Below are positions 1 through 64,000 of a stretch of 64,000 bases of DNA, piece by piece. The position numbers and the translations under genes were made by a program. Under the pieces are notes generated by a model, which was given only the letters and a program-made list of their open reading frames with translations, was not told the origin of the DNA and did no database searches. Source of the DNA: Bacteroidetes bacterium OLB12 (GTDB lineage Bacteria > Bacteroidota > Bacteroidia > Cytophagales > Cyclobacteriaceae); assembly GCA_001567185.1 (NCBI GenBank), contig LNFR01000052.1, forward strand, positions 36,227 through 100,226, given 5' to 3'. How positions within the stretch are numbered: position 1 is the stretch's first letter; each line of letters opens with the position of its first letter.

Positions 1-2
1 TG

Positions 3-2270
3 ACCCCTCACTTTCTCAGTATAGTTATTCTGGTTCTGCTTCCGTTTGTTTTGCCGGCCCAAAACAAACCCGGCACTCCTTTGCCTATTAATAGGGCTGT
101 AGATGCTATTGTGTTGGATGGTAAACTTGATGAGGTTACCTGGCAAAAAGCATTTAGCGCCACCAACTTTTACATGAATTACCCCTACGATACGGCATTA
201 GCTCCTTACCAGACAGAAGCCCGCCTTGCTTTTGATGAACATATGCTTTACGTGTCGTTTGTATGTTATGATGACGATACACCCGATCTGATGCAGTCTT
301 TGCGCAGAGATTTTGATTTTGAACGTACCGATAATATCGGGATTTACCTGGGTACGTATAACGACCGCATCAATGGATTCTTTTTCCAGGTAACACCGTA
401 TGGTGTGCAAGCCGAAGGGGTTGTTTCAAACGGTGGAACAAATGATCAAAGTTTTAACGACACCTGGGATAACAAGTGGTACTCAAAAGTTGTGCGTGAG
501 AAGGACAAGTGGATAGCCGAACTGGCAATTCCTTTTAAAAGTTTCCGCTACAAAAGTATTGCCGAATGGAACGTAACCTTCATGCGGTGGGATCGCAAAC
601 GTAACTTTGCCTCCAGTTGGATTGCAACGCCTATTCAATTTATACCGGCATCGCTCGCCTACTCGGGCCAGCTTACATGGAGTGAACTACCGCCCAGAAG
701 CAAAGGCAATGTGTCCATTATTCCCTATGTGGCAGGGGGTGCTTCACGCGATAGCCAAGGTACACCCACCACCCGCAGCACCGATTTTCAGGCAGGCTTT
801 GATGCGAAGATTGGAATTACCCCAGCCCTTAATCTCGACTTAACTGTTAATCCGGATTTCTCGCAGGTGGAAGTAGATCGGCAGGTAATTAATCTTACCC
901 GTTTCGAATTCCAGTTTCCTGAACGCAGACAATTTTTCTTAGAAAACAACGATTTGTTTGCCGGTGCCGGATTTCCGGAGGCCCGTCCTTTTTTCTCGCG
1001 CAGAATAGGAATTGCCAGGGATAGTACCGGTACCTTAACCCGTGTACCTATTTTGTATGGAGCAAGGCTTAGTGGGTCATTAAATGAAAACTGGCGATTA
1101 AGTGTTCTCAACATGCACACAAAAGAGAAACTTTCGGCCGGATTGCCCGCTCAAAACTATACAGTAGCAGCCGTGCAACGAAACTTCTGGAAGCAAAGTA
1201 GCTTTACACTCATGTATGTGGATAAGCAATCGTTGGGGGTAAACGATAGTGATACACTGAAATATTTTCACGAAGACTTATTAAAATACAAGGTGCAGGG
1301 TAATGATACCGTGCCAGCCTTTAGCCGGTACAATCGTGTACTCACAGCCGATTTGGACATGCGCAGTGCCAACAATACCTGGACGGTTAATTTTTATTAT
1401 ACCGGTTCTTTTGCACCCATGGTTACGGATAAGCGAATGTCGGGGGGTGGATTTATTACCTATACCAAGCGTAAAGTTAATGTGTTTGGAGGTAGCACGT
1501 TTGTTCAAAAGAATTATAACGCAGAAGCTGGTTTTGTTCCCAGCAGGAATGTGTACCCGGGTGTAATCAGCTATTTTGGAGGAGGTGAGTACACCATGTT
1601 TCCAAAACTGCCGCAATTGGTAAATATGGGTGTGCGGTCTGAAATCAACATGAGTTCGATTCCGGGGGGCATGATTACAGACAGGTCGTACAACTTAGGT
1701 TATGGGTTAAATTTTCGAAATACTTCCGAACTGGAGGCCTATTATTTCAGAACCTATCAGCAACTCACTCATTCGTTCAACCCGATTGATAGTGAACGGT
1801 ACACAGAATTTATAGCGGGTGAAGAATACACATGGAATGGAGTGGGGGTTGAGTTTAATTCGGATCAGCGAAAGCGATTCTTTTATGAGCTCGAGGCCCG
1901 TTATGGTGGTTTTTACAACGGAAAAAGTTTTAACCTGGAAGGTGAGTTGAATTACCGGTATCAACCGTATGGAAGCGTGGCTGTAAGGTTTGATTATAAC
2001 GATTTGAGACTGGCAACTGGTTACGGGAAGGAAAAATTGATGTTAGTCGGACCCAGAATAGATTTTACATTTACAGATAAACTCTTTCTTACCACCTTCA
2101 TACAATACAATAACCTGGCAGACAATGTGAACCTCAATGCGCGCTTTCAATGGCGTTACAAACCAGCCAGTGATTTTTTTGTAGTTTATACCGAGAACTA
2201 CCTGCCCGAAAATCTGTATAGCAAAAACAGGGCATTGGTGTTTAAATTCACCTATTGGCTCAATTTGTAA
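3..2270 (+). CDS. DUF5916 family outer-membrane protein, 5' edge cut by the window
   Basis: Seen: the frame is open from base 3, and bases 1-2 are TG, so the start ATG probably lies one base outside the window. The first codons encode a hydrophobic signal peptide ending near PFVLPAQ (about residue 22). The first ~200 residues look like a CBM9-type carbohydrate-binding beta-sandwich (VDAIVLDGKLDEVTWQKA). The rest is rich in alternating aromatic and polar residues and ends in an aromatic strand (FKFTYWLNL), as in outer-membrane beta-barrels. This two-part layout is typical of the DUF5916 family of Bacteroidota. The family's function is not established; a role in surface sugar or peptide metabolism is only a guess. 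An internal TTG at 51 also opens this frame but would discard the signal peptide. Confidence 0.8.
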   Translation, partial: TPHFLSIVILVLLPFVLPAQNKPGTPLPINRAVDAIVLDGKLDEVTWQKAFSATNFYMNYPYDTALAPYQTEARLAFDEHMLYVSFVCYDDDTPDLMQSLRRDFDFERTDNIGIYLGTYNDRINGFFFQVTPYGVQAEGVVSNGGTNDQSFNDTWDNKWYSKVVREKDKWIAELAIPFKSFRYKSIAEWNVTFMRWDRKRNFASSWIATPIQFIPASLAYSGQLTWSELPPRSKGNVSIIPYVAGGASRDSQGTPTTRSTDFQAGFDAKIGITPALNLDLTVNPDFSQVEVDRQVINLTRFEFQFPERRQFFLENNDLFAGAGFPEARPFFSRRIGIARDSTGTLTRVPILYGARLSGSLNENWRLSVLNMHTKEKLSAGLPAQNYTVAAVQRNFWKQSSFTLMYVDKQSLGVNDSDTLKYFHEDLLKYKVQGNDTVPAFSRYNRVLTADLDMRSANNTWTVNFYYTGSFAPMVTDKRMSGGGFITYTKRKVNVFGGSTFVQKNYNAEAGFVPSRNVYPGVISYFGGGEYTMFPKLPQLVNMGVRSEINMSSIPGGMITDRSYNLGYGLNFRNTSELEAYYFRTYQQLTHSFNPIDSERYTEFIAGEEYTWNGVGVEFNSDQRKRFFYELEARYGGFYNGKSFNLEGELNYRYQPYGSVAVRFDYNDLRLATGYGKEKLMLVGPRIDFTFTDKLFLTTFIQYNNLADNVNLNARFQWRYKPASDFFVVYTENYLPENLYSKNRALVFKFTYWLNL

Positions 2271-2305
2271 AGTTCCTGCTGCTAAGAATATTGGCTTCCG
2301 GGTAG

Positions 2306-2313
2306 TACCTTTG
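2306..2313 (+). promoter_or_regulatory. -7 box (TACCTTTG) upstream of the reductase gene
   Basis: TACCTTTG matches the Bacteroidota -7 consensus TAnnTTTG and lies 18 bases before the ATG at 2332. No convincing TTTG is seen about 19 bases further upstream, so this is a half-supported promoter. Confidence 0.4.
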
Positions 2314-2331
2314 CCTAAATATTAATTCGAT

Positions 2332-3456
2332 ATGGCATTTGGTTTTTTTAAGAAGAGCGATAAGACCGAGAAGAAGGAAACACTAACCGGCCCTCATTAT
2401 TTTAACCTGGTTGTAAAACAGGTAGTACAGGAAACAAAAGACGCAATCAGTATTGTTTTTGAACAGCCTGAAAAAAAGATAGTCTATAAGGCGGGTCAGT
2501 TTCTTACGCTGATCGTTACCATGGCCGGTAAAGAGGTGCGCAGAGCGTATTCTATTAATACATCACCTGTTACAGACGCGGATTTATCAGTAACCGTAAA
2601 ACGGGTTGAGGGCGGCCTCATGTCAAACTGGTTGCCCGATAATATTAAGGCCGGCAGTTCCATTAAAGTAATGGAGGCGATGGGGCACTTCACTACTGAA
2701 TTTAAGAAAGATAATAAGCGCCACCTGGTAATGTTTGCCGGTGGTTCGGGTATCACACCCATGATGTCTATTATTAAAACCACGCTGGTAGAGGAACCGG
2801 ATAGCATCTGTTCGCTTATTTATGCCAATCGCGATATTGACAGTATCATTTTTAAAAACACCTTCGATCAGTTGCAAACTCAGTATGAAGGTCGCCTGCA
2901 CGTAATTCACGTGCTGGACAATGCACCCGTAAACTGGCAGGGGCATTCAGGTTTGCTCAATCATGAAATGCTCACAAAAATTCTGGAGCGTATTCCGGAT
3001 TGGGGCATCAGCAACACTACCTACCTGATGTGTGGCCCGGAAGGCATGATGAAAAATGTGCAAACCTTATTGGAAGCACGGCAAATACCCACCGATAAAA
3101 TTTTTAAGGAAAGTTTTGTTCAGGGCACCATCGATAAGGAAGCTAAAAAAGAATCTGAACCTGCCCCGAAAAGCAACACAGGTGCGCACGAAGTAACCGT
3201 GCGTTATGATGGCCAGGAATATAAATTTATGGTTGAGCCCAACCGCACAATTCTTGAAACAGCCTTAGATAATGGTATTGATTTACCTTATTCCTGCCAA
3301 AGTGGTTTGTGCACCGCATGCCGCGGCAAGGCGTTAAGTGGTCAGGTTAAATTAGACGAAGAAGAAGGGCTGTCACAATCAGAAAGGGCAGAAGGATACG
3401 TGCTCACCTGTGTGGGCCATCCTTTAAGTGATGATGTAGTAATTGAAATCGGGTAA
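2332..3456 (+). CDS. FAD-binding oxidoreductase with C-terminal 2Fe-2S ferredoxin domain
   Basis: A 374-residue flavodoxin/ferredoxin-NADP reductase-type protein of the PaaE/HcaD kind. Domains in order: FAD-binding barrel (RRAYSINT, about residues 60-70), NAD(P)-binding domain (GGSGITPMMS, about 137-147), a charged linker (about 265-280), then a plant-type [2Fe-2S] ferredoxin domain with the Cys pattern PYSCQSGLCTAC and a fourth Cys in TCVGHP. It should pass electrons from NAD(P)H through FAD to the cluster and on to an unknown oxygenase or acceptor. No other phenylacetate-pathway gene is nearby, so the substrate system is undetermined. It is cytoplasmic, with no signal peptide. It converges on the GIN-domain gene with only 3 bases between the stop codons. 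Confidence 0.85.
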   Translation: MAFGFFKKSDKTEKKETLTGPHYFNLVVKQVVQETKDAISIVFEQPEKKIVYKAGQFLTLIVTMAGKEVRRAYSINTSPVTDADLSVTVKRVEGGLMSNWLPDNIKAGSSIKVMEAMGHFTTEFKKDNKRHLVMFAGGSGITPMMSIIKTTLVEEPDSICSLIYANRDIDSIIFKNTFDQLQTQYEGRLHVIHVLDNAPVNWQGHSGLLNHEMLTKILERIPDWGISNTTYLMCGPEGMMKNVQTLLEARQIPTDKIFKESFVQGTIDKEAKKESEPAPKSNTGAHEVTVRYDGQEYKFMVEPNRTILETALDNGIDLPYSCQSGLCTACRGKALSGQVKLDEEEGLSQSERAEGYVLTCVGHPLSDDVVIEIG

Positions 3457-3459
3457 TCT

Positions 3460-4206
3460 CTAGTAGGCACGATCTACAGCACCCGATCCGTACACTTTCT
3501 TGGTTACGCTTTTGGTATTGCCTTTGTGCTTAACCGATCCACTTCCCAAAACAGTTGCATCTAACGAAGCCGATGCGGAAAGTTCGCAAACACCTGAACC
3601 GCTCATTTTTACCTTCGCATTTTCAAGTTCACAGGCGTAGCTATTCAACGATCCGCTTCCACTCATTACAATATCATTGGTTGAAGCATAACCTTTTAAG
3701 GTAACATTACCCGAACCGCTGATTTCTGTTTTTACATTATTACCCTTCAAATCCAGATCAATTCCGCCACTACCCGATACAGCCAGGCTTATATAATCTG
3801 CGGCAATTGAGTTTTCCGAAATAATTTTACCACCACCGTTTACCTGAAGTTCGTTCAGATTTTTTACACTTACCATAATTTTCATGGTAGGGCGAATCTT
3901 TATGTCGTCAATCTTCGACCAGATGCTTTTGTTTGGATTGTCTGGTTTACGCTCTACGTTAACCAGCAAAACTCCGTTTTCAACCTTTACAGTAGTTAAC
4001 TCCCAAATTTCGGTAAGCGCCTCTACCGTAACTTCCTGCTTGTTGCTTTGCTTAACATACACGGTATAATTCGAGTTCACATAAATACTCTTGAACTCCG
4101 GAAGCTCTAAGGTCTTTTTGGTAGTTTGTGCAAATGTGAAGGATGCTACCGACAGCAGTACTAACGAAACAAGGATAATGGCAAACAGGAAATTAATTTT
4201 TCTCAT
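3460..4206 (-). CDS. Head GIN domain protein (DUF2807), secreted
   Basis: Start chosen at ATG 4206, which gives MRKINFLF followed by a hydrophobic stretch and a signal cleavage after FTFAQ. A longer reading from 4236 would put ten residues before this signal. The mature part is a right-handed repeat of short beta-strands with many Gly-Ser-Gly turns (VSGSGGIDLDL, EISGSGNVTL, VMSGSGSL, VKMSGSGVCEL), diagnostic of the DUF2807 'head GIN' fold. Such proteins are exported and possibly surface-attached or adhesin-like; no function is proven. It ends in SGAVDRAY with no sorting domain. Confidence 0.85.
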   Translation of the reverse strand: MRKINFLFAIILVSLVLLSVASFTFAQTTKKTLELPEFKSIYVNSNYTVYVKQSNKQEVTVEALTEIWELTTVKVENGVLLVNVERKPDNPNKSIWSKIDDIKIRPTMKIMVSVKNLNELQVNGGGKIISENSIAADYISLAVSGSGGIDLDLKGNNVKTEISGSGNVTLKGYASTNDIVMSGSGSLNSYACELENAKVKMSGSGVCELSASASLDATVLGSGSVKHKGNTKSVTKKVYGSGAVDRAY

Positions 4207-4295
4207 CGTAAGTAAATTAGGAGTACCAAACTGCAAAGCTTTATCAATTGCAGAATTAATAATTCGATAAAGATACCAACCGGCAGATTAACTGA

Positions 4296-4427
4296 CTAAA
4301 CCGGAGTTAAACTTATTCTGCCCATGTTATTTTTCCTGAAAATGTAGCGGAAAAGCACCAGAAAAAGGGCTAATCCAACGCACATAATGAAAAAAACCAT
4401 GGGGGTAATGAGTTTTACAGCGTGCAT
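4296..4427 (-). CDS. Possible 43-residue single-pass membrane protein
   Basis: A short frame starting with ATG 12 bases after the stop of the helix-hairpin-helix gene. It encodes a hydrophobic helix (MVFFIMCVGLALFLVLF) followed by a basic stretch (RYIFRKNN). The composition is that of a real single-pass membrane peptide with positive-inside ends, and the position suggests cotranscription with the upstream gene. There is no clear ribosome-binding site, which is normal in this phylum. I do not recognise a family. Confidence 0.35.
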   Translation of the reverse strand: MHAVKLITPMVFFIMCVGLALFLVLFRYIFRKNNMGRISLTPV

Positions 4428-4439
4428 AGATTTGGATGG

Positions 4440-6486
4440 TTACAGCCTGAATCGGGCCTGAAATTTAAGATCATTCTTTGTATTTCCATCAATCATTTCG
4501 CTGCCAGAACCAAGGGTCTCGGTGTTGGAATAGGTGCGGGCCCAGCGCATCCAAAGCATTAGGGAGGGCGAAACCTGGTATTGAACTAACACATAACTTC
4601 GTACGCCAACCCCGTAATATGCTGGAAAAGAGAATGCAAGCCATGCATCTTTTTCAAAAACATATAGCCGGTTGTCATAATCGTCTGTGTCGAACAATGC
4701 ATACCGGCTGTTTATAGTAAGCCTTTTATGTTGAAAAGTGATGTCCTGAATGAGTGCCAGCCCTCGGGTTGATCTTCCTGAAAATTGAAAAGTGCTGAAT
4801 TGGGCCCGGGTTCGTAATGACAGGGAAGAAGTAGCCTGATAATCGGCATTAAGCCAATAGTTGCGTTTGGTACCAGGTGCTGTCAGGTACAAGTTAGTTT
4901 CGCTTGCCTGATTTCTGATTTTGGTTTCTTCGCGCAATTGTGCAAAAAAACTTACATGGCGTGTGGGCTTGTAGTTTAGCCGGAGAAGCCATTCCGTACC
5001 CTCCGAGGGGCTATAACTCCGGTAACGCAACCAATTAAACCGAAACCAATCGAAGTAGCCGCTGGCCCAATATTTTTTGCTGAAGGCGTATTTCCAACCC
5101 CAGTACAGGGCACGTTCATTCTGGGGTGTGGAGTTTTCGCTAATTGCATTGCTGTAAAAGGTAATATAATTGCGACTGTAGTTGCGATAAAGCACGGCCA
5201 CATCCAGCGCAGATGTTAAACTTACTGCGCTTCCGGCAATGGCGGCTGCGCCATGGTTGAACGTGTAAGCAGCTTCGCTAAAAACAGAAACATTGCGATA
5301 AGCATAGTTGATATACAAACTGCTGTTGGTATTGGCATCACCTTGAAAATAAAACTGATTATAAAGCGTGGCACTACGCTGCAGCGGAACACTGAATTGG
5401 GTGTGGTGCAATGTGAGACCCGCATCCAGCCGTTGATGTTTAAATGAAATAACACCACCGGTATTCATCTCCTGTATGGTGTTCTGATTGCTGCGTTCAT
5501 TTTGAGTGCGATGCAAACCGGTTGTACTTAAAGATGACACACGCCAGGCATCGCTGGAGTCCGCCTGCAGATTTCCATCGCGCCAGCGCAAGGAATAGAA
5601 ACCATGAATGGTTACGGATTTGGAAATAGCATAGCTGGTAGCTGCGCCCCTTAAGTATCCGGCTTCATAGGCCGAAGTATAGGGCATAAAACCAAGCGTG
5701 GCTCTGCGCGTGGTAGAAACTGCTTCGGCATTTTTGCCAATTCCAAAGGCTGAGCCCAGTACCAATCCCTGTCCAAACTGCGCCTGGTAATCGCCAATAA
5801 TCAGATTCCTGAGTTTCTTTTTGTTCAACACTTGCGCATGAAACGAAAGAAAATCGGGACCGTACTGTTTGCGCTGTGGTGCCCACTCCATTTTTTCTCC
5901 GGCATCTTTCTCAGCTGTAAAACCCAAACTAAAATCTCCGGGCCTGCTGGTGCGAAAGCGGGTATATAATCTTTCGGGGGAGCCTGGTACCGGCTGGCAT
6001 CAGAACTGGTCTTGCTGTATCCAACTTTTTCTTCAAGCGTTCTATCCAAACGAAGCAGGAGGTAGTTATTCTTTTCTGATAGAATTCGTTTCAACAACGA
6101 ACGGTTAACCATGCTATGCGGGTCGATAATAGTTATAAATTGAGTTAACCGCTCAAATGCTTGCCGATCCAGTTGCGGAATGGATTGCAACTCATATAAT
6201 GAAATGAATGGCCCCGTTTTTTCGCGATAATCCAGTATAGCTTGTATCTGCGTTTCGCTGAGAATGTATAGCGCGCGCAATTGTTCGGCTGTAACCTGGT
6301 TCAGGTCGGCCGGCTGTGCAAGCAGCAGGGCAAGGTTTTCGTATAACTCTTCATAATTAAAATCTTCATCCTGTCCGGCCAGCAACTCATCCACCAATTT
6401 TTCAAGGTCCACTTCTTTACGGATTATTTCCTGTGCAAAACAGGTAAAAGAAACAGTTGCTGCCAGGCAAGAAAAAGCACTCTCAT
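4440..6486 (-). CDS. Helix-hairpin-helix / beta-barrel protein (two frameshifts)
   Basis: Two overlapping frames belong to one gene of about 682 residues. The N-terminal part carries ComEA-like helix-hairpin-helix repeats (DLNQVTAEQLRALYILSE, then FISLYELQSIPQLDRQAF). The C-terminal part is a long strand-rich region ending in an aromatic Phe/Arg strand, as in outer-membrane barrels. Near 5976-5986 (a G5 run and its flank) the frame is lost; adding one base joins SRYQ to GSPERLYTRFRTSRPGDF and on to SLGFTAEKDAGEK. A second missing base near 6462-6474 separates the start MRVLFLA from the signal peptide ATVSFTCFAQ. The ATG at 6486 overlaps the TGA of the PorV/PorQ-like gene (ATGA), supporting an operon. 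HhH-barrel proteins of this type are widespread in Bacteroidota; function unknown. Confidence 0.75.
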
Positions 6487-7309
6487 ATTTTCCTGCTTTT
6501 AAGCCGGTAGGTTACCGATGCCTGATGGCTGGCTCCGGTTATAGAATTTAACTGGATGGCATAGTCAGCCTGCAGTAATTTTTTTGTGGTACCCAACCCA
6601 AAAAAACCGCTGGCGGGTTGCAGATTAAAACCGGTTCGAGCAAAAAAAATTGGGTTTGATTTCATACTCCAGGCCGGTGCGCCAGGCAACCGGAAAAAGC
6701 AAATCTTTTTCTAACTCGGTAGCAGCCCGGATTTTCTCACTGAGGCGGAAGGTAAGCCCTGCCGTTAATCGGGTTGGTAAAATTTCATCTCCATTTTCAA
6801 AATTTAATTTAGACTGGGTTAGGTTGTTGATACTGGCCGAAATGGTAATTACATCACTTAGCTGAGTAATACCTCCAAAGTCAATGCTCAAAGCCCGGTG
6901 TGTATCAAACCCCTGCGCCTGGTATTGAATGTAATTTACCTTTATCCCGAGGGAGGTGATACCGAATTTATTGGCAAAGCCGGCACTTACCATTTGTTCG
7001 TTGTACAAATCATCGCCAAAACGGAAGGCACCCACAGAAACAACACCTTTTTTAAGTGGCGAGTTATACGCAAAGGCCATTCGGTTTGCGTTAACAAGCC
7101 GTGCCTGTACCTGGTAGGCTGCCGAAGCGGAAGATTCAGTTAATAAACCAATGGAACCGATGTTATGGAATAAACCCCATTCATAGGCTAAACCGTTGGT
7201 AGCATTTCCCATTCCCAATCCGCGCGCCCCCCATCTGTGTGGATGTACTTTGAGCATTTGCTATCTTTACAATCCCAAATGAGAACAGGAAGATCAACAA
7301 CCGTTTCAC
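6483..7309 (-). CDS. PorV/PorQ-family outer-membrane protein (two frameshifts)
   Basis: Rejoined, the gene encodes about 274 residues. Signal peptide MKRLLIFLFSFGIVKIANAQ from GTG 7309, then TSTQMGARGLGMGNATNG and an LAYEWGLFHNIGSIG motif typical of PorV/PorQ-like FadL-fold barrels, then regular beta-strands to VTYRLKSRKI. One extra base in a C6 run (7227-7232) separates the signal peptide from the mature part, and one extra base in an A8 run (6642-6649) separates IKPN from FFARTGFNLQP. PorV is a type IX secretion shuttle component and PorQ is related; which role applies here cannot be told. The GTG start falls inside the 5' end of the divergent MORN gene. Confidence 0.7.
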
Positions 7310-7938
7310 AAGCCAGGGTTTATTTACCTAAGATAATTTTTTTTATTATACTTTTTATGTTTGGTCCCGAAATCTACTCGCAGGAAGTAAAGGAGTATTA
7401 TGCCACAGGCACACTAAAGGCCGTAGGTGTAAAAGAAGCGGATGTGAAGACGGGGCAATGGATGTATTATTATCCGAACGGGCAGCAGAGTGCCATTGAG
7501 TTTTTTGAAAACGGATTATTGCACGGGCAGGTAACATACTTTTATCCGGATGGCAAGTTGCAGGGAAAGGAGCACTGGAAGGCCGGAGCATTAACAGACT
7601 CTGCCTGGTATTATCATCCATCGGGTAAGTTGCAGCGTAAGGGCAGGTATGAACACAGCGAGTATGCTGGCAGATGGATGCATTACTTTGAGAATGGAAA
7701 GGTTGAGCGTGTGGTGAATTATGAGTTTGGAATGCCCGAAGGCCCAACGTGGGTGTATAACGAAGCAGGAGTATTAATCCAGGAAGGAGGGTATGTGCAA
7801 GGTAAAGAAGATGGCGAGTGGAAATTCTATTCCGAAACCGGAGAGCTTGAGTTTACCGGAAGTTACAGGCAAGGGAAAGAATCCGGAACCTGGTACCGGT
7901 TTGAGAAAGGAAAGAAGAAAATCTATAAACGATATTGA
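7279..7938 (+). CDS. MORN-variant repeat protein (YwqK-like), exported
   Basis: ATG 7279 gives a 219-residue protein: a long basic N-region, a hydrophobic core (IIFFIILFMF) and a likely signal cleavage after EIYSQ. The mature part is about six to seven repeats of the 'YYPNGQ ... G.W..Y.ENG' type (WMYYYPNGQ, YFYPDGKLQGKEH, YYHPSGKLQRKG, MHYFENGKVE, WKFYSETGELEFTG), i.e. the MORN_2 / YwqK family. Databases often call this family a 'toxin-antitoxin system antitoxin', but no toxin is nearby and that name is not supported here. Its 5' end overlaps the divergent PorV/PorQ-like gene by about 31 bases. Confidence 0.8.
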   Translation: MRTGRSTTVSQARVYLPKIIFFIILFMFGPEIYSQEVKEYYATGTLKAVGVKEADVKTGQWMYYYPNGQQSAIEFFENGLLHGQVTYFYPDGKLQGKEHWKAGALTDSAWYYHPSGKLQRKGRYEHSEYAGRWMHYFENGKVERVVNYEFGMPEGPTWVYNEAGVLIQEGGYVQGKEDGEWKFYSETGELEFTGSYRQGKESGTWYRFEKGKKKIYKRY

Positions 7939-9354
7939 TCAGAATTCTTTCTTCATGTGAAGGAAAAGCCCCTGAGTTTTCTCTCTGGTAAAGGTGTACT
8001 CCAGGCGAAGCACGGCATCATATGCGGTAACAATATCAATACCCGCACCCGTTCCGGCCAGCAACCGGTTAGACAGGCGGGTATTTAAGTTCATATCTTC
8101 ATAATACGGATAGTTACCTACATAACCCATATCCAGGTAGCCCTTCAGGTAGATGGCTAATGGGAGATACCTAAACTGTTCTATTGGAAATCCATCCAAC
8201 TCCCATGTTCTTGAAAAGATTTTTTTCCGGAATGTACTTTTATTCAGAAAGAAAAAGGGACCTTCAATTACATAAATCTCGTATCCTTTTACCAGTTGGC
8301 GCCTGTAGCCTAATGCATTGTATAAATTGTAGGGCTGATTATCTGGCGAACTGGCGTATGCCGATGAGTAGTTTGAAAAATAATAGTCGTGGCCAAGGTT
8401 TATATAACGCGAATAACTGGCGCTCCATTCCCACTGGTTAACTTTTCCAAATCCTAATCCTGATTTGGAGATCATGGTGGTAAACTGATATCCTTTTAAA
8501 GGATAGGCAAAGACATCGCGGTGGTCGGCATTAAAGAAATAGCGTATGATGCTGTAGGATTGTGTTTTGCTGCCGGCACCAAAGTAGTTAGGGTTGTAAA
8601 AGGCAATAGAATCAGAAATGGTGTGTTGTTGGTTTTGAAACAGGAATGAATGTGTCTGATAAAAGTTTTTGCGGAAGGTGTAAGAAATACCGGTAATGTA
8701 GGAGCTGCGCAAGCGCTGTTGGTCGCGCCTGAAAACAAGTTTGTGATCATCGGTATAGTAAGCCAGGTTACGAGGCCCACTATAGCTGAAATCGAAACTT
8801 AAACCATGTTTTTGTTTCTGATCGATATAGGGAATGCGATAGCTGAGCTCGAAACGCCTGGTAAAACCAAATTGAGTCGTGAGGCGTAAGGTTTCGTTCC
8901 GTCCGCGAAAATTGTATTGAAACAACCGCAGCCCATAGTTTATACGCCTGAAGTCGTGATGATAGTTTTGCCACCATTCATTAAAGTTTCGATCGGATAA
9001 TTCGAAGATAGGAACGGGAAAGGTGTACCATCGTTCGTTTACATCGATCAGCAGATCTACCTGATGCTGTGTAACGGGCAGCCACCGTATTTCAACTTTG
9101 TTGAACAAGCGCAGGTTATAAATTTTTTGACGGTCCTGCTCCAGGATTTTTGTAAGTCTTTTGATGCTGATCGTATCCCCCGATTTTACATCCAACTCCC
9201 TGGAGATAATGTTTGCCCGCGTAATCTTGTTGCCAACAATCAGAATGCGATTTACAGTTACTACCCGATTTGTGGTATCGCTAAGCGGACGAAGCGTATC
9301 AGGGGCAACCGGTTGCGCTGTGAATCCAAACAAACCAACTATCAATGCCCACAT
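7939..9354 (-). CDS. BamA/TamA-family (Omp85) outer-membrane protein
   Basis: 471 residues. A short signal-like N-terminus (MWALIVGLFGFTAQP), then one POTRA-like domain (VNRILIVGNKITRANIISREL ... VDLLIDVNERW, about residues 33-110), then a strand-rich barrel ending in the typical aromatic C-terminal strand (THE last residues are HMKKEF). It is short for BamA (five POTRA domains), fitting the single-POTRA Omp85-like proteins common in Bacteroidota. Its substrate is unknown. It lies 22 bases downstream of lgt on the same strand, so cotranscription is likely. Confidence 0.8.
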   Translation of the reverse strand: MWALIVGLFGFTAQPVAPDTLRPLSDTTNRVVTVNRILIVGNKITRANIISRELDVKSGDTISIKRLTKILEQDRQKIYNLRLFNKVEIRWLPVTQHQVDLLIDVNERWYTFPVPIFELSDRNFNEWWQNYHHDFRRINYGLRLFQYNFRGRNETLRLTTQFGFTRRFELSYRIPYIDQKQKHGLSFDFSYSGPRNLAYYTDDHKLVFRRDQQRLRSSYITGISYTFRKNFYQTHSFLFQNQQHTISDSIAFYNPNYFGAGSKTQSYSIIRYFFNADHRDVFAYPLKGYQFTTMISKSGLGFGKVNQWEWSASYSRYINLGHDYYFSNYSSAYASSPDNQPYNLYNALGYRRQLVKGYEIYVIEGPFFFLNKSTFRKKIFSRTWELDGFPIEQFRYLPLAIYLKGYLDMGYVGNYPYYEDMNLNTRLSNRLLAGTGAGIDIVTAYDAVLRLEYTFTREKTQGLFLHMKKEF

Positions 9355-9376
9355 GTGCTGCCACCCTGGCCGTTCA

Positions 9377-10489
9377 TTAAATGTTAGTTTTTTCTTTATT
9401 GCGAAGCGACCAGATCAAAATGAGAATACCGGCAATAAAAAGTGGTATGCTAAGTATCTGGCCCATGTTGAGTGCCATTCCTGCTTCAAAGTCAACCTGA
9501 TCTTCTTTCAGAAACTCGTAGGCAAAGCGCAACCCCCACAGAATAATCATGAATAAACCAAAGATTAAACCGGTAGGTGTATTTTCTTTTTTGCGATTCC
9601 AGATCAGGAACAGGATTACGAATAGTACTACGCATGATATAGACTCGTAAAGTTGTGCCGGATGCCGGGCAATACCAAACGTACTGATGCGGGCCGTATA
9701 ATTTCCATCGCCATCGATATCGGCTTTGTATTTTAATGCTGCCCCCTGGTTATCGATATGCTCGTTGAAGTAGTTGAGGTAATATTGTACATCACTCTCC
9801 AGGTAATTTTTTGCAATCATTTGCTCCACGTTGGGCTTAAAAACCACGTAGATGTAAATGGGTACACGGCCGTTTGCCCCTTCGGGCAAATCTTTGTTGC
9901 GTTCTACCTTTACATATTGTACAGGGCTATCCTTTTTTGAAATAATACTTTCAGTTACCCGGTTTACAAACACCACACTTAGCGGATTGTTGGAGGGCAG
10001 CCCTATAATTTCCGAATTGAAGAAATTACCCAACCGGATCAAAGCACCGGTAAGGGCAACAACTATTACAATCCGGTCTAATACCTGCAAATAATTTTGA
10101 CCAGGTTTTTTCTTTCGGCTGTACAACCACAACGCAAATAAAATTCCTATGGCACCGCCATGGCTGGCCAATCCCTGTAATCCGGTAAACCGGAATGGAG
10201 AAAATTCAAATGGCAGTAAAATGCTAAGCGGGTCTTCAATAAAAAGTTCGGGCTGATAAAAAATGACATGACCCAAACGGGCACCTAAAATTGTAGCCAC
10301 TACCATATAGATGGTGAGTGTATCTACGTCCTTTTCTGGTTTGCCTTCTTTTCGATAGATGTAATACAACACTTGCTGGCTCAATAAAAAACCCACTGCG
10401 AAAAGCAATCCATACCAGCGCAGGCCAAACGACCCCATGGAGAAGATTTCAGGACTTGTGTTCCAGATTATATAACTTAAGAATGCCAT
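9377..10489 (-). CDS. lgt: Prolipoprotein diacylglyceryl transferase
   Basis: Transfers diacylglycerol from phosphatidylglycerol to the lipobox Cys of prolipoproteins in the inner membrane. Seen: several membrane segments, the conserved ASHGGAIG (about residue 110; catalytic His region) and the signature IRLGNFFNSEIIG (about 151-163). The protein has 370 residues, longer than the enterobacterial form of about 290. The extra is a soluble, charged insertion at about residues 178-272 between signature and ARHPAQLYES, on the extracytoplasmic side; such inserts are common in this phylum. At least two lipoprotein genes in this window (43546-44361, 45472-45588) would be substrates. Confidence 0.95.
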   Translation of the reverse strand: MAFLSYIIWNTSPEIFSMGSFGLRWYGLLFAVGFLLSQQVLYYIYRKEGKPEKDVDTLTIYMVVATILGARLGHVIFYQPELFIEDPLSILLPFEFSPFRFTGLQGLASHGGAIGILFALWLYSRKKKPGQNYLQVLDRIVIVVALTGALIRLGNFFNSEIIGLPSNNPLSVVFVNRVTESIISKKDSPVQYVKVERNKDLPEGANGRVPIYIYVVFKPNVEQMIAKNYLESDVQYYLNYFNEHIDNQGAALKYKADIDGDGNYTARISTFGIARHPAQLYESISCVVLFVILFLIWNRKKENTPTGLIFGLFMIILWGLRFAYEFLKEDQVDFEAGMALNMGQILSIPLFIAGILILIWSLRNKEKTNI

Positions 10490-10588
10490 AGTCTGTTAAT
10501 TTTAGCCAACTTCTGTATCAGCAAAGGGCAAATATAAGGGCTATTTGCTCAATCGCCACAGTCTTTAACCTGCCGATAGGTGTTGATT

Positions 10589-12445
10589 TTAAAGGTTCTC
10601 CAACTCGTCCAATTCAACCTTAAAACCTGCCGAAAGGATAGGAAACCGGCACCAACTGCGCGGGTCAACGTTCCACTCGTCAAGGTGGAAGGAGGGAGCT
10701 AACCGCTCGCGCTTCCATTGATTGGCAGCCCACATTCTGAAAAATTTATGAATGTATGTTTTCAGCGCATGTGCACTTGGGTTGCCCGGCAACTCGTGTT
10801 TTTGAAGTTGCAGGTAAACCTGAACAGGGGCGAGGCGCTGTTGAATGGCCAATCGTTCTATTTCCAATAAAATGGGGTAGGGCATCAGGTCTTTTTCATC
10901 GGTCTGGGCCCGATCGCCCGGTCGTAATTCGGCCGTAGGTGTAAGGTTGTTTACATAGCGAAGGGCGTCATAGCCTAATTCTTTTTCGGCCCATGTTAAC
11001 CATTGCAGAATAAACGGTTTATCAATTCCGGCTATGGGGGCAAGGCTGCCGCTGGTATCTCCATCCATGGTGGCATAACCTACATCGCCTTCGCTGCGGT
11101 TTGATGTGGTGAGTAAAATCGCTTGTTTAATGTTAGCCAACAACCAGATGATTGGTGAGCGGCTTCGGGCCTGAATATTTTGCCGCGCTATATCGTCCTG
11201 ATCCCAGGTAAGTTTACGGCCTAATACTTTTTCAATTTTACTTTCGTACGATGCTACCTCCTCATCTATTGACCAATGATGAAACCCTGCCCCAATAGAT
11301 TGAGCTAATTGCTGCGAGGATATAAAGGTTGCTTCCGATGAATTTTTGGTACGCTGATAGGCACAGGTTAGGAGTATTCCAGTAATTTCTTTTACAGCGG
11401 CTGTTGCCGGAATATTTACTGCCTCACAAAATTTTTCAGCACCTAATTCCGCTACCCCGCGCCTTACCATTTCGGCAACCAATATGGCACAAAGGGACGA
11501 ATCCGCTCCACCACTCAGGCTTAGTACATACCCTTTCGCTTTGCTTTTGCGCAGGTAGTCGAACAAGGCCAGCGATGTGGCTTTCACAAATTCTTCGTTC
11601 TTGTTTTTGCTATCGGTTAACTTGTGTTTTTCTGTTTTATCAGAATCTGAAAAATTCACATCGCACCAAAGCAGGTTGAATGGCTTTAACGACAACCGGT
11701 TATTCAGGTGAATGATTTCACCTTTCAAACCAAAAATAATATCGCCATCGTAAATCATGCGGCCGGCTTCATTACCCAACAGGTTAACAAAAAGGTAAGC
11801 GCAGTTAAATTTTTTTGATCCGTCTTTAACAGCCTCCTGTTCGCGTAGTTGGCTTTTGCCCATAGCAAAGTGGCTGGCGCTGGGGTTTAAAATAAGACGC
11901 ACACCACGCTGAGCCAGCCGGTTTCCCGGGCGGTTTTCTTTTCGCCAGGCATCTTCACAGATTTCAAATCCGAATTTGATCCCTTCCAACTCAAAAATAA
12001 GATCACCCACCGGAAAGGTGTGGTTATCTCTTGTTAGTTCAATAACGGTGTTTGGTTTCCAGGCATTGAACCAACGCGGTTCATAGTGCACTCCATCACG
12101 GGCCATATTTTGTTTCAGTACAATGCCCAGTATTTTCTTGTTACTGATTACACATGCTCCATTATAAGTAATGTTGTCCAAGCGTAACGGTAAACCTACG
12201 CAGGCTGTAATATTGGTTGTGTGCGGAATAATTTCGAGCAGCACCTGCCAGGCTTTTTCGCTCAGCCAATCGCTTAGAAATAAATCTTCGCAGCCATACC
12301 CGGTAATGCTTAACTCCGGAAAGCAAAGAAGTTTAACCTGATTGGCTTTAGCAGCTTCAATGGCATCAATTATATGAGTTTTGTTTCCCTGCCAGTCTAA
12401 GGGAGTTTGGTTTACGGTAGCGCCACCAATTCTAATCGTGCTCAT
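10589..12445 (-). CDS. nadE: Glutamine-dependent NAD+ synthetase
   Basis: 618 residues; amidates nicotinate adenine dinucleotide to NAD+ using ATP and glutamine. The N-terminal CN-hydrolase (glutaminase) domain shows the triad region: Glu in CFPELSITGYG, Lys in GIVLKQN, Cys in FEICEDAW. The C-terminal synthetase domain has the PP-loop LSLSGGADSSL (about residue 305) and conserved blocks SNRSEGDVGYATMDGD and ELRPGDRAQTDEKDLMPY. Intact. It is followed after 11 bases upstream by rnc on the same strand, so it may end a fabF-rnc-nadE transcript. Confidence 0.95.
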   Translation of the reverse strand: MSTIRIGGATVNQTPLDWQGNKTHIIDAIEAAKANQVKLLCFPELSITGYGCEDLFLSDWLSEKAWQVLLEIIPHTTNITACVGLPLRLDNITYNGACVISNKKILGIVLKQNMARDGVHYEPRWFNAWKPNTVIELTRDNHTFPVGDLIFELEGIKFGFEICEDAWRKENRPGNRLAQRGVRLILNPSASHFAMGKSQLREQEAVKDGSKKFNCAYLFVNLLGNEAGRMIYDGDIIFGLKGEIIHLNNRLSLKPFNLLWCDVNFSDSDKTEKHKLTDSKNKNEEFVKATSLALFDYLRKSKAKGYVLSLSGGADSSLCAILVAEMVRRGVAELGAEKFCEAVNIPATAAVKEITGILLTCAYQRTKNSSEATFISSQQLAQSIGAGFHHWSIDEEVASYESKIEKVLGRKLTWDQDDIARQNIQARSRSPIIWLLANIKQAILLTTSNRSEGDVGYATMDGDTSGSLAPIAGIDKPFILQWLTWAEKELGYDALRYVNNLTPTAELRPGDRAQTDEKDLMPYPILLEIERLAIQQRLAPVQVYLQLQKHELPGNPSAHALKTYIHKFFRMWAANQWKRERLAPSFHLDEWNVDPRSWCRFPILSAGFKVELDELENL

Positions 12446-12456
12446 TTTTATTACTA

Positions 12457-13177
12457 TCAGATGTTCAACAACTGGCAGGTTTTTTCAGCGGCATCCTGTT
12501 CTGCCTTTTTCTTGGATAACCCGAACCCCTGGCCAAATGCTTCATCGCCCAGGTAAACCTGGGCGGAGAACTCGCGCGAGTGGCGGCCTTTTTTTATTTC
12601 TTCAACTTCAAATCGAATTTCTTTGTTGTTGCGTTGAGCCCATTCAATAACCTTGCTTTTATGGTTGGAGTTTGAATTTACCACTACTTCCAGATCGAAG
12701 TAAGGCTGAATAAGTTTATCAAGAACAAATTTTTTGGTGCGCAGGTACCCTTTGTCCAGGTAGATGGCGCCCACCAATGCTTCGAGCGTGTTTCCTAAAA
12801 TAACGTTTTGTAGTTGAATGTTCTTGTTATCGAATTGCACGATAGCGGCAACACCAATTTTTTTTGCCAGGTGATTCAACGATTCGCGGTTTACAATACG
12901 CGATCGGATTTCGGTAAGAAAGCCTTCGTCTTTGAAAGGATATTTTTTGAAAAGGTAATCAGCAACGGCTGCACCCAGAATGGCATCGCCTAAGTATTCT
13001 AATCTTTCGTTGGATTCGCGAAAGCCGTTTTTTTTCTTTGCTGCGCGAACTGTGCAGCGTGGCAAGTTTATATAAAGCCAGATTGCCTGGTGCAAAGCCG
13101 GCAATGGTTTTAATTGCCGTAATTAATTTTTTGTCTTCTTTTGAGTTTGATTTGGCTAAGGAAAGTAAGGTCCACAC
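12457..13177 (-). CDS. rnc: Ribonuclease III (one frameshift)
   Basis: Processes double-stranded RNA, including rRNA precursors. Two frames join into about 239 residues after removing one base from a T8 run (13028-13035; A8 on the coding strand): LYKLATLHSSRSKEK continues into NGFRESNERLEYLGDAILG, the RNase III signature. A double-stranded RNA-binding domain follows (about residues 165-235, with SREFSAQVYLGDEAFGQG and KKKAEQDAAEKTC). Starts at GTG 13177, 3 bases after the fabF stop. Loss of this gene would be costly and the break sits in a homopolymer, so I judge it a sequence error. Confidence 0.85.
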
Positions 13178-13180
13178 GGC

Positions 13181-14431
13181 TTACTCGGCCTTTTTCAATA
13201 TAATAGAGGCATTGTGGCCACCAAATCCAAACGTATTGCTAAGCGCAACTTTGATTTCGCGCTTTTGCGCTTTGTTAAACGTAAGGTTCAGCCGCGAATC
13301 CAGGCCATCGTCATCGGTAAAGTGATTGATGGTAGGTGCAACGATGCCTTCTTTTAATGCCATAATGCAAGCCAGCGCTTCTATGGCTCCTGCTGCTCCT
13401 AACAAGTGGCCTGTCATTGATTTGGTAGAGCTGATGTTCATTTTATAAGCTTGCTCTCCAAACACAGCCTGTATGGCTTTTATTTCTCCAATATCGCCCA
13501 GCGGGGTGGAGGTTCCGTGCGTATTGATATAATCTACTTCTTCGGGTTTTATGCCGGCTTCATCCAGCGCATTTTGCATTACTTTAATAATGCCGGCTCC
13601 TTCCGGATGGGGTGCGGTAATGTGATAGGCATCGGCCGAAAGGCCACCACCAATTACTTCGGCATAAATTTTAGCGCCTCGTTTTTTGGCATGCTCATAT
13701 TCTTCCAGAATCAATGCCCCGGCTCCTTCACCTAATACAAAACCATCGCGGTCTTTGTCGTACGGTCGGGATGCCGTTTCGGGCGAATCGTTTCTTTCGG
13801 ATAAGGCTTTCATGGCATTAAATCCACCCACGCCTGCCTCGCATACGGCCGCTTCCGATCCACCCGTAACAATTACATCGGCTTTGCCTAATCGTAAATA
13901 GGTAAAAGCATCGTAAATGGCGTTGGTAGAAGAGGCGCAGGCCGATACGGTTACAAAGTTTGGCCCGCGAAATCCGTATTTGATTGAAATGTGCCCGGCA
14001 CTTAAGTCGGCAATCATCTTCGGAATGAAGAACGGATTGAACCGGGGGGTGCCATCGCCTTTGGCGAATGATTTAACTTCTTCCTGAAAAGTAAACAACC
14101 CTCCGATACCTGAACCCCAAATTACCCCCACACGGTCGGGGTTAAGTTCAGTTAGCGGAAGGTTGGAATCAGCTATAGCTTCGTCAGCTACTACCATGGC
14201 GTATTGTGCGAACGGGTCAAGTTTGCGTCCTTCTTTGCGATCCATAAAGTCTTCAATCTTGAAGTCTTTAACCTCGCAGGCAAACCTGGTTTTAAAAAGA
14301 GAAGCATTAAAGCGTGTAATAGGGGCAGCACCACTCTTTCCGGCTTTTAAACCTTCCCAGTATTGCTGAAGGTTGTTTCCGATAGGGGTTAATGCGCCTG
14401 CACCTGTAACTACTACTCTTTTAAATGTCAT
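13181..14431 (-). CDS. fabF: Beta-ketoacyl-ACP synthase II
   Basis: 416 residues, the usual length. Condenses malonyl-ACP with acyl-ACP in fatty-acid elongation. The catalytic triad is visible: Cys in [11 protein letters not shown] (about 164), His in [11 protein letters not shown] (about 305), His in [13 protein letters not shown] (about 342). The glycine-rich [10 protein letters not shown] motif lies near the C-terminus. It is downstream of acpP, the standard acpP-fabF-rnc order of this phylum, which fits coordinated lipid synthesis. Confidence 0.97.
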
Positions 14432-14469
14432 ACAATCCGTTAATGGAGCAAAAGAACTGACGAAACCTA

Positions 14470-14708
14470 TTATTTCTTAACGTTCTCTTCGAGGTAAGAA
14501 ATCGCCTGCCTACGGTGGCAATGTTTTCGGCCTGGTCGTCAGGTATGGAAATGTTAAATTCTTTTTCGAACTCCATAATAAGTTCTACGGTGTCCAGCGA
14601 GTCGGCACCAAGGTCGTTGGTGAAACTTGCTTCAGGAGTAACTTCAGATTCTTCTACGCCAAGTTTGTCGATGATGATCTGTTTTACTTTTTGTGCGATT
14701 TCAGACAT
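14470..14708 (-). CDS. acpP: Acyl carrier protein (one frameshift near the 3' end)
   Basis: Carries growing acyl chains on a phosphopantetheine arm attached to Ser in [13 protein letters not shown]. Start ATG 14708 gives [20 protein letters not shown]. After [13 protein letters not shown] the raw frame runs into [10 protein letters not shown] and past the fabF start. Adding one base near 14508-14514 restores [11 protein letters not shown] and a stop at 14470-14472, giving the normal 79 residues. Because ACP is essential and its helix IV is highly conserved, an error of one missing base is far likelier than a real extension. It is the first gene of acpP-fabF-rnc. Confidence 0.9.
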
Positions 14709-14817
14709 GTTTTTAAAGTTTAGAGGATTCAAAAAATCTGTGCAAATAAAGAGATTTGATGCAATATTGTCAAAACATTTAAAACTAGCGTTGCTATTGC
14801 AAAACAGGTGGCAAAAA

Positions 14818-15241
14818 ATGAAGAAAAAAGCGGCTTGAAATCGAATATTCATTCGATTTTGAGTTAATCGGCATAATTTCGTCTGCCAAGGGCTACAAGT
14901 TAGCCTGGGAAGTAAATCATATTATGGGTAGCCGGCTTGTTCGCCAGCCCGATTTAACGGTGCTTTTAGATAAAGATTCTTTTGCCAGTTATGTGTATTA
15001 TGCCTTTGAAAACGAGGTTAATGTATTAAAACTGTTCCGGAACAAGCCGAATGAGGCCGATCAGATTAAAAATTTATTAGTACCGGAATTTCCACACTTC
15101 GATTACATTTTACTTACCCAGGGCGAGGCCCACATGTCCAGCAATCGATTGCAGGAACTCTTAAAAAATATTCCTTCCATCGAACTAACTGCTTTTATAC
15201 CTTTACCGGCCTTAAAATCGAAGGATAACTTTATTTTCTAA
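14818..15241 (+). CDS. IPExxxVDY family protein (one frameshift at the 5' end)
   Basis: A small protein family specific to Bacteroidota, function unknown. The continuous frame begins at ATG 14924, but the same frame is open upstream with conserved-looking residues ([20 protein letters not shown]). ATG 14818 (MKKK) feeds into it if one base is removed from the A6 run at 14824-14829, giving about 140 residues. The family-like region is [17 protein letters not shown]; the IPE motif appears here as VPE. It is divergent from acpP and 17 bases upstream of pyk, the usual neighbour order. Confidence 0.7.
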
Positions 15242-15258
15242 CCCCACCTCAATCGCGC

Positions 15259-16689
15259 ATGGAACAACGTGTTTCGTATAACAAAACCAAGATCGTAGCA
15301 ACTATTGGCCCGGCCTCTAACAATAAGGAAATGTTAAAAGCCCTTGCCCGCGAAGGGGTAGATGTATTCAGACTTAACTTTTCGCACGGCAAGCACGAAG
15401 ATCACCAAAAGGTGGTGAACTACATTCGTGAAATAAATGATGAGTTGGGAACGCACATTGCCATTTTGCAGGATTTGCAAGGTCCCAAAATCCGGGTAAA
15501 CGAAATGCAGCCCGGAGTTGAGATTAAAGCGGGCGATACCATTATAATTACCACCAAAGAGGTTTTAGGAACGAAAGACCTTGTTAGTACATCGTACGAA
15601 GGGTTGCCTAATGATGTGAAGATTGGTGACATGATTCTGATTGACGATGGTAAGATTGAATTACGGGTTAAAGATGTGCGAGGTGTAGAAGTTACGTGTA
15701 CCATTATCTATGGTGGCCCCCTCAAATCCAGAAAAGGAATAAACCTGCCTTTTACTAAGGTATCAGCTCCATCGCTTACCGAAAAAGATCTGGAAGACCT
15801 GGAGTTTGGTTTGAAAAACAGAGTGGATTGGGTAGCGCTCTCTTTTGTGCGCAAAGCCAAGGATATTGAAACGTTACGGGCTATCATTAATGCCCACAAG
15901 TCAACTACGCGCATCGTAGCTAAAATTGAAAAGCCAGAGGCACTTGAAAATATTGATGAAGTAATTGCCGCTACCGATGCGGTGATGGTGGCCCGTGGCG
16001 ATTTGGGTGTGGAGATATGGATGGAAGAAGTACCTATGGTGCAAAAGATGTTGGTTGAAAAATGCAACCGGGCATCTAAACCGGTAATTGTGGCTACTCA
16101 AATGATGGAAAGCATGATTGAGAACCCGCGGCCTACCCGTGCCGAAACCAACGATGTTGCGAATGCCGTTATGGACGGAGCCGATGCCCTGATGCTTTCG
16201 GCCGAAACGGCTGCCGGTAAATACCCGGTGGAGGTAATCCGAAGCATGGTGCGCACCATTGGATCAGTAGAAAAACAAGGTAACATTTATTTCCGCTTTC
16301 GCGGACTGGATGTGGATTCTCCCAACTACTTTAACGATAGCTTGATTTTAACGGCCTGCAAACTGGCGCAGGATGTTAATGCCAAGGCAATTGTTGGCAT
16401 GACCCAATTAGGCTATGCCGCACTAAAGGCAGCTTCGCACAGACCCAATGCCAATATTTTTGCATTTACCAGCAACGATACTATTCTGAATACAATGAAC
16501 CTGGTGTGGGCCACGCGTGCTTACCATTACGACAAAGCCAGCAGCACCGATGAAACCATTGCCGATGTTGAAAAGATTCTGAAACGCGATGGCCATGTTA
16601 AAACCGGAGATATCTTTATTATTCTGGCCAGCATGCCTATTCAGGAGCGTGGTCGCTCAAATATGATTAAGGTGCACGTGGTAAATTAA
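15259..16689 (+). CDS. pyk: Pyruvate kinase
   Basis: 476 residues. Converts phosphoenolpyruvate and ADP to pyruvate and ATP, the last step of glycolysis. Motifs: KIVATIGPAS at the N-terminus, FRLNFSHG, the active-site Lys region IVAKIEKPEALENID (about 218), and MVARGDLGVEI (about 243) for metal and substrate binding. The C-terminal allosteric-type domain is complete (KTGDIFIILASMPIQERGR). It probably shares a transcript with the upstream IPExxxVDY gene. Confidence 0.97.
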   Translation: MEQRVSYNKTKIVATIGPASNNKEMLKALAREGVDVFRLNFSHGKHEDHQKVVNYIREINDELGTHIAILQDLQGPKIRVNEMQPGVEIKAGDTIIITTKEVLGTKDLVSTSYEGLPNDVKIGDMILIDDGKIELRVKDVRGVEVTCTIIYGGPLKSRKGINLPFTKVSAPSLTEKDLEDLEFGLKNRVDWVALSFVRKAKDIETLRAIINAHKSTTRIVAKIEKPEALENIDEVIAATDAVMVARGDLGVEIWMEEVPMVQKMLVEKCNRASKPVIVATQMMESMIENPRPTRAETNDVANAVMDGADALMLSAETAAGKYPVEVIRSMVRTIGSVEKQGNIYFRFRGLDVDSPNYFNDSLILTACKLAQDVNAKAIVGMTQLGYAALKAASHRPNANIFAFTSNDTILNTMNLVWATRAYHYDKASSTDETIADVEKILKRDGHVKTGDIFIILASMPIQERGRSNMIKVHVVN

Positions 16690-16721
16690 ATCTGTTTCTG
16701 GTTTTAGGTAACCAAAAGCGT

Positions 16722-18251
16722 TTAAAGTTTAGGCGCTACCAGAATTACCTGTTCCTTCTCAACCACTACAGCACCGGCCGGATCGCCCTTTCGCTTGCGC
16801 ACAAACTTTTTGGATGTAACAATAACCGGACAAAGCGAATCGGTTTTGCGTTTGGAGTTGTAGGCAGCTAATTGCGCAGCCCGTTCAATTACATCTTTAG
16901 GAAACTTTTTTCCAGCCTGGTGCTTGATGAGTACGTGCGAACCAGCCACATCTTTGGCATGCAGCCACAAGTCTTCTTTATAGGCCAGTTTTAAGGTAAG
17001 CACATCGTTTGCTTCGGCATTTCGCCCTACCCAAATTCGAAAACCCTTGTGTTCAAACTCATGATAGGGAAGGATTTCGTTCTTAGACTTAGGTGTTTGG
17101 GAAGCAGGTTGTTTAAGTTGCTTGAGGTCGGTCGTTTTTTCGACATCGGCCAATTGCTGATTCAATTTTTGAAGCTCGCGGGTTTTTAGCTCAATGGTTC
17201 TTTTTAGTTGGTTGATTTCGATTTGTTGATTCTTCGCCTTGCGATAAAATATCTCCGCATTTTTTTGTGGCGATAGTTCGGGCTTTAGTTTTATAGTAAT
17301 CGGTTGGTGGTCGTAAAAACTTATTAGGGTGGTTTGGCTTAATCCGCTGGTAAGTTGATGGAGGTTGGCCATCAGCAAATCGCCCCAAAGCTGGTAATGC
17401 GTGTCGTGCTGAAGTTCTGTTAATTTTTGTTGATTCTTCTTAATGTAATTCTGCCCCGCTTTAATCTGATTATGCAATGTGGTTGTCTGTTGCTGCTTGC
17501 GTGAAGTAAAAGCCTGCTGATATACATACGCTGCAAAAAATGAGTTTAACGCTTCCAGCGGATTATCAAATTGTTTTAAAACATGGCCAACCGGCAATAG
17601 GGAGAGATGAAGGTTGTTTGAATTTTCAACCAGATAATACGTGGGCGACTCCAATGCCTGAATGAGTTGACAGAATGCGGGCCACAAATCTTTTTGAGGT
17701 AATTCCGTTGTTTTACCTTTCCAATATTGCCACACTAATTTGCCAAACGTAAAGTAATAGACAGGTAGGTCTGCCTGATGTTTCCAAAAAACAGACTCGC
17801 TGAAATCCAGCGGACGGTTTAGTTCAATGAGCGAAAGCGTTAAGTCCTGCTTCAGATGGCCGCGAAAAATGGATTTTGCAACTCCCGCGTAAAACAGAAT
17901 AACGTTAGCCCGGTTACCATGCATTTTAAACAATACGGTTAGCTGGTCTTCCAGTTCCATAGCCAGGCAACGCTCATTGTCAAAATGGTAGATTTGTTTA
18001 ACGGGCTTCAGAATAATTTCTGTAAAGAGATCGATGCTGTTTTTGCGTGCGCGATTAAACTGATCGGGAAACGACAGGCAGCAAAAAGTGGACTGCAGAC
18101 TTGCTTTCAGAAAGAAAGACTCGTGCGTATTGTTAAATTCCAATATCAGTTCGTCTTTATTCTGGCTAAAGCAGGCCACTACCCGATAACCTGAAAGCTT
18201 CTGGTGCAATTGCTTGCCGAGTTGTTTTAAGAAATAATAATTGTTGTGCAC
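16722..18251 (-). CDS. rqcH: Rqc2/RqcH-like NFACT protein
   Basis: 509 residues. N-terminal NFACT-N domain (FpbA/FbpA-like), central coiled coils (about residues 255-290 and 350-385, many Gln/Lys/Leu), and the C-terminal NFACT-R domain with LWLHAKDVAGSHVLIKH (about 427-443). In bacteria RqcH binds stalled 50S subunits and directs alanine tailing of nascent chains. The older annotation 'fibronectin-binding protein' is misleading. It is convergent with pyk and 3 bases downstream of the metallo-hydrolase. Confidence 0.85.
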   Translation of the reverse strand: MHNNYYFLKQLGKQLHQKLSGYRVVACFSQNKDELILEFNNTHESFFLKASLQSTFCCLSFPDQFNRARKNSIDLFTEIILKPVKQIYHFDNERCLAMELEDQLTVLFKMHGNRANVILFYAGVAKSIFRGHLKQDLTLSLIELNRPLDFSESVFWKHQADLPVYYFTFGKLVWQYWKGKTTELPQKDLWPAFCQLIQALESPTYYLVENSNNLHLSLLPVGHVLKQFDNPLEALNSFFAAYVYQQAFTSRKQQQTTTLHNQIKAGQNYIKKNQQKLTELQHDTHYQLWGDLLMANLHQLTSGLSQTTLISFYDHQPITIKLKPELSPQKNAEIFYRKAKNQQIEINQLKRTIELKTRELQKLNQQLADVEKTTDLKQLKQPASQTPKSKNEILPYHEFEHKGFRIWVGRNAEANDVLTLKLAYKEDLWLHAKDVAGSHVLIKHQAGKKFPKDVIERAAQLAAYNSKRKTDSLCPVIVTSKKFVRKRKGDPAGAVVVEKEQVILVAPKL

Positions 18252-18254
18252 AAA

Positions 18255-19016
18255 TCAGGCTTCTATAGTCAGGCCATCGTAAGCCAAAGCTACTGAATTA
18301 GGCAACTCGCGTTCAACAATTTTATGACAGCCCAATTTATGGCTGATGTGAATGAAATAGGTTTGTTTGGCTCCAATGCGTTCGGCCATAGCCAATGCTT
18401 CTTCCAGGTTAAAGTGCGAAAGGTGTTTTTCGCGCTGCAGGGCATTTAAAACCAACGTTTCTGTGCCCTTCAATAAATCTAAAGTGGATGCAGGTATTTG
18501 GTTGGCATCGGTAATGTAGCTGAAGTTATGGATTCGAAAACCCAACACCGGCAATTGATAATGTAAAACAGGTAAGGGCTGAATTTTAACTGAACCAATA
18601 CTAAACAACTCATGATTCAGTTCATGAAGTTTTAGTTGTGGAATGCCAGGATACTTGTTCTTTTCAAATGCGTAGTAAAATTCGGTTTTGAGTTGCGCCA
18701 AAACATCGGCATTTCCATACACCGGCATGTCTTTTTTTTGCAGGTAGTTATAAGCCCGCACATCATCCAGCCCGGCAATATGATCTTTGTGGCTGTGTGT
18801 AAACAGTACTGCATCCAGTTTGTGAATATGCTCGCGCAACATTTGCTGGCGGAAGTCCGGCCCGGTATCAATAACCAGGCTAAGCTCATTTACCTGTAGG
18901 TGTATAGATGAACGTAACCGTTTGTCGCGGTAATCCAACGATTGGCAAACCTCGCACCCACACCCAATTACAGGTACACCTTGCGAAGTTCCGGTTCCTA
19001 AAAATGTAATTTTCAA
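18255..19016 (-). CDS. MBL-fold metallo-hydrolase, PhnP-like
   Basis: 253 residues with the metallo-beta-lactamase motif THSHKDHIAGLDD (about 75-87), and further metal ligands likely in VLHYQ (His), YITDAN (Asp) and FIHISH (His). The N-terminal GTGTSQGVPVIGCGCEVC has the Cys-rich loop seen in PhnP-type phosphodiesterases and their relatives. No phn gene is nearby, so the substrate is probably another cyclic or phosphodiester compound. Cytoplasmic. Confidence 0.8.
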   Translation of the reverse strand: MKITFLGTGTSQGVPVIGCGCEVCQSLDYRDKRLRSSIHLQVNELSLVIDTGPDFRQQMLREHIHKLDAVLFTHSHKDHIAGLDDVRAYNYLQKKDMPVYGNADVLAQLKTEFYYAFEKNKYPGIPQLKLHELNHELFSIGSVKIQPLPVLHYQLPVLGFRIHNFSYITDANQIPASTLDLLKGTETLVLNALQREKHLSHFNLEEALAMAERIGAKQTYFIHISHKLGCHKIVERELPNSVALAYDGLTIEA

Positions 19017-19071
19017 AAAACTAAAACTGGTAAGTTTATTTTTTTACGGGCATTAAAAATGCCCAGGTTGT

Positions 19072-19347
19072 TTAGTCGTTCTTTACTTCAGCAGCGTGTA
19101 GCTCATCGTATAACTTTTTACTCTTTTCAGAAAACCGGGTAGGGTCAAGTTCCAGGTTTTTCAAAATGTCCAACAGGGCATTTATTTTTCCTTCTACGGT
19201 AAAGAACTTGTTCACAATCATGATCTTCTGCTCTTTCAGCAGGCAATAACCCGATTTGAAATTCCCTTTTTCGTAGCGCAGGATGTAATCCGATTCGGCA
19301 ATCAGATCTTCCAGCTTGGTTAAAAATTGATTGGTGTACTTAATCAT
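19072..19347 (-). CDS. Conserved small hypothetical protein
   Basis: 91 residues, charged, with no signal peptide or membrane segment. It contains a strand-rich first half (YILRYEKGNFKSGYCLLKE, VNKFFTVEGKINALLDIL) and a helical C-terminus (FSEKSKKLYDELHAAEV). Composition and codon use look like a genuine gene. I do not recognise a functional family. It is divergent from miaA. Confidence 0.65.
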   Translation of the reverse strand: MIKYTNQFLTKLEDLIAESDYILRYEKGNFKSGYCLLKEQKIMIVNKFFTVEGKINALLDILKNLELDPTRFSEKSKKLYDELHAAEVKND

Positions 19348-19453
19348 TCGTAGTGGCGAATTTTAGCTGGCAAGATAATCTTAAATTTATGATTTAGGAA
19401 TTGTGATTAGCGAATTACCATTTGATTGGTTCAATCGTAATTTGTAATTCGTA

Positions 19454-20350
19454 ATGAAATCGATGAAAAAACTAATTGTTATTGTTGGCCCAACCGCGGT
19501 TGGTAAAACGGCACTGGCTATCCGGCTGGCTCAATTCCTTCAAACCGAGATTATTTCGGCCGACTCGCGCCAGATTTACCGGGAGCTGGAAATTGGCACG
19601 GCAAAACCCAGCCCGGCCGAACTGCAACAGGTTAAACATCATTTCATTAATACACATTCAATTACTGACGATTACGATGCCGGAGCTTACGGTCGCGATG
19701 CACTCGCCCTTATTCATTCATTGTTTCAACACCACAACCACCTGATACTTTGTGGAGGCTCTGGTTTGTATGTGAAGGCTGTGCTGGAGGGTTTTGATGA
19801 AATGCCGCCCGTACCGGAAGGCATGCGGGAAGCAATTATTGCTGAATACGAAACGCATGGATTGGCATGGCTTCAAACCCAGGTAAAGGAGGTTGATCCG
19901 GACTATTTTGATGTAGTGGATAGCCAGAATCCGCACCGGCTAATCCGCGCCTTGGAATTGTACCGGGCCTGGCAAAAGCCGATGCATGAACTGCGCAAAC
20001 AAAAGAAACTGGAACATCCGTTTCAGATTGTAAAAATAGGATTGGAGGTGGAACGGGAAGAACTCTATAATCGCATTGATACGCGCATGGATGCCATGAT
20101 TGCGGAAGGGTTGTTTGAAGAAGCAGAAAAGTTTTACCCATTCCGGCATCTGAATGCTTTGCAAACAGTAGGCTATCGCGAAATTTTTGGGTTGATGGAT
20201 GGGCTGTATGATAAAGAAGAAGCGATTAGGCTGTTGAAGCGCAACTCAAGGCATTATGCCAAACGGCAGTTAACCTGGTTTAAAAAAGATATGGATACGA
20301 AATGGTTCAGGCCAGATCAGTTTGATGAAATTATCGCCCACCTGGAGTAA
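19454..20350 (+). CDS. miaA: tRNA dimethylallyltransferase
   Basis: 298 residues. Adds dimethylallyl to N6 of A37 in tRNAs reading UNN codons. P-loop GPTAVGKTALA (about 13-23), then ISADSRQIYRELEIGTAKP, the conserved substrate-binding block, then LCGGSGLYVKAVLEG. Near the C-terminus TVGYREIFGLMDG and RHYAKRQLTWFKKD are conserved. A second ATG at 19463 would give nearly the same protein (MKKLIVIVG) and may be the true start. Confidence 0.95.
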   Translation: MKSMKKLIVIVGPTAVGKTALAIRLAQFLQTEIISADSRQIYRELEIGTAKPSPAELQQVKHHFINTHSITDDYDAGAYGRDALALIHSLFQHHNHLILCGGSGLYVKAVLEGFDEMPPVPEGMREAIIAEYETHGLAWLQTQVKEVDPDYFDVVDSQNPHRLIRALELYRAWQKPMHELRKQKKLEHPFQIVKIGLEVEREELYNRIDTRMDAMIAEGLFEEAEKFYPFRHLNALQTVGYREIFGLMDGLYDKEEAIRLLKRNSRHYAKRQLTWFKKDMDTKWFRPDQFDEIIAHLE

Positions 20351-20404
20351 ATATTTAAACAAGATTACTTACGGCCTACTTCCAACTGCCTATTTTTGTT
20401 TATT

Positions 20405-21706
20405 ATGACTAAGCGCGTGCTCATTATTACCTACTATTGGCCACCCTCCGGGGGAAGTGGTGTGCAGCGTTGGCTAAAGTTTGTAAAGTATCTTTCTCAA
20501 AAAGGTTGGGAGCCTTACGTCTTTACTCCCGAAAATCCACACTTCGCTATTCAGGATGCCTCGTTGTTGAAAGATGTGCCACCTCCGGTTGAAGTAATCC
20601 GCTTTCCGATCTGGGAGCCCTATCGATTATTTAACCGGCTTACTTCCATTTTTTCAGGTAAGAAAGTAGAGCAAGTTGATTTTGTTGCTACGGAAAGGAG
20701 AAGCTGGTTCCAAAATTTTGGAATGTGGGTGCGCGGAAATTTTTTTATTCCCGATGCACGAAAGTTTTGGATAAAACCATCAGTTGAATACCTGATTGAT
20801 TTTGTGCAACGAAATAAAATTGATAAAATAATAACCACCGGTCCTCCCCACAGCATCCACTTGATCGGGAGAAATCTTAAAAGAAAAAATGCGGCTTTAA
20901 AATGGGTTGCCGATTTTCGCGATCCGTGGAGTGAGTGGGATCTTTTGGATACGCTGCACTTGTCGGCATGGGCCAGGCAGCGCCACAAAAAAATGGAAGG
21001 CACAGTATTGCAAGAGGCCGACCTGGTGTTAACGGTTACACCGTATTACGTTAAGCAGTTAATGCAATTGGGTGGAAAAAATGTGCACCTGATAACCAAT
21101 GGATTTGATGAAGAAGATTTTAAATCTGTTGAACATCAGCGTACCGGTAAATTTACTATCCGTCATATTGGTGGAGTTGATGAATTGCGCGATCCAAGAC
21201 CTGCTATGTTGGCCCTCAAACAACTTTGTATTGAACAAACCGATTTTAGTCAATCTGTTTGTGTGGAGTTTGTTGGCTCCGTAAATGCTGCATTCAAAAA
21301 ATTTGTGGAGGAAGATAACGTGTTGGCATCGCATGTAACTTTTGTGAACCAGCTTGCACACAGCGAGTTGTTGAAACTGTACGGAAGCACCGATGTGCTT
21401 TTGCTGGTGCTGGCCCATGCAGCTCATGCGTCCGGAAATATACCGGGCAAATTGTTTGAATACCTGGCTTCCGGTAACGAAATAATTGGTGTGGGTGTGG
21501 CCGAGGGCGATTCTGCAACTATTTTAAGGCAGGCGGGAGTCGGTATGGTGTATGATCCTGCCGATGGGCAAGGTCTTCAGCAAGCCTTTCTCAACTGTTT
21601 TGCAAATTGGAAGGCAGCTATAAAACCAAATGCTAAGTCGCTGTCAAAATATTCGCGCAGGGAATTGACGGATACCCTGATCTCGTTGCTTGAAAAACTT
21701 GATTGA
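20405..21706 (+). CDS. Glycosyltransferase family 4-type protein
   Basis: ATG 20405 chosen (MTKRVLIITYYWPPSGGSG) rather than TTG 20396. 433 residues with the GT-B layout: an N-terminal Rossmann-like domain with the PPSGGSGVQR loop common in surface-sugar transferases, and a C-terminal nucleotide-sugar domain (LLVLAHAAHASGNIPGKLFEYLASG, where EYLASG precedes the conserved Glu). Sugar and acceptor are unknown. A TATTTTTG -7-like box lies at 20391-20398. It is convergent with the flippase with no gap, and it probably belongs to the same polysaccharide locus. Confidence 0.85.
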   Translation: MTKRVLIITYYWPPSGGSGVQRWLKFVKYLSQKGWEPYVFTPENPHFAIQDASLLKDVPPPVEVIRFPIWEPYRLFNRLTSIFSGKKVEQVDFVATERRSWFQNFGMWVRGNFFIPDARKFWIKPSVEYLIDFVQRNKIDKIITTGPPHSIHLIGRNLKRKNAALKWVADFRDPWSEWDLLDTLHLSAWARQRHKKMEGTVLQEADLVLTVTPYYVKQLMQLGGKNVHLITNGFDEEDFKSVEHQRTGKFTIRHIGGVDELRDPRPAMLALKQLCIEQTDFSQSVCVEFVGSVNAAFKKFVEEDNVLASHVTFVNQLAHSELLKLYGSTDVLLLVLAHAAHASGNIPGKLFEYLASGNEIIGVGVAEGDSATILRQAGVGMVYDPADGQGLQQAFLNCFANWKAAIKPNAKSLSKYSRRELTDTLISLLEKLD

Positions 21707-23201
21707 TTATTTTTTGCGGCCAATCCCAAAGCGATTGAGTTGTTTTAACAGAAACTCGTTCCCGTCTGGTGTAGCTTTCGAATAAAAAATCAGTAGAGAG
21801 AATAGTATGGTGATGGTTGCGGAGCGAAGGACAATGTCAACAATTGTATTTTCAAATGTTGGAATGAATAGGTTTAATCCAATCATGATCGCAGCAATAA
21901 TCAGCACTTTCAGGGAGTTCCAGTCAAAGGGCTGTATCTTTAGTTTATACCAGATGAAGAAGTATTTCAGAACATTGAATGAAATCAGCGCCAGTGCAGA
22001 ACCCATTGCAGCACCGTTGATTCCGTAAACCGGAATCAGGATGTTGTTACTCACAATCACGATAACGGCCAGCAAGGTGAGTAACAAGATATTGAATGCA
22101 TAGTATTTTGAGAGCACAATAATCTCACTGCTGGGACCAAACAACATATCCACCAACTTGCCAAACCCAATTATAATCACGACCCACTTTCCGGCCTCGT
22201 AAATTTCCTGTTTCGGTATAAGCGAAAAGATATTATCGAGATTAATGTACACACCAATCAGCAACAAAGCCCCAATAATAAACTGGTTGATAGCAGTTTT
22301 TTGGTAAATCGTTTTTATATCAGCCAGATCATTTTTCTCGAAGGCCCGGGCAATCAAGGGCATGGCTACCTGGCTTAAAGCTCTTTTTGGAATTTCAATA
22401 ATGGTTGCCATATAAAATGCCGTGGTATAAACCGCATTGGCGGCCAGGCCCAACATGCCCGATACCATCATACTATCCACTTTGCCAATCAGGATCATAC
22501 CTGCCGTGCCCGCAAAACTCAATGAACTGAAAATTACCAGCGATTTTATCTTATCTCCTGGTATGGCCTCAGGTTAAAAGTGAATGAAAACTTTTGAAGG
22601 AAAATGAGATAACCCACCAGCAGCAACAAACAAAACAGATAGCCCAGTACCGTGCCAACAATAAATTGATTGTAGGTATATAACCTTGAAAATAGGCAAG
22701 CACCAATAGCGCCAGCATGAGTCTTACCACAATTTCGCGCAGCAGGCTGGGAAAGATCATTTTTAATAATGAACGCGAATATGCTTCCAGCAATGAAGTG
22801 ATTAATAAAATCAAAGTAAGCCATAGAACTATAGACGCATACTGAATGATTTCACTAGCATTGGCTTGAAAGTAAGAAAGAATGTTTCCTTCAAATAATT
22901 TGAAGGTGATAAAGAAAATAGCGAATCCACTTAAGGCAAGTAGCGTAATCAGGCTGATAAAACCGGCCTCGGTAGTTTTGTCTTTTACCAGTTGCGGATA
23001 AAACCTGAAAATGCTTTGGGCTAATCCAAATGTAGCAAATGGTGCCAGCAGAATGGCAGCATCCTGAATGGTGCGAAGCAAACCCACTTGCTCCGGTTCC
23101 AGAAATTTTGGGAACAGGTACAATAAATTGATATAACCAATTACCGCCCCGGCATAGGAAATAATAGTGGTGTAAATGCTTTGGCGGATGACGAGGCCCA
23201 T
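21707..23201 (-). CDS. Polysaccharide flippase, Wzx/MATE-like (two frameshifts)
   Basis: Three frames join into a protein of about 498 residues with 12-14 predicted membrane segments. One missing base near 22660-22668 links YFQGYIPTIN to FIVGTVLGYLFCLLLLVGY, and one missing base near 22556-22562 links FNLRPYQ to GDKIKSLVIFSSLSFAG. The N-terminus MGLVIRQSIYTTIISYAG and the barrel of hydrophobic helices fit the oligosaccharide flippase family that moves lipid-linked sugars across the inner membrane. The start ATG overlaps the stop of the DUF4143 gene (TAATG). Its first 12 codons occur a second time at 24437-24471, upstream of that gene. Confidence 0.75.
23166..23195. repeat. Direct repeat copy A (start of the flippase gene)
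   Basis: 30 bases identical except one to 24437-24466. It covers codons 3-12 of the intact flippase. Together the two copies bracket the DUF4143 gene and about 1.27 kb of sequence. Confidence 0.85.
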
Positions 23202-24325
23202 TATGAAATAAACGGTTGGTAGTTGTGAGGAGTGATTACGCGATGTTCGCTTTCAGGATAGGCATTTGTAAATGTTGTCGGGGCTTTCTCTTTTTTTACG
23301 GTTCCCCATTTAAATTCGAAAGTATAAAGTTTGCCATCCCGTTCTTCGATGTAATCAATTTCTTGTTGTTGCTTGGTTCTCCAAAAAAACTTATTCGACC
23401 AAAGATTTGTGTAACTCGTAAATTTCAGACGCTCGGTTAGAATAAAATTCTCCCAAAGAGAACCAATATCCTTCCTGAGTTCTGCTGGTTGAAAGTTGGC
23501 GATAATAGCATTACGCACCCCGTTGTCATAAAAATAAATCTTACGGCTTTTCTTCAGTTCATTTCTAAGGTTTCGGCTAAAAGAAGGCAACCTGTAAACC
23601 ACCATTGTTTTTTCCAGTAAATCGATGTACCGGCTTACGGTTTGCGGATCGGATTTAACCAGATCAGCTATCTCGTTGTAGCTTACTTCAGAACCAATTT
23701 GAAGGCTTAATGCCTGAAGTATTTTTTCAATAACCTCCGGTTTTCTAACATCTTTAAACGAGAAAAGATCTTTATATAGATAGCTGTCAGTAAGATTTTT
23801 CAGGATGCTTTTTTCTGAGCCGGGATTATTGACAACATCCGGATACATTCCATAAATCAAACGTGTGGTTAATAACCTGTTCTCTTCCAGAAAAGAGTTG
23901 TGTTCAATTAATTCGGCCATCGACAACGGGTACATAATGAACTCCCATTTTCTACCTGTCAATGGCTCGTTGATTTCATTGGCTAGCTCAAGCGCGGATG
24001 AGCCTGAAACAATTAACTGCACAGATGTAAGCTGATCGAGAATGAGCTTGAGGCTCAGGCCAATGTTTTTTACCCGTTGTGCTTCATCTATAATCACTAA
24101 TGTATGGTTGCCTATTAGTGCTTTAAGCTCGGTAGAAGTCTTGTTAAAAAGTAAGGTCCGCATATCGGGTTCATCGCAGTTGATAAATAATACCTTGTTG
24201 CGCCATTTCTCCGAAATGCTCTTCAACAGGGTAGTTTTACCCACCTGGCGCGCCCCAATTACAATTACGGCTTTTCCTGCGCTTAAGTGCGATTTTACCA
24301 ATATTTCCAGCTTTCTTGCGATCAT
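23201..24325 (-). CDS. AAA ATPase with DUF4143 nuclease-like C-terminus
   Basis: 374 residues. Walker A GARQVGKTTLL (about 24-34), Walker B TLVIIDEAQ (about 77-85), a sensor-like SGSSALELAN, a winged-helix-like middle section (YNEIADLVKSDPQTVSRYIDLLEK) and a C-terminal DUF4143 domain whose QEIDYIEERD ... FEFKWG resembles the PD-(D/E)xK core. Members of this family are common, patchily distributed, often horizontally moved, and of unknown role. It overlaps the flippase start by one base. A 42-bp palindrome overlaps its own start codon, and a direct repeat brackets it. Neighbours are polysaccharide genes with which it has no obvious functional link, so it looks inserted. Confidence 0.85.
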   Translation of the reverse strand: MIARKLEILVKSHLSAGKAVIVIGARQVGKTTLLKSISEKWRNKVLFINCDEPDMRTLLFNKTSTELKALIGNHTLVIIDEAQRVKNIGLSLKLILDQLTSVQLIVSGSSALELANEINEPLTGRKWEFIMYPLSMAELIEHNSFLEENRLLTTRLIYGMYPDVVNNPGSEKSILKNLTDSYLYKDLFSFKDVRKPEVIEKILQALSLQIGSEVSYNEIADLVKSDPQTVSRYIDLLEKTMVVYRLPSFSRNLRNELKKSRKIYFYDNGVRNAIIANFQPAELRKDIGSLWENFILTERLKFTSYTNLWSNKFFWRTKQQQEIDYIEERDGKLYTFEFKWGTVKKEKAPTTFTNAYPESEHRVITPHNYQPFIS

Positions 24326-24361
24326 AATCCTATAAAGTTATAACTTTTTTGGATTATAATC
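24320..24361. promoter_or_regulatory. 42-bp near-perfect palindrome over the DUF4143 start codon
   Basis: Centre AAAGTTATAACTTT (24334-24347) is a perfect 14-bp palindrome. It is flanked symmetrically by ATAATCC (24324-24330) and GGATTAT (24351-24357), and the dyad extends to 24320 and 24361 with one more mismatch. It covers the ATG at 24323-24325. Position and symmetry suggest an autoregulatory operator, or alternatively an end or recognition site of a mobile cassette. Confidence 0.75.
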
Positions 24362-24436
24362 TTTAAAAAGTCATGAAGTGCGCTTATTAGAAATTCAAGG
24401 AAGCATGTGCAGCAAAATTGGAGAAACAAATTGCCG

Positions 24437-24466
24437 AGTAGTGTAAATGCTTTGGCGGATGACGAG
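24437..24466. repeat. Direct repeat copy B (orphan 5' fragment of the flippase gene)
   Basis: One mismatch over 30 bases against 23166-23195. On the minus strand it follows an ATG (24471) 21 bases after the methyltransferase gene, where the flippase would be expected to start if the DUF4143 gene were absent. The frame then reads LVIRQSIYTT and diverges. Confidence 0.85.
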
Positions 24467-24492
24467 CTCATGAGTCTTGCTTGTGTTATCTT

Positions 24493-25026
24493 TTAGCTTC
24501 TACAATATAATACCTGGGGGGTAATATATCGCAGCAACGGACGAACACCGAACACTCCGGTGGGTGAAGTCCATTTTTCTGAACGAACTATTTGCCAACC
24601 GCTTTTTTCCAATAACCAATCAAACTGCCAGTCTTCAAATTCATGAAAGTGTTGATCCCATCGATCATTTTTATTGCGATAGGCTCTGGCAAACCAGAGT
24701 GACAAGGGGATGCTTGCATATAATCGTTTTGCCTGCAGATTTTTTAAAACTCCCATTGGATTAATGAGATGCTCAAGAATTTCAAATGCAAAGGCAGTTT
24801 CCGTATTAAATTCACCAACAGATTCAGGATAGATATCCAGATCTTCCCCTTTTGTATTGACTATCGCGTATCCTGCTTGTTCGAATAGTTTTGAAAGCGG
24901 ATTGGTTATGCCAATGTCTAGCACCTTACTGCCAGTTGGCAAGGTTTGCTTTACAAAAGCAAGAGTTCTTGTATAACGCCTGCTTAATGTTTTATTGCTA
25001 AGACTATAGCTTTCAGTAGAATCCAT
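24493..25026 (-). CDS. SAM-dependent methyltransferase, class I-like
   Basis: 177 residues. Motif I region SKVLDIGITNPLSKLFEQAG (about 37-56), an acidic residue after strand 2 (NTKGEDLDIYP), and EILEHLINPMGVLKNL, the usual FDVIxxxEVLEH-like block. Substrate unknown; in this setting a sugar or lipid intermediate of the polysaccharide is plausible. It begins one base after the glycosyltransferase stop, so it is cotranscribed with it. Confidence 0.75.
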   Translation of the reverse strand: MDSTESYSLSNKTLSRRYTRTLAFVKQTLPTGSKVLDIGITNPLSKLFEQAGYAIVNTKGEDLDIYPESVGEFNTETAFAFEILEHLINPMGVLKNLQAKRLYASIPLSLWFARAYRNKNDRWDQHFHEFEDWQFDWLLEKSGWQIVRSEKWTSPTGVFGVRPLLRYITPQVLYCRS

Positions 25027-25027
25027 T

Positions 25028-26225
25028 TTAATACTTGTTGTAGATATTCAAAAGTGCTTCTTGCTCGTGTTCCCAATTATAGTTTCCTTCCAGAGTTGCT
25101 TTTCTGCCATTAGCACCCAACGTAGCACACTGTGCTTTATCCGCATAGAGTTGATTGACTTTTTGTGCGAAATCCTTTTCATCGCCAGCCGTAAATACCA
25201 GGCCGCTGTTGCATGATTCAACTACTCGCTTTAACGGAGCACTTGAACTTACCAGTATGGGTTTGCCAGTCATCATCCCCTGAAACAATTTATGGGGAAT
25301 CGTATGATCTGTATGACCATTCGATTGATGAGGAATCACATTCACATCGGCCAGCGACATATAAGAGAAAAACTTACTAAAAGGCTGGTAACCCAGAAAG
25401 TGAACATTGCTTAGTTTACGCTCAGCAACCAATTGTTGCAAATTCTGCATTACGGCATTACTTCCAAAGCCTACAATTACCAGGTGAATATTTTCAGGAT
25501 TGCTCACATGGCTCATTCCTTTAATTGCCACATCCACGCCACGATGCGGGCCAATGCCACCAGAATAAACTAATAAAAACTTGCCTTTCAGGTCTTGATA
25601 CACCGTGGCGTCCAAGGGTTGCTCAAGAAAGGATTTTTCTTCGGTGTTGGAAACCACTACAACCTTGTCAGGATTAAAATCATATTCCTTTACCAACCTG
25701 GCTTTCATTTCATCCACCACGGCAATCAATGTGTCTGAATCTTCACATGCTTTTTTCTCCCATTTAGTCCAGCGATCCGGATTCATGAAAAGATAATTTT
25801 TAAGACGTACAAAGGGGTTGGTTTTCCACGTGAACCAGGTGCGGAGTGCTTCCGGATAATTTTCATGCATGTCGGCAATTACCTTCAGCGAAAATTCTTT
25901 TTTAAGGGCAAGGGCAGTTCCTACCAGGGGCAGGTCATGCACATGCACTAAGTTGATTTGTTCATTTTTTAAAATGGTTCTCATGGCCGCTTTAAACTTT
26001 GGATGAACGAAAGTCATGGACATGATCACATCCCAAAATGCCAGTTGGTAATTATTTTTTCCTGCATCAATGCGATGCACCTGGATTCCCTCCACGAGTT
26101 CAGAAGTGGTCTCACCTTTTTTTTCGTCTTAAACAGAGCAGATGTACCTGATGGCCGGCCCTCAGTAATGAACCTGTTTCCTTTTTAATACGAACATCGG
26201 CCGGGTAAGGCGCGTTGAGCAGCAT
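25028..26225 (-). CDS. Glycosyltransferase family 4 (one frameshift)
   Basis: Removing one base from a T8 run (26117-26124) joins an N-terminal piece (MLLNAPYPADVRIKKETGSL, then HQVHLLCLRRKKG) to the main frame ETTSELVEGIQVHRIDAG, giving about 398 residues. The GT-B fold is clear: NLVHVHDLPLVGTALALKK in the first domain, and FLLVYSGGIGPHRGVDVAIKG, LVIVGFGSN and TIPHKLFQGMMTGKPILVS in the donor domain. A GTG at 26243 would add six residues (MPTKVL). Donor and acceptor unknown. It leads the gene string methyltransferase - (DUF4143) - flippase. Confidence 0.8.
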
Positions 26226-26347
26226 GAGAACTTTAGTAGGCACAATTACTTTTTCGGCAAAGAAACACAATCGGGGTGAAGAATTTTAATAAACCAGTAA
26301 ATCAATGCTTTGTATTATCCTTGATTTTTGCCAGGCATGCAAATAGG

Positions 26348-26390
26348 CATCCTTGAAAAAGTCAAATGCTATTTGAAATTTTCAAGGATG
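26348..26390. repeat. Long perfect-stem hairpin
   Basis: CATCCTTGAAAA (26348-26359) and TTTTCAAGGATG (26379-26390) pair perfectly over 12 bp. After a 2x2 internal loop, TCAAAT and ATTTGA pair over 6 bp around a GCT loop. No T-tract follows on the plus strand. Confidence 0.8.
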
Positions 26391-26453
26391 GGTGTACGCA
26401 GCGTGAGTGTGGGAATTTTTATCAAAAAATATTTACCAATGCTCAGGTAAACT

Positions 26454-26461
26454 TACCTTTG
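26454..26461 (+). promoter_or_regulatory. -7 box (TACCTTTG) upstream of wecB
   Basis: Matches TAnnTTTG. It lies 117 bases before the chosen start, implying a leader of about 110 bases. No clear -33 TTTG is seen. Confidence 0.4.
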
Positions 26462-26578
26462 CAACGATTTAATGCAGCGTTTAAGTTTCACCGATTGAAA
26501 AGCGTCCTCTATTGTCACGAACCATCAACTAACAAACGACTTGGCCAGTGTCTTTGCACCACAAATATTGTTAAGCGT

Positions 26579-27667
26579 ATGAGAATTACCCTGATAGCCG
26601 GAGCCCGGCCTAACTTTATGAAAATAGCACCCATTATCCGGGCTATTGAGCGGGCACAGAAAGATGGCTATAAACTGGACTACCGGCTGGTACACACCGG
26701 CCAGCATTATGACGACCGGCTGAGTAAAATCTTTTTTGAACAGTTACAAATACCCGCTGCACATGTTAACCTGGGGGCAGGATCCGGTACACAGGCCGAA
26801 CAAACGGCCCGCATCATGATTGAGTTTGAAAAAGACCTGCTCTCCAATCCTACAAACCTTGTAATTGTGGTGGGCGATGTAACCTCTACCATGGCCTGCA
26901 CCATTGTGGCCAAAAAACTCAACACAAAAGTAGCCCATGTGGAGGGCGGCATTCGTTCGTTTGACATGACTATGCCCGAAGAGATTAACCGGATTGTTAC
27001 CGATTCGCTTGCCGATTATTTCTTTACAACCTCGCAGGTGGCAAATGATAACCTCAGGAAATCGGGCGTAAAAGATGAGCAGATATTTTTTGTAGGCAAT
27101 ACCATGATCGATACGCTGCTCACACAACTGCCGCGCACAAAGAAGCCTGAATTGTGGCCTGCGTTTGGTTTGCAATCCAAAAATTATTTTGTGCTCACAC
27201 TCCACCGGCCCAGCAATGTGGACGATCCTGAAAAATTTGCAAAGTGGATGCAGGTTTTGGATGATACCGGGTTACCCATTGTTTTTCCGGTGCATCCGCG
27301 CACTATGAAAAATTTTTCAACGCTTGCGCAGAAGCCAAAAAATATCCGTGCATGCGATCCGCTCAGCTACCTGGAGTTTATTTATCTGATAAAAGAATCG
27401 AAAGCTGTAATTACCGACTCTGGTGGGGTGCAGGAAGAAACTACCGTGTTGGGTGTGCCGTGCCTCACTTTGCGAAATAATACCGAACGCCCGGAAACAG
27501 TAACGGAAGGAACCAACGAGATGATTGGCGATGATTTTACGGCACTTACCAATGCATTGGAAAAAGTAAAGAAAGGCGAATGGAAGCAGGGAAAAATTCC
27601 GCAGTTGTGGGATGGCAGGACTGCCGAAAGAATTGTGCATGAACTTGTGAGAATCGGTGGTAAGTAA
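26579..27667 (+). CDS. wecB: UDP-N-acetylglucosamine 2-epimerase (non-hydrolysing)
   Basis: Start at ATG 26579 (MRITLIAGARPNFMKIAP), the family's normal N-terminus; the 71 residues upstream in frame are unlike the family. 362 residues. It converts UDP-GlcNAc to UDP-ManNAc for surface polysaccharide synthesis. Motifs: VHTGQHYDDRLS, HVEGGIRSFDMTMPEEINR, LTLHRPSNVD, ITDSGGVQEE and LRNNTERPET. Context of glycosyltransferases and a flippase supports the role. Confidence 0.93.
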   Translation: MRITLIAGARPNFMKIAPIIRAIERAQKDGYKLDYRLVHTGQHYDDRLSKIFFEQLQIPAAHVNLGAGSGTQAEQTARIMIEFEKDLLSNPTNLVIVVGDVTSTMACTIVAKKLNTKVAHVEGGIRSFDMTMPEEINRIVTDSLADYFFTTSQVANDNLRKSGVKDEQIFFVGNTMIDTLLTQLPRTKKPELWPAFGLQSKNYFVLTLHRPSNVDDPEKFAKWMQVLDDTGLPIVFPVHPRTMKNFSTLAQKPKNIRACDPLSYLEFIYLIKESKAVITDSGGVQEETTVLGVPCLTLRNNTERPETVTEGTNEMIGDDFTALTNALEKVKKGEWKQGKIPQLWDGRTAERIVHELVRIGGK

Positions 27668-27673
27668 TCGGTA

Positions 27674-27701
27674 ATCAGTAATCAGTTTGCCGATTACTGA
27701 T
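27674..27701 (+). terminator. Hairpin between convergent wecB and ruvC
   Basis: ATCAGTAATC (27674-27683) and GATTACTGAT (27692-27701) form a perfect 10-bp stem with an 8-base loop, 6 bases past the wecB stop. No long T-tract follows, so termination is plausible rather than certain. Surrounding sequence repeats the same words (GTAATCGGTAATC, CCGAATACCG). Confidence 0.5.
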
Positions 27702-27756
27702 CACCAACCACCGAATACCGATTTACTTTCCTCCCGAAACCCGCCCCGGATTTGCT

Positions 27757-28300
27757 TTAAAGAAAATCGGCCCAGCCTTTCGCTTTTGGTTTAATGCTGC
27801 CTTGCTGGTAATGATGACATACAGCAACGGCCAGTGCATCGGAAGCATCAAAAAAGTTTGGGTATTTCTTTAATGCTGAAAATCTGCATCAGCATTTTAG
27901 CTACTTGTTCTTTCGAAGCATTTCCATTTCCGGTAACGGATTGCTTTACTTTTTTAGGCGCATATTCTGTAATTGGAATTTCACGGTATAGTGCGGCCGA
28001 CATGGCAACGCCTTGTGCACGGCCCAGCTTTAACATCGACTGTACGTTCTTACCAAAGAAAGGAGCTTCCAGGGCAACTTCATCGGGCTTAAACTCATCA
28101 ACCAAAGCAAGTACCCGGTCAAAAATTTTCTTAAGCTTCATGGCATGTGCTCCGGTTTTTCCCATTTGGATTACACCAAACTGCAACACAGTAACAGAAC
28201 CAGTTCGAATCAGAATTACCCCATAGCCCATCACGTTGGTGCCGGGGTCTAATCCTAAAATTATCTTTTCAGTTATCGCTTTTTTATCAACTTTGTTCAC
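27757..28300 (-). CDS. ruvC: Holliday junction resolvase RuvC (one frameshift)
   Basis: Nicks Holliday junctions with Ruv[18 protein letters not shown] carries the first catalytic Asp (about 17) and [10 protein letters not shown] the catalytic Glu (about 75). The raw frame stops after EIPKLF. Removing one base from the A6 run at 27850-27855 restores [17 protein letters not shown], holding the last catalytic acidic residues, and ends at KGWADFL, giving 180 residues, the usual length. GTG start. The break falls exactly at the conserved DASDALAVA block and in a homopolymer, so an error is likely. Confidence 0.9.
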
Positions 28301-28326
28301 GTCTCAAACTTACTGATAAACACGCA

Positions 28327-29423
28327 ATGGTTATCTGGCTCAGCATTTTTGTAATCTATTTTATTTTTTTTACCCTGATCAGCGGCCTAAACCGGTGGAA
28401 GAAGGATTTATCTTCATCAACGGTAACTCCGCCCGTTACGGTAGTGGTGGCCATGCGCAACGAAGCACACAACCTGCGTATGTTGATACCTTCGCTGGCC
28501 CAACAAACGTATGCAGGCAAGTGGGAGTTGATTTTGGTGGATGATCATTCAGAAGATACCTCGGTGCAGGTAGCACAGGCGCTGCAACATGAATACCCGC
28601 AATTTACGTTCACCCTTATTAAGTCGGCAGGTAATGGAAAAAAGCAGGCCCTGGCTATGGGCATTAATGCAGCGGATGGTGAAATTATTGTAACTACCGA
28701 TGCGGATTGTGAGCTTCCACCTGATTGGCTGGCAGATCTGGTGCGTTCGTTCAAACCCACTACGCAACTGGTGGCAGGAACGGTTTGCTTAAAAAATGAT
28801 GCAACTTTATTTGGTAACCTGCAGGCCGTTGAGTTTGCGAGTGTTATGGCGATGGGGCTTGGTATGCTGGGCTGGCACAAGCCGGTAATGTGTAACGGGG
28901 CAAGCCTGGCTTTTAGAAAATCGGCCTTTGATGCGGTTGGTGGATATACGGGCAACGAACACATTGCTTCTGGCGATGATGAATTTCTGATGCGCAAAAT
29001 TTCAGTACAGTTTCCAAAATCCATTCGTGCCATTATTTATGGAAACAACAGCTGCAAGACCATTCCACCCCGATCGATCGGTGATTTTTTGAGCAGCGCA
29101 TTCGGTGGGCAAGTAAATGGAAAGCTAATACTTCAGCGTTTACAAAATCACTGGCAGTATTTGTTCTCTTGTTTCAACTACTATGGTTGCCAATGCTCGG
29201 TATGGCTCTTTTTACGCTTAATCCTTTTTTATTGGCTGGCGTGCTATGGAAGTTGATGCTGGAGGGTGTATTGCTGGCCTACACATCAAAGTTGATTCAG
29301 CAACGGTTCAGTTTCCTGGCTTTCATAGTTTTACAGGTGTTTTACCCACTTTACGTTGTTGGGGTAGCGCTAACCTCGCAATGCGTTGGTTATAAATGGA
29401 AAGGTCGTAATGCTTTGCTATAG
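28327..29423 (+). CDS. Membrane glycosyltransferase family 2 (one frameshift)
   Basis: About 365 residues after adding one base near 29091-29096. N-terminal membrane helix (VIWLSIFVIYFIFFTLISG), GT-A domain with VVVAMRNEAHNLRMLIPSL, LVDDHSEDTS, TTDADCELPPDW (DxD metal site), and ASGDDEFLMRKI. The corrected frame gives FLSQRIRWASKWK, the QxxRW-type motif of processive GT2 enzymes, followed by membrane helices that are otherwise in another frame (FQLLWLPMLGMALFTLNPF, ending GYKWKGRNALL). Product unknown. It is divergent from ruvC. Confidence 0.82.
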
Positions 29424-29565
29424 CCACTACCTGTTCCGGTTGGTATTGATGTCCGGTTTGATTCAGATTTGCCAAGAAGTCAATTTAATTTTTTGTTATT
29501 CTTTTTTATCTGCACCTGCCCGCATAGTCAAATTGAGATGGCTTTAGTATTTTTACCAGTAACCT

Positions 29566-30781
29566 ATGGATGAGTTAGAGTTAAAAAAGAAATTGGAAAG
29601 AAAAGAGCTGGAACTCAATGCGTTGCTGGAGGTAACGCAATCCATCAATAATAACGTTCCGGAGGATTCACTCTACAAGATTTTTAACTTCACGCTACGT
29701 TCTAATCTCAACATCAAGAAGTTGGCACTGTTTGTACTTGATGAAATCTGGAATTGCAAAGTAAGTTTTGGTACCCAGTCAGATTTTCAAAAACATGGCC
29801 TGGATGATCGGTTTAAAATGATCCGGAACATCCACCGCATGGATGAATTTGATGAGGAATGTGCGTTTCATGAGTTTGACCTGGTTATTCCGGTAGCTCA
29901 TAAATCGGATACTTTGGCACTTGTGTTTGTGGGCGGGCTGCATCCCAGTAAATATGATCGGGAAGAGAGCATAAAAATTCATTCAGGCGCTAAGCAACAT
30001 TATTATTGTTGCTATCGAGAACAAGAAACTGGCGCGTAAACAATTAGAACAGGAAGCCTTCCGTAAAGAGTTGGAAATTGCCAGCGATGTGCAGCAGTTC
30101 TTATTCCCGGATCGGTTGCCCTATACCGATCGGTTAAAAATAGAAGCCAGTTATTTACCACACGATAGGGTGGGTGGCGATTATTACGATTACGTACCCA
30201 TTAATAAAAATCAGTTTTTGATTTGTGTGGCCGATGTTAGCGGTAAAGGAATAGCGGCCGCATTAATGATGTCCAATTTTCAGGCCTCGTTAAGAACATT
30301 ACTACGCCAGACACCTAACCTGAAAGAAATCGTAGAGGCACTCAATTACCAGGTAATAGAAAATACCAAAGGCGAAAAATTTATTACCTTCTTTGGTGCG
30401 ATTTATGACCTTAGCCTCAAAACAATGGTGTATGTAAATGCTGGCCATAACCCACCTATTCTGTTAGATAAAAACGGGGTACACCTGCTTGAAGAGGGTA
30501 GCACTGTATTGGGAGCAATGAATCCTTTACCATTTTTGAACGAAGGTTTCATAACCAACCTGGATGATTTTACCTTGTTCGCTTATACCGATGGGCTTAC
30601 TGAAACAGTAAATGAAGCGGGGGCAGAGTATGGCGTGCAGGCATTGGTAGATTACCTGCAGGCTAATCGCAACAAAGACATTCGCACTATGCACCAGGAT
30701 ATTATTGTTAACCTGGATGGTTTTAAAGGCCGCAACGGGTACCGCGATGATATTACAATTCTTTCGTGCAGAGTAGAGTAG
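29566..30781 (+). CDS. PP2C/SpoIIE-type phosphatase with GAF-like sensor (one frameshift)
   Basis: About 404 residues after removing one base from the A5 run at 29973-29977, which links EESIK to FIQALSNIIIVAIENKKLARK. The N-terminus has a coiled coil (about 1-25) and a GAF-like domain (about 25-145); the second part is a PPM/RsbU-type phosphatase with metal-binding Asp in VGGDYYDYV, ADVSGKGIAAALMMS, AGHNPPILLD, AYTDGLTETVNEAG and YRDDITIL. RsbU-like enzymes dephosphorylate anti-sigma antagonists in partner-switching. No such partner is in the window. Confidence 0.85.
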
Positions 30782-30842
30782 TTCAAAATTTCAAATTCGA
30801 GATTTAAAATTTTGAATCTTAGCAATCTTAAATTTTAGAATC

Positions 30843-31484
30843 TTGAATCTGTTTCAAACACCTTTTTTTCTTCCGTGGCTGTATCCCCAATTGATCTGGC
30901 GCATGCCAGCAACCGAAAAAAAAGTTTACCTGACGTTTGATGATGGGCCTGTTCCCGGTGCTACTGATTTTGTGCTGGAAACCTTGAAACCGTACAACGC
31001 GGTTGCTACTTTTTTTTGTATTGGCGATAATGTACAGAAGCACCCGGATGTATTTACAAAAATCTTACCTGCTGGCCACGCAGTTGGCAACCACACATTT
31101 AATCATTTAAACGGTTGGAATACGCCCTTGCAGTCTTACCTCGATAATACGGTCAAATGCGAAACAATACTTAACACGCATCGTACCGACCTCCTGTTAC
31201 CCGTCACCACCCCGCTCTTCCGTCCGCCTTACGGCCGAATAACCCGCCAACAGATTAAAGCGCTGAAAGAGAAATATAAAATCATGATGTGGGATGTGCT
31301 TACGCAAGATTACCGCCAAAGCATCTCTCCGGATAAATGCCTTCGGGGAACAATTCAGGCCACGCGACCCGGTTCTATTGTGGTATTTCATGATAGTTAT
31401 AAAGCCGAACGAAACCTGATGTTTGCTTTACCGCGCTACCTGGAGTATTTGAATGCGGAGGGTTACTCATTTGGGTTGCTCTGA
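30843..31484 (+). CDS. Polysaccharide deacetylase (NodB homology, CE4)
   Basis: 213 residues from TTG 30843. Complete CE4 motif set: LTFDDGPVPGATDFVL (catalytic Asp plus metal Asp), NHTFNHLN (metal His pair), RPPYGRITRQQ, MMWDVLTQDYRQ and IVVFHDSYK. It removes N- or O-acetyl groups from a polysaccharide. There is no clear signal peptide from this start, so it may be cytoplasmic, or its N-terminus (FFLPWLYPQLIW) may act as a weak membrane anchor. The location beside surface-sugar genes fits. Confidence 0.87.
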   Translation: MNLFQTPFFLPWLYPQLIWRMPATEKKVYLTFDDGPVPGATDFVLETLKPYNAVATFFCIGDNVQKHPDVFTKILPAGHAVGNHTFNHLNGWNTPLQSYLDNTVKCETILNTHRTDLLLPVTTPLFRPPYGRITRQQIKALKEKYKIMMWDVLTQDYRQSISPDKCLRGTIQATRPGSIVVFHDSYKAERNLMFALPRYLEYLNAEGYSFGLL

Positions 31485-31498
31485 TTGTATATTTGCAC

Positions 31499-32547
31499 AT
31501 GCATGTTTTGTTGCTGTATTAAATTGGGGGCTGGGCATGCTACGCGTAGCATCCCGGTCATTAAACAATTAGTACATCGGAAAATCGAAGTTACCATTGG
31601 GAGCGATGGCGCGGCACTGCATTTATTAAAGCAAGAATTCCCAACCCTTCGGTTTGTCGAGTTGCCGGCACATAAAGTGGTGTACCCGGCCCATGGTTCA
31701 TTCATGTTAAATATGATCATGCAATTACCCAAGCTGCGAAAAACCATCCGGCAGGAGCACCAACAGGTTCAGCAATTAATAACCCAACTTTCCATTACAC
31801 ACATCCTATCCGATAACCGGTATGGGTGCTACAGTGAAAAAATTCCTTCCGTTATTATCACGCATCAATTGCGAATATTGTTTTCTGGAGTTTGGAATTT
31901 GGGGGCCACTATTATTAATACAACCCTAAAAAAAGCACTGGCAAAATTTTGATTCTGTTTGGATTCCAGATTTCGGACCTTCCGGTATTACACAACCCTT
32001 TACTGCAGGTGTAAAATTACCCCATCGGTTTGTGGGTATGCTCAGCCGGTTTACGCCTCCTCGCAAACCAATAAACGATTCGCTGATTCTCGGTTTGGTT
32101 TCCGGACCGGAAAATCAACGCACACTGTTCGAACAAGCCCTGCTTTCGCAGCTCACCAAACTTATGCGCCCGTCTGTGATTGTGCGTGGATTAACAGATG
32201 CTGCGAGTGTTCGGGTGCAAAATGGAGTTGAACTGATTAACCACCTTCCGGCAGCTGAGTTGGAACAACTTATGGTAAATGCTCGGTAATAATTGCACGA
32301 AGCGGTTACAGTACTATAATGGATTTATATTGTTTGGGAAAGCAACAGGTAATTCTGATTCCAACTCCGGGCCAAACCGAACAGGAATACCTGGGCCGCT
32401 ATGTAAAAGAAAATAAGATTGCCGTAGTTCAAACACAGGATAACCTGAATGTGGAAAAGTATCGGACTGCTCCCAACTTGTACAGGATTTAAAAGTAGTA
32501 AGAACGAAAACCTGTTGAACGCGGCTTTAGATGAATTCTTAAATTAG
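31499..32547 (+). pseudogene. MurG-like glycosyltransferase (GT28-type), six frameshifts
   Basis: Piecing frames together gives about 350 residues: MHVLFAVLNWGLGHATRS, then VIKQLVHRKIEVTIGSDGAA, SHILSDNRYG-like THILSDNRYGCYSEKIPSV, VWIPDFGPSG, LILGLVSGPENQRTLFEQAL, ARSGYSTIMDLYCLGKQQ, PTPGQTEQEYLG, and a C-terminus NAALDEFLN. Breaks lie at about 31508-31513, 31534-31538, 31947-31950, 32286-32292, 32458-32462 and 32507-32510. Net correction leaves a whole number of codons (351). Six breaks in 1 kb exceed any other gene here. It is either a region of very poor sequence quality or a true pseudogene; conserved residues in every piece favour the former. Confidence 0.65.
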
Positions 32548-32551
32548 CCGC

Positions 32552-33322
32552 ATGAGTTTCTGGATTGACACACATGCCCACATCTACACGCAGGACTTTG
32601 ATACCGACCGGCACGAGGTGCTTGCGCAATGTACAGCGTTAGGCGTGAACCGGATTTATATGCCCAATGTAGACCATACGTCTATTGATGCAATGCTGGA
32701 GGTAGAGGCAAAGTTTCCGAACCAATGTATTGCGATGATGGGCCTGCACCCGTGTTCGGTTAAAAAAGATTTCGAAAAAGAGCTCTACCTGGTTGAAAGT
32801 TGGTTGCACAAAAAACGGTTTGCTGCAATTGGTGAAATGGGAACCGACTTATACTGGGACAAAACCTTTTGGGAACAACAACAGGAAGCCTTCAAGATTC
32901 AAACGGGGTGGGCAAAGCAATACAAACTTCCGTTGGTTATCCACTGCCGCCAATCGATTGATGAAACCATAGCCTTGCTGGAACCTTTTGCCGGCCCGGC
33001 CTTAACGGGAGTGTTCCATTGTTTTTCCGGAACGATAGAGCAGGCAAATAAAATTGTGAGCCTTGGATTTTACCTGGGTATTGGTGGTGTGGCTACATTT
33101 AAAAATGGAGGGCTGGATACAGTTATTCCACAAATTGATATTAATCGCCTGGTTCTGGAAACCGACAGTCCCTACCTGGCGCCTGTGCCCCATCGCGGTA
33201 AACGCAATACTCCAGAATATATTCCCTTAATTGCGGCCCGGGTAGCCACCTTGCGAAATATGCCTGTTCTTGAATTAATGCAGCACACGTATTCGAACGC
33301 CTCTAAGTTGTTTAAAGAATGA
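32552..33322 (+). CDS. TatD-family metal-dependent DNase
   Basis: 256 residues, TIM-barrel hydrolase with the full metal-ligand set: DTHAHIYTQDFD, GEMGTDLYWDK, VIHCRQS, VFHCFSGTIEQA and LETDSPYLAPVPHRGKRN. TatD/YcfH proteins are 3'-5' exonucleases or related hydrolases. ATG 32552 follows the previous gene by 4 bases, and the stop overlaps the asparaginase start (ATGA), indicating one transcript. Confidence 0.92.
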   Translation: MSFWIDTHAHIYTQDFDTDRHEVLAQCTALGVNRIYMPNVDHTSIDAMLEVEAKFPNQCIAMMGLHPCSVKKDFEKELYLVESWLHKKRFAAIGEMGTDLYWDKTFWEQQQEAFKIQTGWAKQYKLPLVIHCRQSIDETIALLEPFAGPALTGVFHCFSGTIEQANKIVSLGFYLGIGGVATFKNGGLDTVIPQIDINRLVLETDSPYLAPVPHRGKRNTPEYIPLIAARVATLRNMPVLELMQHTYSNASKLFKE

Positions 33323-34377
33323 AGTACACACGCATCAGCATTAACACTGCCACCCCGGCCGAAGCACGCTCGCGGGTAATGATTATCTACACCGGAGGTA
33401 CATTTGGAATGACCTACGATGAATCGGGCGTATTAATTCCGTTTGACTTCTCCTTAATAAAAGAGCAATTGCCGGCTTTGCGGAATCTCTTTCTTGAAAT
33501 AACCGTTGTTTCCTTTACCAAGCCGATAGACTCTTCTAATATTTCGCCTGAACACTGGAAGGCGATTGGCGAAATTATCTTTGAGAATTATCAGGCGCAG
33601 GATGGCTTTGTGGTACTGCATGGTACCGATACCATGGCTTTTACCGCCTCGGCCATCAGTTTTATGTTGCCCAACCTGGCTAAACCGGTAATTTTCACAG
33701 GTGCTCAGTTGCCCATCAGCCAACCCCGATCAGACGCCCGCGAAAATCTGATTACTTCGCTGGAGATTGCTTCCGCCAAACAAGATGGCAGGCCGCTTGT
33801 TCCCGAAGTCTGCATTTATTTCGATTATCAGTTGCTGCGGGGCAACCGTTCCAAAAAGGTAGAGAGTATGCACTTCGATGCTTTCGAGTCAGGCAACTAC
33901 CCGGTGCTGGCAAAGGCCGGGGTTAAAATTGATTACAACCTGGCTGCAATTTCTACCCCGTCAACAGGTACCCTCAGGTTATTGTCAACCTTTGATTCCT
34001 CGGTGGCAATCCTGAAGCTTTTTCCGGGCATTAGTCCACAAATGGTAGATGCGGTACTAAATACAGAAGGTGTAAAGGCGGTGATAGTTGAAACCTATGG
34101 ATCGGGAAATGCCCCCACCGCGCCTTGGTTTGTGCATAGTTTAAAAGCGGCCGTAGGGCGGGGGTTAATTTTGCTAAATGTATCCCAATGCCCGGGCGGT
34201 ATGGTAGAGCAGGGCCGGTATGAAACGAGCAAAACCTTGGCTGATATTGGGGTTATAAGTGGAGGTGATATTACCCTGGAGGCAGCAGTTACCAAATTGA
34301 TGCTGCTGCTGGCTGAATTTGGAAGTGAAGAGACCCGTGCAAGGATTGGGGTTTCACTGGCCGGTGAAATGGCCTGA
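33319..34377 (+). CDS. ansA: Type I L-asparaginase
   Basis: 352 residues. Hydrolyses asparagine to aspartate and ammonia. The first threonine site is in VMIIYTGGTFGMTYDE (about 21-36) and the second in VVLHGTDTMAFTASAISFML (about 98-117). Further conserved parts are FTGAQLPISQPRSDARENL and GNAPTAPWF. No signal peptide, so it is the cytoplasmic type. Start overlaps the tatD-like stop by 4 bases. Confidence 0.92.
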   Translation: MKYTRISINTATPAEARSRVMIIYTGGTFGMTYDESGVLIPFDFSLIKEQLPALRNLFLEITVVSFTKPIDSSNISPEHWKAIGEIIFENYQAQDGFVVLHGTDTMAFTASAISFMLPNLAKPVIFTGAQLPISQPRSDARENLITSLEIASAKQDGRPLVPEVCIYFDYQLLRGNRSKKVESMHFDAFESGNYPVLAKAGVKIDYNLAAISTPSTGTLRLLSTFDSSVAILKLFPGISPQMVDAVLNTEGVKAVIVETYGSGNAPTAPWFVHSLKAAVGRGLILLNVSQCPGGMVEQGRYETSKTLADIGVISGGDITLEAAVTKLMLLLAEFGSEETRARIGVSLAGEMA

Positions 34378-34389
34378 CTAACATAAGTG

Positions 34390-34476
34390 CGGAGAGAGCG
34401 GGATTCGAACCCGCGATACCCTTTCAGGTATACACACTTTCCAGGCGTGCTCCTTCAACCACTCGGACACCTCTCC
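34390..34476 (-). tRNA. tRNA-Ser (anticodon GGA)
   Basis: On the minus strand, a 7-bp acceptor stem pairs GGAGAGG (34476-34470) with TCTCTCC, followed by discriminator G (typical of serine tRNA). The D-arm begins GTCCGAGTGG, the anticodon stem-loop is CACGCCTGGAAAGTGTG with anticodon GGA, there is a long variable arm (TATACCTGAAAGGGTATC), and the T-arm is GCGGGTTCGAATCCCGC. CCA is not encoded. No integrase or element sits beside it. Confidence 0.95.
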
Positions 34477-34671
34477 CAAAAAAAGTCCCGCAAAGAAATG
34501 GATTAATCCACCCCTTTCCAAAAGCCTCTGGGATCGGATTTTTGGTTGGGGAGCCAAATTGAAAGAGCCCGAACAAAATCAAATTTTGCGTGACTAACGG
34601 ACGTATTTTGAATTATATGGCAGAAAGCAGAAAAGCACCGAATAGAATTTTAGATTTTTTTTAAAATCTTG

Positions 34672-34700
34672 TTTGGCATTAACCAAAACCTTTAAATTTG
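34672..34700 (+). promoter_or_regulatory. Promoter of the ExbB/ExbD operon
   Basis: TTTG at 34672-34675, 17 bases, then TAAATTTG at 34693-34700. This is a good match to the Bacteroidota -33/-7 consensus. It lies 31 bases before the ATG at 34732, giving a leader of about 25 bases. Confidence 0.7.
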
Positions 34701-34731
34701 GCCACTTCAAGTATTATCTAAACCTTAAACC

Positions 34732-35478
34732 ATGAAAAAATTACTTTCGATTTTTGCATTAATCGGGCTGCTCACGTTCAGCACTACACAGGCTTACACG
34801 CAGGATGCCCAGGAATCTACTGAGGAGGTTGCCGCACAGGGAGATTCTTTCCATCAAATTGTTAAAGACAAGTTTATTGAAGGTGATCCAACCTTCATGT
34901 GGCCCATTTTGATATGCTTGATTTTAGGTTTGGCTGTTTCTATTGAAAGAGTAATTACCCTGAATCTTGCAACAACAGATACGAAGAAACTTTTAGCTAA
35001 AATTGAAGATGCGCTTGCTAAGGGCGGAATCGAGGCAGCTAAAGACGTAACAAAAAATACCCGTGGCCCGGTTGCTTCTATTTTTACACAAGGCCTGATG
35101 CGTTCATCAGAAGGCATCGAAATGGTTGAGAAGTCAATCGTTTCTTACGGTGGCGTTGAAATGGGTAAATTAGAAAGAGGGCTGATCTGGATTTCCTTGT
35201 TTATTTCACTCGGTCCAATGCTTGGATTCTTTGGTACTGTAATCGGTATGATCTTCGCGTTTGATGCGATTCAGGCAGCTGGTGATATTTCTCCTAACGT
35301 TGTTGCGGGTGGTATGAAAGTGGCGCTTATCACAACAGTAGCGGGTCTTATTGTGGGTATGATTCTGCAAATCATGTACAACTACTGTGTGTCAAGAATT
35401 GATGCTATTGTTAACTCCATGGAAGATGCTTCCATTAGTTTGATTGATATTTTGGTTAAGCATAAGCTATCTAAATAA
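34732..35478 (+). CDS. exbB: MotA/TolQ/ExbB proton channel family protein
   Basis: 248 residues. N-terminal signal-like helix (MKKLLSIFALIGLLTFS), a periplasmic spacer, then three membrane segments: MWPILICLILGLAVSIERV, LGPMLGFFGTVIGMIFAFDAI and ITTVAGLIVGMILQIMYN. The TVIGMIFAF and GGMKVALITTVAGL blocks mark the family. With the two ExbD proteins it should form the proton-driven motor that powers TonB-dependent uptake or a related envelope process. The N-terminal signal-like addition is common in this phylum. First gene of a four-gene operon. Confidence 0.9.
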   Translation: MKKLLSIFALIGLLTFSTTQAYTQDAQESTEEVAAQGDSFHQIVKDKFIEGDPTFMWPILICLILGLAVSIERVITLNLATTDTKKLLAKIEDALAKGGIEAAKDVTKNTRGPVASIFTQGLMRSSEGIEMVEKSIVSYGGVEMGKLERGLIWISLFISLGPMLGFFGTVIGMIFAFDAIQAAGDISPNVVAGGMKVALITTVAGLIVGMILQIMYNYCVSRIDAIVNSMEDASISLIDILVKHKLSK

Positions 35479-35485
35479 TTGTAAG

Positions 35486-35804
35486 ATGTTAGATGCAGGA
35501 CTTTATTTTGGCTATGCTCTGGTTGGCATAGCAATTATTAGTGCGTTTTTTTATGCCACTAATTCAGATACTGAAATCTCCAAGTAACCTTGTTAAATCA
35601 GGTATTTCTATTGGAGTTCTGGCTGTAGTATTTCTTATATCGTACTTCCTTTCTGGTTCCGAAATATCCCCGTCAGGGAAGTTAATGGGTATTACAGAAG
35701 GCGCTTCAAAACTGATTGGAGCAGGCTTAATCATGTTTTACATAACATTTGTTTTTGCTATTGTAGGAATAGTTTTTTCTGAAATTAATAAAACCTTAAA
35801 GTAG
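35486..35804 (+). CDS. Small membrane protein between ExbB and ExbD (one frameshift)
   Basis: 105 residues after removing one base near 35562-35564. ATG 35486 gives MLDAGLYFGYALVGIAIISA, which then joins NQILKSPSNLVKSG and two further membrane helices (ISIGVLAVVFLISYFLSG and GAGLIMFYITFVFAIVGIVF). An ATG inside the first helix region, read in the other frame, gives an artificial start. This gene regularly sits between ExbB and ExbD in the phylum; its role is unknown but probably linked to the motor complex. Confidence 0.75.
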
Positions 35805-36365
35805 ATGGCACGTGCAACACCAGATATACCTAACGCATCCATGGCGGATATCGCCTTTCTGCTGTTAACATTCTTTCTGGTTACTACTACTATGCCAAAT
35901 AACAAAGGTTTGAGCATTGCGTTACCACCACCACCAGAGGCTACTCCTCCGGAGGATGTTAAAATTCAGGAGCGCAACATGTTCAAGATTCAGATTAACT
36001 CGTCTGATGCCTTGCTGGTAGAAGGTGAACCAAGAGAAGATGTAACTGGTTTGAAAGAGGAAATCAAAAAGTTCATCCTGAACAATGGAAAAGACCCGGC
36101 TAGTTCGGATAATCCGGAAAAGGCTATCGTGTCCTTTAAGACCGACCGGGGAACAAGTCATAAGCGTTTCATAGAACTGCTCGATATTGTTCAGGGTGCG
36201 TACTATGATATATATGCTGACCAGGCAGGTGTTACTAACGCTGAGTTCCGGGAAGCCGCATCGGATCTAACTGTTCCGAGAAATAAGGCAATCTACGAGA
36301 AAGGTAGGGCAGGAATTCCGCTCAACATCTCAATTGCAGATCCAACAAAAGCGGGTGGTAACTAA
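35805..36365 (+). CDS. exbD: ExbD/TolR family biopolymer transport protein
   Basis: 186 residues. One N-terminal membrane helix with the functional Asp in IPNASMADIAFLLLTFFLV (about 6-24), then a Pro-rich linker (LPPPPEATPPEDV) and a periplasmic domain. It starts at the base after the preceding stop, i.e. translationally coupled. It is longer than typical ExbD (about 140) because of an insertion and a C-terminal tail. Paired with the second ExbD below. Confidence 0.9.
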   Translation: MARATPDIPNASMADIAFLLLTFFLVTTTMPNNKGLSIALPPPPEATPPEDVKIQERNMFKIQINSSDALLVEGEPREDVTGLKEEIKKFILNNGKDPASSDNPEKAIVSFKTDRGTSHKRFIELLDIVQGAYYDIYADQAGVTNAEFREAASDLTVPRNKAIYEKGRAGIPLNISIADPTKAGGN

Positions 36366-36378
36366 AACATAATTTGAT

Positions 36379-36843
36379 ATGTCAAAGTTTAAGAAAAAAG
36401 CAGAGGTAAAGCAGGAAATCCCTACATCCTCTATGCCAGACGTTGTATTTATGCTTCTCTTTTTTTTCATGGTTACAACAGAGATGCGTGAAACAACTAT
36501 TGAAGTAAAACAGCAAATCCCGCAGGCTACCCAATTAAGAAAATTAATGCGTAAAGGATTGGTTGCTAACCTCTATATCGGAGAACCTACCAAGACTCAG
36601 CAATATGGTAAGGAGGCGAAAATTCAGGCCAATGATGCTTTCATTGATACCAAAGACGTAATTCGTTGGGTGAATGAAGAAAAAGCAAAACTGGACGAAG
36701 TGGAACGCGATCAGCTAACAGTTTCCTTAAAAGTAGATAAAGAAACCAAACGAGGAATTATTGCTGATGTTGAGACCGAGTTGAGAAAGGCAAATGCCAG
36801 AAAACTTCTGTATTCAACAATTGAAGAACGACTGGAAGATTAA
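36379..36843 (+). CDS. exbD: Second ExbD/TolR family protein
   Basis: 154 residues. Membrane helix with conserved Asp in IPTSSMPDVVFMLLFFFMV (about 12-30), then a periplasmic domain with the IEVKQQIPQATQLRK strand. The two ExbD paralogues differ in length and linker, suggesting a heteromeric motor. It is the last gene of the operon and is followed by a strong terminator. Confidence 0.9.
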   Translation: MSKFKKKAEVKQEIPTSSMPDVVFMLLFFFMVTTEMRETTIEVKQQIPQATQLRKLMRKGLVANLYIGEPTKTQQYGKEAKIQANDAFIDTKDVIRWVNEEKAKLDEVERDQLTVSLKVDKETKRGIIADVETELRKANARKLLYSTIEERLED

Positions 36844-36867
36844 AATCCTTAGTGGTGACATTATTCA

Positions 36868-36902
36868 ATAGCCTTCTCTAAACCAGAAGGCTATTTTTTT
36901 TA
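36868..36902 (+). terminator. Intrinsic terminator of the ExbB/ExbD operon
   Basis: ATAGCCTTCT (36868-36877), a 7-base loop, AGAAGGCTAT (36885-36894), then a run of T. It is a perfect 10-bp stem with U-tract and ends right at the next gene's ATG (36902), so that gene needs a promoter inside or upstream of the hairpin. Confidence 0.9.
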
Positions 36903-38224
36903 TGCAAACATCAGCCACATACCGCGATATAAAAGTTATCAACGCCTGGTGTATGTACGACTGGGCAAATTCGGTGTATAACCTGGTTATCACCACTACT
37001 TTTTTTCCAATTTATTTTGCTGGCATTACAAAAGCAGCTTATGGTGAAGATACGGTGCCGTTGCTGGGGCGTACATTTAAAAATACCGCACTCTATGATT
37101 ATGCGCTGGCTACTGCATATTTCCTGATCGCCCTTGCGCTACCGGTATTATCTTCCGTAGCCGACTCGCGTGGTAATAAGAAGAAATTTATGCAATTCTT
37201 TACCTACCTGGGTGGTGCCGCTTGTATTGGTTTGTTCTGGTTTAAGGGGCCTCAACCAAGTGTGGGTTGGGGCGTATTCTGTTTTATCATGGCTGCTATG
37301 GGTTATATCGGCAGCCTGGTGTTTTATAACTCGTACCTACCGGAAATTGCTGCCTCCGAAGATCGCGATTGGGTGAGCGCACGGGGGTATTCAATGGGTT
37401 ATGCAGGCAGTGTATTATTGCAACTGGCAGGTTTTGGGCTGGTGCTTTACTTCAGTGCAAAAGGGGATGATACCTCCGGCCCCCGGTTTACTTTTTTATT
37501 AGTTGGCTTGTGGTGGTTAGCATTTTCGCAGATAACCTTTGCATGGTTGCCGGAAAGTAAAACACCAAAAGAAAAATCAATAAAGGAAGTTTTACAAGCC
37601 GGATTTATCGAGTTGAAAAAGGTATGGAGCCAGGTAAAGCAACTTAAGTTGCTGAAATGGTTTTTAGTTGCCTTTTTCTTTTACAGCATGGGTGTGCAAA
37701 CGGTTATGCTGGCCGCCACCTTGTTTGGTAGTCAGGCGTTGGGCTTACCGGCTGATAAGCTGATTGTAACAGTTGTATTGATTCAATTGGTGGCCATTCC
37801 CGGGGCCATGCTTATGTCTTATTTGTCGGGTAGGTTGGGAAACTTGCCGGTATTGATGGGTGTGGTTTTATTCTGGATTTTGGTTTGCATGGCTGCCTAC
37901 CAGGTAGCCAACCTGAAAGACTCCGGGCTTGAAGTAGAATTTCATTTTTATGGATTAGCCGTGGCTGTGGGGCTGGTGATGGGAGGCATTCAATCCTTAA
38001 GCAGAAGTACCTATAGCAAGTTGATGCCCGTAACCAATGATACGGCCTCCTTTTTTAGTTTTTATGACGTAACTGAAAAAATAGCGATTGTCATTGGCAT
38101 ATTTAGCTTTGGCTATATCGATGAAGTTTTTGGAATGAAAAACTCTGTGTTGGCTCTCATCGCTTTCTTTGTGTTGGGCTTGCTTGCACTTTTGGTTGCA
38201 AGGAGGCATGCACGTGCGGTTTAG
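36902..38224 (+). CDS. MFS transporter, UMF1 (Atg22-like) family
   Basis: 440 residues with about 12 membrane helices. The N-terminus INAWCMYDWANSVYNLVITT is the signature of the UMF1/Atg22 family, with further motifs LPVLSSVADSRGNKKKFMQF and SLSRSTYSKLMP. Substrate unknown; yeast Atg22 exports amino acids from the vacuole, but this cannot be transferred. The gene overlaps the 3' end of amn by four bases on the opposite strand. Confidence 0.85.
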   Translation: MQTSATYRDIKVINAWCMYDWANSVYNLVITTTFFPIYFAGITKAAYGEDTVPLLGRTFKNTALYDYALATAYFLIALALPVLSSVADSRGNKKKFMQFFTYLGGAACIGLFWFKGPQPSVGWGVFCFIMAAMGYIGSLVFYNSYLPEIAASEDRDWVSARGYSMGYAGSVLLQLAGFGLVLYFSAKGDDTSGPRFTFLLVGLWWLAFSQITFAWLPESKTPKEKSIKEVLQAGFIELKKVWSQVKQLKLLKWFLVAFFFYSMGVQTVMLAATLFGSQALGLPADKLIVTVVLIQLVAIPGAMLMSYLSGRLGNLPVLMGVVLFWILVCMAAYQVANLKDSGLEVEFHFYGLAVAVGLVMGGIQSLSRSTYSKLMPVTNDTASFFSFYDVTEKIAIVIGIFSFGYIDEVFGMKNSVLALIAFFVLGLLALLVARRHARAV

Positions 38225-38991
38225 TAGCGCAGGTGTTTCACCGTCATGCCGTTGTTAATAAGTTGCTTCAGCGATTCGATTCCTATTTTAAGATGAAGGT
38301 CAACATAACTGGTGGTAACTACTTTATCACTGGCTTCTGTTTTGATTCCCTCCACAATCATAGGCTGATCGGAAACCAGCAGGAGCGCACCGGTAGGAAT
38401 TTCATTATAAAACCCGGTAGAAAAAATGGTAGCGGTTTCCATATCAATTGCCATGGCTCGGATTTTGACCAGGTAATCTTTAAATACCTCATCCCATTCC
38501 CACACCCTTCGGTTGGTGGTGTAAACCGTTCCGGTCCAATAGTCCTGGTTATTATCCCGAATGGTGGTTGAAATGGCTTTCTGTAAAGCAAAAGCAGGTA
38601 AGGCAGGCACTTCGGCAGGGAAATAGTCATTCGATGTACCCTCGCCCCGAATGGCAGCAATAGGGAGGATGAAGTCGCCCAGATCATTTTTTTTCTTTAA
38701 GCCCCCGCACTTTCCTAAAAACAGGCATGCCCCGGGCATAATTGCGGTAAGGCAATCCATAATTGTAGCTGCGTTTGGGCTACCCATCCCAAAGTTGATA
38801 ATGGTAATGCCACCGGCTGTGGCACTGCGCATGGCACGATCCATCCCCTTCACTTCCACATCGTTCCATTCGGCAAACTTCTTAACGTAGTTATCGAAAT
38901 TAGTAAGCAAGATATAGCGGCCAAAATCTTCCAGTTTTACACCGGTATATCGCGGAAGCCAGTTTTCAACAATTTCCTGTTTTGATTTCAT
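38221..38991 (-). CDS. amn: AMP nucleosidase, short form
   Basis: 256 residues. Hydrolyses AMP to adenine and ribose 5-phosphate. The phosphorylase-like core is visible: NFGMGSPNAATIMDCLTAI, FLGKCGGLKKKNDLGDFILP, IRGEGTSNDYFPAEVP, and AMAIDMETATIFSTGFYNEI with the catalytic-region Glu. The N-terminal regulatory domain of the enterobacterial enzyme (about 480 residues) is absent, as is usual in this phylum. Confidence 0.88.
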   Translation of the reverse strand: MKSKQEIVENWLPRYTGVKLEDFGRYILLTNFDNYVKKFAEWNDVEVKGMDRAMRSATAGGITIINFGMGSPNAATIMDCLTAIMPGACLFLGKCGGLKKKNDLGDFILPIAAIRGEGTSNDYFPAEVPALPAFALQKAISTTIRDNNQDYWTGTVYTTNRRVWEWDEVFKDYLVKIRAMAIDMETATIFSTGFYNEIPTGALLLVSDQPMIVEGIKTEASDKVVTTSYVDLHLKIGIESLKQLINNGMTVKHLRY

Positions 38992-39046
38992 GGTGGGTAT
39001 ATAATGAATGTGTTACAATGTGGTGTTCAAAGGTTAATTTTAGCAC

Positions 39047-39496
39047 ATGTATAAATTAAACCTTCCCGAATTTAATATTGCTTTGCGCAAAGAACAGGGA
39101 AAAGTTTGGATTTTTGATATTATTCGAAAAAAGTATGTGGTGCTTACACCCGAAGAATGGGTGCGCCAGCATTTTATCCATTACCTGATTAACGAACTGT
39201 CTTACCCCAAGGCATTGTTTAAGGTTGAGCGAGGCTTAACCTACAATAAACTTCACAAGCGTTCCGACATTATTATTCACGACCGAACCGGAAAACCCTG
39301 GATGTTGGTTGAATGCAAGGCTCCTGAAATCAAACTCACACAAAAAGCGTTTAACCAGGTTGCTGTGTATAACATGACCGTTGGCGCACGCTATGTAGCA
39401 GTTACCAATGGAATGGCGCAGTATTGCTTTGAAGCGCTGGCTAAACCTGGCTCCCCGGTTCAGTTCCTTGAAGCATTTCCAAAATTTGATGTCTAA
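39047..39496 (+). CDS. Stand-alone HsdR_N-type nuclease-fold protein
   Basis: 149 residues matching the N-terminal domain of type I restriction HsdR: RSDIIIHDRTGKPWMLVECKAPEIKL holds the PD-(D/E)xK core (Asp ... Glu-Cys-Lys). There is no helicase domain, HsdM or HsdS nearby, so it is not a restriction system. Such single-domain proteins are frequent in Bacteroidota; function unknown. It converges on ald with a four-base overlap. Confidence 0.75.
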   Translation: MYKLNLPEFNIALRKEQGKVWIFDIIRKKYVVLTPEEWVRQHFIHYLINELSYPKALFKVERGLTYNKLHKRSDIIIHDRTGKPWMLVECKAPEIKLTQKAFNQVAVYNMTVGARYVAVTNGMAQYCFEALAKPGSPVQFLEAFPKFDV

Positions 39497-40605
39497 AGTA
39501 TTTCCTCTACGCTGGTGTAAGGCAGGTTGAAGGCATCGGCAACAGCCTTATACACCACTTTTCCCTGCACCACATTAAGCCCCTTCTTCAAATCTTCATT
39601 TTCGCTGCATGCTTTTTTCCAACCGTTGTTTGCCAGTTTTAAAGCATATGGAAGGGTAGCGTTTGTTAATGCAAGGGTAGAAGTATAAGGTACAGCACCG
39701 GGCATGTTGGCAACACAGTAATGTACAATATCATCAATAATGTAAGTAGGATCTTCGTGTGTAGTAGGTTTGCAGGTTTCAATACACCCGCCCTGGTCAA
39801 CCGCAACATCAACAAGTACGGTACCGGGGCGCATGGTCTTGAGCATATCGCGCGTAATAAGTTTGGGTGCTTTGGCACCAGGAATTAATACGCCACCTAC
39901 AATCAGGTCAGAAGTTTTTACCAGTTCGCGCAATACGTAATCGTTAGAGGCCATGGTATGCACGTTCTTCGGCATTACATCATCCAGATAACGCAAGCGG
40001 TTTAGATTTACATCGGTAATAGTTACATCGGCACCCATGCCGGCAGCAATTTTAGCAGCATTGGTTCCAACCACACCACCACCCAGAATTAAAACCTTAG
40101 CTGGCATTACGCCAGGCACACCGCCCAGCAATATTCCGCGGCCTTTCAAAGGCTTCTCCAGGTATTTGGCTCCTTCCTGAATTGACATACGCCCTGCTAC
40201 TTCCGACATAGGAACTAATAACGGAAGACTCCTGTCGGGGCGCTCTACCGTTTCGTAGGCAAGACATACGGCACCGGTTTTAAGCATCGCATGTGCCAAT
40301 GGCTCGTACGAGGCAAAATGAAAATAAGTAAATACCAGTTGATCTTTGCGGATAAGGCCATATTCCTGTTCGATGGGTTCCTTAACCTTTACGATCATTT
40401 CGGCCACATCGAAAACTTCTTTAGCGGTTGACAGAATTTTTGCACCTGCTCCTTTGTATTCTTCATCTGAAAACCCGCTGCCATCGCCAGCTTTGGTTTG
40501 CACATAAACGGTATGGCCCTTCTTAATAAATTCCTGAGCTCCGGCAGGAGTTACCGCCACGCGGTTCTCATTGTTTTTAATCTCTTTGGGTACGCCAATA
40601 ATCAT
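39493..40605 (-). CDS. ald: Alanine dehydrogenase
   Basis: 370 residues. Interconverts L-alanine and pyruvate plus ammonia with NAD. N-terminal MIIGVPKEIKNNENRVAVTP, substrate Lys region TMIVKVKEP-like EMIVKVKEPIEQEY, catalytic His in FTYFHFAS (about 96), NAD-binding VLILGGGVVGTNAAKIAAGMG (about 170-190), and the typical end region GVVPYTST-like GAVPYTSTLALTNATLPYA. Intact. Confidence 0.95.
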   Translation of the reverse strand: MIIGVPKEIKNNENRVAVTPAGAQEFIKKGHTVYVQTKAGDGSGFSDEEYKGAGAKILSTAKEVFDVAEMIVKVKEPIEQEYGLIRKDQLVFTYFHFASYEPLAHAMLKTGAVCLAYETVERPDRSLPLLVPMSEVAGRMSIQEGAKYLEKPLKGRGILLGGVPGVMPAKVLILGGGVVGTNAAKIAAGMGADVTITDVNLNRLRYLDDVMPKNVHTMASNDYVLRELVKTSDLIVGGVLIPGAKAPKLITRDMLKTMRPGTVLVDVAVDQGGCIETCKPTTHEDPTYIIDDIVHYCVANMPGAVPYTSTLALTNATLPYALKLANNGWKKACSENEDLKKGLNVVQGKVVYKAVADAFNLPYTSVEEIL

Positions 40606-40828
40606 ATCGGATAATGTTTAAGATATTTCAGGTTAAAATTTCGCTTTAGATAAAGTGCTCACAAAGATAACATTCGTACACGATTGCAAAATGCCAAGCA
40701 CAAGATTTCCATAACCGACTTTTTACGGTTTCGTGTGCGCAGCCAGGCCCATAGGCGGCAAAAGGAATTTTTGATATCGAAACAACTGTGGGTTGTTATT
40801 TCTCAGGAAGAGGGATTAAAAGTAGATT

Positions 40829-40956
40829 AGAAGCCATCTCAAAAATACTTTGTCATCGCGGACAGCGTTCCGCGATCTCAGAATCTGTGCAGAAAGGTTG
40901 GGATGCCGGAATAAATCCGCCATGACATCCTTAAGTGTTTTTTTGAAATGGCTTCT
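40829..40956. repeat. 128-bp palindromic element with terminal inverted repeats (MITE/REP-like)
   Basis: Ends: AGAAGCCATCTCAAAAATAC at 40829 and its imperfect inverse at 40933-40956 (AAGTGTTTTTTTGAAATGGC and on), about 22 of 24 positions pairing with one gap. Inside are two further stems: ATCGCGGA/TCCGCGAT (40855-40862 with 40869-40876, perfect) and GGATG/CATCC (40901-40905 with 40926-40930) enclosing CCGGA/TCCGC. No coding capacity. Confidence 0.7.
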
Positions 40957-41078
40957 AGTTTTCTCGTTCTATTTGCCCGATATATCACAAACTATCCTAA
41001 TGAAATTTTTAATGATTGAATGACATTATTCGGTGAATGAAGAAATTAGCCTGATTTTATATGGATAAAATTTCACTT

Positions 41079-41110
41079 TTTGCCACCTCCTTTGTTTTTG
41101 CCTATTTTTA
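41079..41110 (+). promoter_or_regulatory. Possible promoter of the E1 gene
   Basis: TTTG at 41079-41082, 20 bases, then TATTTTTA at 41103-41110, one base off TAnnTTTG. 24 bases before the GTG start. Confidence 0.35.
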
Positions 41111-41134
41111 CCAATAACCAAACTGGATTTCGAA

Positions 41135-43537
41135 GTGGCGCAAACAAAAACGTTGGTTACCGGATTATCAGAAAAGAAAGTAGCTGCTATTCTTGCTGAT
41201 TATCGCCTTGCCTGCGAAAGTCGCGAGGCTAGTTTGCTGGGTCGCAAAGAGGTGTTTATGGGCAAGGCCAAGTTTGGAATCTTTGGCGATGGCAAAGAGT
41301 TGGCCCAGATTGCCATGGCGAAAATTTTTAGACCGGGCGACCATCGTGCAGGTTATTATCGCGATCAAACTTTTATGCTCGCAATTGGCGAGTTAACCCT
41401 GCAACAATATTTTGCACAACTATACGCACACACCAGTGTAGAGGCTGATCCAGCCTCGGCCGGGCGGTTAATGAATGGCCATTTTGCTACCCGAATGATT
41501 GATGAACAGGGAGCTTTCAAAAACCTGGCACACCTAAAGAACAGCAGTTCTGATATTTCGCCTACTGCCGGGCAAATGCCACGGTTGGTGGGCCTTGCTT
41601 ATGCATCCAAACTTTTCCGGAATAATCCCGGACTGGCTGCCTACCCCGAATTGAGTACAGCTGGAAATGAAATCGCATTTGGAACCATTGGCAACGCCTC
41701 CACATCAGAAGGTCACTTCTTTGAAGCCATTAATGCAGCCGGAGTTTTACAGGTGCCCATGCTTATTTCCGTATGGGATGATGAATATGGTATTTCGGTT
41801 CCGGCTGAATATCAAACTACCAAAGGAAGCATTTCGAAAATACTGGCCGGCTTTCAACGTAATAAATCGGAAAAGGGTTATGAAATCTTTACCGTAAAAG
41901 GTTGGGATTATCTTTCGATGATTTCCGTTTACGAAAAAGCTGAAAAAATTTGTCGGGAGGAACACGTGCCGGTGTTGGTACATGTTACAGAGATGACTCA
42001 GCCGCAAGGTCATTCTACCTCCGGTTCGCATGAGCGCTATAAATCAAAAGAAAGATTAGCGTGGGAAACAGAATTTGATTGCATTCGCAAGCTTCGGCAA
42101 TGGTTGATTGAAAATGGAGTCGCATCTGCGGACGAGTTGGATGAAATTGAAAAAAATGCCAAGACCACTGCGCGGGCTGCTAAAGATGCGGCCTGGAAAG
42201 ATTTTAACAAGGATATTCAGAAATCGCAAAAGGAACTTGAGCAAATACTAAACGAGGCAATTGGTGAACAGCCTGCCATTGAAGATATTTTACAGGAGCT
42301 TCGTAAAACGATTAACCCGCTCTTGATGGATGCTGTAAAAGCAGCACGCAAAGCAGCACGATTACTTAGGTATAGTTCGTCAGAAATACGTAGCCAATTG
42401 GTGGCGTGGATAAAGAGTTCAGAAGAAAAAAACTTCGATCGGTTTAGTTCCTATCTCCACAGTCAATCCTCCTGGTCGGCATTAAAGGTAAATCCGGTTG
42501 CTCCGGTCTATCATGATAATTCGCCCTTAATAGACGGACGAGAAATTTTGCAGGCTTGCTTCCGCGAGGCGTTGCAGCGCGATCCGAAGGTGTTGGCTTT
42601 TGGTGAAGATGTTGGCAAAATCGGAGATGTGAACCAGGGCTTTGCCGGCCTTCAACAAAAGTTTGGAGAGCTGCGCGTAACGGATACCGGCATTCGTGAG
42701 TGTACAATTATTGGGCAGGGGATAGGCGCTGCCTTGCGTGGGTTACGGCCCATTGCTGAAGTTCAATATCTTGACTACTTGTTATATGCTTTGCAAACAC
42801 TATCGGATGATTTAGCCTGTTTGCAATACCGAACAAAAGGAGGCCAAAAGGCACCGCTAATTGTGCGAACGCGGGGGCATCGGCTGGAAGGTGTGTGGCA
42901 TGCCGGATCACCTATGGGTATGATTTTGCATGCGTTGCGGGGCATGTTTGTTTTGGTGCCCAGAAATATGACCCAGGCTGCTGGTTTTTATAATACACTA
43001 CTTCAATCAGACGATCCTGCTTTGATTGTGGAATGCCTGAACGGATATCGGTTGAAAGAAAAACTACCCGTAAATATTGGTGAGTTTACAGTACCCCTGG
43101 GCGAACCCGAAATATTAAAGCAAGGCAATGATGTAACCATAGTTACCTATGGCTCTATGTGCCGCATTGTACTGGAGGCGGCCAATGAGCTTGAAGCTAT
43201 TGGTATTTCGTGCGAGGTGATTGATGTACAAACTTTACTGCCCTTTGATTTGCCAAAAACTATTTTACAGTCGATAAAGAAAACCAATCGTGTTTTGTTT
43301 ACCGATGAAGATGTGCCCGGTGGCGCTACTGCATTTATGATGCAACAAGTTTTAGAAGAACAGGGGGCCTATCAGTTTTTAGATGCGGTACCGCGTACCC
43401 TTACAGCCAAGGAACACAGGCCCGCGTATGGTTCGGATGGTGATTATTTTTCGAAACCTAATGCTGAAGATGTATTTGATTTGGTTTATGCCATTATGCA
43501 CGAAGCAGACCCTGGCAGTTTTCCTGAATTATATTAG
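41135..43537 (+). CDS. Fused alpha/beta E1 component of a 2-oxoacid dehydrogenase
   Basis: 800 residues from GTG 41135. The first half is the alpha (TPP-binding) domain, the second half the beta domain (from about residue 460: DGREILQACFREALQRDPKV, FGEDVGKIGDVNQGFAGL, ending with a transketolase C-terminal domain, DVQTLLPFDLPKT). The enzyme decarboxylates pyruvate or branched-chain 2-oxoacids and passes the acyl group to a lipoyl E2. In place of the usual GDG...NN TPP motif it reads GNASTSEGHFFEAINAAG and SVWDDEYGIS. The linker at about 330-380 is Lys/Glu-rich and helical. No E2 or E3 gene is adjacent. The frame is open a few codons upstream without an ATG. Confidence 0.87.
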   Translation: MAQTKTLVTGLSEKKVAAILADYRLACESREASLLGRKEVFMGKAKFGIFGDGKELAQIAMAKIFRPGDHRAGYYRDQTFMLAIGELTLQQYFAQLYAHTSVEADPASAGRLMNGHFATRMIDEQGAFKNLAHLKNSSSDISPTAGQMPRLVGLAYASKLFRNNPGLAAYPELSTAGNEIAFGTIGNASTSEGHFFEAINAAGVLQVPMLISVWDDEYGISVPAEYQTTKGSISKILAGFQRNKSEKGYEIFTVKGWDYLSMISVYEKAEKICREEHVPVLVHVTEMTQPQGHSTSGSHERYKSKERLAWETEFDCIRKLRQWLIENGVASADELDEIEKNAKTTARAAKDAAWKDFNKDIQKSQKELEQILNEAIGEQPAIEDILQELRKTINPLLMDAVKAARKAARLLRYSSSEIRSQLVAWIKSSEEKNFDRFSSYLHSQSSWSALKVNPVAPVYHDNSPLIDGREILQACFREALQRDPKVLAFGEDVGKIGDVNQGFAGLQQKFGELRVTDTGIRECTIIGQGIGAALRGLRPIAEVQYLDYLLYALQTLSDDLACLQYRTKGGQKAPLIVRTRGHRLEGVWHAGSPMGMILHALRGMFVLVPRNMTQAAGFYNTLLQSDDPALIVECLNGYRLKEKLPVNIGEFTVPLGEPEILKQGNDVTIVTYGSMCRIVLEAANELEAIGISCEVIDVQTLLPFDLPKTILQSIKKTNRVLFTDEDVPGGATAFMMQQVLEEQGAYQFLDAVPRTLTAKEHRPAYGSDGDYFSKPNAEDVFDLVYAIMHEADPGSFPELY

Positions 43538-43545
43538 CGAATATT

Positions 43546-44361
43546 CTAAAACGTGATTTCAGGGGTTTCAATAATGTTACTCCGGTTTAATGCCCGGTCT
43601 TTGATTTGAATCCGGAATTTTAAAGTCTTTAAGCTAAACTGAGCTTTAAAAGCAGGCGAACCAATTCCAAACCTTATCTTTCCTTCAATGGGCGAGCCGG
43701 GTCTGTCCTGGTATAAAATCGGAAATCTTCCATTGTAGGTGATACCGCAATTCGGGTAGTCAAATTCTTTTGTAAAATCGAACTCTGTAAAAGTTCCATT
43801 TGGATTCTTTACCAGAAAATCAATATCAAAATTGTGGTGATTGGGGTTTAGTTGAAAATAAATAGTATCGGTAACATCTCCGTTACTATCCCGTATAACT
43901 TCCCAGTTTATACAATTATAGGGTTTTATAAATGCTGGTAGCGCAGCGTATTCCGGGTTTGTTCGCTTATCTCCATAAGTTACCGGATTGAGATCGGATT
44001 TCAGAATTAAGAATTTGCTGTTATAGCAGGTGGTTGCCTGATTACAAGGTGTGCCTGTATCCACTATCCCATACTGTCCATCTTCCGATCGTTGATAAAG
44101 CGTATAGAGTTTATTTTCGAAACAAATTTGATTGTTATCGGTACTTAGGCTGCAATTTAGCTCGGAGCTTTCAAGGCCCAGGTCGCCATCGCCATCGGTA
44201 AAGGTTAAGAAGAATATTAATGAGTCAATCCCATTCACCCGTTTATAAGTCATGTCTTCAAACTCAATTCGGGGTTCGATGGGAAATTCCGGTGCATGAA
44301 AGCAGGAGCCTGCAACGGCAGTTAAGATTCCGAACATCAGCAAATGCTTAATCACTCTCAT
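43546..44361 (-). CDS. Putative lipoprotein of unknown function
   Basis: 271 residues. Signal peptide with lipobox TAVAGSC (Cys about 20), so it should be lipidated by Lgt and sit in an outer-membrane leaflet. The mature part is beta-rich with an acidic, calcium-like loop FTDGDGDLGLESSELNC. Two Cys pairs (CSLSTDNNQIC, CNQATTC) may form disulphides. I do not recognise the family by name. It ends 8 bases from the convergent E1 gene. Confidence 0.7.
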   Translation of the reverse strand: MRVIKHLLMFGILTAVAGSCFHAPEFPIEPRIEFEDMTYKRVNGIDSLIFFLTFTDGDGDLGLESSELNCSLSTDNNQICFENKLYTLYQRSEDGQYGIVDTGTPCNQATTCYNSKFLILKSDLNPVTYGDKRTNPEYAALPAFIKPYNCINWEVIRDSNGDVTDTIYFQLNPNHHNFDIDFLVKNPNGTFTEFDFTKEFDYPNCGITYNGRFPILYQDRPGSPIEGKIRFGIGSPAFKAQFSLKTLKFRIQIKDRALNRSNIIETPEITF

Positions 44362-44426
44362 TTTTTACCTTTATTGCTTGTAAACATAAACAACGCCTGA
44401 ACACATTCAAAAGTTTTGAAGCTGGT

Positions 44427-45383
44427 TTGCATGCTGTTAACGACAGCAACTTTGAAGATATTGCAATCCGTTTATTCCGCTTTCAGGCAGAAAATAACCC
44501 GGTTTATAAACAGTATTTGCAAAATCTGAAGGTAAAACCAGATCAAATTGAGCATTTAACCCAGGTGCCGTTTTTGCCAATCAGTTTTTTTAAAACTCAA
44601 ACAATTCGAACCGGCCAATGGATACCCGAAACAGAATTCAAAAGCAGCGGAACCACCGGTTCGCAAACCAGCCGCCATTCAGTAGCTAACCTGGCTTTTT
44701 ACCAGCAGCATGCAGTAAAAACCTTTGAGCAATTTTATGGATCATTAAAGCAATACCATATACTGGCCTTGTTACCGGCTTACCTGGAGCGTGCGGGATC
44801 TTCGTTAATTGCCATGATCGATCAGTTTATCCGCGCCAGCGAATCGGACCATTCGGGATATTATTTGTATAACCATGAAGCGTTGCTTCAAAAAATTAAC
44901 GCGTTGAATTTAGGGCCGCGTAAAATACTATTATGGGGTGTGTCGTTTGCATTGTTAGATCTGGCCGAAAACTTTGAGATTGACTTAAGCCGGGCCCTTG
45001 TAATGGAAACCGGAGGGATGAAGGGTAGAAGGCAGGAAATAACAAGGCAGGAATTACATGCGTTTTTGAACCAAAAGTTTAATACGAAAGTTATTCACTC
45101 CGAATATGGCATGACAGAATTGATGTCGCAGGCCTATTCGCAAGGTTTTGGTTACTACAGGTGTCCCCCGTGGATGAAGGTGATAATCAGAGAGATAAAT
45201 GATCCGTTTACCTATCTGAGCGGAAAAGTGGGGGGTATTAATGTGGTAGATTTGGCAAATTTTAGCACTTGCGCATTTATTGAAACCCAGGATTTGGGCA
45301 AATTGATTGAAAAAGAGCAATTTGAGATTTTAGGCCGGATTGATAATAGCGATGTGCGGGGTTGTAATTTACTGGTTGAGTAG
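44427..45383 (+). CDS. LuxE/PaaK-like acyl-activating enzyme
   Basis: 318 residues. TEFKSSGTTGSQTSRHSV (about 70-87) is the AMP-binding P-loop of the LuxE acyl-protein synthetase group, and HSEYGMTELMSQAYSQG and LGRIDNSDVRGC are the later adenylation motifs. It probably activates a carboxylic acid as an acyl-AMP. The frame is open upstream of TTG 44427 with family-like residues (LNTFKSFEAGLHA), so translation may begin at CTG 44397 or the start codon may be altered. No lux gene is near. Confidence 0.8.
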   Translation: MHAVNDSNFEDIAIRLFRFQAENNPVYKQYLQNLKVKPDQIEHLTQVPFLPISFFKTQTIRTGQWIPETEFKSSGTTGSQTSRHSVANLAFYQQHAVKTFEQFYGSLKQYHILALLPAYLERAGSSLIAMIDQFIRASESDHSGYYLYNHEALLQKINALNLGPRKILLWGVSFALLDLAENFEIDLSRALVMETGGMKGRRQEITRQELHAFLNQKFNTKVIHSEYGMTELMSQAYSQGFGYYRCPPWMKVIIREINDPFTYLSGKVGGINVVDLANFSTCAFIETQDLGKLIEKEQFEILGRIDNSDVRGCNLLVE

Positions 45384-45471
45384 TCGATTTTGTCGATAAA
45401 CAGCATTTTTGGTACATTCGATTTGGATGATTTTAAAAGATTGATATTTTTGTTCCTTTAAACCACTGGTT

Positions 45472-45588
45472 ATGAAGAAAATTCTCGCTTTTGCAGCCCT
45501 TCTTGCGTTTCTTACATCGTGCAGCCAATACACCTGCCCAACGTACAGCAAGAAAGAGGTTAAGAAACCTACTGAAAGCCGGATATAA
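45472..45588 (+). CDS. 38-residue lipoprotein
   Basis: ATG 45472. MKKILAFAALLAFLTSCSQY is a textbook lipoprotein signal with lipobox FLTSC (Cys 17). Only about 21 residues follow, with a second Cys and a Lys-rich tail (SKKEVKKPTESRI). Such very small lipoproteins are common next to other genes in this phylum and are usually missed by gene finders. Function unknown. Its stop is 4 bases from the convergent response regulator. Confidence 0.7.
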   Translation: MKKILAFAALLAFLTSCSQYTCPTYSKKEVKKPTESRI

Positions 45589-45592
45589 GTCT

Positions 45593-46756
45593 CTAGAGGT
45601 ATTTTTTTACTTCCTCTGGTCCAATAACTGGTCCATCACTCATTATCACCAGCCTTTCTACAACATTTCGTAGTTCGCGAATGTTGCCCGTCCATTTGTA
45701 CGATTTTAATAGTGCAAGGGCTTCTTTGTCAATCTCTTTCTTCTTGTTGCCATAGTCATGGGCAATATCGGCCAGAAATTTTTCTGTTAAGGCTGGAATA
45801 TCATCCAAACGATCATTCAGGGCAGGAACCTTAATTACAATGACAGAAAGCCTGTGATATAAATCTTCACGAAATCGGTTTTCCTCTATTTCTTTTTTCA
45901 GGTCTTTATTGGTGGCAGCTATAACGCGCACATTAACTGAAATGTCCTTTTCGCCACCTACACGGGTAATCTTATTTTCTTGCAGCGCCCTCAAAACTTT
46001 GGCTTGAGCTGCAGCACCCATATCTCCGATTTCGTCCAAAAACAAAGTGCCGCCTTCAGCTTGCTCAAATTTTCCAAGTTTCTGTTTGATGGCGGACGTG
46101 AACGATCCTTTTTCGTGGCCGAAAAGTTCACTCTCAATCAACTCTGAAGGGATGGCCGCACAGTTTACTTCAATGAATGGCCCCTGGTTGCGCGTACTCT
46201 GTTCATGAAGCTGGCGGGCTACTAATTCTTTACCCGCTCCATTTGGCCCGGTAATCAAAACCCGGGCTTCTGTTGGGGCAACTTTTTCAATCATTTGTTT
46301 TACTGCCATCAGGCCGGCTGAGTTGCCAATGATTTCATACTTGCCCGATACCTTCTTCTTCAGAATTTTGGTTTCCCTTACAAGATTATTCTTGTCCAGG
46401 GCATTGCGGAGTGTAATTAAAAGCCGGTTGAGGTCGGGTGGTTTTTGTAAAAAATCAAATGCACCAAGTTTGGTTGCATCTACAGCCAATTCGGTTGTGC
46501 CATGGGCTGAAATCATTATAAAGGTGGCTGGGTTACCTTTGGCTTTGGCTTGTTGCAATACTTCCATGCCATCCATTTTGGGCATCTTAACATCACAAAA
46601 CACCACATCGTAGGCGCTATTTTCGAGTTTGGCCAACCCTTCCTGGCCATCTTTGGCTTCGTCCACCTCCAGTTTAAGTTCTTTCTGGTCTTTGAGAATA
46701 TCTTTTAACACCGCACGTATGCTGGCTTCATCTTCAATCAGTAAAACTTTTGGCAC
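45593..46756 (-). CDS. Sigma-54-type response regulator lacking a DNA-binding domain
   Basis: 387 residues. Receiver domain with phosphoacceptor Asp in [15 protein letters not shown] (about 54), then an AAA+ domain: Walker [16 protein letters not shown] (about 168-182), [16 protein letters not shown] (the GAFTGA loop is GSFTSA), Walker [13 protein letters not shown], and [13 protein letters not shown] with the Arg finger region. The protein ends at [10 protein letters not shown], with no Fis-type helix-turn-helix. No partner kinase is adjacent. It presumably activates sigma-54 promoters without binding an upstream site. Confidence 0.88.
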
Positions 46757-46794
46757 AGGTAATTCAGTTTTGTTGATCCATGTTTAAAAAAAAT

Positions 46795-47169
46795 GCAAGC
46801 CTGTAAGCCGGGTTCTGTATCGCACCAATGGTGCGATGCTTATCATTTATCTGGCTCTGATGTTGCCATCAGAATCTAGCAGCCTACCCAATCACACCAG
46901 CTTGCGCTATTAACGAGCAGCTAATCACTTGCGTGCGTGTGACCTATTTGGCCTTTCAACTCGTAAGGTTTGCCGTGCCTCTGATGTCACCATCAAAGCG
47001 GTGGGCTCTTACCCCACCTTTTCACCTTTTCCCCGATACATCGGGGTAGTTTGTTTTCTGTGGCACTTTCTGTCCCCAACAAGTCGGGGCCTTCCTGTTA
47101 GGAAGTACGATGCTCTGTGTTGCCCGGACTTTCCTCCCCAATAGCTATTGGAGCGATAAGCCGGCTTGC
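46795..47169 (-). ncRNA. rnpB: RNase P RNA, bacterial class A
   Basis: The catalytic RNA of RNase P, which trims 5' ends of tRNAs. Read on the minus strand: P1 pairs GCAAGCC (47169-47163) with GGCTTGC (46801-46795). The conserved GGAGGAAAGTCCGGGCAACA block follows near the 5' end, then AGGGTGAAAAGGTG-like sequence and GCTAGATTCTGATGG. The 3' part ends ACAGAACCCGGCTTACAGG, a hallmark of rnpB. About 375 bases. Confidence 0.93.
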
Positions 47170-47210
47170 GAATGCAAAGTTACGGATTGAACGCGAAATC
47201 AATTGATTTT

Positions 47211-47609
47211 TTAATGAATGTCTGCATCAGTCAGCTTCAGCTCGTATTGGTCGGCCAGATTAGCAACTTCCTGCAGCATTTCGGTTAAGGTACCTTCATT
47301 TACGGTTTCAACAGCCGCAACAGATTCCATCTGGAGGTAATTTTCGTTTACTACAAACCGGCAATAGTTAAAGTAGGCAGCTTGTTCCAATAACATTTTA
47401 AAATCAAGCGAAGGCCTGAGTGTACACACTTTTGAATTAAGGGTTATCATGCTGCGATTGTATAGTTCATTCTTTTTTATCGTACCGATTACCGTTTGAA
47501 AGCGATTTCCGGATACGGGCATAATGATGATAGAGTGATTGGAGTCATATTGTGTAAACTGACCACCAATCTGGTCAGCATACTTTTTCATAAAAGCAGT
47601 CAGGTCCAT
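47211..47609 (-). CDS. Conserved hypothetical protein
   Basis: ATG 47609 gives 132 residues (MDLTAFMKKYADQIGGQFTQ). An in-frame TTG at 47657 would add 16 unlikely residues. It is an alpha+beta soluble protein with a regular pattern (SIIIMPVSGNRFQTVIGTI, CTLRPSLDFKMLLEQAAYF, FVVNENYLQMESVAAV, TEMLQEVANLADQYEL). The layout resembles chaperone-like YbjN/CesT folds, but that is only an impression. Downstream of the DUF2279 gene. Confidence 0.6.
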   Translation of the reverse strand: MDLTAFMKKYADQIGGQFTQYDSNHSIIIMPVSGNRFQTVIGTIKKNELYNRSMITLNSKVCTLRPSLDFKMLLEQAAYFNYCRFVVNENYLQMESVAAVETVNEGTLTEMLQEVANLADQYELKLTDADIH

Positions 47610-47653
47610 GACAAAGGATTTAGGTATTCCGAAGGTAGCAAAACTTCGGGTAA

Positions 47654-48532
47654 TCAAAAATAAAGGAGGTGGCCGGTGGCCCTTCTATTTGAAAATTCAA
47701 GGGCAGGAGCTGGCAATCGCACCATGTTTGCAATAAAAATTAATGTATTCAAGGTCTTATTTCTTGATTTAAGGGCTGTTAAATCAAAATCAACCCCTAT
47801 AAAAAATTTGCGATACGGATGATAGCCGGCATTGTGATTACTGGCATCGGTGGCAAAAATCATTCCTTCGGCACCATAGCCAACCGATATGTTTAACCAT
47901 TTAGGAAAGCGCATAAACTTATCCATATCAAATGATAACCATTGTGTTTGGCCGTTATAATCTTTTACAATTTCTTCTGCCAATCCATCTCCCAAAAGAG
48001 AAGGCCGTATGGGTGCGTAACGTGTACGGTGAAATGAATACTTGGGGTAAATTCGGGTTTCGTTCCAAAGTACCTGTTGGCCCCAGTAAAGGCCGGTGCC
48101 GGCTGCGTTCGCAATCAAATCAGTAAGCGAAGCACCATAACCAGCCGAAAACCCATCTAAAATTTCGATGGATGACATTACTCCAAAACTGGTGAGCGCT
48201 CCTATGCGATCTGACTTTTGTTTTGCTACGTTGCTCCATTGCCAGGTGGCCGAGCTGATGGCGGATAATTGGAAGGCTGAAAAGGTGTGCCCAAGTTTAT
48301 CCATCTGTTTCCACTCGCGGGCATCATTAAAAAAACGAAAGGATTGCCGATCGTTCTGGTTGTACCAGATTGCGCTCAGCGCAACCATACTTCCGGTATA
48401 GGCCAGCGATGAACCAATGACTACCGCATACTGTCGCTTTTTGTTAAGTTGTTCAGAAACCGGCTGGGCAGGCGAAGCGATACTTACGCTTATTAAAACA
48501 CAAATGATAAGAATCTTATTCAGTTTCATCAT
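47654..48532 (-). CDS. DUF2279 family protein
   Basis: 292 residues with a signal peptide (MMKLNKILIICVLISVSIASPAQ). A YfiM/DUF2279 pattern follows: two hydrophobic segments, KLGHTFSAFQLSAISSATWQW and SSIEILDGFSAGYGASLTDLIANAAG, with conserved His, Asp and Glu residues. The C-terminal half is strand-rich. Function unknown; it may sit in the envelope. It overlaps the 3' end of tamB by 17 bases, so it is coupled to it. Confidence 0.8.
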   Translation of the reverse strand: MMKLNKILIICVLISVSIASPAQPVSEQLNKKRQYAVVIGSSLAYTGSMVALSAIWYNQNDRQSFRFFNDAREWKQMDKLGHTFSAFQLSAISSATWQWSNVAKQKSDRIGALTSFGVMSSIEILDGFSAGYGASLTDLIANAAGTGLYWGQQVLWNETRIYPKYSFHRTRYAPIRPSLLGDGLAEEIVKDYNGQTQWLSFDMDKFMRFPKWLNISVGYGAEGMIFATDASNHNAGYHPYRKFFIGVDFDLTALKSRNKTLNTLIFIANMVRLPAPALEFSNRRATGHLLYF

Positions 48533-51500
48533 CCTGCATTTGCGTGTCGGGGGTCAGGTTTAATTGTTTTCGCCTGCGATCGCGCGTAATGCGCAACAAG
48601 TCTTTAACATTATTAAAACTTTGTGTGTGCAGCAAGCTTACACCCGTTGTTACAGAGGCCTGTGTGCCCAGGGTATTGGTAAGTTGATTAAAATTAGAGC
48701 GACTATACATTTTTACTTTAAACTTTCCATCGGGGGTAAGCATGTAATCAATGGTCCAATCGCCAATCATGTTAGCTACATCCGATTGATTGGTTTGATT
48801 GCCGAACGTTCCATCGCGTGTTACGCGCAGGCGGCCATTCAGAAACGAGTAGGAGAGGCGCAATTGAAAGGTGTTAAATGCTTCCTGATCCATCGCGCCA
48901 ATGTCCAGATCAATTTCAAGATTTTGATCTACTTGTGTAAGCCAGTAACTCAGTTGGTTGGAAAGTAATTCGCTTACACTATTGGAAATGGAACCACTTG
49001 TACTGAAGGCATCTGGTGGCGAAAACCTGCGCAGTATAATGAGGCTAAAAACCTGGCGTTTTAATTCTTGCTCATCCAATTTTGCTTTAAAAGCTTTAAA
49101 GGCAAAGTTCAGTTGCACACTGTTACCGTTATCAGCGGTGATGTTATCGGGTAAATTTTTGGCATCAATATCAAATGCTATTTGAGGCGAAAGCATGGGG
49201 CCATCTAATTCCAGCAGCACTTCAACAGGATATTTTCTGCGTACCTGCGAGGAGGTTTGTGTTTCTTCGCTTTGATCTGGCAGAATGGGCCCCAGCGAGG
49301 CCATCTGCCGGTAGCTGGCGTGTAAGTCTAACACACCACCATATGGATCGCCATACCAACTTATTCGGCTACCCTTGGTTATGGAAAATTCTTTATTGAT
49401 GATGTCGTACAGGGTAAAGTTGTAATAACCTTGTTCAAATTCATAGAGGCCAAACATATTAAACTCACCTTTGGTATCAATTTGTAGTTTAATATCGCCA
49501 TAGCCATACCCTCTTATAATATCACCTGCTTTTATGTCGAAGATGATTTCGGTGTATGCATCGGGAGTAATATCCAGGTTAAGGTCAAGGATAATGCCGC
49601 TGGGTTCATTATTTTTTGCGAGGCTCTCCTTTTTGTCAGCAATTTGTATCGTATCGCTAAAGTGAACAAAGTTTATAAACTCACTCTTCTCAACTGATTC
49701 AGATCCGCTAATGGGAATAAAGATGCGGGTATTTTTGGAGGTGCGTGCGGTAGCCGAAATTTTCATATTGTTTAGAGGGCCCAGCATGTTCAGGTTTCCG
49801 CTACCGTATGCCTGGCCATAGAATAAACTATTGTCTTTACTGGTTGTATTTAATAGTTGTAAGTTGGTAAACGAAGCATCGAGGTTTATTCTGAAACGAG
49901 CGTAGTTGCGATGGGTAAGGTAGCCATCCAGCACCCCTTTGTTTTTGAAAGGATCGTAAAGGGTAAAATCATTGAATATTATTTTGGTAGGGGTCATGGC
50001 CAGCGTACCGTCAAAGGTGTACAAGGTCTTCAGGTAATCAATCATGATTTGTCCGTTCACAATTTTTCCTTCGCCCTCAATAAGGGGTTGGGCAAACTTG
50101 CCGGTTATCTGGTATTTTCCGGTAAGGGTTCCTTCTATCTTTGAAAAAATTCCCTTCAAAAAGGGTTCTATAATTTTTAAGTGAGTTTCTTCCAGCGTGG
50201 CGTTTATAAATAGGGGGCTTTTTTTGTTGGATGGATTATATGACCCGGAAAGATTTAGGGTACGCATGCTTTGTCGGTCGATATAAAAGTCGATAAGAAA
50301 CTGACTGGTTTCATGATCCCACAAAGTGGTGCCGGTAACATCGCCAACCAAAAACTTATCCACCTCTAGGTTTTTAATGGTTAGGTTATTCTGCAACGCG
50401 AAATCGTTATACAATCCTTTCACTTCTACAAAACCATCTATGATGCCCCCCAGTGCAGAGGGGCTAATTGAGTTCAGAATTTGTAAATTCAAACCAGAGA
50501 GTGACAGAACCAATGCTTCGGACGAATCTTTAGAAATAGCTCCATTTACTAAAACGGATTCGTTGTTGTGAAAAAGTTTCAAATTGTGAATTTGCCACTC
50601 ATTGCCTTTTACCAACGTATAATTCTGCGTGTTAATCTGCCACGATTCTTCTAATATATTTAAGCGCGAGGGAAGGATTTTAATTTTTGTACTGTCGGCC
50701 AGAAAATCAATTTCGGATTGAAGCCGCACATAGTTTGTAGTTCCTTCCTGGTCAAAATCCAGTCCAAGATCAATGTGGTCTTTATTCCACACCGCTTCGG
50801 CAAATAAATCGCGGGTGGCAAATTTTTTTGGAAAACTGCTGGCGTTGCGATTCGATAGAAAGTACGGCAAGTACGGTGGTGCTGTCGCGTATTTTCGATC
50901 CTGAAAAATCAATCTCATTGTCGATGAAATATTTTCCACTATACGATATTGTATCAATTCTGGAGAAAGCCTGCAGGCGTGACGTGTATCCGTTGGTAAA
51001 CGCACCGCTAATACTGGTCTCATTTGAAATAGTAACAGGTAGATTGAATAGCTGCAGCAGCGGGTTAATTTTTTTAAATCCAATTGAAAAATTTACCTGG
51101 TACTCCTCGCCATTCTTAGGTTTTTGCTTATAGTAAGATACCAACGCTTCTTTATCGTTACTCAGGTTGAGTTGAAACTCATGACTTAATTTTTGAAGAT
51201 CGCCAAACAGGGAAGAAAAATAGAACACACCATTCAGTTGGGCATCTGCAAACGAACTGCTTAAGGTCAGGTTTCGTACACTATCCTTTATGGAAGAGGT
51301 GAGCGATACCTTTTCAATATTTATAGCTTGTTCATTTAACTCGATGTGGTTGTTTGACAGCCGGATGCTTCCGAAAAGACTATCAAGTTTCAGCCCTTTA
51401 ATATCTACATCAAGATCGGATTTTATAAAAAGGTGATCGCGGGTTAGTCCGATTGGTTTTGTAAGTAACGTATCTAATTGTGCTTTTACTTTTATCACTT

Positions 51501-53075
51501 GTTGCCCGGCTGATATTGATTCCGCCAAACGCACGTAATTGCAGGTTTGGGTCATCAATTGAGACGATGCCGTTAAACAATTCGCGGGCAAAGCGCGCAT
51601 TGGTAGCAATATTGGTATAGTTGTAATGGCGGATGCCGATGGAATGAATTTTTCCATTCAGGTTAAAGTCGGCTGTTTCCTGTGTTAAACCTTTACCATT
51701 GATGCGTCCGGCCAATGTTACTTTTTGAAACAGCGTGGTATCATTAAACATAATTCCTAAATCAAATTGATTGAGATTCAGGTTACCGCTGTAGGTTGAT
51801 TGGTTTATGTGTTGTTGATCAATTTTCAGGTTGATGTCTGAGATAATTTGCCCAAACGAGCCTCTGAAATTTCCATTGGCCACAAAGTCATCAATAAATC
51901 CGGTAAACTTTCCAACGAATTTGAACTTACCCAGCGGCCTGAGAATATTGTTAATGTTGTTCGGAAACAAAAACCCGAGGTCATTAATAAAAATATCACC
52001 GGCTTTCAGATCGAGATTAATAAACGTTTCGCCAAGTACCGGTAGCCCGTCCAGTTGTAATTTTCCGGCTACATGCGTATCGCCCGATTGGAGCTCCATA
52101 TTTTGAACGGTTAACCGGTTTATGCGACCGCTTACGTTGCCCGATACTTCGATAGGTCGTGGCAACGGTTTTATACCCGGGGTAAATTGGGCCAGGTCGT
52201 TTGGATAAATTATAGTATTGCGCAACGATGCCTGGAGGTTTACCTTATTATTAAAGTCGTTCAGATCGGCTAATGACGTGTATTTAAACCGAACCGTATC
52301 CGAAAGTTTACTTTCTCCTATCTGTGCGTGAATATTTAAGAAGTCCATTCCGGTTTGCGATAACCGGAAAAAGGTAGATAGGTTGCGGATGGGCAGTGTA
52401 CAGTTTTTCTCTTCTCCAATCAGGGTATTGAGTTTTAGCTCAATGGTGTCGCCAATTACTTTAAAGTTATTGGCTTGTGCTTCATCAATAAACAGGTTAA
52501 TGTGATTGTAGTCAAATGCATTGCGGATTGAATCTTTTTGGTCGTCATGCAGTTTAAACCCGGTGCGGTAAATCAGGATTTCACCAATGTTAATGTGTTT
52601 GGCATTACCCTGGCCACCGCCTCCTTTAAACTGCTTGTTGATTTCGGCAATAAACAGGTTGATGTTCAGGTCGCGGATGGAATCGTCCTTATTAATTTTA
52701 TAAAATTTCAGATCAGCACCGTCCAGGATTACAGCATCCAGGTTGATATTATTGTTGCTTAACAAGGTTGATAAACTAAAATTCACAAGCAGTTTTTCGG
52801 TACCAATCATGGGATTGCCGGCCGGATCTGTAACAGTAAGGTCTGTAATCTCCAGCCGGTCGTACCACACGAGGTGAATGCGTGCGTAGTTAATTGTAAA
52901 GGCAGAGAGTTTGGTAAAGTTTTCAGTAACCCGTTGTGCAATACTTTTTTGAACGGCCGGAATCTGTAGCAGGAAAAAACTAACCGTTACAAAAAATCAA
53001 AAGGGAGTAGGTGGTGTAAAGCAGTACACGCTTTAACCATAGAAACACACGATTTTTAATAACTTGCGGTTTCAT
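48516..53075 (-). CDS. tamB: Translocation and assembly module TamB-like protein (three frameshifts)
   Basis: About 1519 residues after three one-base corrections. N-terminal membrane anchor (MKPQVIKNRVFLWLKRVLLY ... LQIPAVQKSIAQRV), a long repetitive beta-strand body of the AsmA/TamB bridge-protein type, and the C-terminal TamB (DUF490) domain with RRKYPVEVLLELDGPMLSPQ and NGRLRVTRDGTFG. Extra bases lie in the A6 run 52991-52996, near 51520-51525 and in the T7 run 50823-50829. Each correction rejoins sequence continuously (LLIF-VTVSFF, AFGGIN-SAGQQV, FSKK-FATRDLFAEAV). Such proteins move phospholipid between membranes or help outer-membrane assembly. Only 11 bases separate its start from tsaD. 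Confidence 0.85.
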
Positions 53076-53086
53076 TTAACTTAAAC

Positions 53087-54097
53087 ATGCAACCCATAAT
53101 CCTTGCCATTGAGTCTTCGTGCGATGAAACTTCTGCATCGGTAATACAAGCCGGCAAGGTACTTAATAATGTAATTGCCTCACAAACAGTACACCAGAAA
53201 TATGGTGGCGTGGTACCCGAACTTGCTTCGCGGGCGCATCAGCAACAAATTCACAAGGTAGTAAACGAAGCGCTGGCATCGGCTGGTATCCAGCTTCATC
53301 AATTAAATGCAATTGCCTTTACGCGTGGCCCCGGGTTGCTTGGGTCGTTGCTGGTAGGGGTATCGTTTGCAAAAGGTATGGCGTTGGGGTTGGGGGTTCC
53401 TTTAATTGATGTAAATCATATGGAAGCGCACGTATTGGCACACTTTATTGATGACCCCAAGCCGGCATTTCCATTTCTGTGCTTAACGGTTAGTGGCGGG
53501 CATACACAATTAGTGGTAGTGCATGATTATCTTCACATGGAGGTGATTGGTGAAACCCGCGATGATGCCATTGGTGAAGCATTTGACAAAGCAGCCAAGA
53601 TGATGGGGTTTCCATATCCGGGTGGTCCTCTGATTGACCGGTACGCCCAGCAGGGAAACCCCAAGGCGTTTACGTTTCCGCATACTTCTATTCCGGGGTT
53701 GGATTTTTCCTTTAGCGGAATTAAAACTGCTTTTTTATACTTTCTTAAAGATAATAAAAAAAAGGAGCCTCGTTTTGAAGCGTTATTCTTACATGATATT
53801 TGTGCAAGCCTTCAGGCGCACCTGGTAGGCATGGTAATGGAAAAATTGAAGCGGGCGGTGGAACAAACCGGTATTAATCGGGTAGCAATAGCCGGGGGCG
53901 TAGCGGCAAATTCTTACTTGCGAAAAAGTTTGCAGGACCAGGTTAGTCAATCGGGTTGGGATGTGTTTATACCAAAATTTGAATATTGCACAGATAACGC
54001 GGCCATGATAGCCATCGCAGCACATTATAAATTTGTAGCCAAACGTTTTGCATCTTTGAGTGTTGCTCCATTGGCTAATTTAGCCATTGGCGATTAA
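53087..54097 (+). CDS. tsaD: tRNA N6-adenosine threonylcarbamoyltransferase
   Basis: 336 residues. Transfers threonylcarbamoyl to A37 of ANN-reading tRNAs. N-terminal ILAIESSCDETSASVI, the metal-binding His pair in NHMEAHVLAH (about 109-118), LTVSGGHTQLVVV, the DAIGEAFDKAAKMMGFPYPG block and GGVAANSYLRK are all present. First of a same-strand series tsaD - thioesterase - smpB - SH3/NlpC-like. Confidence 0.96.
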   Translation: MQPIILAIESSCDETSASVIQAGKVLNNVIASQTVHQKYGGVVPELASRAHQQQIHKVVNEALASAGIQLHQLNAIAFTRGPGLLGSLLVGVSFAKGMALGLGVPLIDVNHMEAHVLAHFIDDPKPAFPFLCLTVSGGHTQLVVVHDYLHMEVIGETRDDAIGEAFDKAAKMMGFPYPGGPLIDRYAQQGNPKAFTFPHTSIPGLDFSFSGIKTAFLYFLKDNKKKEPRFEALFLHDICASLQAHLVGMVMEKLKRAVEQTGINRVAIAGGVAANSYLRKSLQDQVSQSGWDVFIPKFEYCTDNAAMIAIAAHYKFVAKRFASLSVAPLANLAIGD

Positions 54098-54105
54098 GGT
54101 TTTGG

Positions 54106-54492
54106 ATGAAAACTATTTTTAAACCTGGTGATAAAAAACAATACCGGTTGCGGGTAACCGAAGCGGATTGTGCGGCATTTCATGGTCAATTGGTGCACCC
54201 GGTATATGCTACGTTTGCGCTGGCCCGCGATTTTGAATGGTCATCGCGGTTGTTTTTTCTTGAGATGAAGGATGCAGACGAAGAAGGCGTGGGCACTATG
54301 CTTTCCATCGAACATAAAAGCGTGGCCCGGCTGGGCGAAGAAGTATTGATTACCGCTACAGTAGAATCGCTTACCGGAACAGAATTGATTTGTACCATTG
54401 AAGCAACTTGCCAGGGGCGCCTGATCGCCACGGGCAAAACTGGACAAAAAATGTTAAAAAGAGAAAAACTTAACAGGATAATGAACGGATAA
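54106..54492 (+). CDS. Hotdog-fold thioesterase-like protein
   Basis: 128 residues with a hotdog-fold layout resembling the fluoroacetyl-CoA/FlK-type acyl-CoA thioesterases: VHPVYATFALARDFEW near the helix, GVGTMLSIEHKSVARLGEEV and ICTIEATCQGRLIATGKTGQ strands. The substrate cannot be inferred. Between tsaD (8-base gap) and smpB (2-base gap), so cotranscribed. Confidence 0.75.
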   Translation: MKTIFKPGDKKQYRLRVTEADCAAFHGQLVHPVYATFALARDFEWSSRLFFLEMKDADEEGVGTMLSIEHKSVARLGEEVLITATVESLTGTELICTIEATCQGRLIATGKTGQKMLKREKLNRIMNG

Positions 54493-54494
54493 GC

Positions 54495-54959
54495 ATGGCA
54501 GAGAAGCGGTTTTCAAATACAATTAATGTGCGCAATAAGCAGGCAACATTTAATTATGAATTGCTGGATAAGTTTATTGCCGGAATTGTATTGCGTGGTA
54601 CAGAAATAAAATCCATTCGCGAGGGAAAAGTAAATTTACAAGATGGATATTGTTATTTTAGCAGAGGCGAATTGTTTGTAAAAGGTATATCCATTACACC
54701 GTATGCCCAGGGTACACATTATAACCACGAAGCAGGCAGGGAGAGAAAACTGCTGATGAAAAAAAGTGAGTTGCTAAAACTGGAATCGAAAGTGGAAGAG
54801 AAAGGGCTGGCACTTATACCGGTTAGATTGTTTATCAACGATCGTGGCTTAGCCAAATTGGAAGTTGGGTTAGGTAAGGGTAAGAAAACACACGACAAAC
54901 GGGAAACCATTAAGGAGCGGGATATAAAACGGGAACTGAATCGAATAAAATTGCGGTAA
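54495..54959 (+). CDS. smpB: SsrA-binding protein
   Basis: 154 residues. Delivers tmRNA to stalled ribosomes. The OB-fold core AGIVLRGTEIKSIREGKVNLQ and GRERKLLMKKSELLKLESKV, with the basic C-terminal tail KGKKTHDKRETIKERDIKRE, is complete. Together with rqcH earlier in the window it covers two ribosome-rescue pathways, though the two genes are not linked. Confidence 0.95.
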   Translation: MAEKRFSNTINVRNKQATFNYELLDKFIAGIVLRGTEIKSIREGKVNLQDGYCYFSRGELFVKGISITPYAQGTHYNHEAGRERKLLMKKSELLKLESKVEEKGLALIPVRLFINDRGLAKLEVGLGKGKKTHDKRETIKERDIKRELNRIKLR

Positions 54960-54965
54960 CATAAA

Positions 54966-55756
54966 ATGGATGTGCTTGGTTATGGAGTTTGCAGATTAGC
55001 GCTGGTGCCTGTTCGCCTCGGCCCCGAAGCGCATGCCCCACAGGTAACCCAATTGCTTTTTGGCGATCATTATGAAATGTTGCGCGTAGATGATAAGCGT
55101 AACCGGATTTACATTCGTGTGCATATGGACGGTACCGAAGTTGGATAGATGCCGGCCACCATCATGGTATTACGCAAGAATACTTTGATCAAATTAACCT
55201 GGCTAATTTTAAAATCACCACCGATCTCACCTGCAGTATATTATATAAAAAAAGTCCGCTTACAATTTTATTAGGAAGCATTGTTCCAATTTCAAATTCG
55301 GAGTTGTTTAAAATAGAAGAACAATTTGCCTTTAATGGCGAATCAAAAAGTTTAGGACAAAAACGGGAATTTGAATTTGTAAAGAGTATTGCTCAAAAGT
55401 ATTTGAATGCACCCGAGGTGCCGGGTGGCAAAAGCCCGTTTGGCATCGATGCTTCGGGTTTTGTGCAAATGGTACTGAAAATTGCCGGCTACCCGGTAGG
55501 GCGATTGCCCCAGCAACAAATAAATGAAGGCCACAAATTGCAGGCATTGAATGAAAGCAGACCCGGAGATATCGCATTTTTCAAAACTTCCGACTCGGGT
55601 TTGCATACCGGAATTATGCTGGGTGATGACAGAATAATTCATGTGGATGGTAAAGTGCGGATTGATCAGCTTAGTGAAGCAGGTATTTTGCGCCTGGACA
55701 CTAATAAAATCACGCATCCGTTAACTGATCTTCGCAGGTTTATACTCCCCGCCTGA
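54966..55756 (+). CDS. SH3 + NlpC/P60-like protein with catalytic Cys replaced (one frameshift)
   Basis: About 263 residues after adding one base near 55138-55142 (DGTEV-WIDAGHHHGITQ). The N-terminal SH3-like domain (DVLGYGVCRLALVPVRLGPE, then HYEMLRVDDKRNRIYIRVH) precedes an NlpC/P60 domain (about 150-263). The active-site region reads VPGGKSPFGIDASGFVQMV, where active enzymes have a WGG motif and Asp-Cys-Ser-Gly; the Cys is Ala and the aromatic residue before GG is Pro. The His region is present (DSGLHTGIMLGDDRIIHVDG). There is no obvious signal peptide. It is likely a catalytically dead peptidase-fold protein, perhaps a binding module. Confidence 0.78.
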
Positions 55757-55771
55757 TTCATATTACCCCTT

Positions 55772-55796
55772 GATAAACCCAAACTTTGGGTTTATC
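55772..55796. promoter_or_regulatory. Perfect 12-bp dyad upstream of the HNH gene
   Basis: GATAAACCCAAA, one base, TTTGGGTTTATC. It lies 16 bases after the NlpC-like stop and 9 bases before the HNH start. It could be a terminator (no T-tract beyond TTTATCTTTC) or an operator over a TATCTTTC -7-like box. Confidence 0.6.
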
Positions 55797-55805
55797 TTTC
55801 ATGCT

Positions 55806-56297
55806 ATGAATAACCGGGTTCTGGTGCTTAATCAAGACGACAGCCCTCTTATGGTTTGCTCGGTAGAACGTGCATTTGTGCTCGTTTACCTGAATAAGAG
55901 CGAATTGGTAAGGCCTGCAAACGGCTACCGGCTCCACTCAATTACCCAGTCGTTTCCCATGCCTTCCGTTATCCGGCTAAACCGATATGTGAACGCACCT
56001 TATAAAGGTGTTAGCCTCACGCGTCAAAATGTTTTTAAGCGCGACAATTTCGAGTGTCAGTATTGCGGCACGCGGAAAGACTTAACACTCGATCATGTGA
56101 TGCCCAGCTCGCGTGGGGGTACACACACGTGGACTAATCTGGTAACTGCCTGTAAGCGATGCAATGCCCGAAAAGGTGACTTTACACCCGATGAGGCTGG
56201 AATGATGCTGCATCGGAAACCGTACAAGCCAACCTACTCGCTGTTTCTTCGTGATGGAAATAATGCCCGTACCGAGTGGGATGATTATTTGAATTAA
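55806..56297 (+). CDS. HNH endonuclease family protein
   Basis: ATG 55806 (MNNRVLVLNQDDSPLMVCSV), 163 residues. The HNH module is intact: FKRDNFECQYCGTRKDLTLDHVMPSSRGGTHTWTNLVTACKRCNARKG (about 78-125) in sequence of two CxxC pairs and the DH...N pattern. It is not associated with a mobile element here. It belongs to a widespread stand-alone HNH family of unknown role. It overlaps the histidine kinase 3' end by four bases. Confidence 0.85.
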   Translation: MNNRVLVLNQDDSPLMVCSVERAFVLVYLNKSELVRPANGYRLHSITQSFPMPSVIRLNRYVNAPYKGVSLTRQNVFKRDNFECQYCGTRKDLTLDHVMPSSRGGTHTWTNLVTACKRCNARKGDFTPDEAGMMLHRKPYKPTYSLFLRDGNNARTEWDDYLN

Positions 56298-57640
56298 AAC
56301 CTTAATGTAAATGTGGTTTGAACATCGGGTTCAGATTGAACCGTAAGTGTTCCATTATGCATTTGCATAATTTGACGTGATAAGGCAAGCCCAATACCCG
56401 ATCCTGTTTTTTTAGTTGTAAAGAATGGAACAAACACCCGTTCAATAGCTTCCGGAATAATGCCTGGTCCGTTGTCAATTACTTCAATCAGTACGGCATT
56501 GTCGGAATACCATCCTTTTAGCAGGATGTGCGATTGTGGTTTGTCTTCAACGGCTTCCATCGCATTCTTTACCAGGTTAATCAAAACCTGTTCAATCATT
56601 TCGGCATCGGCTTGTATAGTGAGGTACTCTGATTCGCAACTGCTTTCAAAGTGGATGTTGGTTTTTTTGATTTCCGGTTTCAGCAATTGTGTAACTTTTT
56701 CAATCAGGTCTTTTAATAAAATGGTTTTTAACTTTGGCTGTGGCACCGAGGTATATTCGCGGTACGCATCAATAAATTTGATTAGCCCTTTGCTGCGGCT
56801 CTCAATGGTGGCCAAACCTTCGCCAAGATCCTCTGCACCTTCTTGCTTTAGTTCGTAATGTGTTTCTTTTTTGGTGAGATCGTGTTCCAGAATTTCGCGC
56901 AGAGTAGAAGTGAGCGATGAAATAGGCGTAATCGAATTCATGATTTCATGGCGTAATACGCGCGTCAGGTTTTGCCAGGCTTCCAGTTCCTGCTTTTGCA
57001 ATTCGGTTTGAATGTTTTGCAGCGTTACCAGTTTTACATGGCCGCCCCGTATGCGTAGCTCGGTAGCCTGAAGGGTAAGCAACACATCGGCTCCGCCTTT
57101 GTAAAGAATACTCTTGCCCGATTCTACTTCCAATAAAGCTTCGTGTATTTTTGGGTTACGCGTGATTAGTTCATTAATATTCTTGATGTTGCTGATGCCG
57201 ATAAATTTTCTGGCAATCGGGTTTATCAATTGTATTTCACCTTCCGGATCGAATGAGATGATACCCGTTCGCACCTGCTGCACAATGGTGTTTAGGTATT
57301 GCCAATGTTCTTCCTTTTCGGTGCGTGCCTTGCGAAAAGCTTCCAGTACCTCGTTAAAGGCGGTGTTTAATTCACGAAAACTTTTGCCTAATTTATTGTC
57401 GTAGGCAAACCCCGAAATAAAATCTGAATACCGGACCGACTCGAGAAATCGCGTAAGCTTGCGATTGGTTTGCGAGGAAAACCGGTAAAGCTCAAGCAAC
57501 TGGCCTAAAATGATCAGGGCCATCAGCACGGCAGCAAAAATCATATTGGGCCGCGTTACCATATAGACAAATATGGCCATTGTTAGGCCCACCAGTACCA
57601 CCCTGTATGCTACCCTAAACCGGAAATCGTTAAAAGCCAT
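56294..57640 (-). CDS. Sensor histidine kinase, NtrB/AtoS-like
   Basis: 448 residues. Two N-terminal membrane helices (VVLVGLTMAIFVYMV and MIFAAVLMALIILGQLLELY), a PAS-like domain (about 115-200, GIISFDPEGEIQLINPIARK), a HisKA-type dimerisation helix with the phosphoacceptor His in VLRHEIMNSITPI (about 233), and the ATPase domain: NLVKNAMEAVED (N box), IEVIDNGPGIIPE (G1), FTTKKTGSGIGLALSRQI (G2). The ligand-sensing part outside the membrane is very short. It is 15 bases downstream of its response regulator, so the two form one transcript. Confidence 0.92.
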   Translation of the reverse strand: MAFNDFRFRVAYRVVLVGLTMAIFVYMVTRPNMIFAAVLMALIILGQLLELYRFSSQTNRKLTRFLESVRYSDFISGFAYDNKLGKSFRELNTAFNEVLEAFRKARTEKEEHWQYLNTIVQQVRTGIISFDPEGEIQLINPIARKFIGISNIKNINELITRNPKIHEALLEVESGKSILYKGGADVLLTLQATELRIRGGHVKLVTLQNIQTELQKQELEAWQNLTRVLRHEIMNSITPISSLTSTLREILEHDLTKKETHYELKQEGAEDLGEGLATIESRSKGLIKFIDAYREYTSVPQPKLKTILLKDLIEKVTQLLKPEIKKTNIHFESSCESEYLTIQADAEMIEQVLINLVKNAMEAVEDKPQSHILLKGWYSDNAVLIEVIDNGPGIIPEAIERVFVPFFTTKKTGSGIGLALSRQIMQMHNGTLTVQSEPDVQTTFTLRF

Positions 57641-57655
57641 TTTATGAATTACGGA

Positions 57656-59041
57656 TTACAGTCCGTGTTTTTCTAACCTTCTGTATAGCGATGATCGGGT
57701 AAGCCCCAATTCTGCTGCGGCCTGGGTAATGTTGCCATTGTATTTTTTCAACACTTTTCGAATCAACAATTTCTCTACTTCATCCAGGTTAAACTGATCG
57801 AGGTTAATTTGTTGATCGCCATCGCGCGTGGCCGGGCTATTGAAATTAAAATCTTCGGGTTGTAATACGGTTCCATTACAAAGAATAATGGCGCGTTCAA
57901 GTGCGTGTTGTAACTCGCGGATGTTTCCCGGCCACGGATGCTTGCTCATGCGTGTCATAGCGGCCTCGCTTATTTTATTTACACTTTTACCATAACGTGA
58001 TGCATAATGCTTTAGAAAATGTTGTGCCAGCAGCGGAATATCTTCAATACGATCCCGTAAAGGTGGAATTTCAATTTCAATTGTGTTAATACGATACAGT
58101 AAATCTTGGCGGAACCGGTTTTCTTTTACCATTTCGTACAATGGCATGTTGGTAGCGCAGATAAAACGGAGATCAATGATAGTATCTTTGTTTGAACCCA
58201 CGCGGCTTACGCGTTTATTCTGAATTGCGGTAAGTAACTTGGCCTGCAAGGGCATGGATAAATTTCCAATTTCATCCAGAAACAATGTGCCCTGGTTGGC
58301 TAACTCAAAACGCCCGGCCCGATCTTCTTTCGCATCGGTAAAGGCTCCCTTCTTATGCCCGAATAGTTCACTTTCAAAAAGTGTTTCTGTAATAGATCCA
58401 AGATCAACTCCCACAAACGATTCGTTTTTGCGGGCTGAATTGCGGTGGATGGCGCGTGCAATCAATTCTTTACCGGTGCCGTTTTCACCCAATATCAATA
58501 CATTGGCATCGGTTTGTGCAACCCGTTCTATGGTTTGAAAAATCCGCTGCATGGCCTGGCTTTGGCCGATGATATCAGCATACTTTTCATTTATCGATTG
58601 GTTGATCTCCTGATTTTTTGTTTTCAATGTTTGCACCTGGTCGCGCGATTCGCGCAGCCGCATCGATGAATAAATGGTAGCCAGCAATTTTTCATTCTCC
58701 CAGGGTTTCAACACAAAATCGGTAGCTCCGGCTTTTATGGCTTTCACAGCCATTTGCACATCGCCATAAGCCGTAATTAGTACAACCACAGCTGATGGAT
58801 CGATGCTTAGAATTTTTTCCAGCCAGTAATATCCTTCGCTTCCACTGCTTACATCTTTTGTAAAATTCATATCGAGCAGAATTACATCGTAATCCTCGTT
58901 GCTCATCAACGCAGGTATTGCTTCGGGGTTTTTCTCAATATCTACCTGGGCCACATGGCGTTTCAGGTACATTTTGGCCGCCTTTAAGAGATCTTCGTTG
59001 TCATCTACAATCAGAATTTTTCCTTGCTTGGATTCTGCCAT
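57656..59041 (-). CDS. Sigma-54-dependent response regulator
   Basis: 461 residues. Receiver domain with Asp in YDVILLDMNFTKD (about 55), AAA+ with Walker A LGENGTGKELIARA (about 181-194), ELFGHKKGAFTDAKEDRAG (GAFTGA loop reads GAFTDA), Walker [14 protein letters not shown], and a C-terminal Fis-type helix-turn-helix (GNITQAAAELGLTRSSLYRR). It should activate sigma-54 promoters; the divergent HlyD/ABC export genes are the obvious target. Confidence 0.93.
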   Translation of the reverse strand: MAESKQGKILIVDDNEDLLKAAKMYLKRHVAQVDIEKNPEAIPALMSNEDYDVILLDMNFTKDVSSGSEGYYWLEKILSIDPSAVVVLITAYGDVQMAVKAIKAGATDFVLKPWENEKLLATIYSSMRLRESRDQVQTLKTKNQEINQSINEKYADIIGQSQAMQRIFQTIERVAQTDANVLILGENGTGKELIARAIHRNSARKNESFVGVDLGSITETLFESELFGHKKGAFTDAKEDRAGRFELANQGTLFLDEIGNLSMPLQAKLLTAIQNKRVSRVGSNKDTIIDLRFICATNMPLYEMVKENRFRQDLLYRINTIEIEIPPLRDRIEDIPLLAQHFLKHYASRYGKSVNKISEAAMTRMSKHPWPGNIRELQHALERAIILCNGTVLQPEDFNFNSPATRDGDQQINLDQFNLDEVEKLLIRKVLKKYNGNITQAAAELGLTRSSLYRRLEKHGL

Positions 59042-59242
59042 ACATCATTTGATTGGTTCTCATGTCCGCCAGTGGGCAATATTGGTACCGAAATCGGAAC
59101 CATCCTGTTTATGGCGTTTTTGTGGAATTTGCTGCCCCAAAGGTACAATACTCCGTCCGCAATCGGACATATCCGTTCACATTTGAACTTGAAAAAGTCT
59201 AAAATCATACTTAAAAGGCCAATTTGGATAGCAGAAACCGGT

Positions 59243-59258
59243 TGGCACACTTGTTGGC
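59243..59258 (+). promoter_or_regulatory. Candidate sigma-54 promoter upstream of the HlyD gene
   Basis: TGGCAC, 5 bases, TTGGC. The -24 element is perfect. The -12 element has TTGG where TTGC is expected. It lies about 45 bases before the ATG at 59303, next to a sigma-54 activator gene. Confidence 0.5.
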
Positions 59259-59302
59259 AACGGTGCAGGCATAGAAAACTTTTTACCCTTTTGTTTTAGC
59301 GC

Positions 59303-60550
59303 ATGGATAAGAAAATTGCCAAGAAGACCTGGACTGTTAAGCGAATTACAACGTTTGGAGGTATTGCCCTGTTTGTCGGGTTTGTTGTTTATATGTTGTT
59401 TTTTACGGATCGCAGATCAACGTTTAAAACCGATAAAGACAAACTAACCGTTTCAACTGTACAACGAGGCGAGTTTAAAGAGTTTATTCCGCAAACCGGT
59501 ACCGTGGAGCCGGCCCGCACCGTTTACCTGGATGCGATTGAAGGGGGTAACATCAAAAACATTGTAAGCGAAAGCGGAAAGTTACTCAAGAAGGGTGATG
59601 TGATTCTGGAACTTACCAACCTGAATCGTGAACTTTCAGTACTGCAACAGGAAGCTTCCTTCAACGAAAGTATTAACCGGGCCCGCGAAACCAAATTGAA
59701 TATTATGCGAAACGATTTGGAACAGCGCCAGTTACTTACAACCATTCAGAATCAACTGGATATTTTAGGGCCACAGTACGAACGGCAAAAACAACTTTAC
59801 GAAAAACGATTAATTGCAAAACAAGAGTTTGAACAAACCGAAGCCAACTACAAGTTTAACAAAGAACGCTACCGCATTGCACACGAAGTTTACAAAGCCG
59901 ATTCGGTTGATCGCATCCGGCAGCTAAAATTTACCGCAGAGTCTGAGCAGAAAATGATGGTGAGCCTGAATAACCTTTCCAAGATTCTCGACAATCTTGA
60001 AATAAAGGCTCCGATCGATGGACAACTTTCTACCCCGCATTGGGAAATAGGACAGGCTGTTACAACGGGCCAGCGCTTAGGGCAAGTGGATATTGTTGGT
60101 AGTTATAAAGTTCGTGTACCAATTGATGAGTTGTACTTGCCAAAAATTTCTGTGGGATTGCCGGCCACCACCAGTTTTGCTAACAAAGATTACCGGTTAG
60201 CCATTACCTACATCTATCCCACCATTCAGAACGGACGGTTTGAAGTGGATATGGAGTTTGAAGGTGAAACCCCGCAGGGAATTCGCAGGGGGCAGTCGCT
60301 GCGCATGCGCATTGAGTTGGGTCAGGCATCGGAAGAACTCTTGTTGCCGGTGGGTGGATTTTATAAAGATACAGGCGGCAATTGGGTATTTGTTTTGGAA
60401 AGTGACAATAAGGCGGTGCGGAGAAATATTAAACTGGGCCGCAAAAATTCCGAGAACTTTGAAGTACTGGAGGGACTTCAGCCGGGCGACCGTGTCATTA
60501 CCTCATCGTACGAAAATTTTGGAAATAACGAAGTATTAATTCTGAATTAG
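59303..60550 (+). CDS. HlyD-family periplasmic adaptor protein
   Basis: 415 residues. One N-terminal membrane helix (GIALFVGFVVYMLFF, about 15-29), a lipoyl half-motif region (TGTVEPARTVYLDAIEGGNI), a long coiled coil (about 110-220), the second lipoyl half (LEIKAPIDGQLSTPHWEIGQ), a beta-barrel and a membrane-proximal domain. It belongs to the MacA-like group that links an inner-membrane ABC exporter to an outer-membrane channel. It is the first gene of an export set with the ABC ATPase and the permease; no TolC-like gene is in the window. Confidence 0.9.
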   Translation: MDKKIAKKTWTVKRITTFGGIALFVGFVVYMLFFTDRRSTFKTDKDKLTVSTVQRGEFKEFIPQTGTVEPARTVYLDAIEGGNIKNIVSESGKLLKKGDVILELTNLNRELSVLQQEASFNESINRARETKLNIMRNDLEQRQLLTTIQNQLDILGPQYERQKQLYEKRLIAKQEFEQTEANYKFNKERYRIAHEVYKADSVDRIRQLKFTAESEQKMMVSLNNLSKILDNLEIKAPIDGQLSTPHWEIGQAVTTGQRLGQVDIVGSYKVRVPIDELYLPKISVGLPATTSFANKDYRLAITYIYPTIQNGRFEVDMEFEGETPQGIRRGQSLRMRIELGQASEELLLPVGGFYKDTGGNWVFVLESDNKAVRRNIKLGRKNSENFEVLEGLQPGDRVITSSYENFGNNEVLILN

Positions 60551-60680
60551 ATGCAACTATTTGTCAAAGCTGGCGTCTAATAGGAGAATCTTACATGAAC
60601 TGTAACTTTTATGAAAATAGCCGGTATTTTATAGAACTAAATCCAATCACATAACATCTAACACTTAACCCGCAACGGTC

Positions 60681-61370
60681 ATGATCAAATTAAAAAATTT
60701 AGAGAAGGTTTATACAACGGAAGAAGTAGAAACCACAGCCCTCAATAATATCAACCTCGAAATAAAAGATGGTGAGTTTGTAGCCATCATGGGGCCGTCC
60801 GGATGCGGCAAATCTACGTTGCTGAACATCCTGGGATTGCTGGACAACCCTACCGGGGGCGAATACCACTTTGGTGAAAACGAAGTAGCCAAATACTCGG
60901 AGCGCCAGCGTGCGCAATTGCGTAAAGGATCAATCGGGTTTGTCTTTCAAAGTTTCAATTTGATTGATGAATTAACTGTATTTGAAAATGTTGAATTGCC
61001 GTTGTTGTACCTCAAGGTGCCTTCGGATGAGCGTAAGAAAAGAGTGGAAGAAGTGCTGGAGCGCATGAACATCATGCACCGCAGAAATCACTTTCCACAG
61101 CAGTTATCAGGCGGACAGCAACAGCGGGTGGCCATCTCGCGCGCCATTGTAGCCAAGCCCAAAGTAATTCTAGCCGATGAACCTACCGGTAATTTGGACT
61201 CCGCCAATGGGGAGGAAGTAATGAAGTTGTTGTCGCAATTGAATGAAGAAGGCACTACCGTAATCATGGTAACGCACTCGCCATACGATGCCAACTATGC
61301 GCACCGCATTGTAAACCTGTTTGATGGGAAGGTGGTTACTGAAAACATCAAAGAGCAGTTTCATATATAA
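60681..61370 (+). CDS. ABC transporter ATP-binding protein, MacB/LolD type
   Basis: 229 residues. Walker [15 protein letters not shown] (about 38-51), Q-loop [11 protein letters not shown] signature [15 protein letters not shown] (about 141-155), Walker [14 protein letters not shown], and H-loop VMVTHS-like [10 protein letters not shown]. Length and motifs fit MacB/FtsE/LolD-type ATPases that power FtsX-like permeases. A 130-bp gap separates it from the adaptor, and a terminator separates it from the permease. Confidence 0.95.
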
Positions 61371-61435
61371 TTGATTTAAGATTTCAGGGAACACGCTTCC
61401 TTGATTCGTTCTTTATAGTTTAGGTTTAGGTTAAG

Positions 61436-61475
61436 AATAAGGCCTGTTCCCCTCGGAATGGGCTTTATTGTTTTT
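61436..61475 (+). terminator. Intrinsic terminator after the ABC ATPase gene
   Basis: AATAAGGCC (61436-61444) with GGCTTTATT (61461-61469), an inner TTCC/GGAA stem around CCTC, then GTTTTTG. The stem has a small 2x2 mismatch. It lies 66 bases after the ATPase stop. Confidence 0.75.
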
Positions 61476-61554
61476 GTACACCTGCCTGTACAATTCTGAA
61501 CACAGCCGGGCTGTGTGCCCATCAAATTTTTCAATCAAAGCGGAAAATGGCGGA

Positions 61555-61570
61555 TGGCACATTTATTGGG
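61555..61570 (+). promoter_or_regulatory. Candidate sigma-54 promoter upstream of the permease gene
   Basis: TGGCAC, 5 bases, TTGGG. Same geometry as the site before the HlyD gene. 57 bases before the ATG at 61628 and beyond the terminator, so the permease may have its own start. Confidence 0.4.
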
Positions 61571-61627
61571 TTTGGCATGCAACTTCTATTACCCCGAAAG
61601 GTCTTTGCCTCATTAAAAACGAATTGC

Positions 61628-64000
61628 ATGATTAAAAATTACCTGCTTATTACCCTGCGCAGCCTGGCAAAGAATAAACTCTTTATTTTGATTAATGTAT
61701 TTGGTATGGGCATTGCCATCGCGTGCTGCGTGGTGGCCTATGTGAATTGGGATTTTGCTGCTAAGTGGGATTCCATGCATACAAATGCTGCCAATATTTA
61801 CCGGGTACAATCCTACCGCGATTTTCAAGGTAAAACCACCCGGTATGGCATGGTTCCCAACCCGCTAGGTAATTTTATAAAACAAAATATTAAGGAGGTA
61901 ACAAAGCGGGTTCGGTATCAATCAACTTATACCGACATCCGCATTGGCGAAGAAGTGTTTGGAACCCGAATGGTATTTGTGGATTCTGCTTTCTTTGATT
62001 TGTTTACCTATAAACTCAAATACGGAACATTTTCTAATTTTTACGATAAGAGTAAAGTTTTTTTAAGTGATGAGGTAGCCCTCAAATATTTTAATGACGA
62101 AAATGTAGTGGGTAAAACTATTACCCAGATCATCCTGGGTGCTGATGGTGTACGGAGGCCAAAGGAATTTGAAGTTGGCGGAGTATTTCAGCAACAACCT
62201 CAAAACTCCAGTTTTAGGTTTGATGTTGTATCCTTATATGACAATTTCTGGGATGTAAACCTTGATAAAGACAATAACGATACCAGCTGGAAGCGTTGGA
62301 ATACATTGTTTCTAGAAATTCCAAATGCACTGGATGTACCAATTGTTACGCAACAACTTCAGCAATATATAGAACCTCAAAACCTGGCCCGAGAGGATTT
62401 TAAGATAGCAAGTTATTACCTGGAAAATTTTGTTGGAATGATGAAACGCAACCGGGCTAACCCGCGCGTGGATAATGACTGGCTGCGGGGAGGTATTCCC
62501 GATGAAGCCATCACTTTACCTGCTGTGATGGCCGGGCTCTTAATGTTGCTGGCGTGTTTCAATTTTACAAACACCTCCATTTCTATTGCAAGTCGCAGGC
62601 TAAAAGAAATCGGAATCCGGAAAGTGATGGGTGGATTGCGAAGGCAATTGGTTTTTCAATTTATGAGCGAAAACCTGATTCTGTGTGTTGGGGGATTGGT
62701 AGCAGGATTGTTAATAGCCGAGTGGCTGGTACCAGCTTACGATTCGCTTTGGCCCTGGCTAGAATTGAAACTAAGCTATACCGAAAACATCTGGTTTATT
62801 CTTTTCCTGTTTGGTCTGTTATTGATAACGGCCCTGATTGCCGGGGGGTATCCATCCTTTTATGTTACCTCATTCGAACCGGTAAGTATCTTAAAAGGTA
62901 AGGCTAAGTTTGGTGGTACCAACTGGTTTACACGCATTTTGTTATGCTGCCAGTTTGCCATTTCGCTGCTTGCGATTATTATGAGTATTGCCTTTTACCG
63001 CAATGGTACTTTTCAACGCGATTACGATTTAGGGTTCGCAACGAGCGGTGCCATTTCCGTTTGGGTAAATAACGAAAGTGGATTTAACACCTACCGGGAT
63101 GCACTTGCTTCCAATAAAGACATTGAGTTGATTGCTGGCACCCGTCACCACATGGGCAATGGCTGGTATAACGATCCTGTAAAGTTTGAATCAGTAGAAA
63201 AAGAAGTGGACATCTTTGATGTGGGTGATGATTACTTTGAGGCGATGGAAATGACGTTGATCAGCGGCCGCAAGTTTATGAAGGATTCTGAAACCGATCG
63301 CAAAGAATCGGTTTTGGTTTCGGAAGAGTTTGTTCGCCAGTTTGGCTGGACGGACAATCCAATTGGCAAGCGATTGGTTTGGATGGATACCGTACAGCTA
63401 TTTGTTATTGGAGTAATCAGAGATGTTTATCCTGCTGCTTTATGGGATCCACTCAGTCCGGTTATGATTCGATACGCTTCGCCTTCGCAATATCAACAGT
63501 TGGTGGTAAAAGCCGACCCTGGTAAGATGGCTTCAGTAAATGAATTCATGGAAAAAAAATGGAAAGAGGTTTTTCCAAACACCGTGTATTACGGCCGCCT
63601 GGTCGATGAACAATTGCAGGAAACCAACGACATTAATAAAAATATTGTAACCATGTTTGGCTTTCTGGCTGTATTTGCTACCCTGATGACGGGTATCGGT
63701 ATGTACTCGCTGGTGTCGTTGAATATTGTGAAGAAGATGAAAGAGATTGGCGTAAGAAAGGTGCTGGGGGCATCGGTGTTGAATATAGCCGGTGTTATCA
63801 ATTTAGAGTTTATTGTTAACCTGTGTATTGCCATGGTGTTAGGCGGGGCAGGGGGGTTCGTAATGGCCAATGGGTTGATGAGTTCCATTTGGAAGTATTA
63901 CCTGCCGGTGGGTGCATTAAGTTTTGGTTTATCTGCCCTTACATTGCTGGCTATTGCACTTGCTTCAGTTAGGATACAAAACCATTTCTACGGCAATGCT
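61628..64000 (+). CDS. FtsX/MacB-type ABC transporter permease, 3' end outside the window
   Basis: Open for 791 codons to the window edge. MIKNYLLITLRSLAKNKLFI begins the first membrane helix and the MacB periplasmic core domain follows. Then three helices (AVMAGLLMLLACFNFTN, FILFLFGLLLITALIAG and the segment before), with the conserved RRLKEIGIRKVMGG coupling segment. A second similar half starts at about residue 430 (FTRILLCCQFAISLLAIIMS), with KKMKEIGVRKVLGAS near the end. Two tandem FtsX repeats are typical of this phylum's large permeases. It likely works with the ABC ATPase and HlyD adaptor to export an unknown molecule, perhaps a toxic compound or lipid. Confidence 0.9.
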   Translation, partial: MIKNYLLITLRSLAKNKLFILINVFGMGIAIACCVVAYVNWDFAAKWDSMHTNAANIYRVQSYRDFQGKTTRYGMVPNPLGNFIKQNIKEVTKRVRYQSTYTDIRIGEEVFGTRMVFVDSAFFDLFTYKLKYGTFSNFYDKSKVFLSDEVALKYFNDENVVGKTITQIILGADGVRRPKEFEVGGVFQQQPQNSSFRFDVVSLYDNFWDVNLDKDNNDTSWKRWNTLFLEIPNALDVPIVTQQLQQYIEPQNLAREDFKIASYYLENFVGMMKRNRANPRVDNDWLRGGIPDEAITLPAVMAGLLMLLACFNFTNTSISIASRRLKEIGIRKVMGGLRRQLVFQFMSENLILCVGGLVAGLLIAEWLVPAYDSLWPWLELKLSYTENIWFILFLFGLLLITALIAGGYPSFYVTSFEPVSILKGKAKFGGTNWFTRILLCCQFAISLLAIIMSIAFYRNGTFQRDYDLGFATSGAISVWVNNESGFNTYRDALASNKDIELIAGTRHHMGNGWYNDPVKFESVEKEVDIFDVGDDYFEAMEMTLISGRKFMKDSETDRKESVLVSEEFVRQFGWTDNPIGKRLVWMDTVQLFVIGVIRDVYPAALWDPLSPVMIRYASPSQYQQLVVKADPGKMASVNEFMEKKWKEVFPNTVYYGRLVDEQLQETNDINKNIVTMFGFLAVFATLMTGIGMYSLVSLNIVKKMKEIGVRKVLGASVLNIAGVINLEFIVNLCIAMVLGGAGGFVMANGLMSSIWKYYLPVGALSFGLSALTLLAIALASVRIQNHFYGNA

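Follow-up and report, generated by a model that had tools for sequence, protein, structure and literature searches.

The start of a flippase gene is duplicated on both sides of a DUF4143 gene in the window, by which we mean the whole stretch of DNA analysed here, 64,000 nucleotides of contig LNFR01000052.1 from Bacteroidetes bacterium OLB12. At this locus there are relatives with and without the inserted block, an outer copy of the flippase start that is dead, and an inner start that is whole. The scar left by the block, a copied end of a neighbouring gene, is not private to DUF4143, yet it is not found at every kind of gene. We give about an even chance to what we regard as the likeliest mechanism, namely that incoming DNA on which the gene was next to its target beforehand recombined by homology on one side only, with an illegitimate join at the opposite end.

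The repeat and the block at the flippase start

A direct repeat of 30 nt with one mismatch occupies positions 23166-23195 and 24437-24466, with a spacing of 1271 nt; this is as the sequence-only reading had described it, and a new comparison of the two copies bore it out. The inner copy (23166..23201, minus strand) is the complete start of the flippase gene (21707..23201, minus strand), with its ATG at 23201-23199, and the stop of the DUF4143 open reading frame (ORF) overlaps that ATG as TAATG, which also agrees with the earlier description. The outer copy had been said to follow an ATG at 24471. This ATG is indeed present, 21 nt past the methyltransferase-like ORF, but it belongs to the copy and does not precede it, so that the copy measures 35 nt in total (24437..24471, minus strand). 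We place its beginning at the ATG because in the sister genome G023 the outer start is undamaged and 10 nt long. One base is missing after the ATG of the outer copy in the window, which puts it out of the flippase frame, and it is dead. The view that the block lies just inside the start of the flippase, that this start has been duplicated and that the start of the target gene is whole again is therefore supported.

Between the two copies are a leader of 111 nt (24326..24436, minus strand) and the DUF4143 gene (23201..24325, minus strand), and an inverted repeat at 24311..24370 (minus strand) forms a palindrome over the start codon of the latter, where it is a probable promoter or operator. The gene upstream (24493..25026, minus strand) is only methyltransferase-like, since its match to Pfam Methyltransf_23 (20.1 bits) is under the cut-off of 27. 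The block contains one sizeable sense ORF, that of DUF4143, and an antisense ORF of 97 amino acids; it has no restriction-modification genes, and the earlier statement that it is free of transposase holds for its ORFs, none of which is transposase-like.

Repeats were scored at +1 per match and -2 per mismatch, with up to 900 nt compared on either side of a gene and a threshold of 20 that was fixed after the data had been seen. The window locus scores 27. The best score between different loci was 14 in 383 random pairs, except for one pair that shares a palindrome (43), and the best among 101 random ORFs was 15. An assembly artefact was considered as the source of the repeat and is ruled out by the presence of the block in G023 as well (CP058703.1, isolate SSA6).

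The flippase frame of the window shifts twice, at about 22,500-22,700, through small losses relative to G023 and others, and these breaks may be due to sequencing error or to decay. Another DUF4143 gene of the same genome (L004/L007) is likewise split across frames, again by sequencing error or decay.

The DUF4143 protein

The gene encodes 374 amino acids that match the PADLOC profile PDC-S01 over positions 1-373 of 375 (E 3.8e-163), and Pfam recognises both AAA_14 (105.9 bits, cut-off 27) and DUF4143 (137.9 bits, cut-off 28.1). PDC-S01 combines a STAND-like ATPase with a PD-(D/E)XK-like part. Residues 24-31 (24233..24256, minus strand), in which G24, R26, Q27, G29 and K30 are invariant, are what we take to be the Walker A motif. 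Further on, D324, E337 and K339 (D324 ... E337-x-K339; 23309..23356, minus strand) are invariant across 47 aligned sequences and presumably represent the nuclease motif, which is a probable one; the C-terminal part also gives fold matches. The protein is an ATPase fused to a probable nuclease. A search of solved structures by sequence returned a single match with an E value of 0.048, which is not credible.

The same locus in related genomes

Relatives of the flippase were present in 33 of 58 genomes, and 12 of these loci were examined. DUF4143 precedes the flippase in seven genomes (G000, G023, G009, G026, G067, G027 and G084), in the first five of which the order is methyltransferase, DUF4143, flippase. 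G023, whose flippase is 95% identical, has the block in common with the window. No outer copy was detectable at the flippase locus of G009, G026 or G067, and in G084 (L150) a different gene lies upstream. A second case was found in G027, where a glycosyltransferase-like gene is followed 5 nt on by an outer copy, then by DUF4143 and then by the complete flippase start. This outer copy is the start of G027's own flippase, exact over 31 nt, and past it and a nine-base gap five further bases match when read by eye.

Comparison with relatives lacking the block had been proposed as a check, and such empty sites exist. In G017 the methyltransferase gene is directly followed by the flippase, and in G021 and G033 the glycosyltransferase-like gene ends 7 nt before it (these spacings, like the 5 nt in G027, were read by eye).

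Identities to the window, given here for DUF4143, the first 180 flippase residues and miaA in that order, are 97/97/94 in G023, 86/86/83 in G009, 79/65/68 in G026, 77/69/62 in G027 and 84/58/61 in G084. The DUF4143 gene of G084 was probably acquired by transfer, because it is closer to that of the window than are the flippase start (58%) and miaA (61%) of the same genome.

Flanking repeats at other DUF4143 loci

The genus sample comprised 114 DUF4143 loci among the matches listed, 101 of them with the full 900 nt on both sides. Flanking repeats were found at 18 of the 114, compared with none of 101 ORFs drawn at random in 20 regions (p 6e-6, the p values here being rough because several loci are orthologous between species). 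Five of the 18 are palindromes at both ends (L049, L073, L075, L077 and L122); the other 13 are non-palindromic and 30 to 287 nt long. Three are non-coding or dispersed repeats (L041, L044 and L092), while 10 of the 13 copy the coding end of an intact neighbour, and as two of these are orthologous they represent nine cases. The copied ends are the start of the flippase (L002 and L048), of wecB (L086) and of cas1 (L115, after a stretch read as the end of cas9), and the 3' end of cinA (L025 and L027), an SDR gene (L104), thrC (L118) and a CPBP-like gene (L058 and L060, the orthologous pair); all these gene names were read from translations and are not database assignments. A search for other DUF4143 genes flanked by copies of 20-40 bp of the next gene's start had been suggested as a further check, and comparable duplications were found, with both starts and 3' ends copied over 30 to 287 nt. 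As for the flippase, relatives show the wecB, cinA and SDR targets without the gene, a reading based on the 100 to 200 nt closest to the target.

A wider collection of 80 relatives from public genomes of several phyla gave repeats at 21 of the 73 DUF4143 loci whose flanks each reach 400 nt or more, compared with 4 of 168 other ORFs of the same loci, and with fewer clear gene ends than in the genus. Among 22 repeats of this collection, four match an intact ORF at its start or end (L151, L174, L215 and L219), two lie inside an intact ORF (L158 and L228) and one is doubtful (L169); the others are non-coding, palindromic or within short ORFs. At 25 loci chosen by hand, the median distance from the DUF4143 stop to the downstream copy is 35 nt, and that from the end of the upstream copy to the DUF4143 ATG is 158 nt.

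Some subfamilies keep to one target. DUF4143 follows the SDR gene in six of the eight members of one subfamily, and cas1 and cinA are each the target in two. Of 216 pairs within subfamilies, 73 share both flanks, 43 only the upstream and 8 only the downstream flank, and 92 share neither, these being counts without a gene-order baseline; the subfamily of the DUF4143 inserted at wecB is among the pairs sharing neither flank. Related DUF4143 genes lie directly before cas1 in G077 (L115) and G080 (L122). In G077 an intact cas1 follows DUF4143 and a fragment of cas1 lies on the opposite side, and in G080 DUF4143 precedes what appears to be the remnant of a cas1-cas2 deletion.

Palindromes at DUF4143 starts

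The palindrome pattern of the window occurs in 9 of 60 genus genomes, and in all nine it is at the flippase locus, either with DUF4143 or as a relic. In G031 (L320), G008 (L323) and G072 (L325) a solo palindrome stands just before the flippase and DUF4143 is absent. We read the solo palindrome as the relic of a lost DUF4143 gene, the promoter of which may now drive the flippase. Another solo operator palindrome without DUF4143 is found just before the flippase start at L010.

A palindrome score of at least 12 within 90 nt of the start was reached by 43 of the 114 genus DUF4143 genes and 14 of the 80 in the wider collection, and by none of 121 control ORFs. To judge from sequence, this suggests autoregulation or a cis site of the DUF4143 protein. 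At L073, L075, L077, L049, L122 and L223, near-identical and mostly palindromic stretches of about 35 to 70 nt are found before the start and directly after the stop, and look like marks on both ends of a unit. Repeated palindromes are also found upstream of DUF4143 genes that follow the SDR gene (L300, L294, L298, L301 and L304), and after the SDR gene of G072 there is no such DUF4143 gene and a scrap of palindrome has been kept.

Control gene families

Genes with a Fic domain were taken as a control (70 of the matches listed, of which 65 have flanks of 300 nt or more), the ORF being the longest through the match. Repeats flank 6 of the 65 Fic loci in the genus, compared with 18 of the 109 DUF4143 loci that have flanks of this length (p=0.26). 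The Fic motif is present in 54 of the 65 control ORFs, and 6 of the 54 have repeats. On inspection four of the six Fic loci are credible, and setting 13 DUF4143 loci against these four gives p 0.29. L419 and L384 are flanked by copies of the 3' end of the neighbour, the same scar as at DUF4143 genes; the repeat at L409 and L359 is unclear or non-coding, that at L388 is hairpin-like, and L381 involves two paralogues. Acetyltransferases (PF13302) gave no repeats at 68 usable loci out of 70.

Since Fic genes carry the scar, DUF4143 is not required for it. Our own first reading, a mobility specific to DUF4143, was weakened by this control and is now treated as a rival explanation. The sequence-only reading had suggested a cassette that repairs its target frame as an unusual mobility strategy. 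As stated, this is not supported: the rate of the scar at Fic genes is not significantly different, and one-sided recombination with donor DNA explains lengths of 30 to 287 nt no less well than action by the element itself.

Divergence between the copies

In seven coding pairs (the orthologous L058 being left out) the differences between copies number 23/17/62 at codon positions 1/2/3. From this excess at third positions, it would seem that the copies diverged largely while both were still coding, and it supports, without proving, a donor origin of one copy. The bias is strongest for cas1 in G077 (2/1/18 in 130 nt), and the SDR pair differs at 6/4/20. Within the ungapped stretches compared, the fragments are free of internal stops; the cas1 fragment has a stop further on and the SDR fragment has a five-base gap.

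In none of the cases does a copy resemble a foreign gene more than its partner. The two cas1 copies of G077 (79.2% identical over 192 nt) are little more alike than are the intact cas1 and that of G014 (77.2%), yet they are each other's nearest among the 14 other sequences compared. A different ancestry of the two cas1 copies (72.1% between the copies, 76.4% to G014) had been considered as proof of a donor and was rejected, as it came from a poor alignment and the better one gives the values above. The fragments of wecB (5 differences) and SDR do not side clearly with relatives, the SDR tree having one starred fork of 14. The flippase showed no boundary of a donor tract, and the window copies are too short and too alike to reveal a donor.

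Two events are recorded at the 3' end of cinA, with fragments of 243 and 124 nt. The copies in G002 are identical at 222 of 234 positions, compared with 212 of 234 between the intact genes of two species, and those in G032 are 89.5% identical. Three pairs have the look of decay in place, with non-synonymous to synonymous codons at 6 : 4 in cinA of G002, 4 : 1 in thrC and 8 : 3 in the CPBP-like gene. In G009 the outer wecB fragment follows a promoter-like stretch that is also found before wecB in G072, G017, G031 and partly G068, and which the inner copy does not have. The fragment is therefore the old start, and the intact copy belongs to the newer arrangement.

Origin of the duplicated gene ends

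In one-sided recombination the PDC-S01 gene would have arrived on foreign DNA in which a flippase start followed it immediately. This DNA would have recombined by homology inside the flippase, and at its other end an illegitimate join would have linked it to the resident gene, about 35 nt past the ATG. The resident start would be left as the outer fragment and the incoming complete start would become the working one, so that the start of the target would be restored automatically. Our best explanation is thus that DUF4143 is mainly a frequent passenger, the probable nuclease of which may help by cutting the target, and that the scar is more likely a trace of the uptake of foreign DNA than of a special ability of this gene. 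Counting against it are the laboratory products of such recombination, which are usually deletions, the pairs that seem to have decayed in place, and the fact that none of the copies is demonstrably foreign. The strongest rival, which we hold to be a minor but real possibility, is a nuclease-driven homing in which the DUF4143 protein would cut the end of its target gene in cells free of the element, and repair from DNA that bears it would install the gene together with a replacement end, as happens with mobile ORFs in fungal mitochondria. The ATPase with its PD-(D/E)XK-like part and invariant D, E and K would suit such a role, as would the repeats at 21 of 73 loci in the wider collection, the similar lengths of the flippase fragments (35 and at least 31 nt) and the fidelity of subfamilies to one target (flippase in seven genomes, SDR in 6 of 8, cas1 and cinA in two each). 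Fidelity is, however, also expected from homologous recombination or inheritance, other subfamilies are unfaithful (92 of 216 pairs share neither flank), and the scar is found at Fic genes (6 of 65, four of them credible). Moreover, a site that is duplicated and restored intact would stay open to the predicted cleavage. It is unlikely, in our judgement, that PDC-S01 as a whole is a selfish homing family, each subfamily of which would recognise one host gene end and carry its replacement so that host function is kept, defence then being incidental or wrongly attributed.

Transposition with a long staggered cut is quite improbable. The gene and its leader would here have entered at a pair of cuts separated by some 31 to 36 nt, and the filling of gaps would have produced a duplication that then decayed. 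It would account for the duplication starting exactly at the ATG in G000/G023 and G027, with DUF4143 ending right before it, for the copy pairs that resemble decayed duplicates made in place, and for the cas1 copies being each other's nearest; but the lengths are not fixed (30 to 287 nt), the block has no transposase-like gene, and 18 of the 21 differences in cas1 are at third positions, which is unexpected if one copy was always dead. We think it highly improbable that DUF4143 is merely an old neighbour of the flippase, with the outer fragment derived from a later local duplication and deletion. Although the gene order shared by G000, G023, G009, G026 and G067 and the relic palindromes that precede the flippase of G031, G008 and G072 are in keeping with long residence, the outer copies occupy the position at which relatives free of the block have their flippase start, the G027 copy matches its own flippase exactly, and in G084 the similarities of DUF4143 and flippase disagree.

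As a considerable fraction of the loci studied carry the scar, events of gain become datable and donors traceable in a very common defence candidate. Should DUF4143 be the driver, a large family that is now listed under defence would have to be reinterpreted as mobile. The Fic control points the other way, and the scar would then document more generally how single foreign genes come into these bacteria with no harm to the neighbouring gene. In addition, the pairing of some subfamilies with particular neighbours makes recognition of those genes testable.

Comparison with known systems

PDC-S01 has been ranked fourth among prokaryotic defences and described as an ATPase fused to a PD-(D/E)XK member, with validation pending for most such candidates (PMC12988326). 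The protein of the window matches the full length of this phage-defence candidate in PADLOC, the defence role of which has not been validated, according to the same excerpt (PMC12988326). No tie between the family and target duplication appeared in the passages of that paper or in the literature listings consulted. A DNA transposon differs from the block in having a transposase and a short, fixed duplication, whereas the block has no transposase-like gene and the duplications vary in length.

Homology-facilitated illegitimate recombination, as excerpted, combines a homologous exchange at one end with an illegitimate join at the other, and its laboratory products are usually deletions and not duplications (PMC3240628). 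The cases described here would in contrast be a duplication subset, proposed from sequence only. The mobile ORFs of fungal mitochondria (Allomyces atp6; Glomus atp6, atp9, cox2 and nad3) carry duplicated gene ends, and in the excerpted account they share with the DUF4143 loci a nuclease ORF and a duplicated end that restores the target, the native end being left as a fragment (PMC3630166). A duplicated gene end beside an endonuclease-like ORF was found here at 10 genus loci, or nine cases with the orthologous pair counted once. The two differ in that the mitochondrial endonuclease is reported in that excerpt to be biochemically shown to be responsible for mobility (PMC3630166), whereas the DUF4143 nuclease is predicted, and in that DUF4143 loci duplicate the starts of genes as well as their ends.

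The block in the window has the form of an insertion with long target duplication. Some restriction-modification systems insert in this way with long and variable duplications, on the order of 100 bp in the portion of text available (PMC3874152). The available portions on these systems, including those of Helicobacter pylori, likewise describe a transposase-free unit between long and variable copies of the target, which was recognised through the comparison of related genomes (PMC3874152, PMC1643837, PMC3031569). The unit described here differs from them in consisting of an ATPase-nuclease gene with no methyltransferase, and in that some of its subfamilies are found beside the same target gene in several species.
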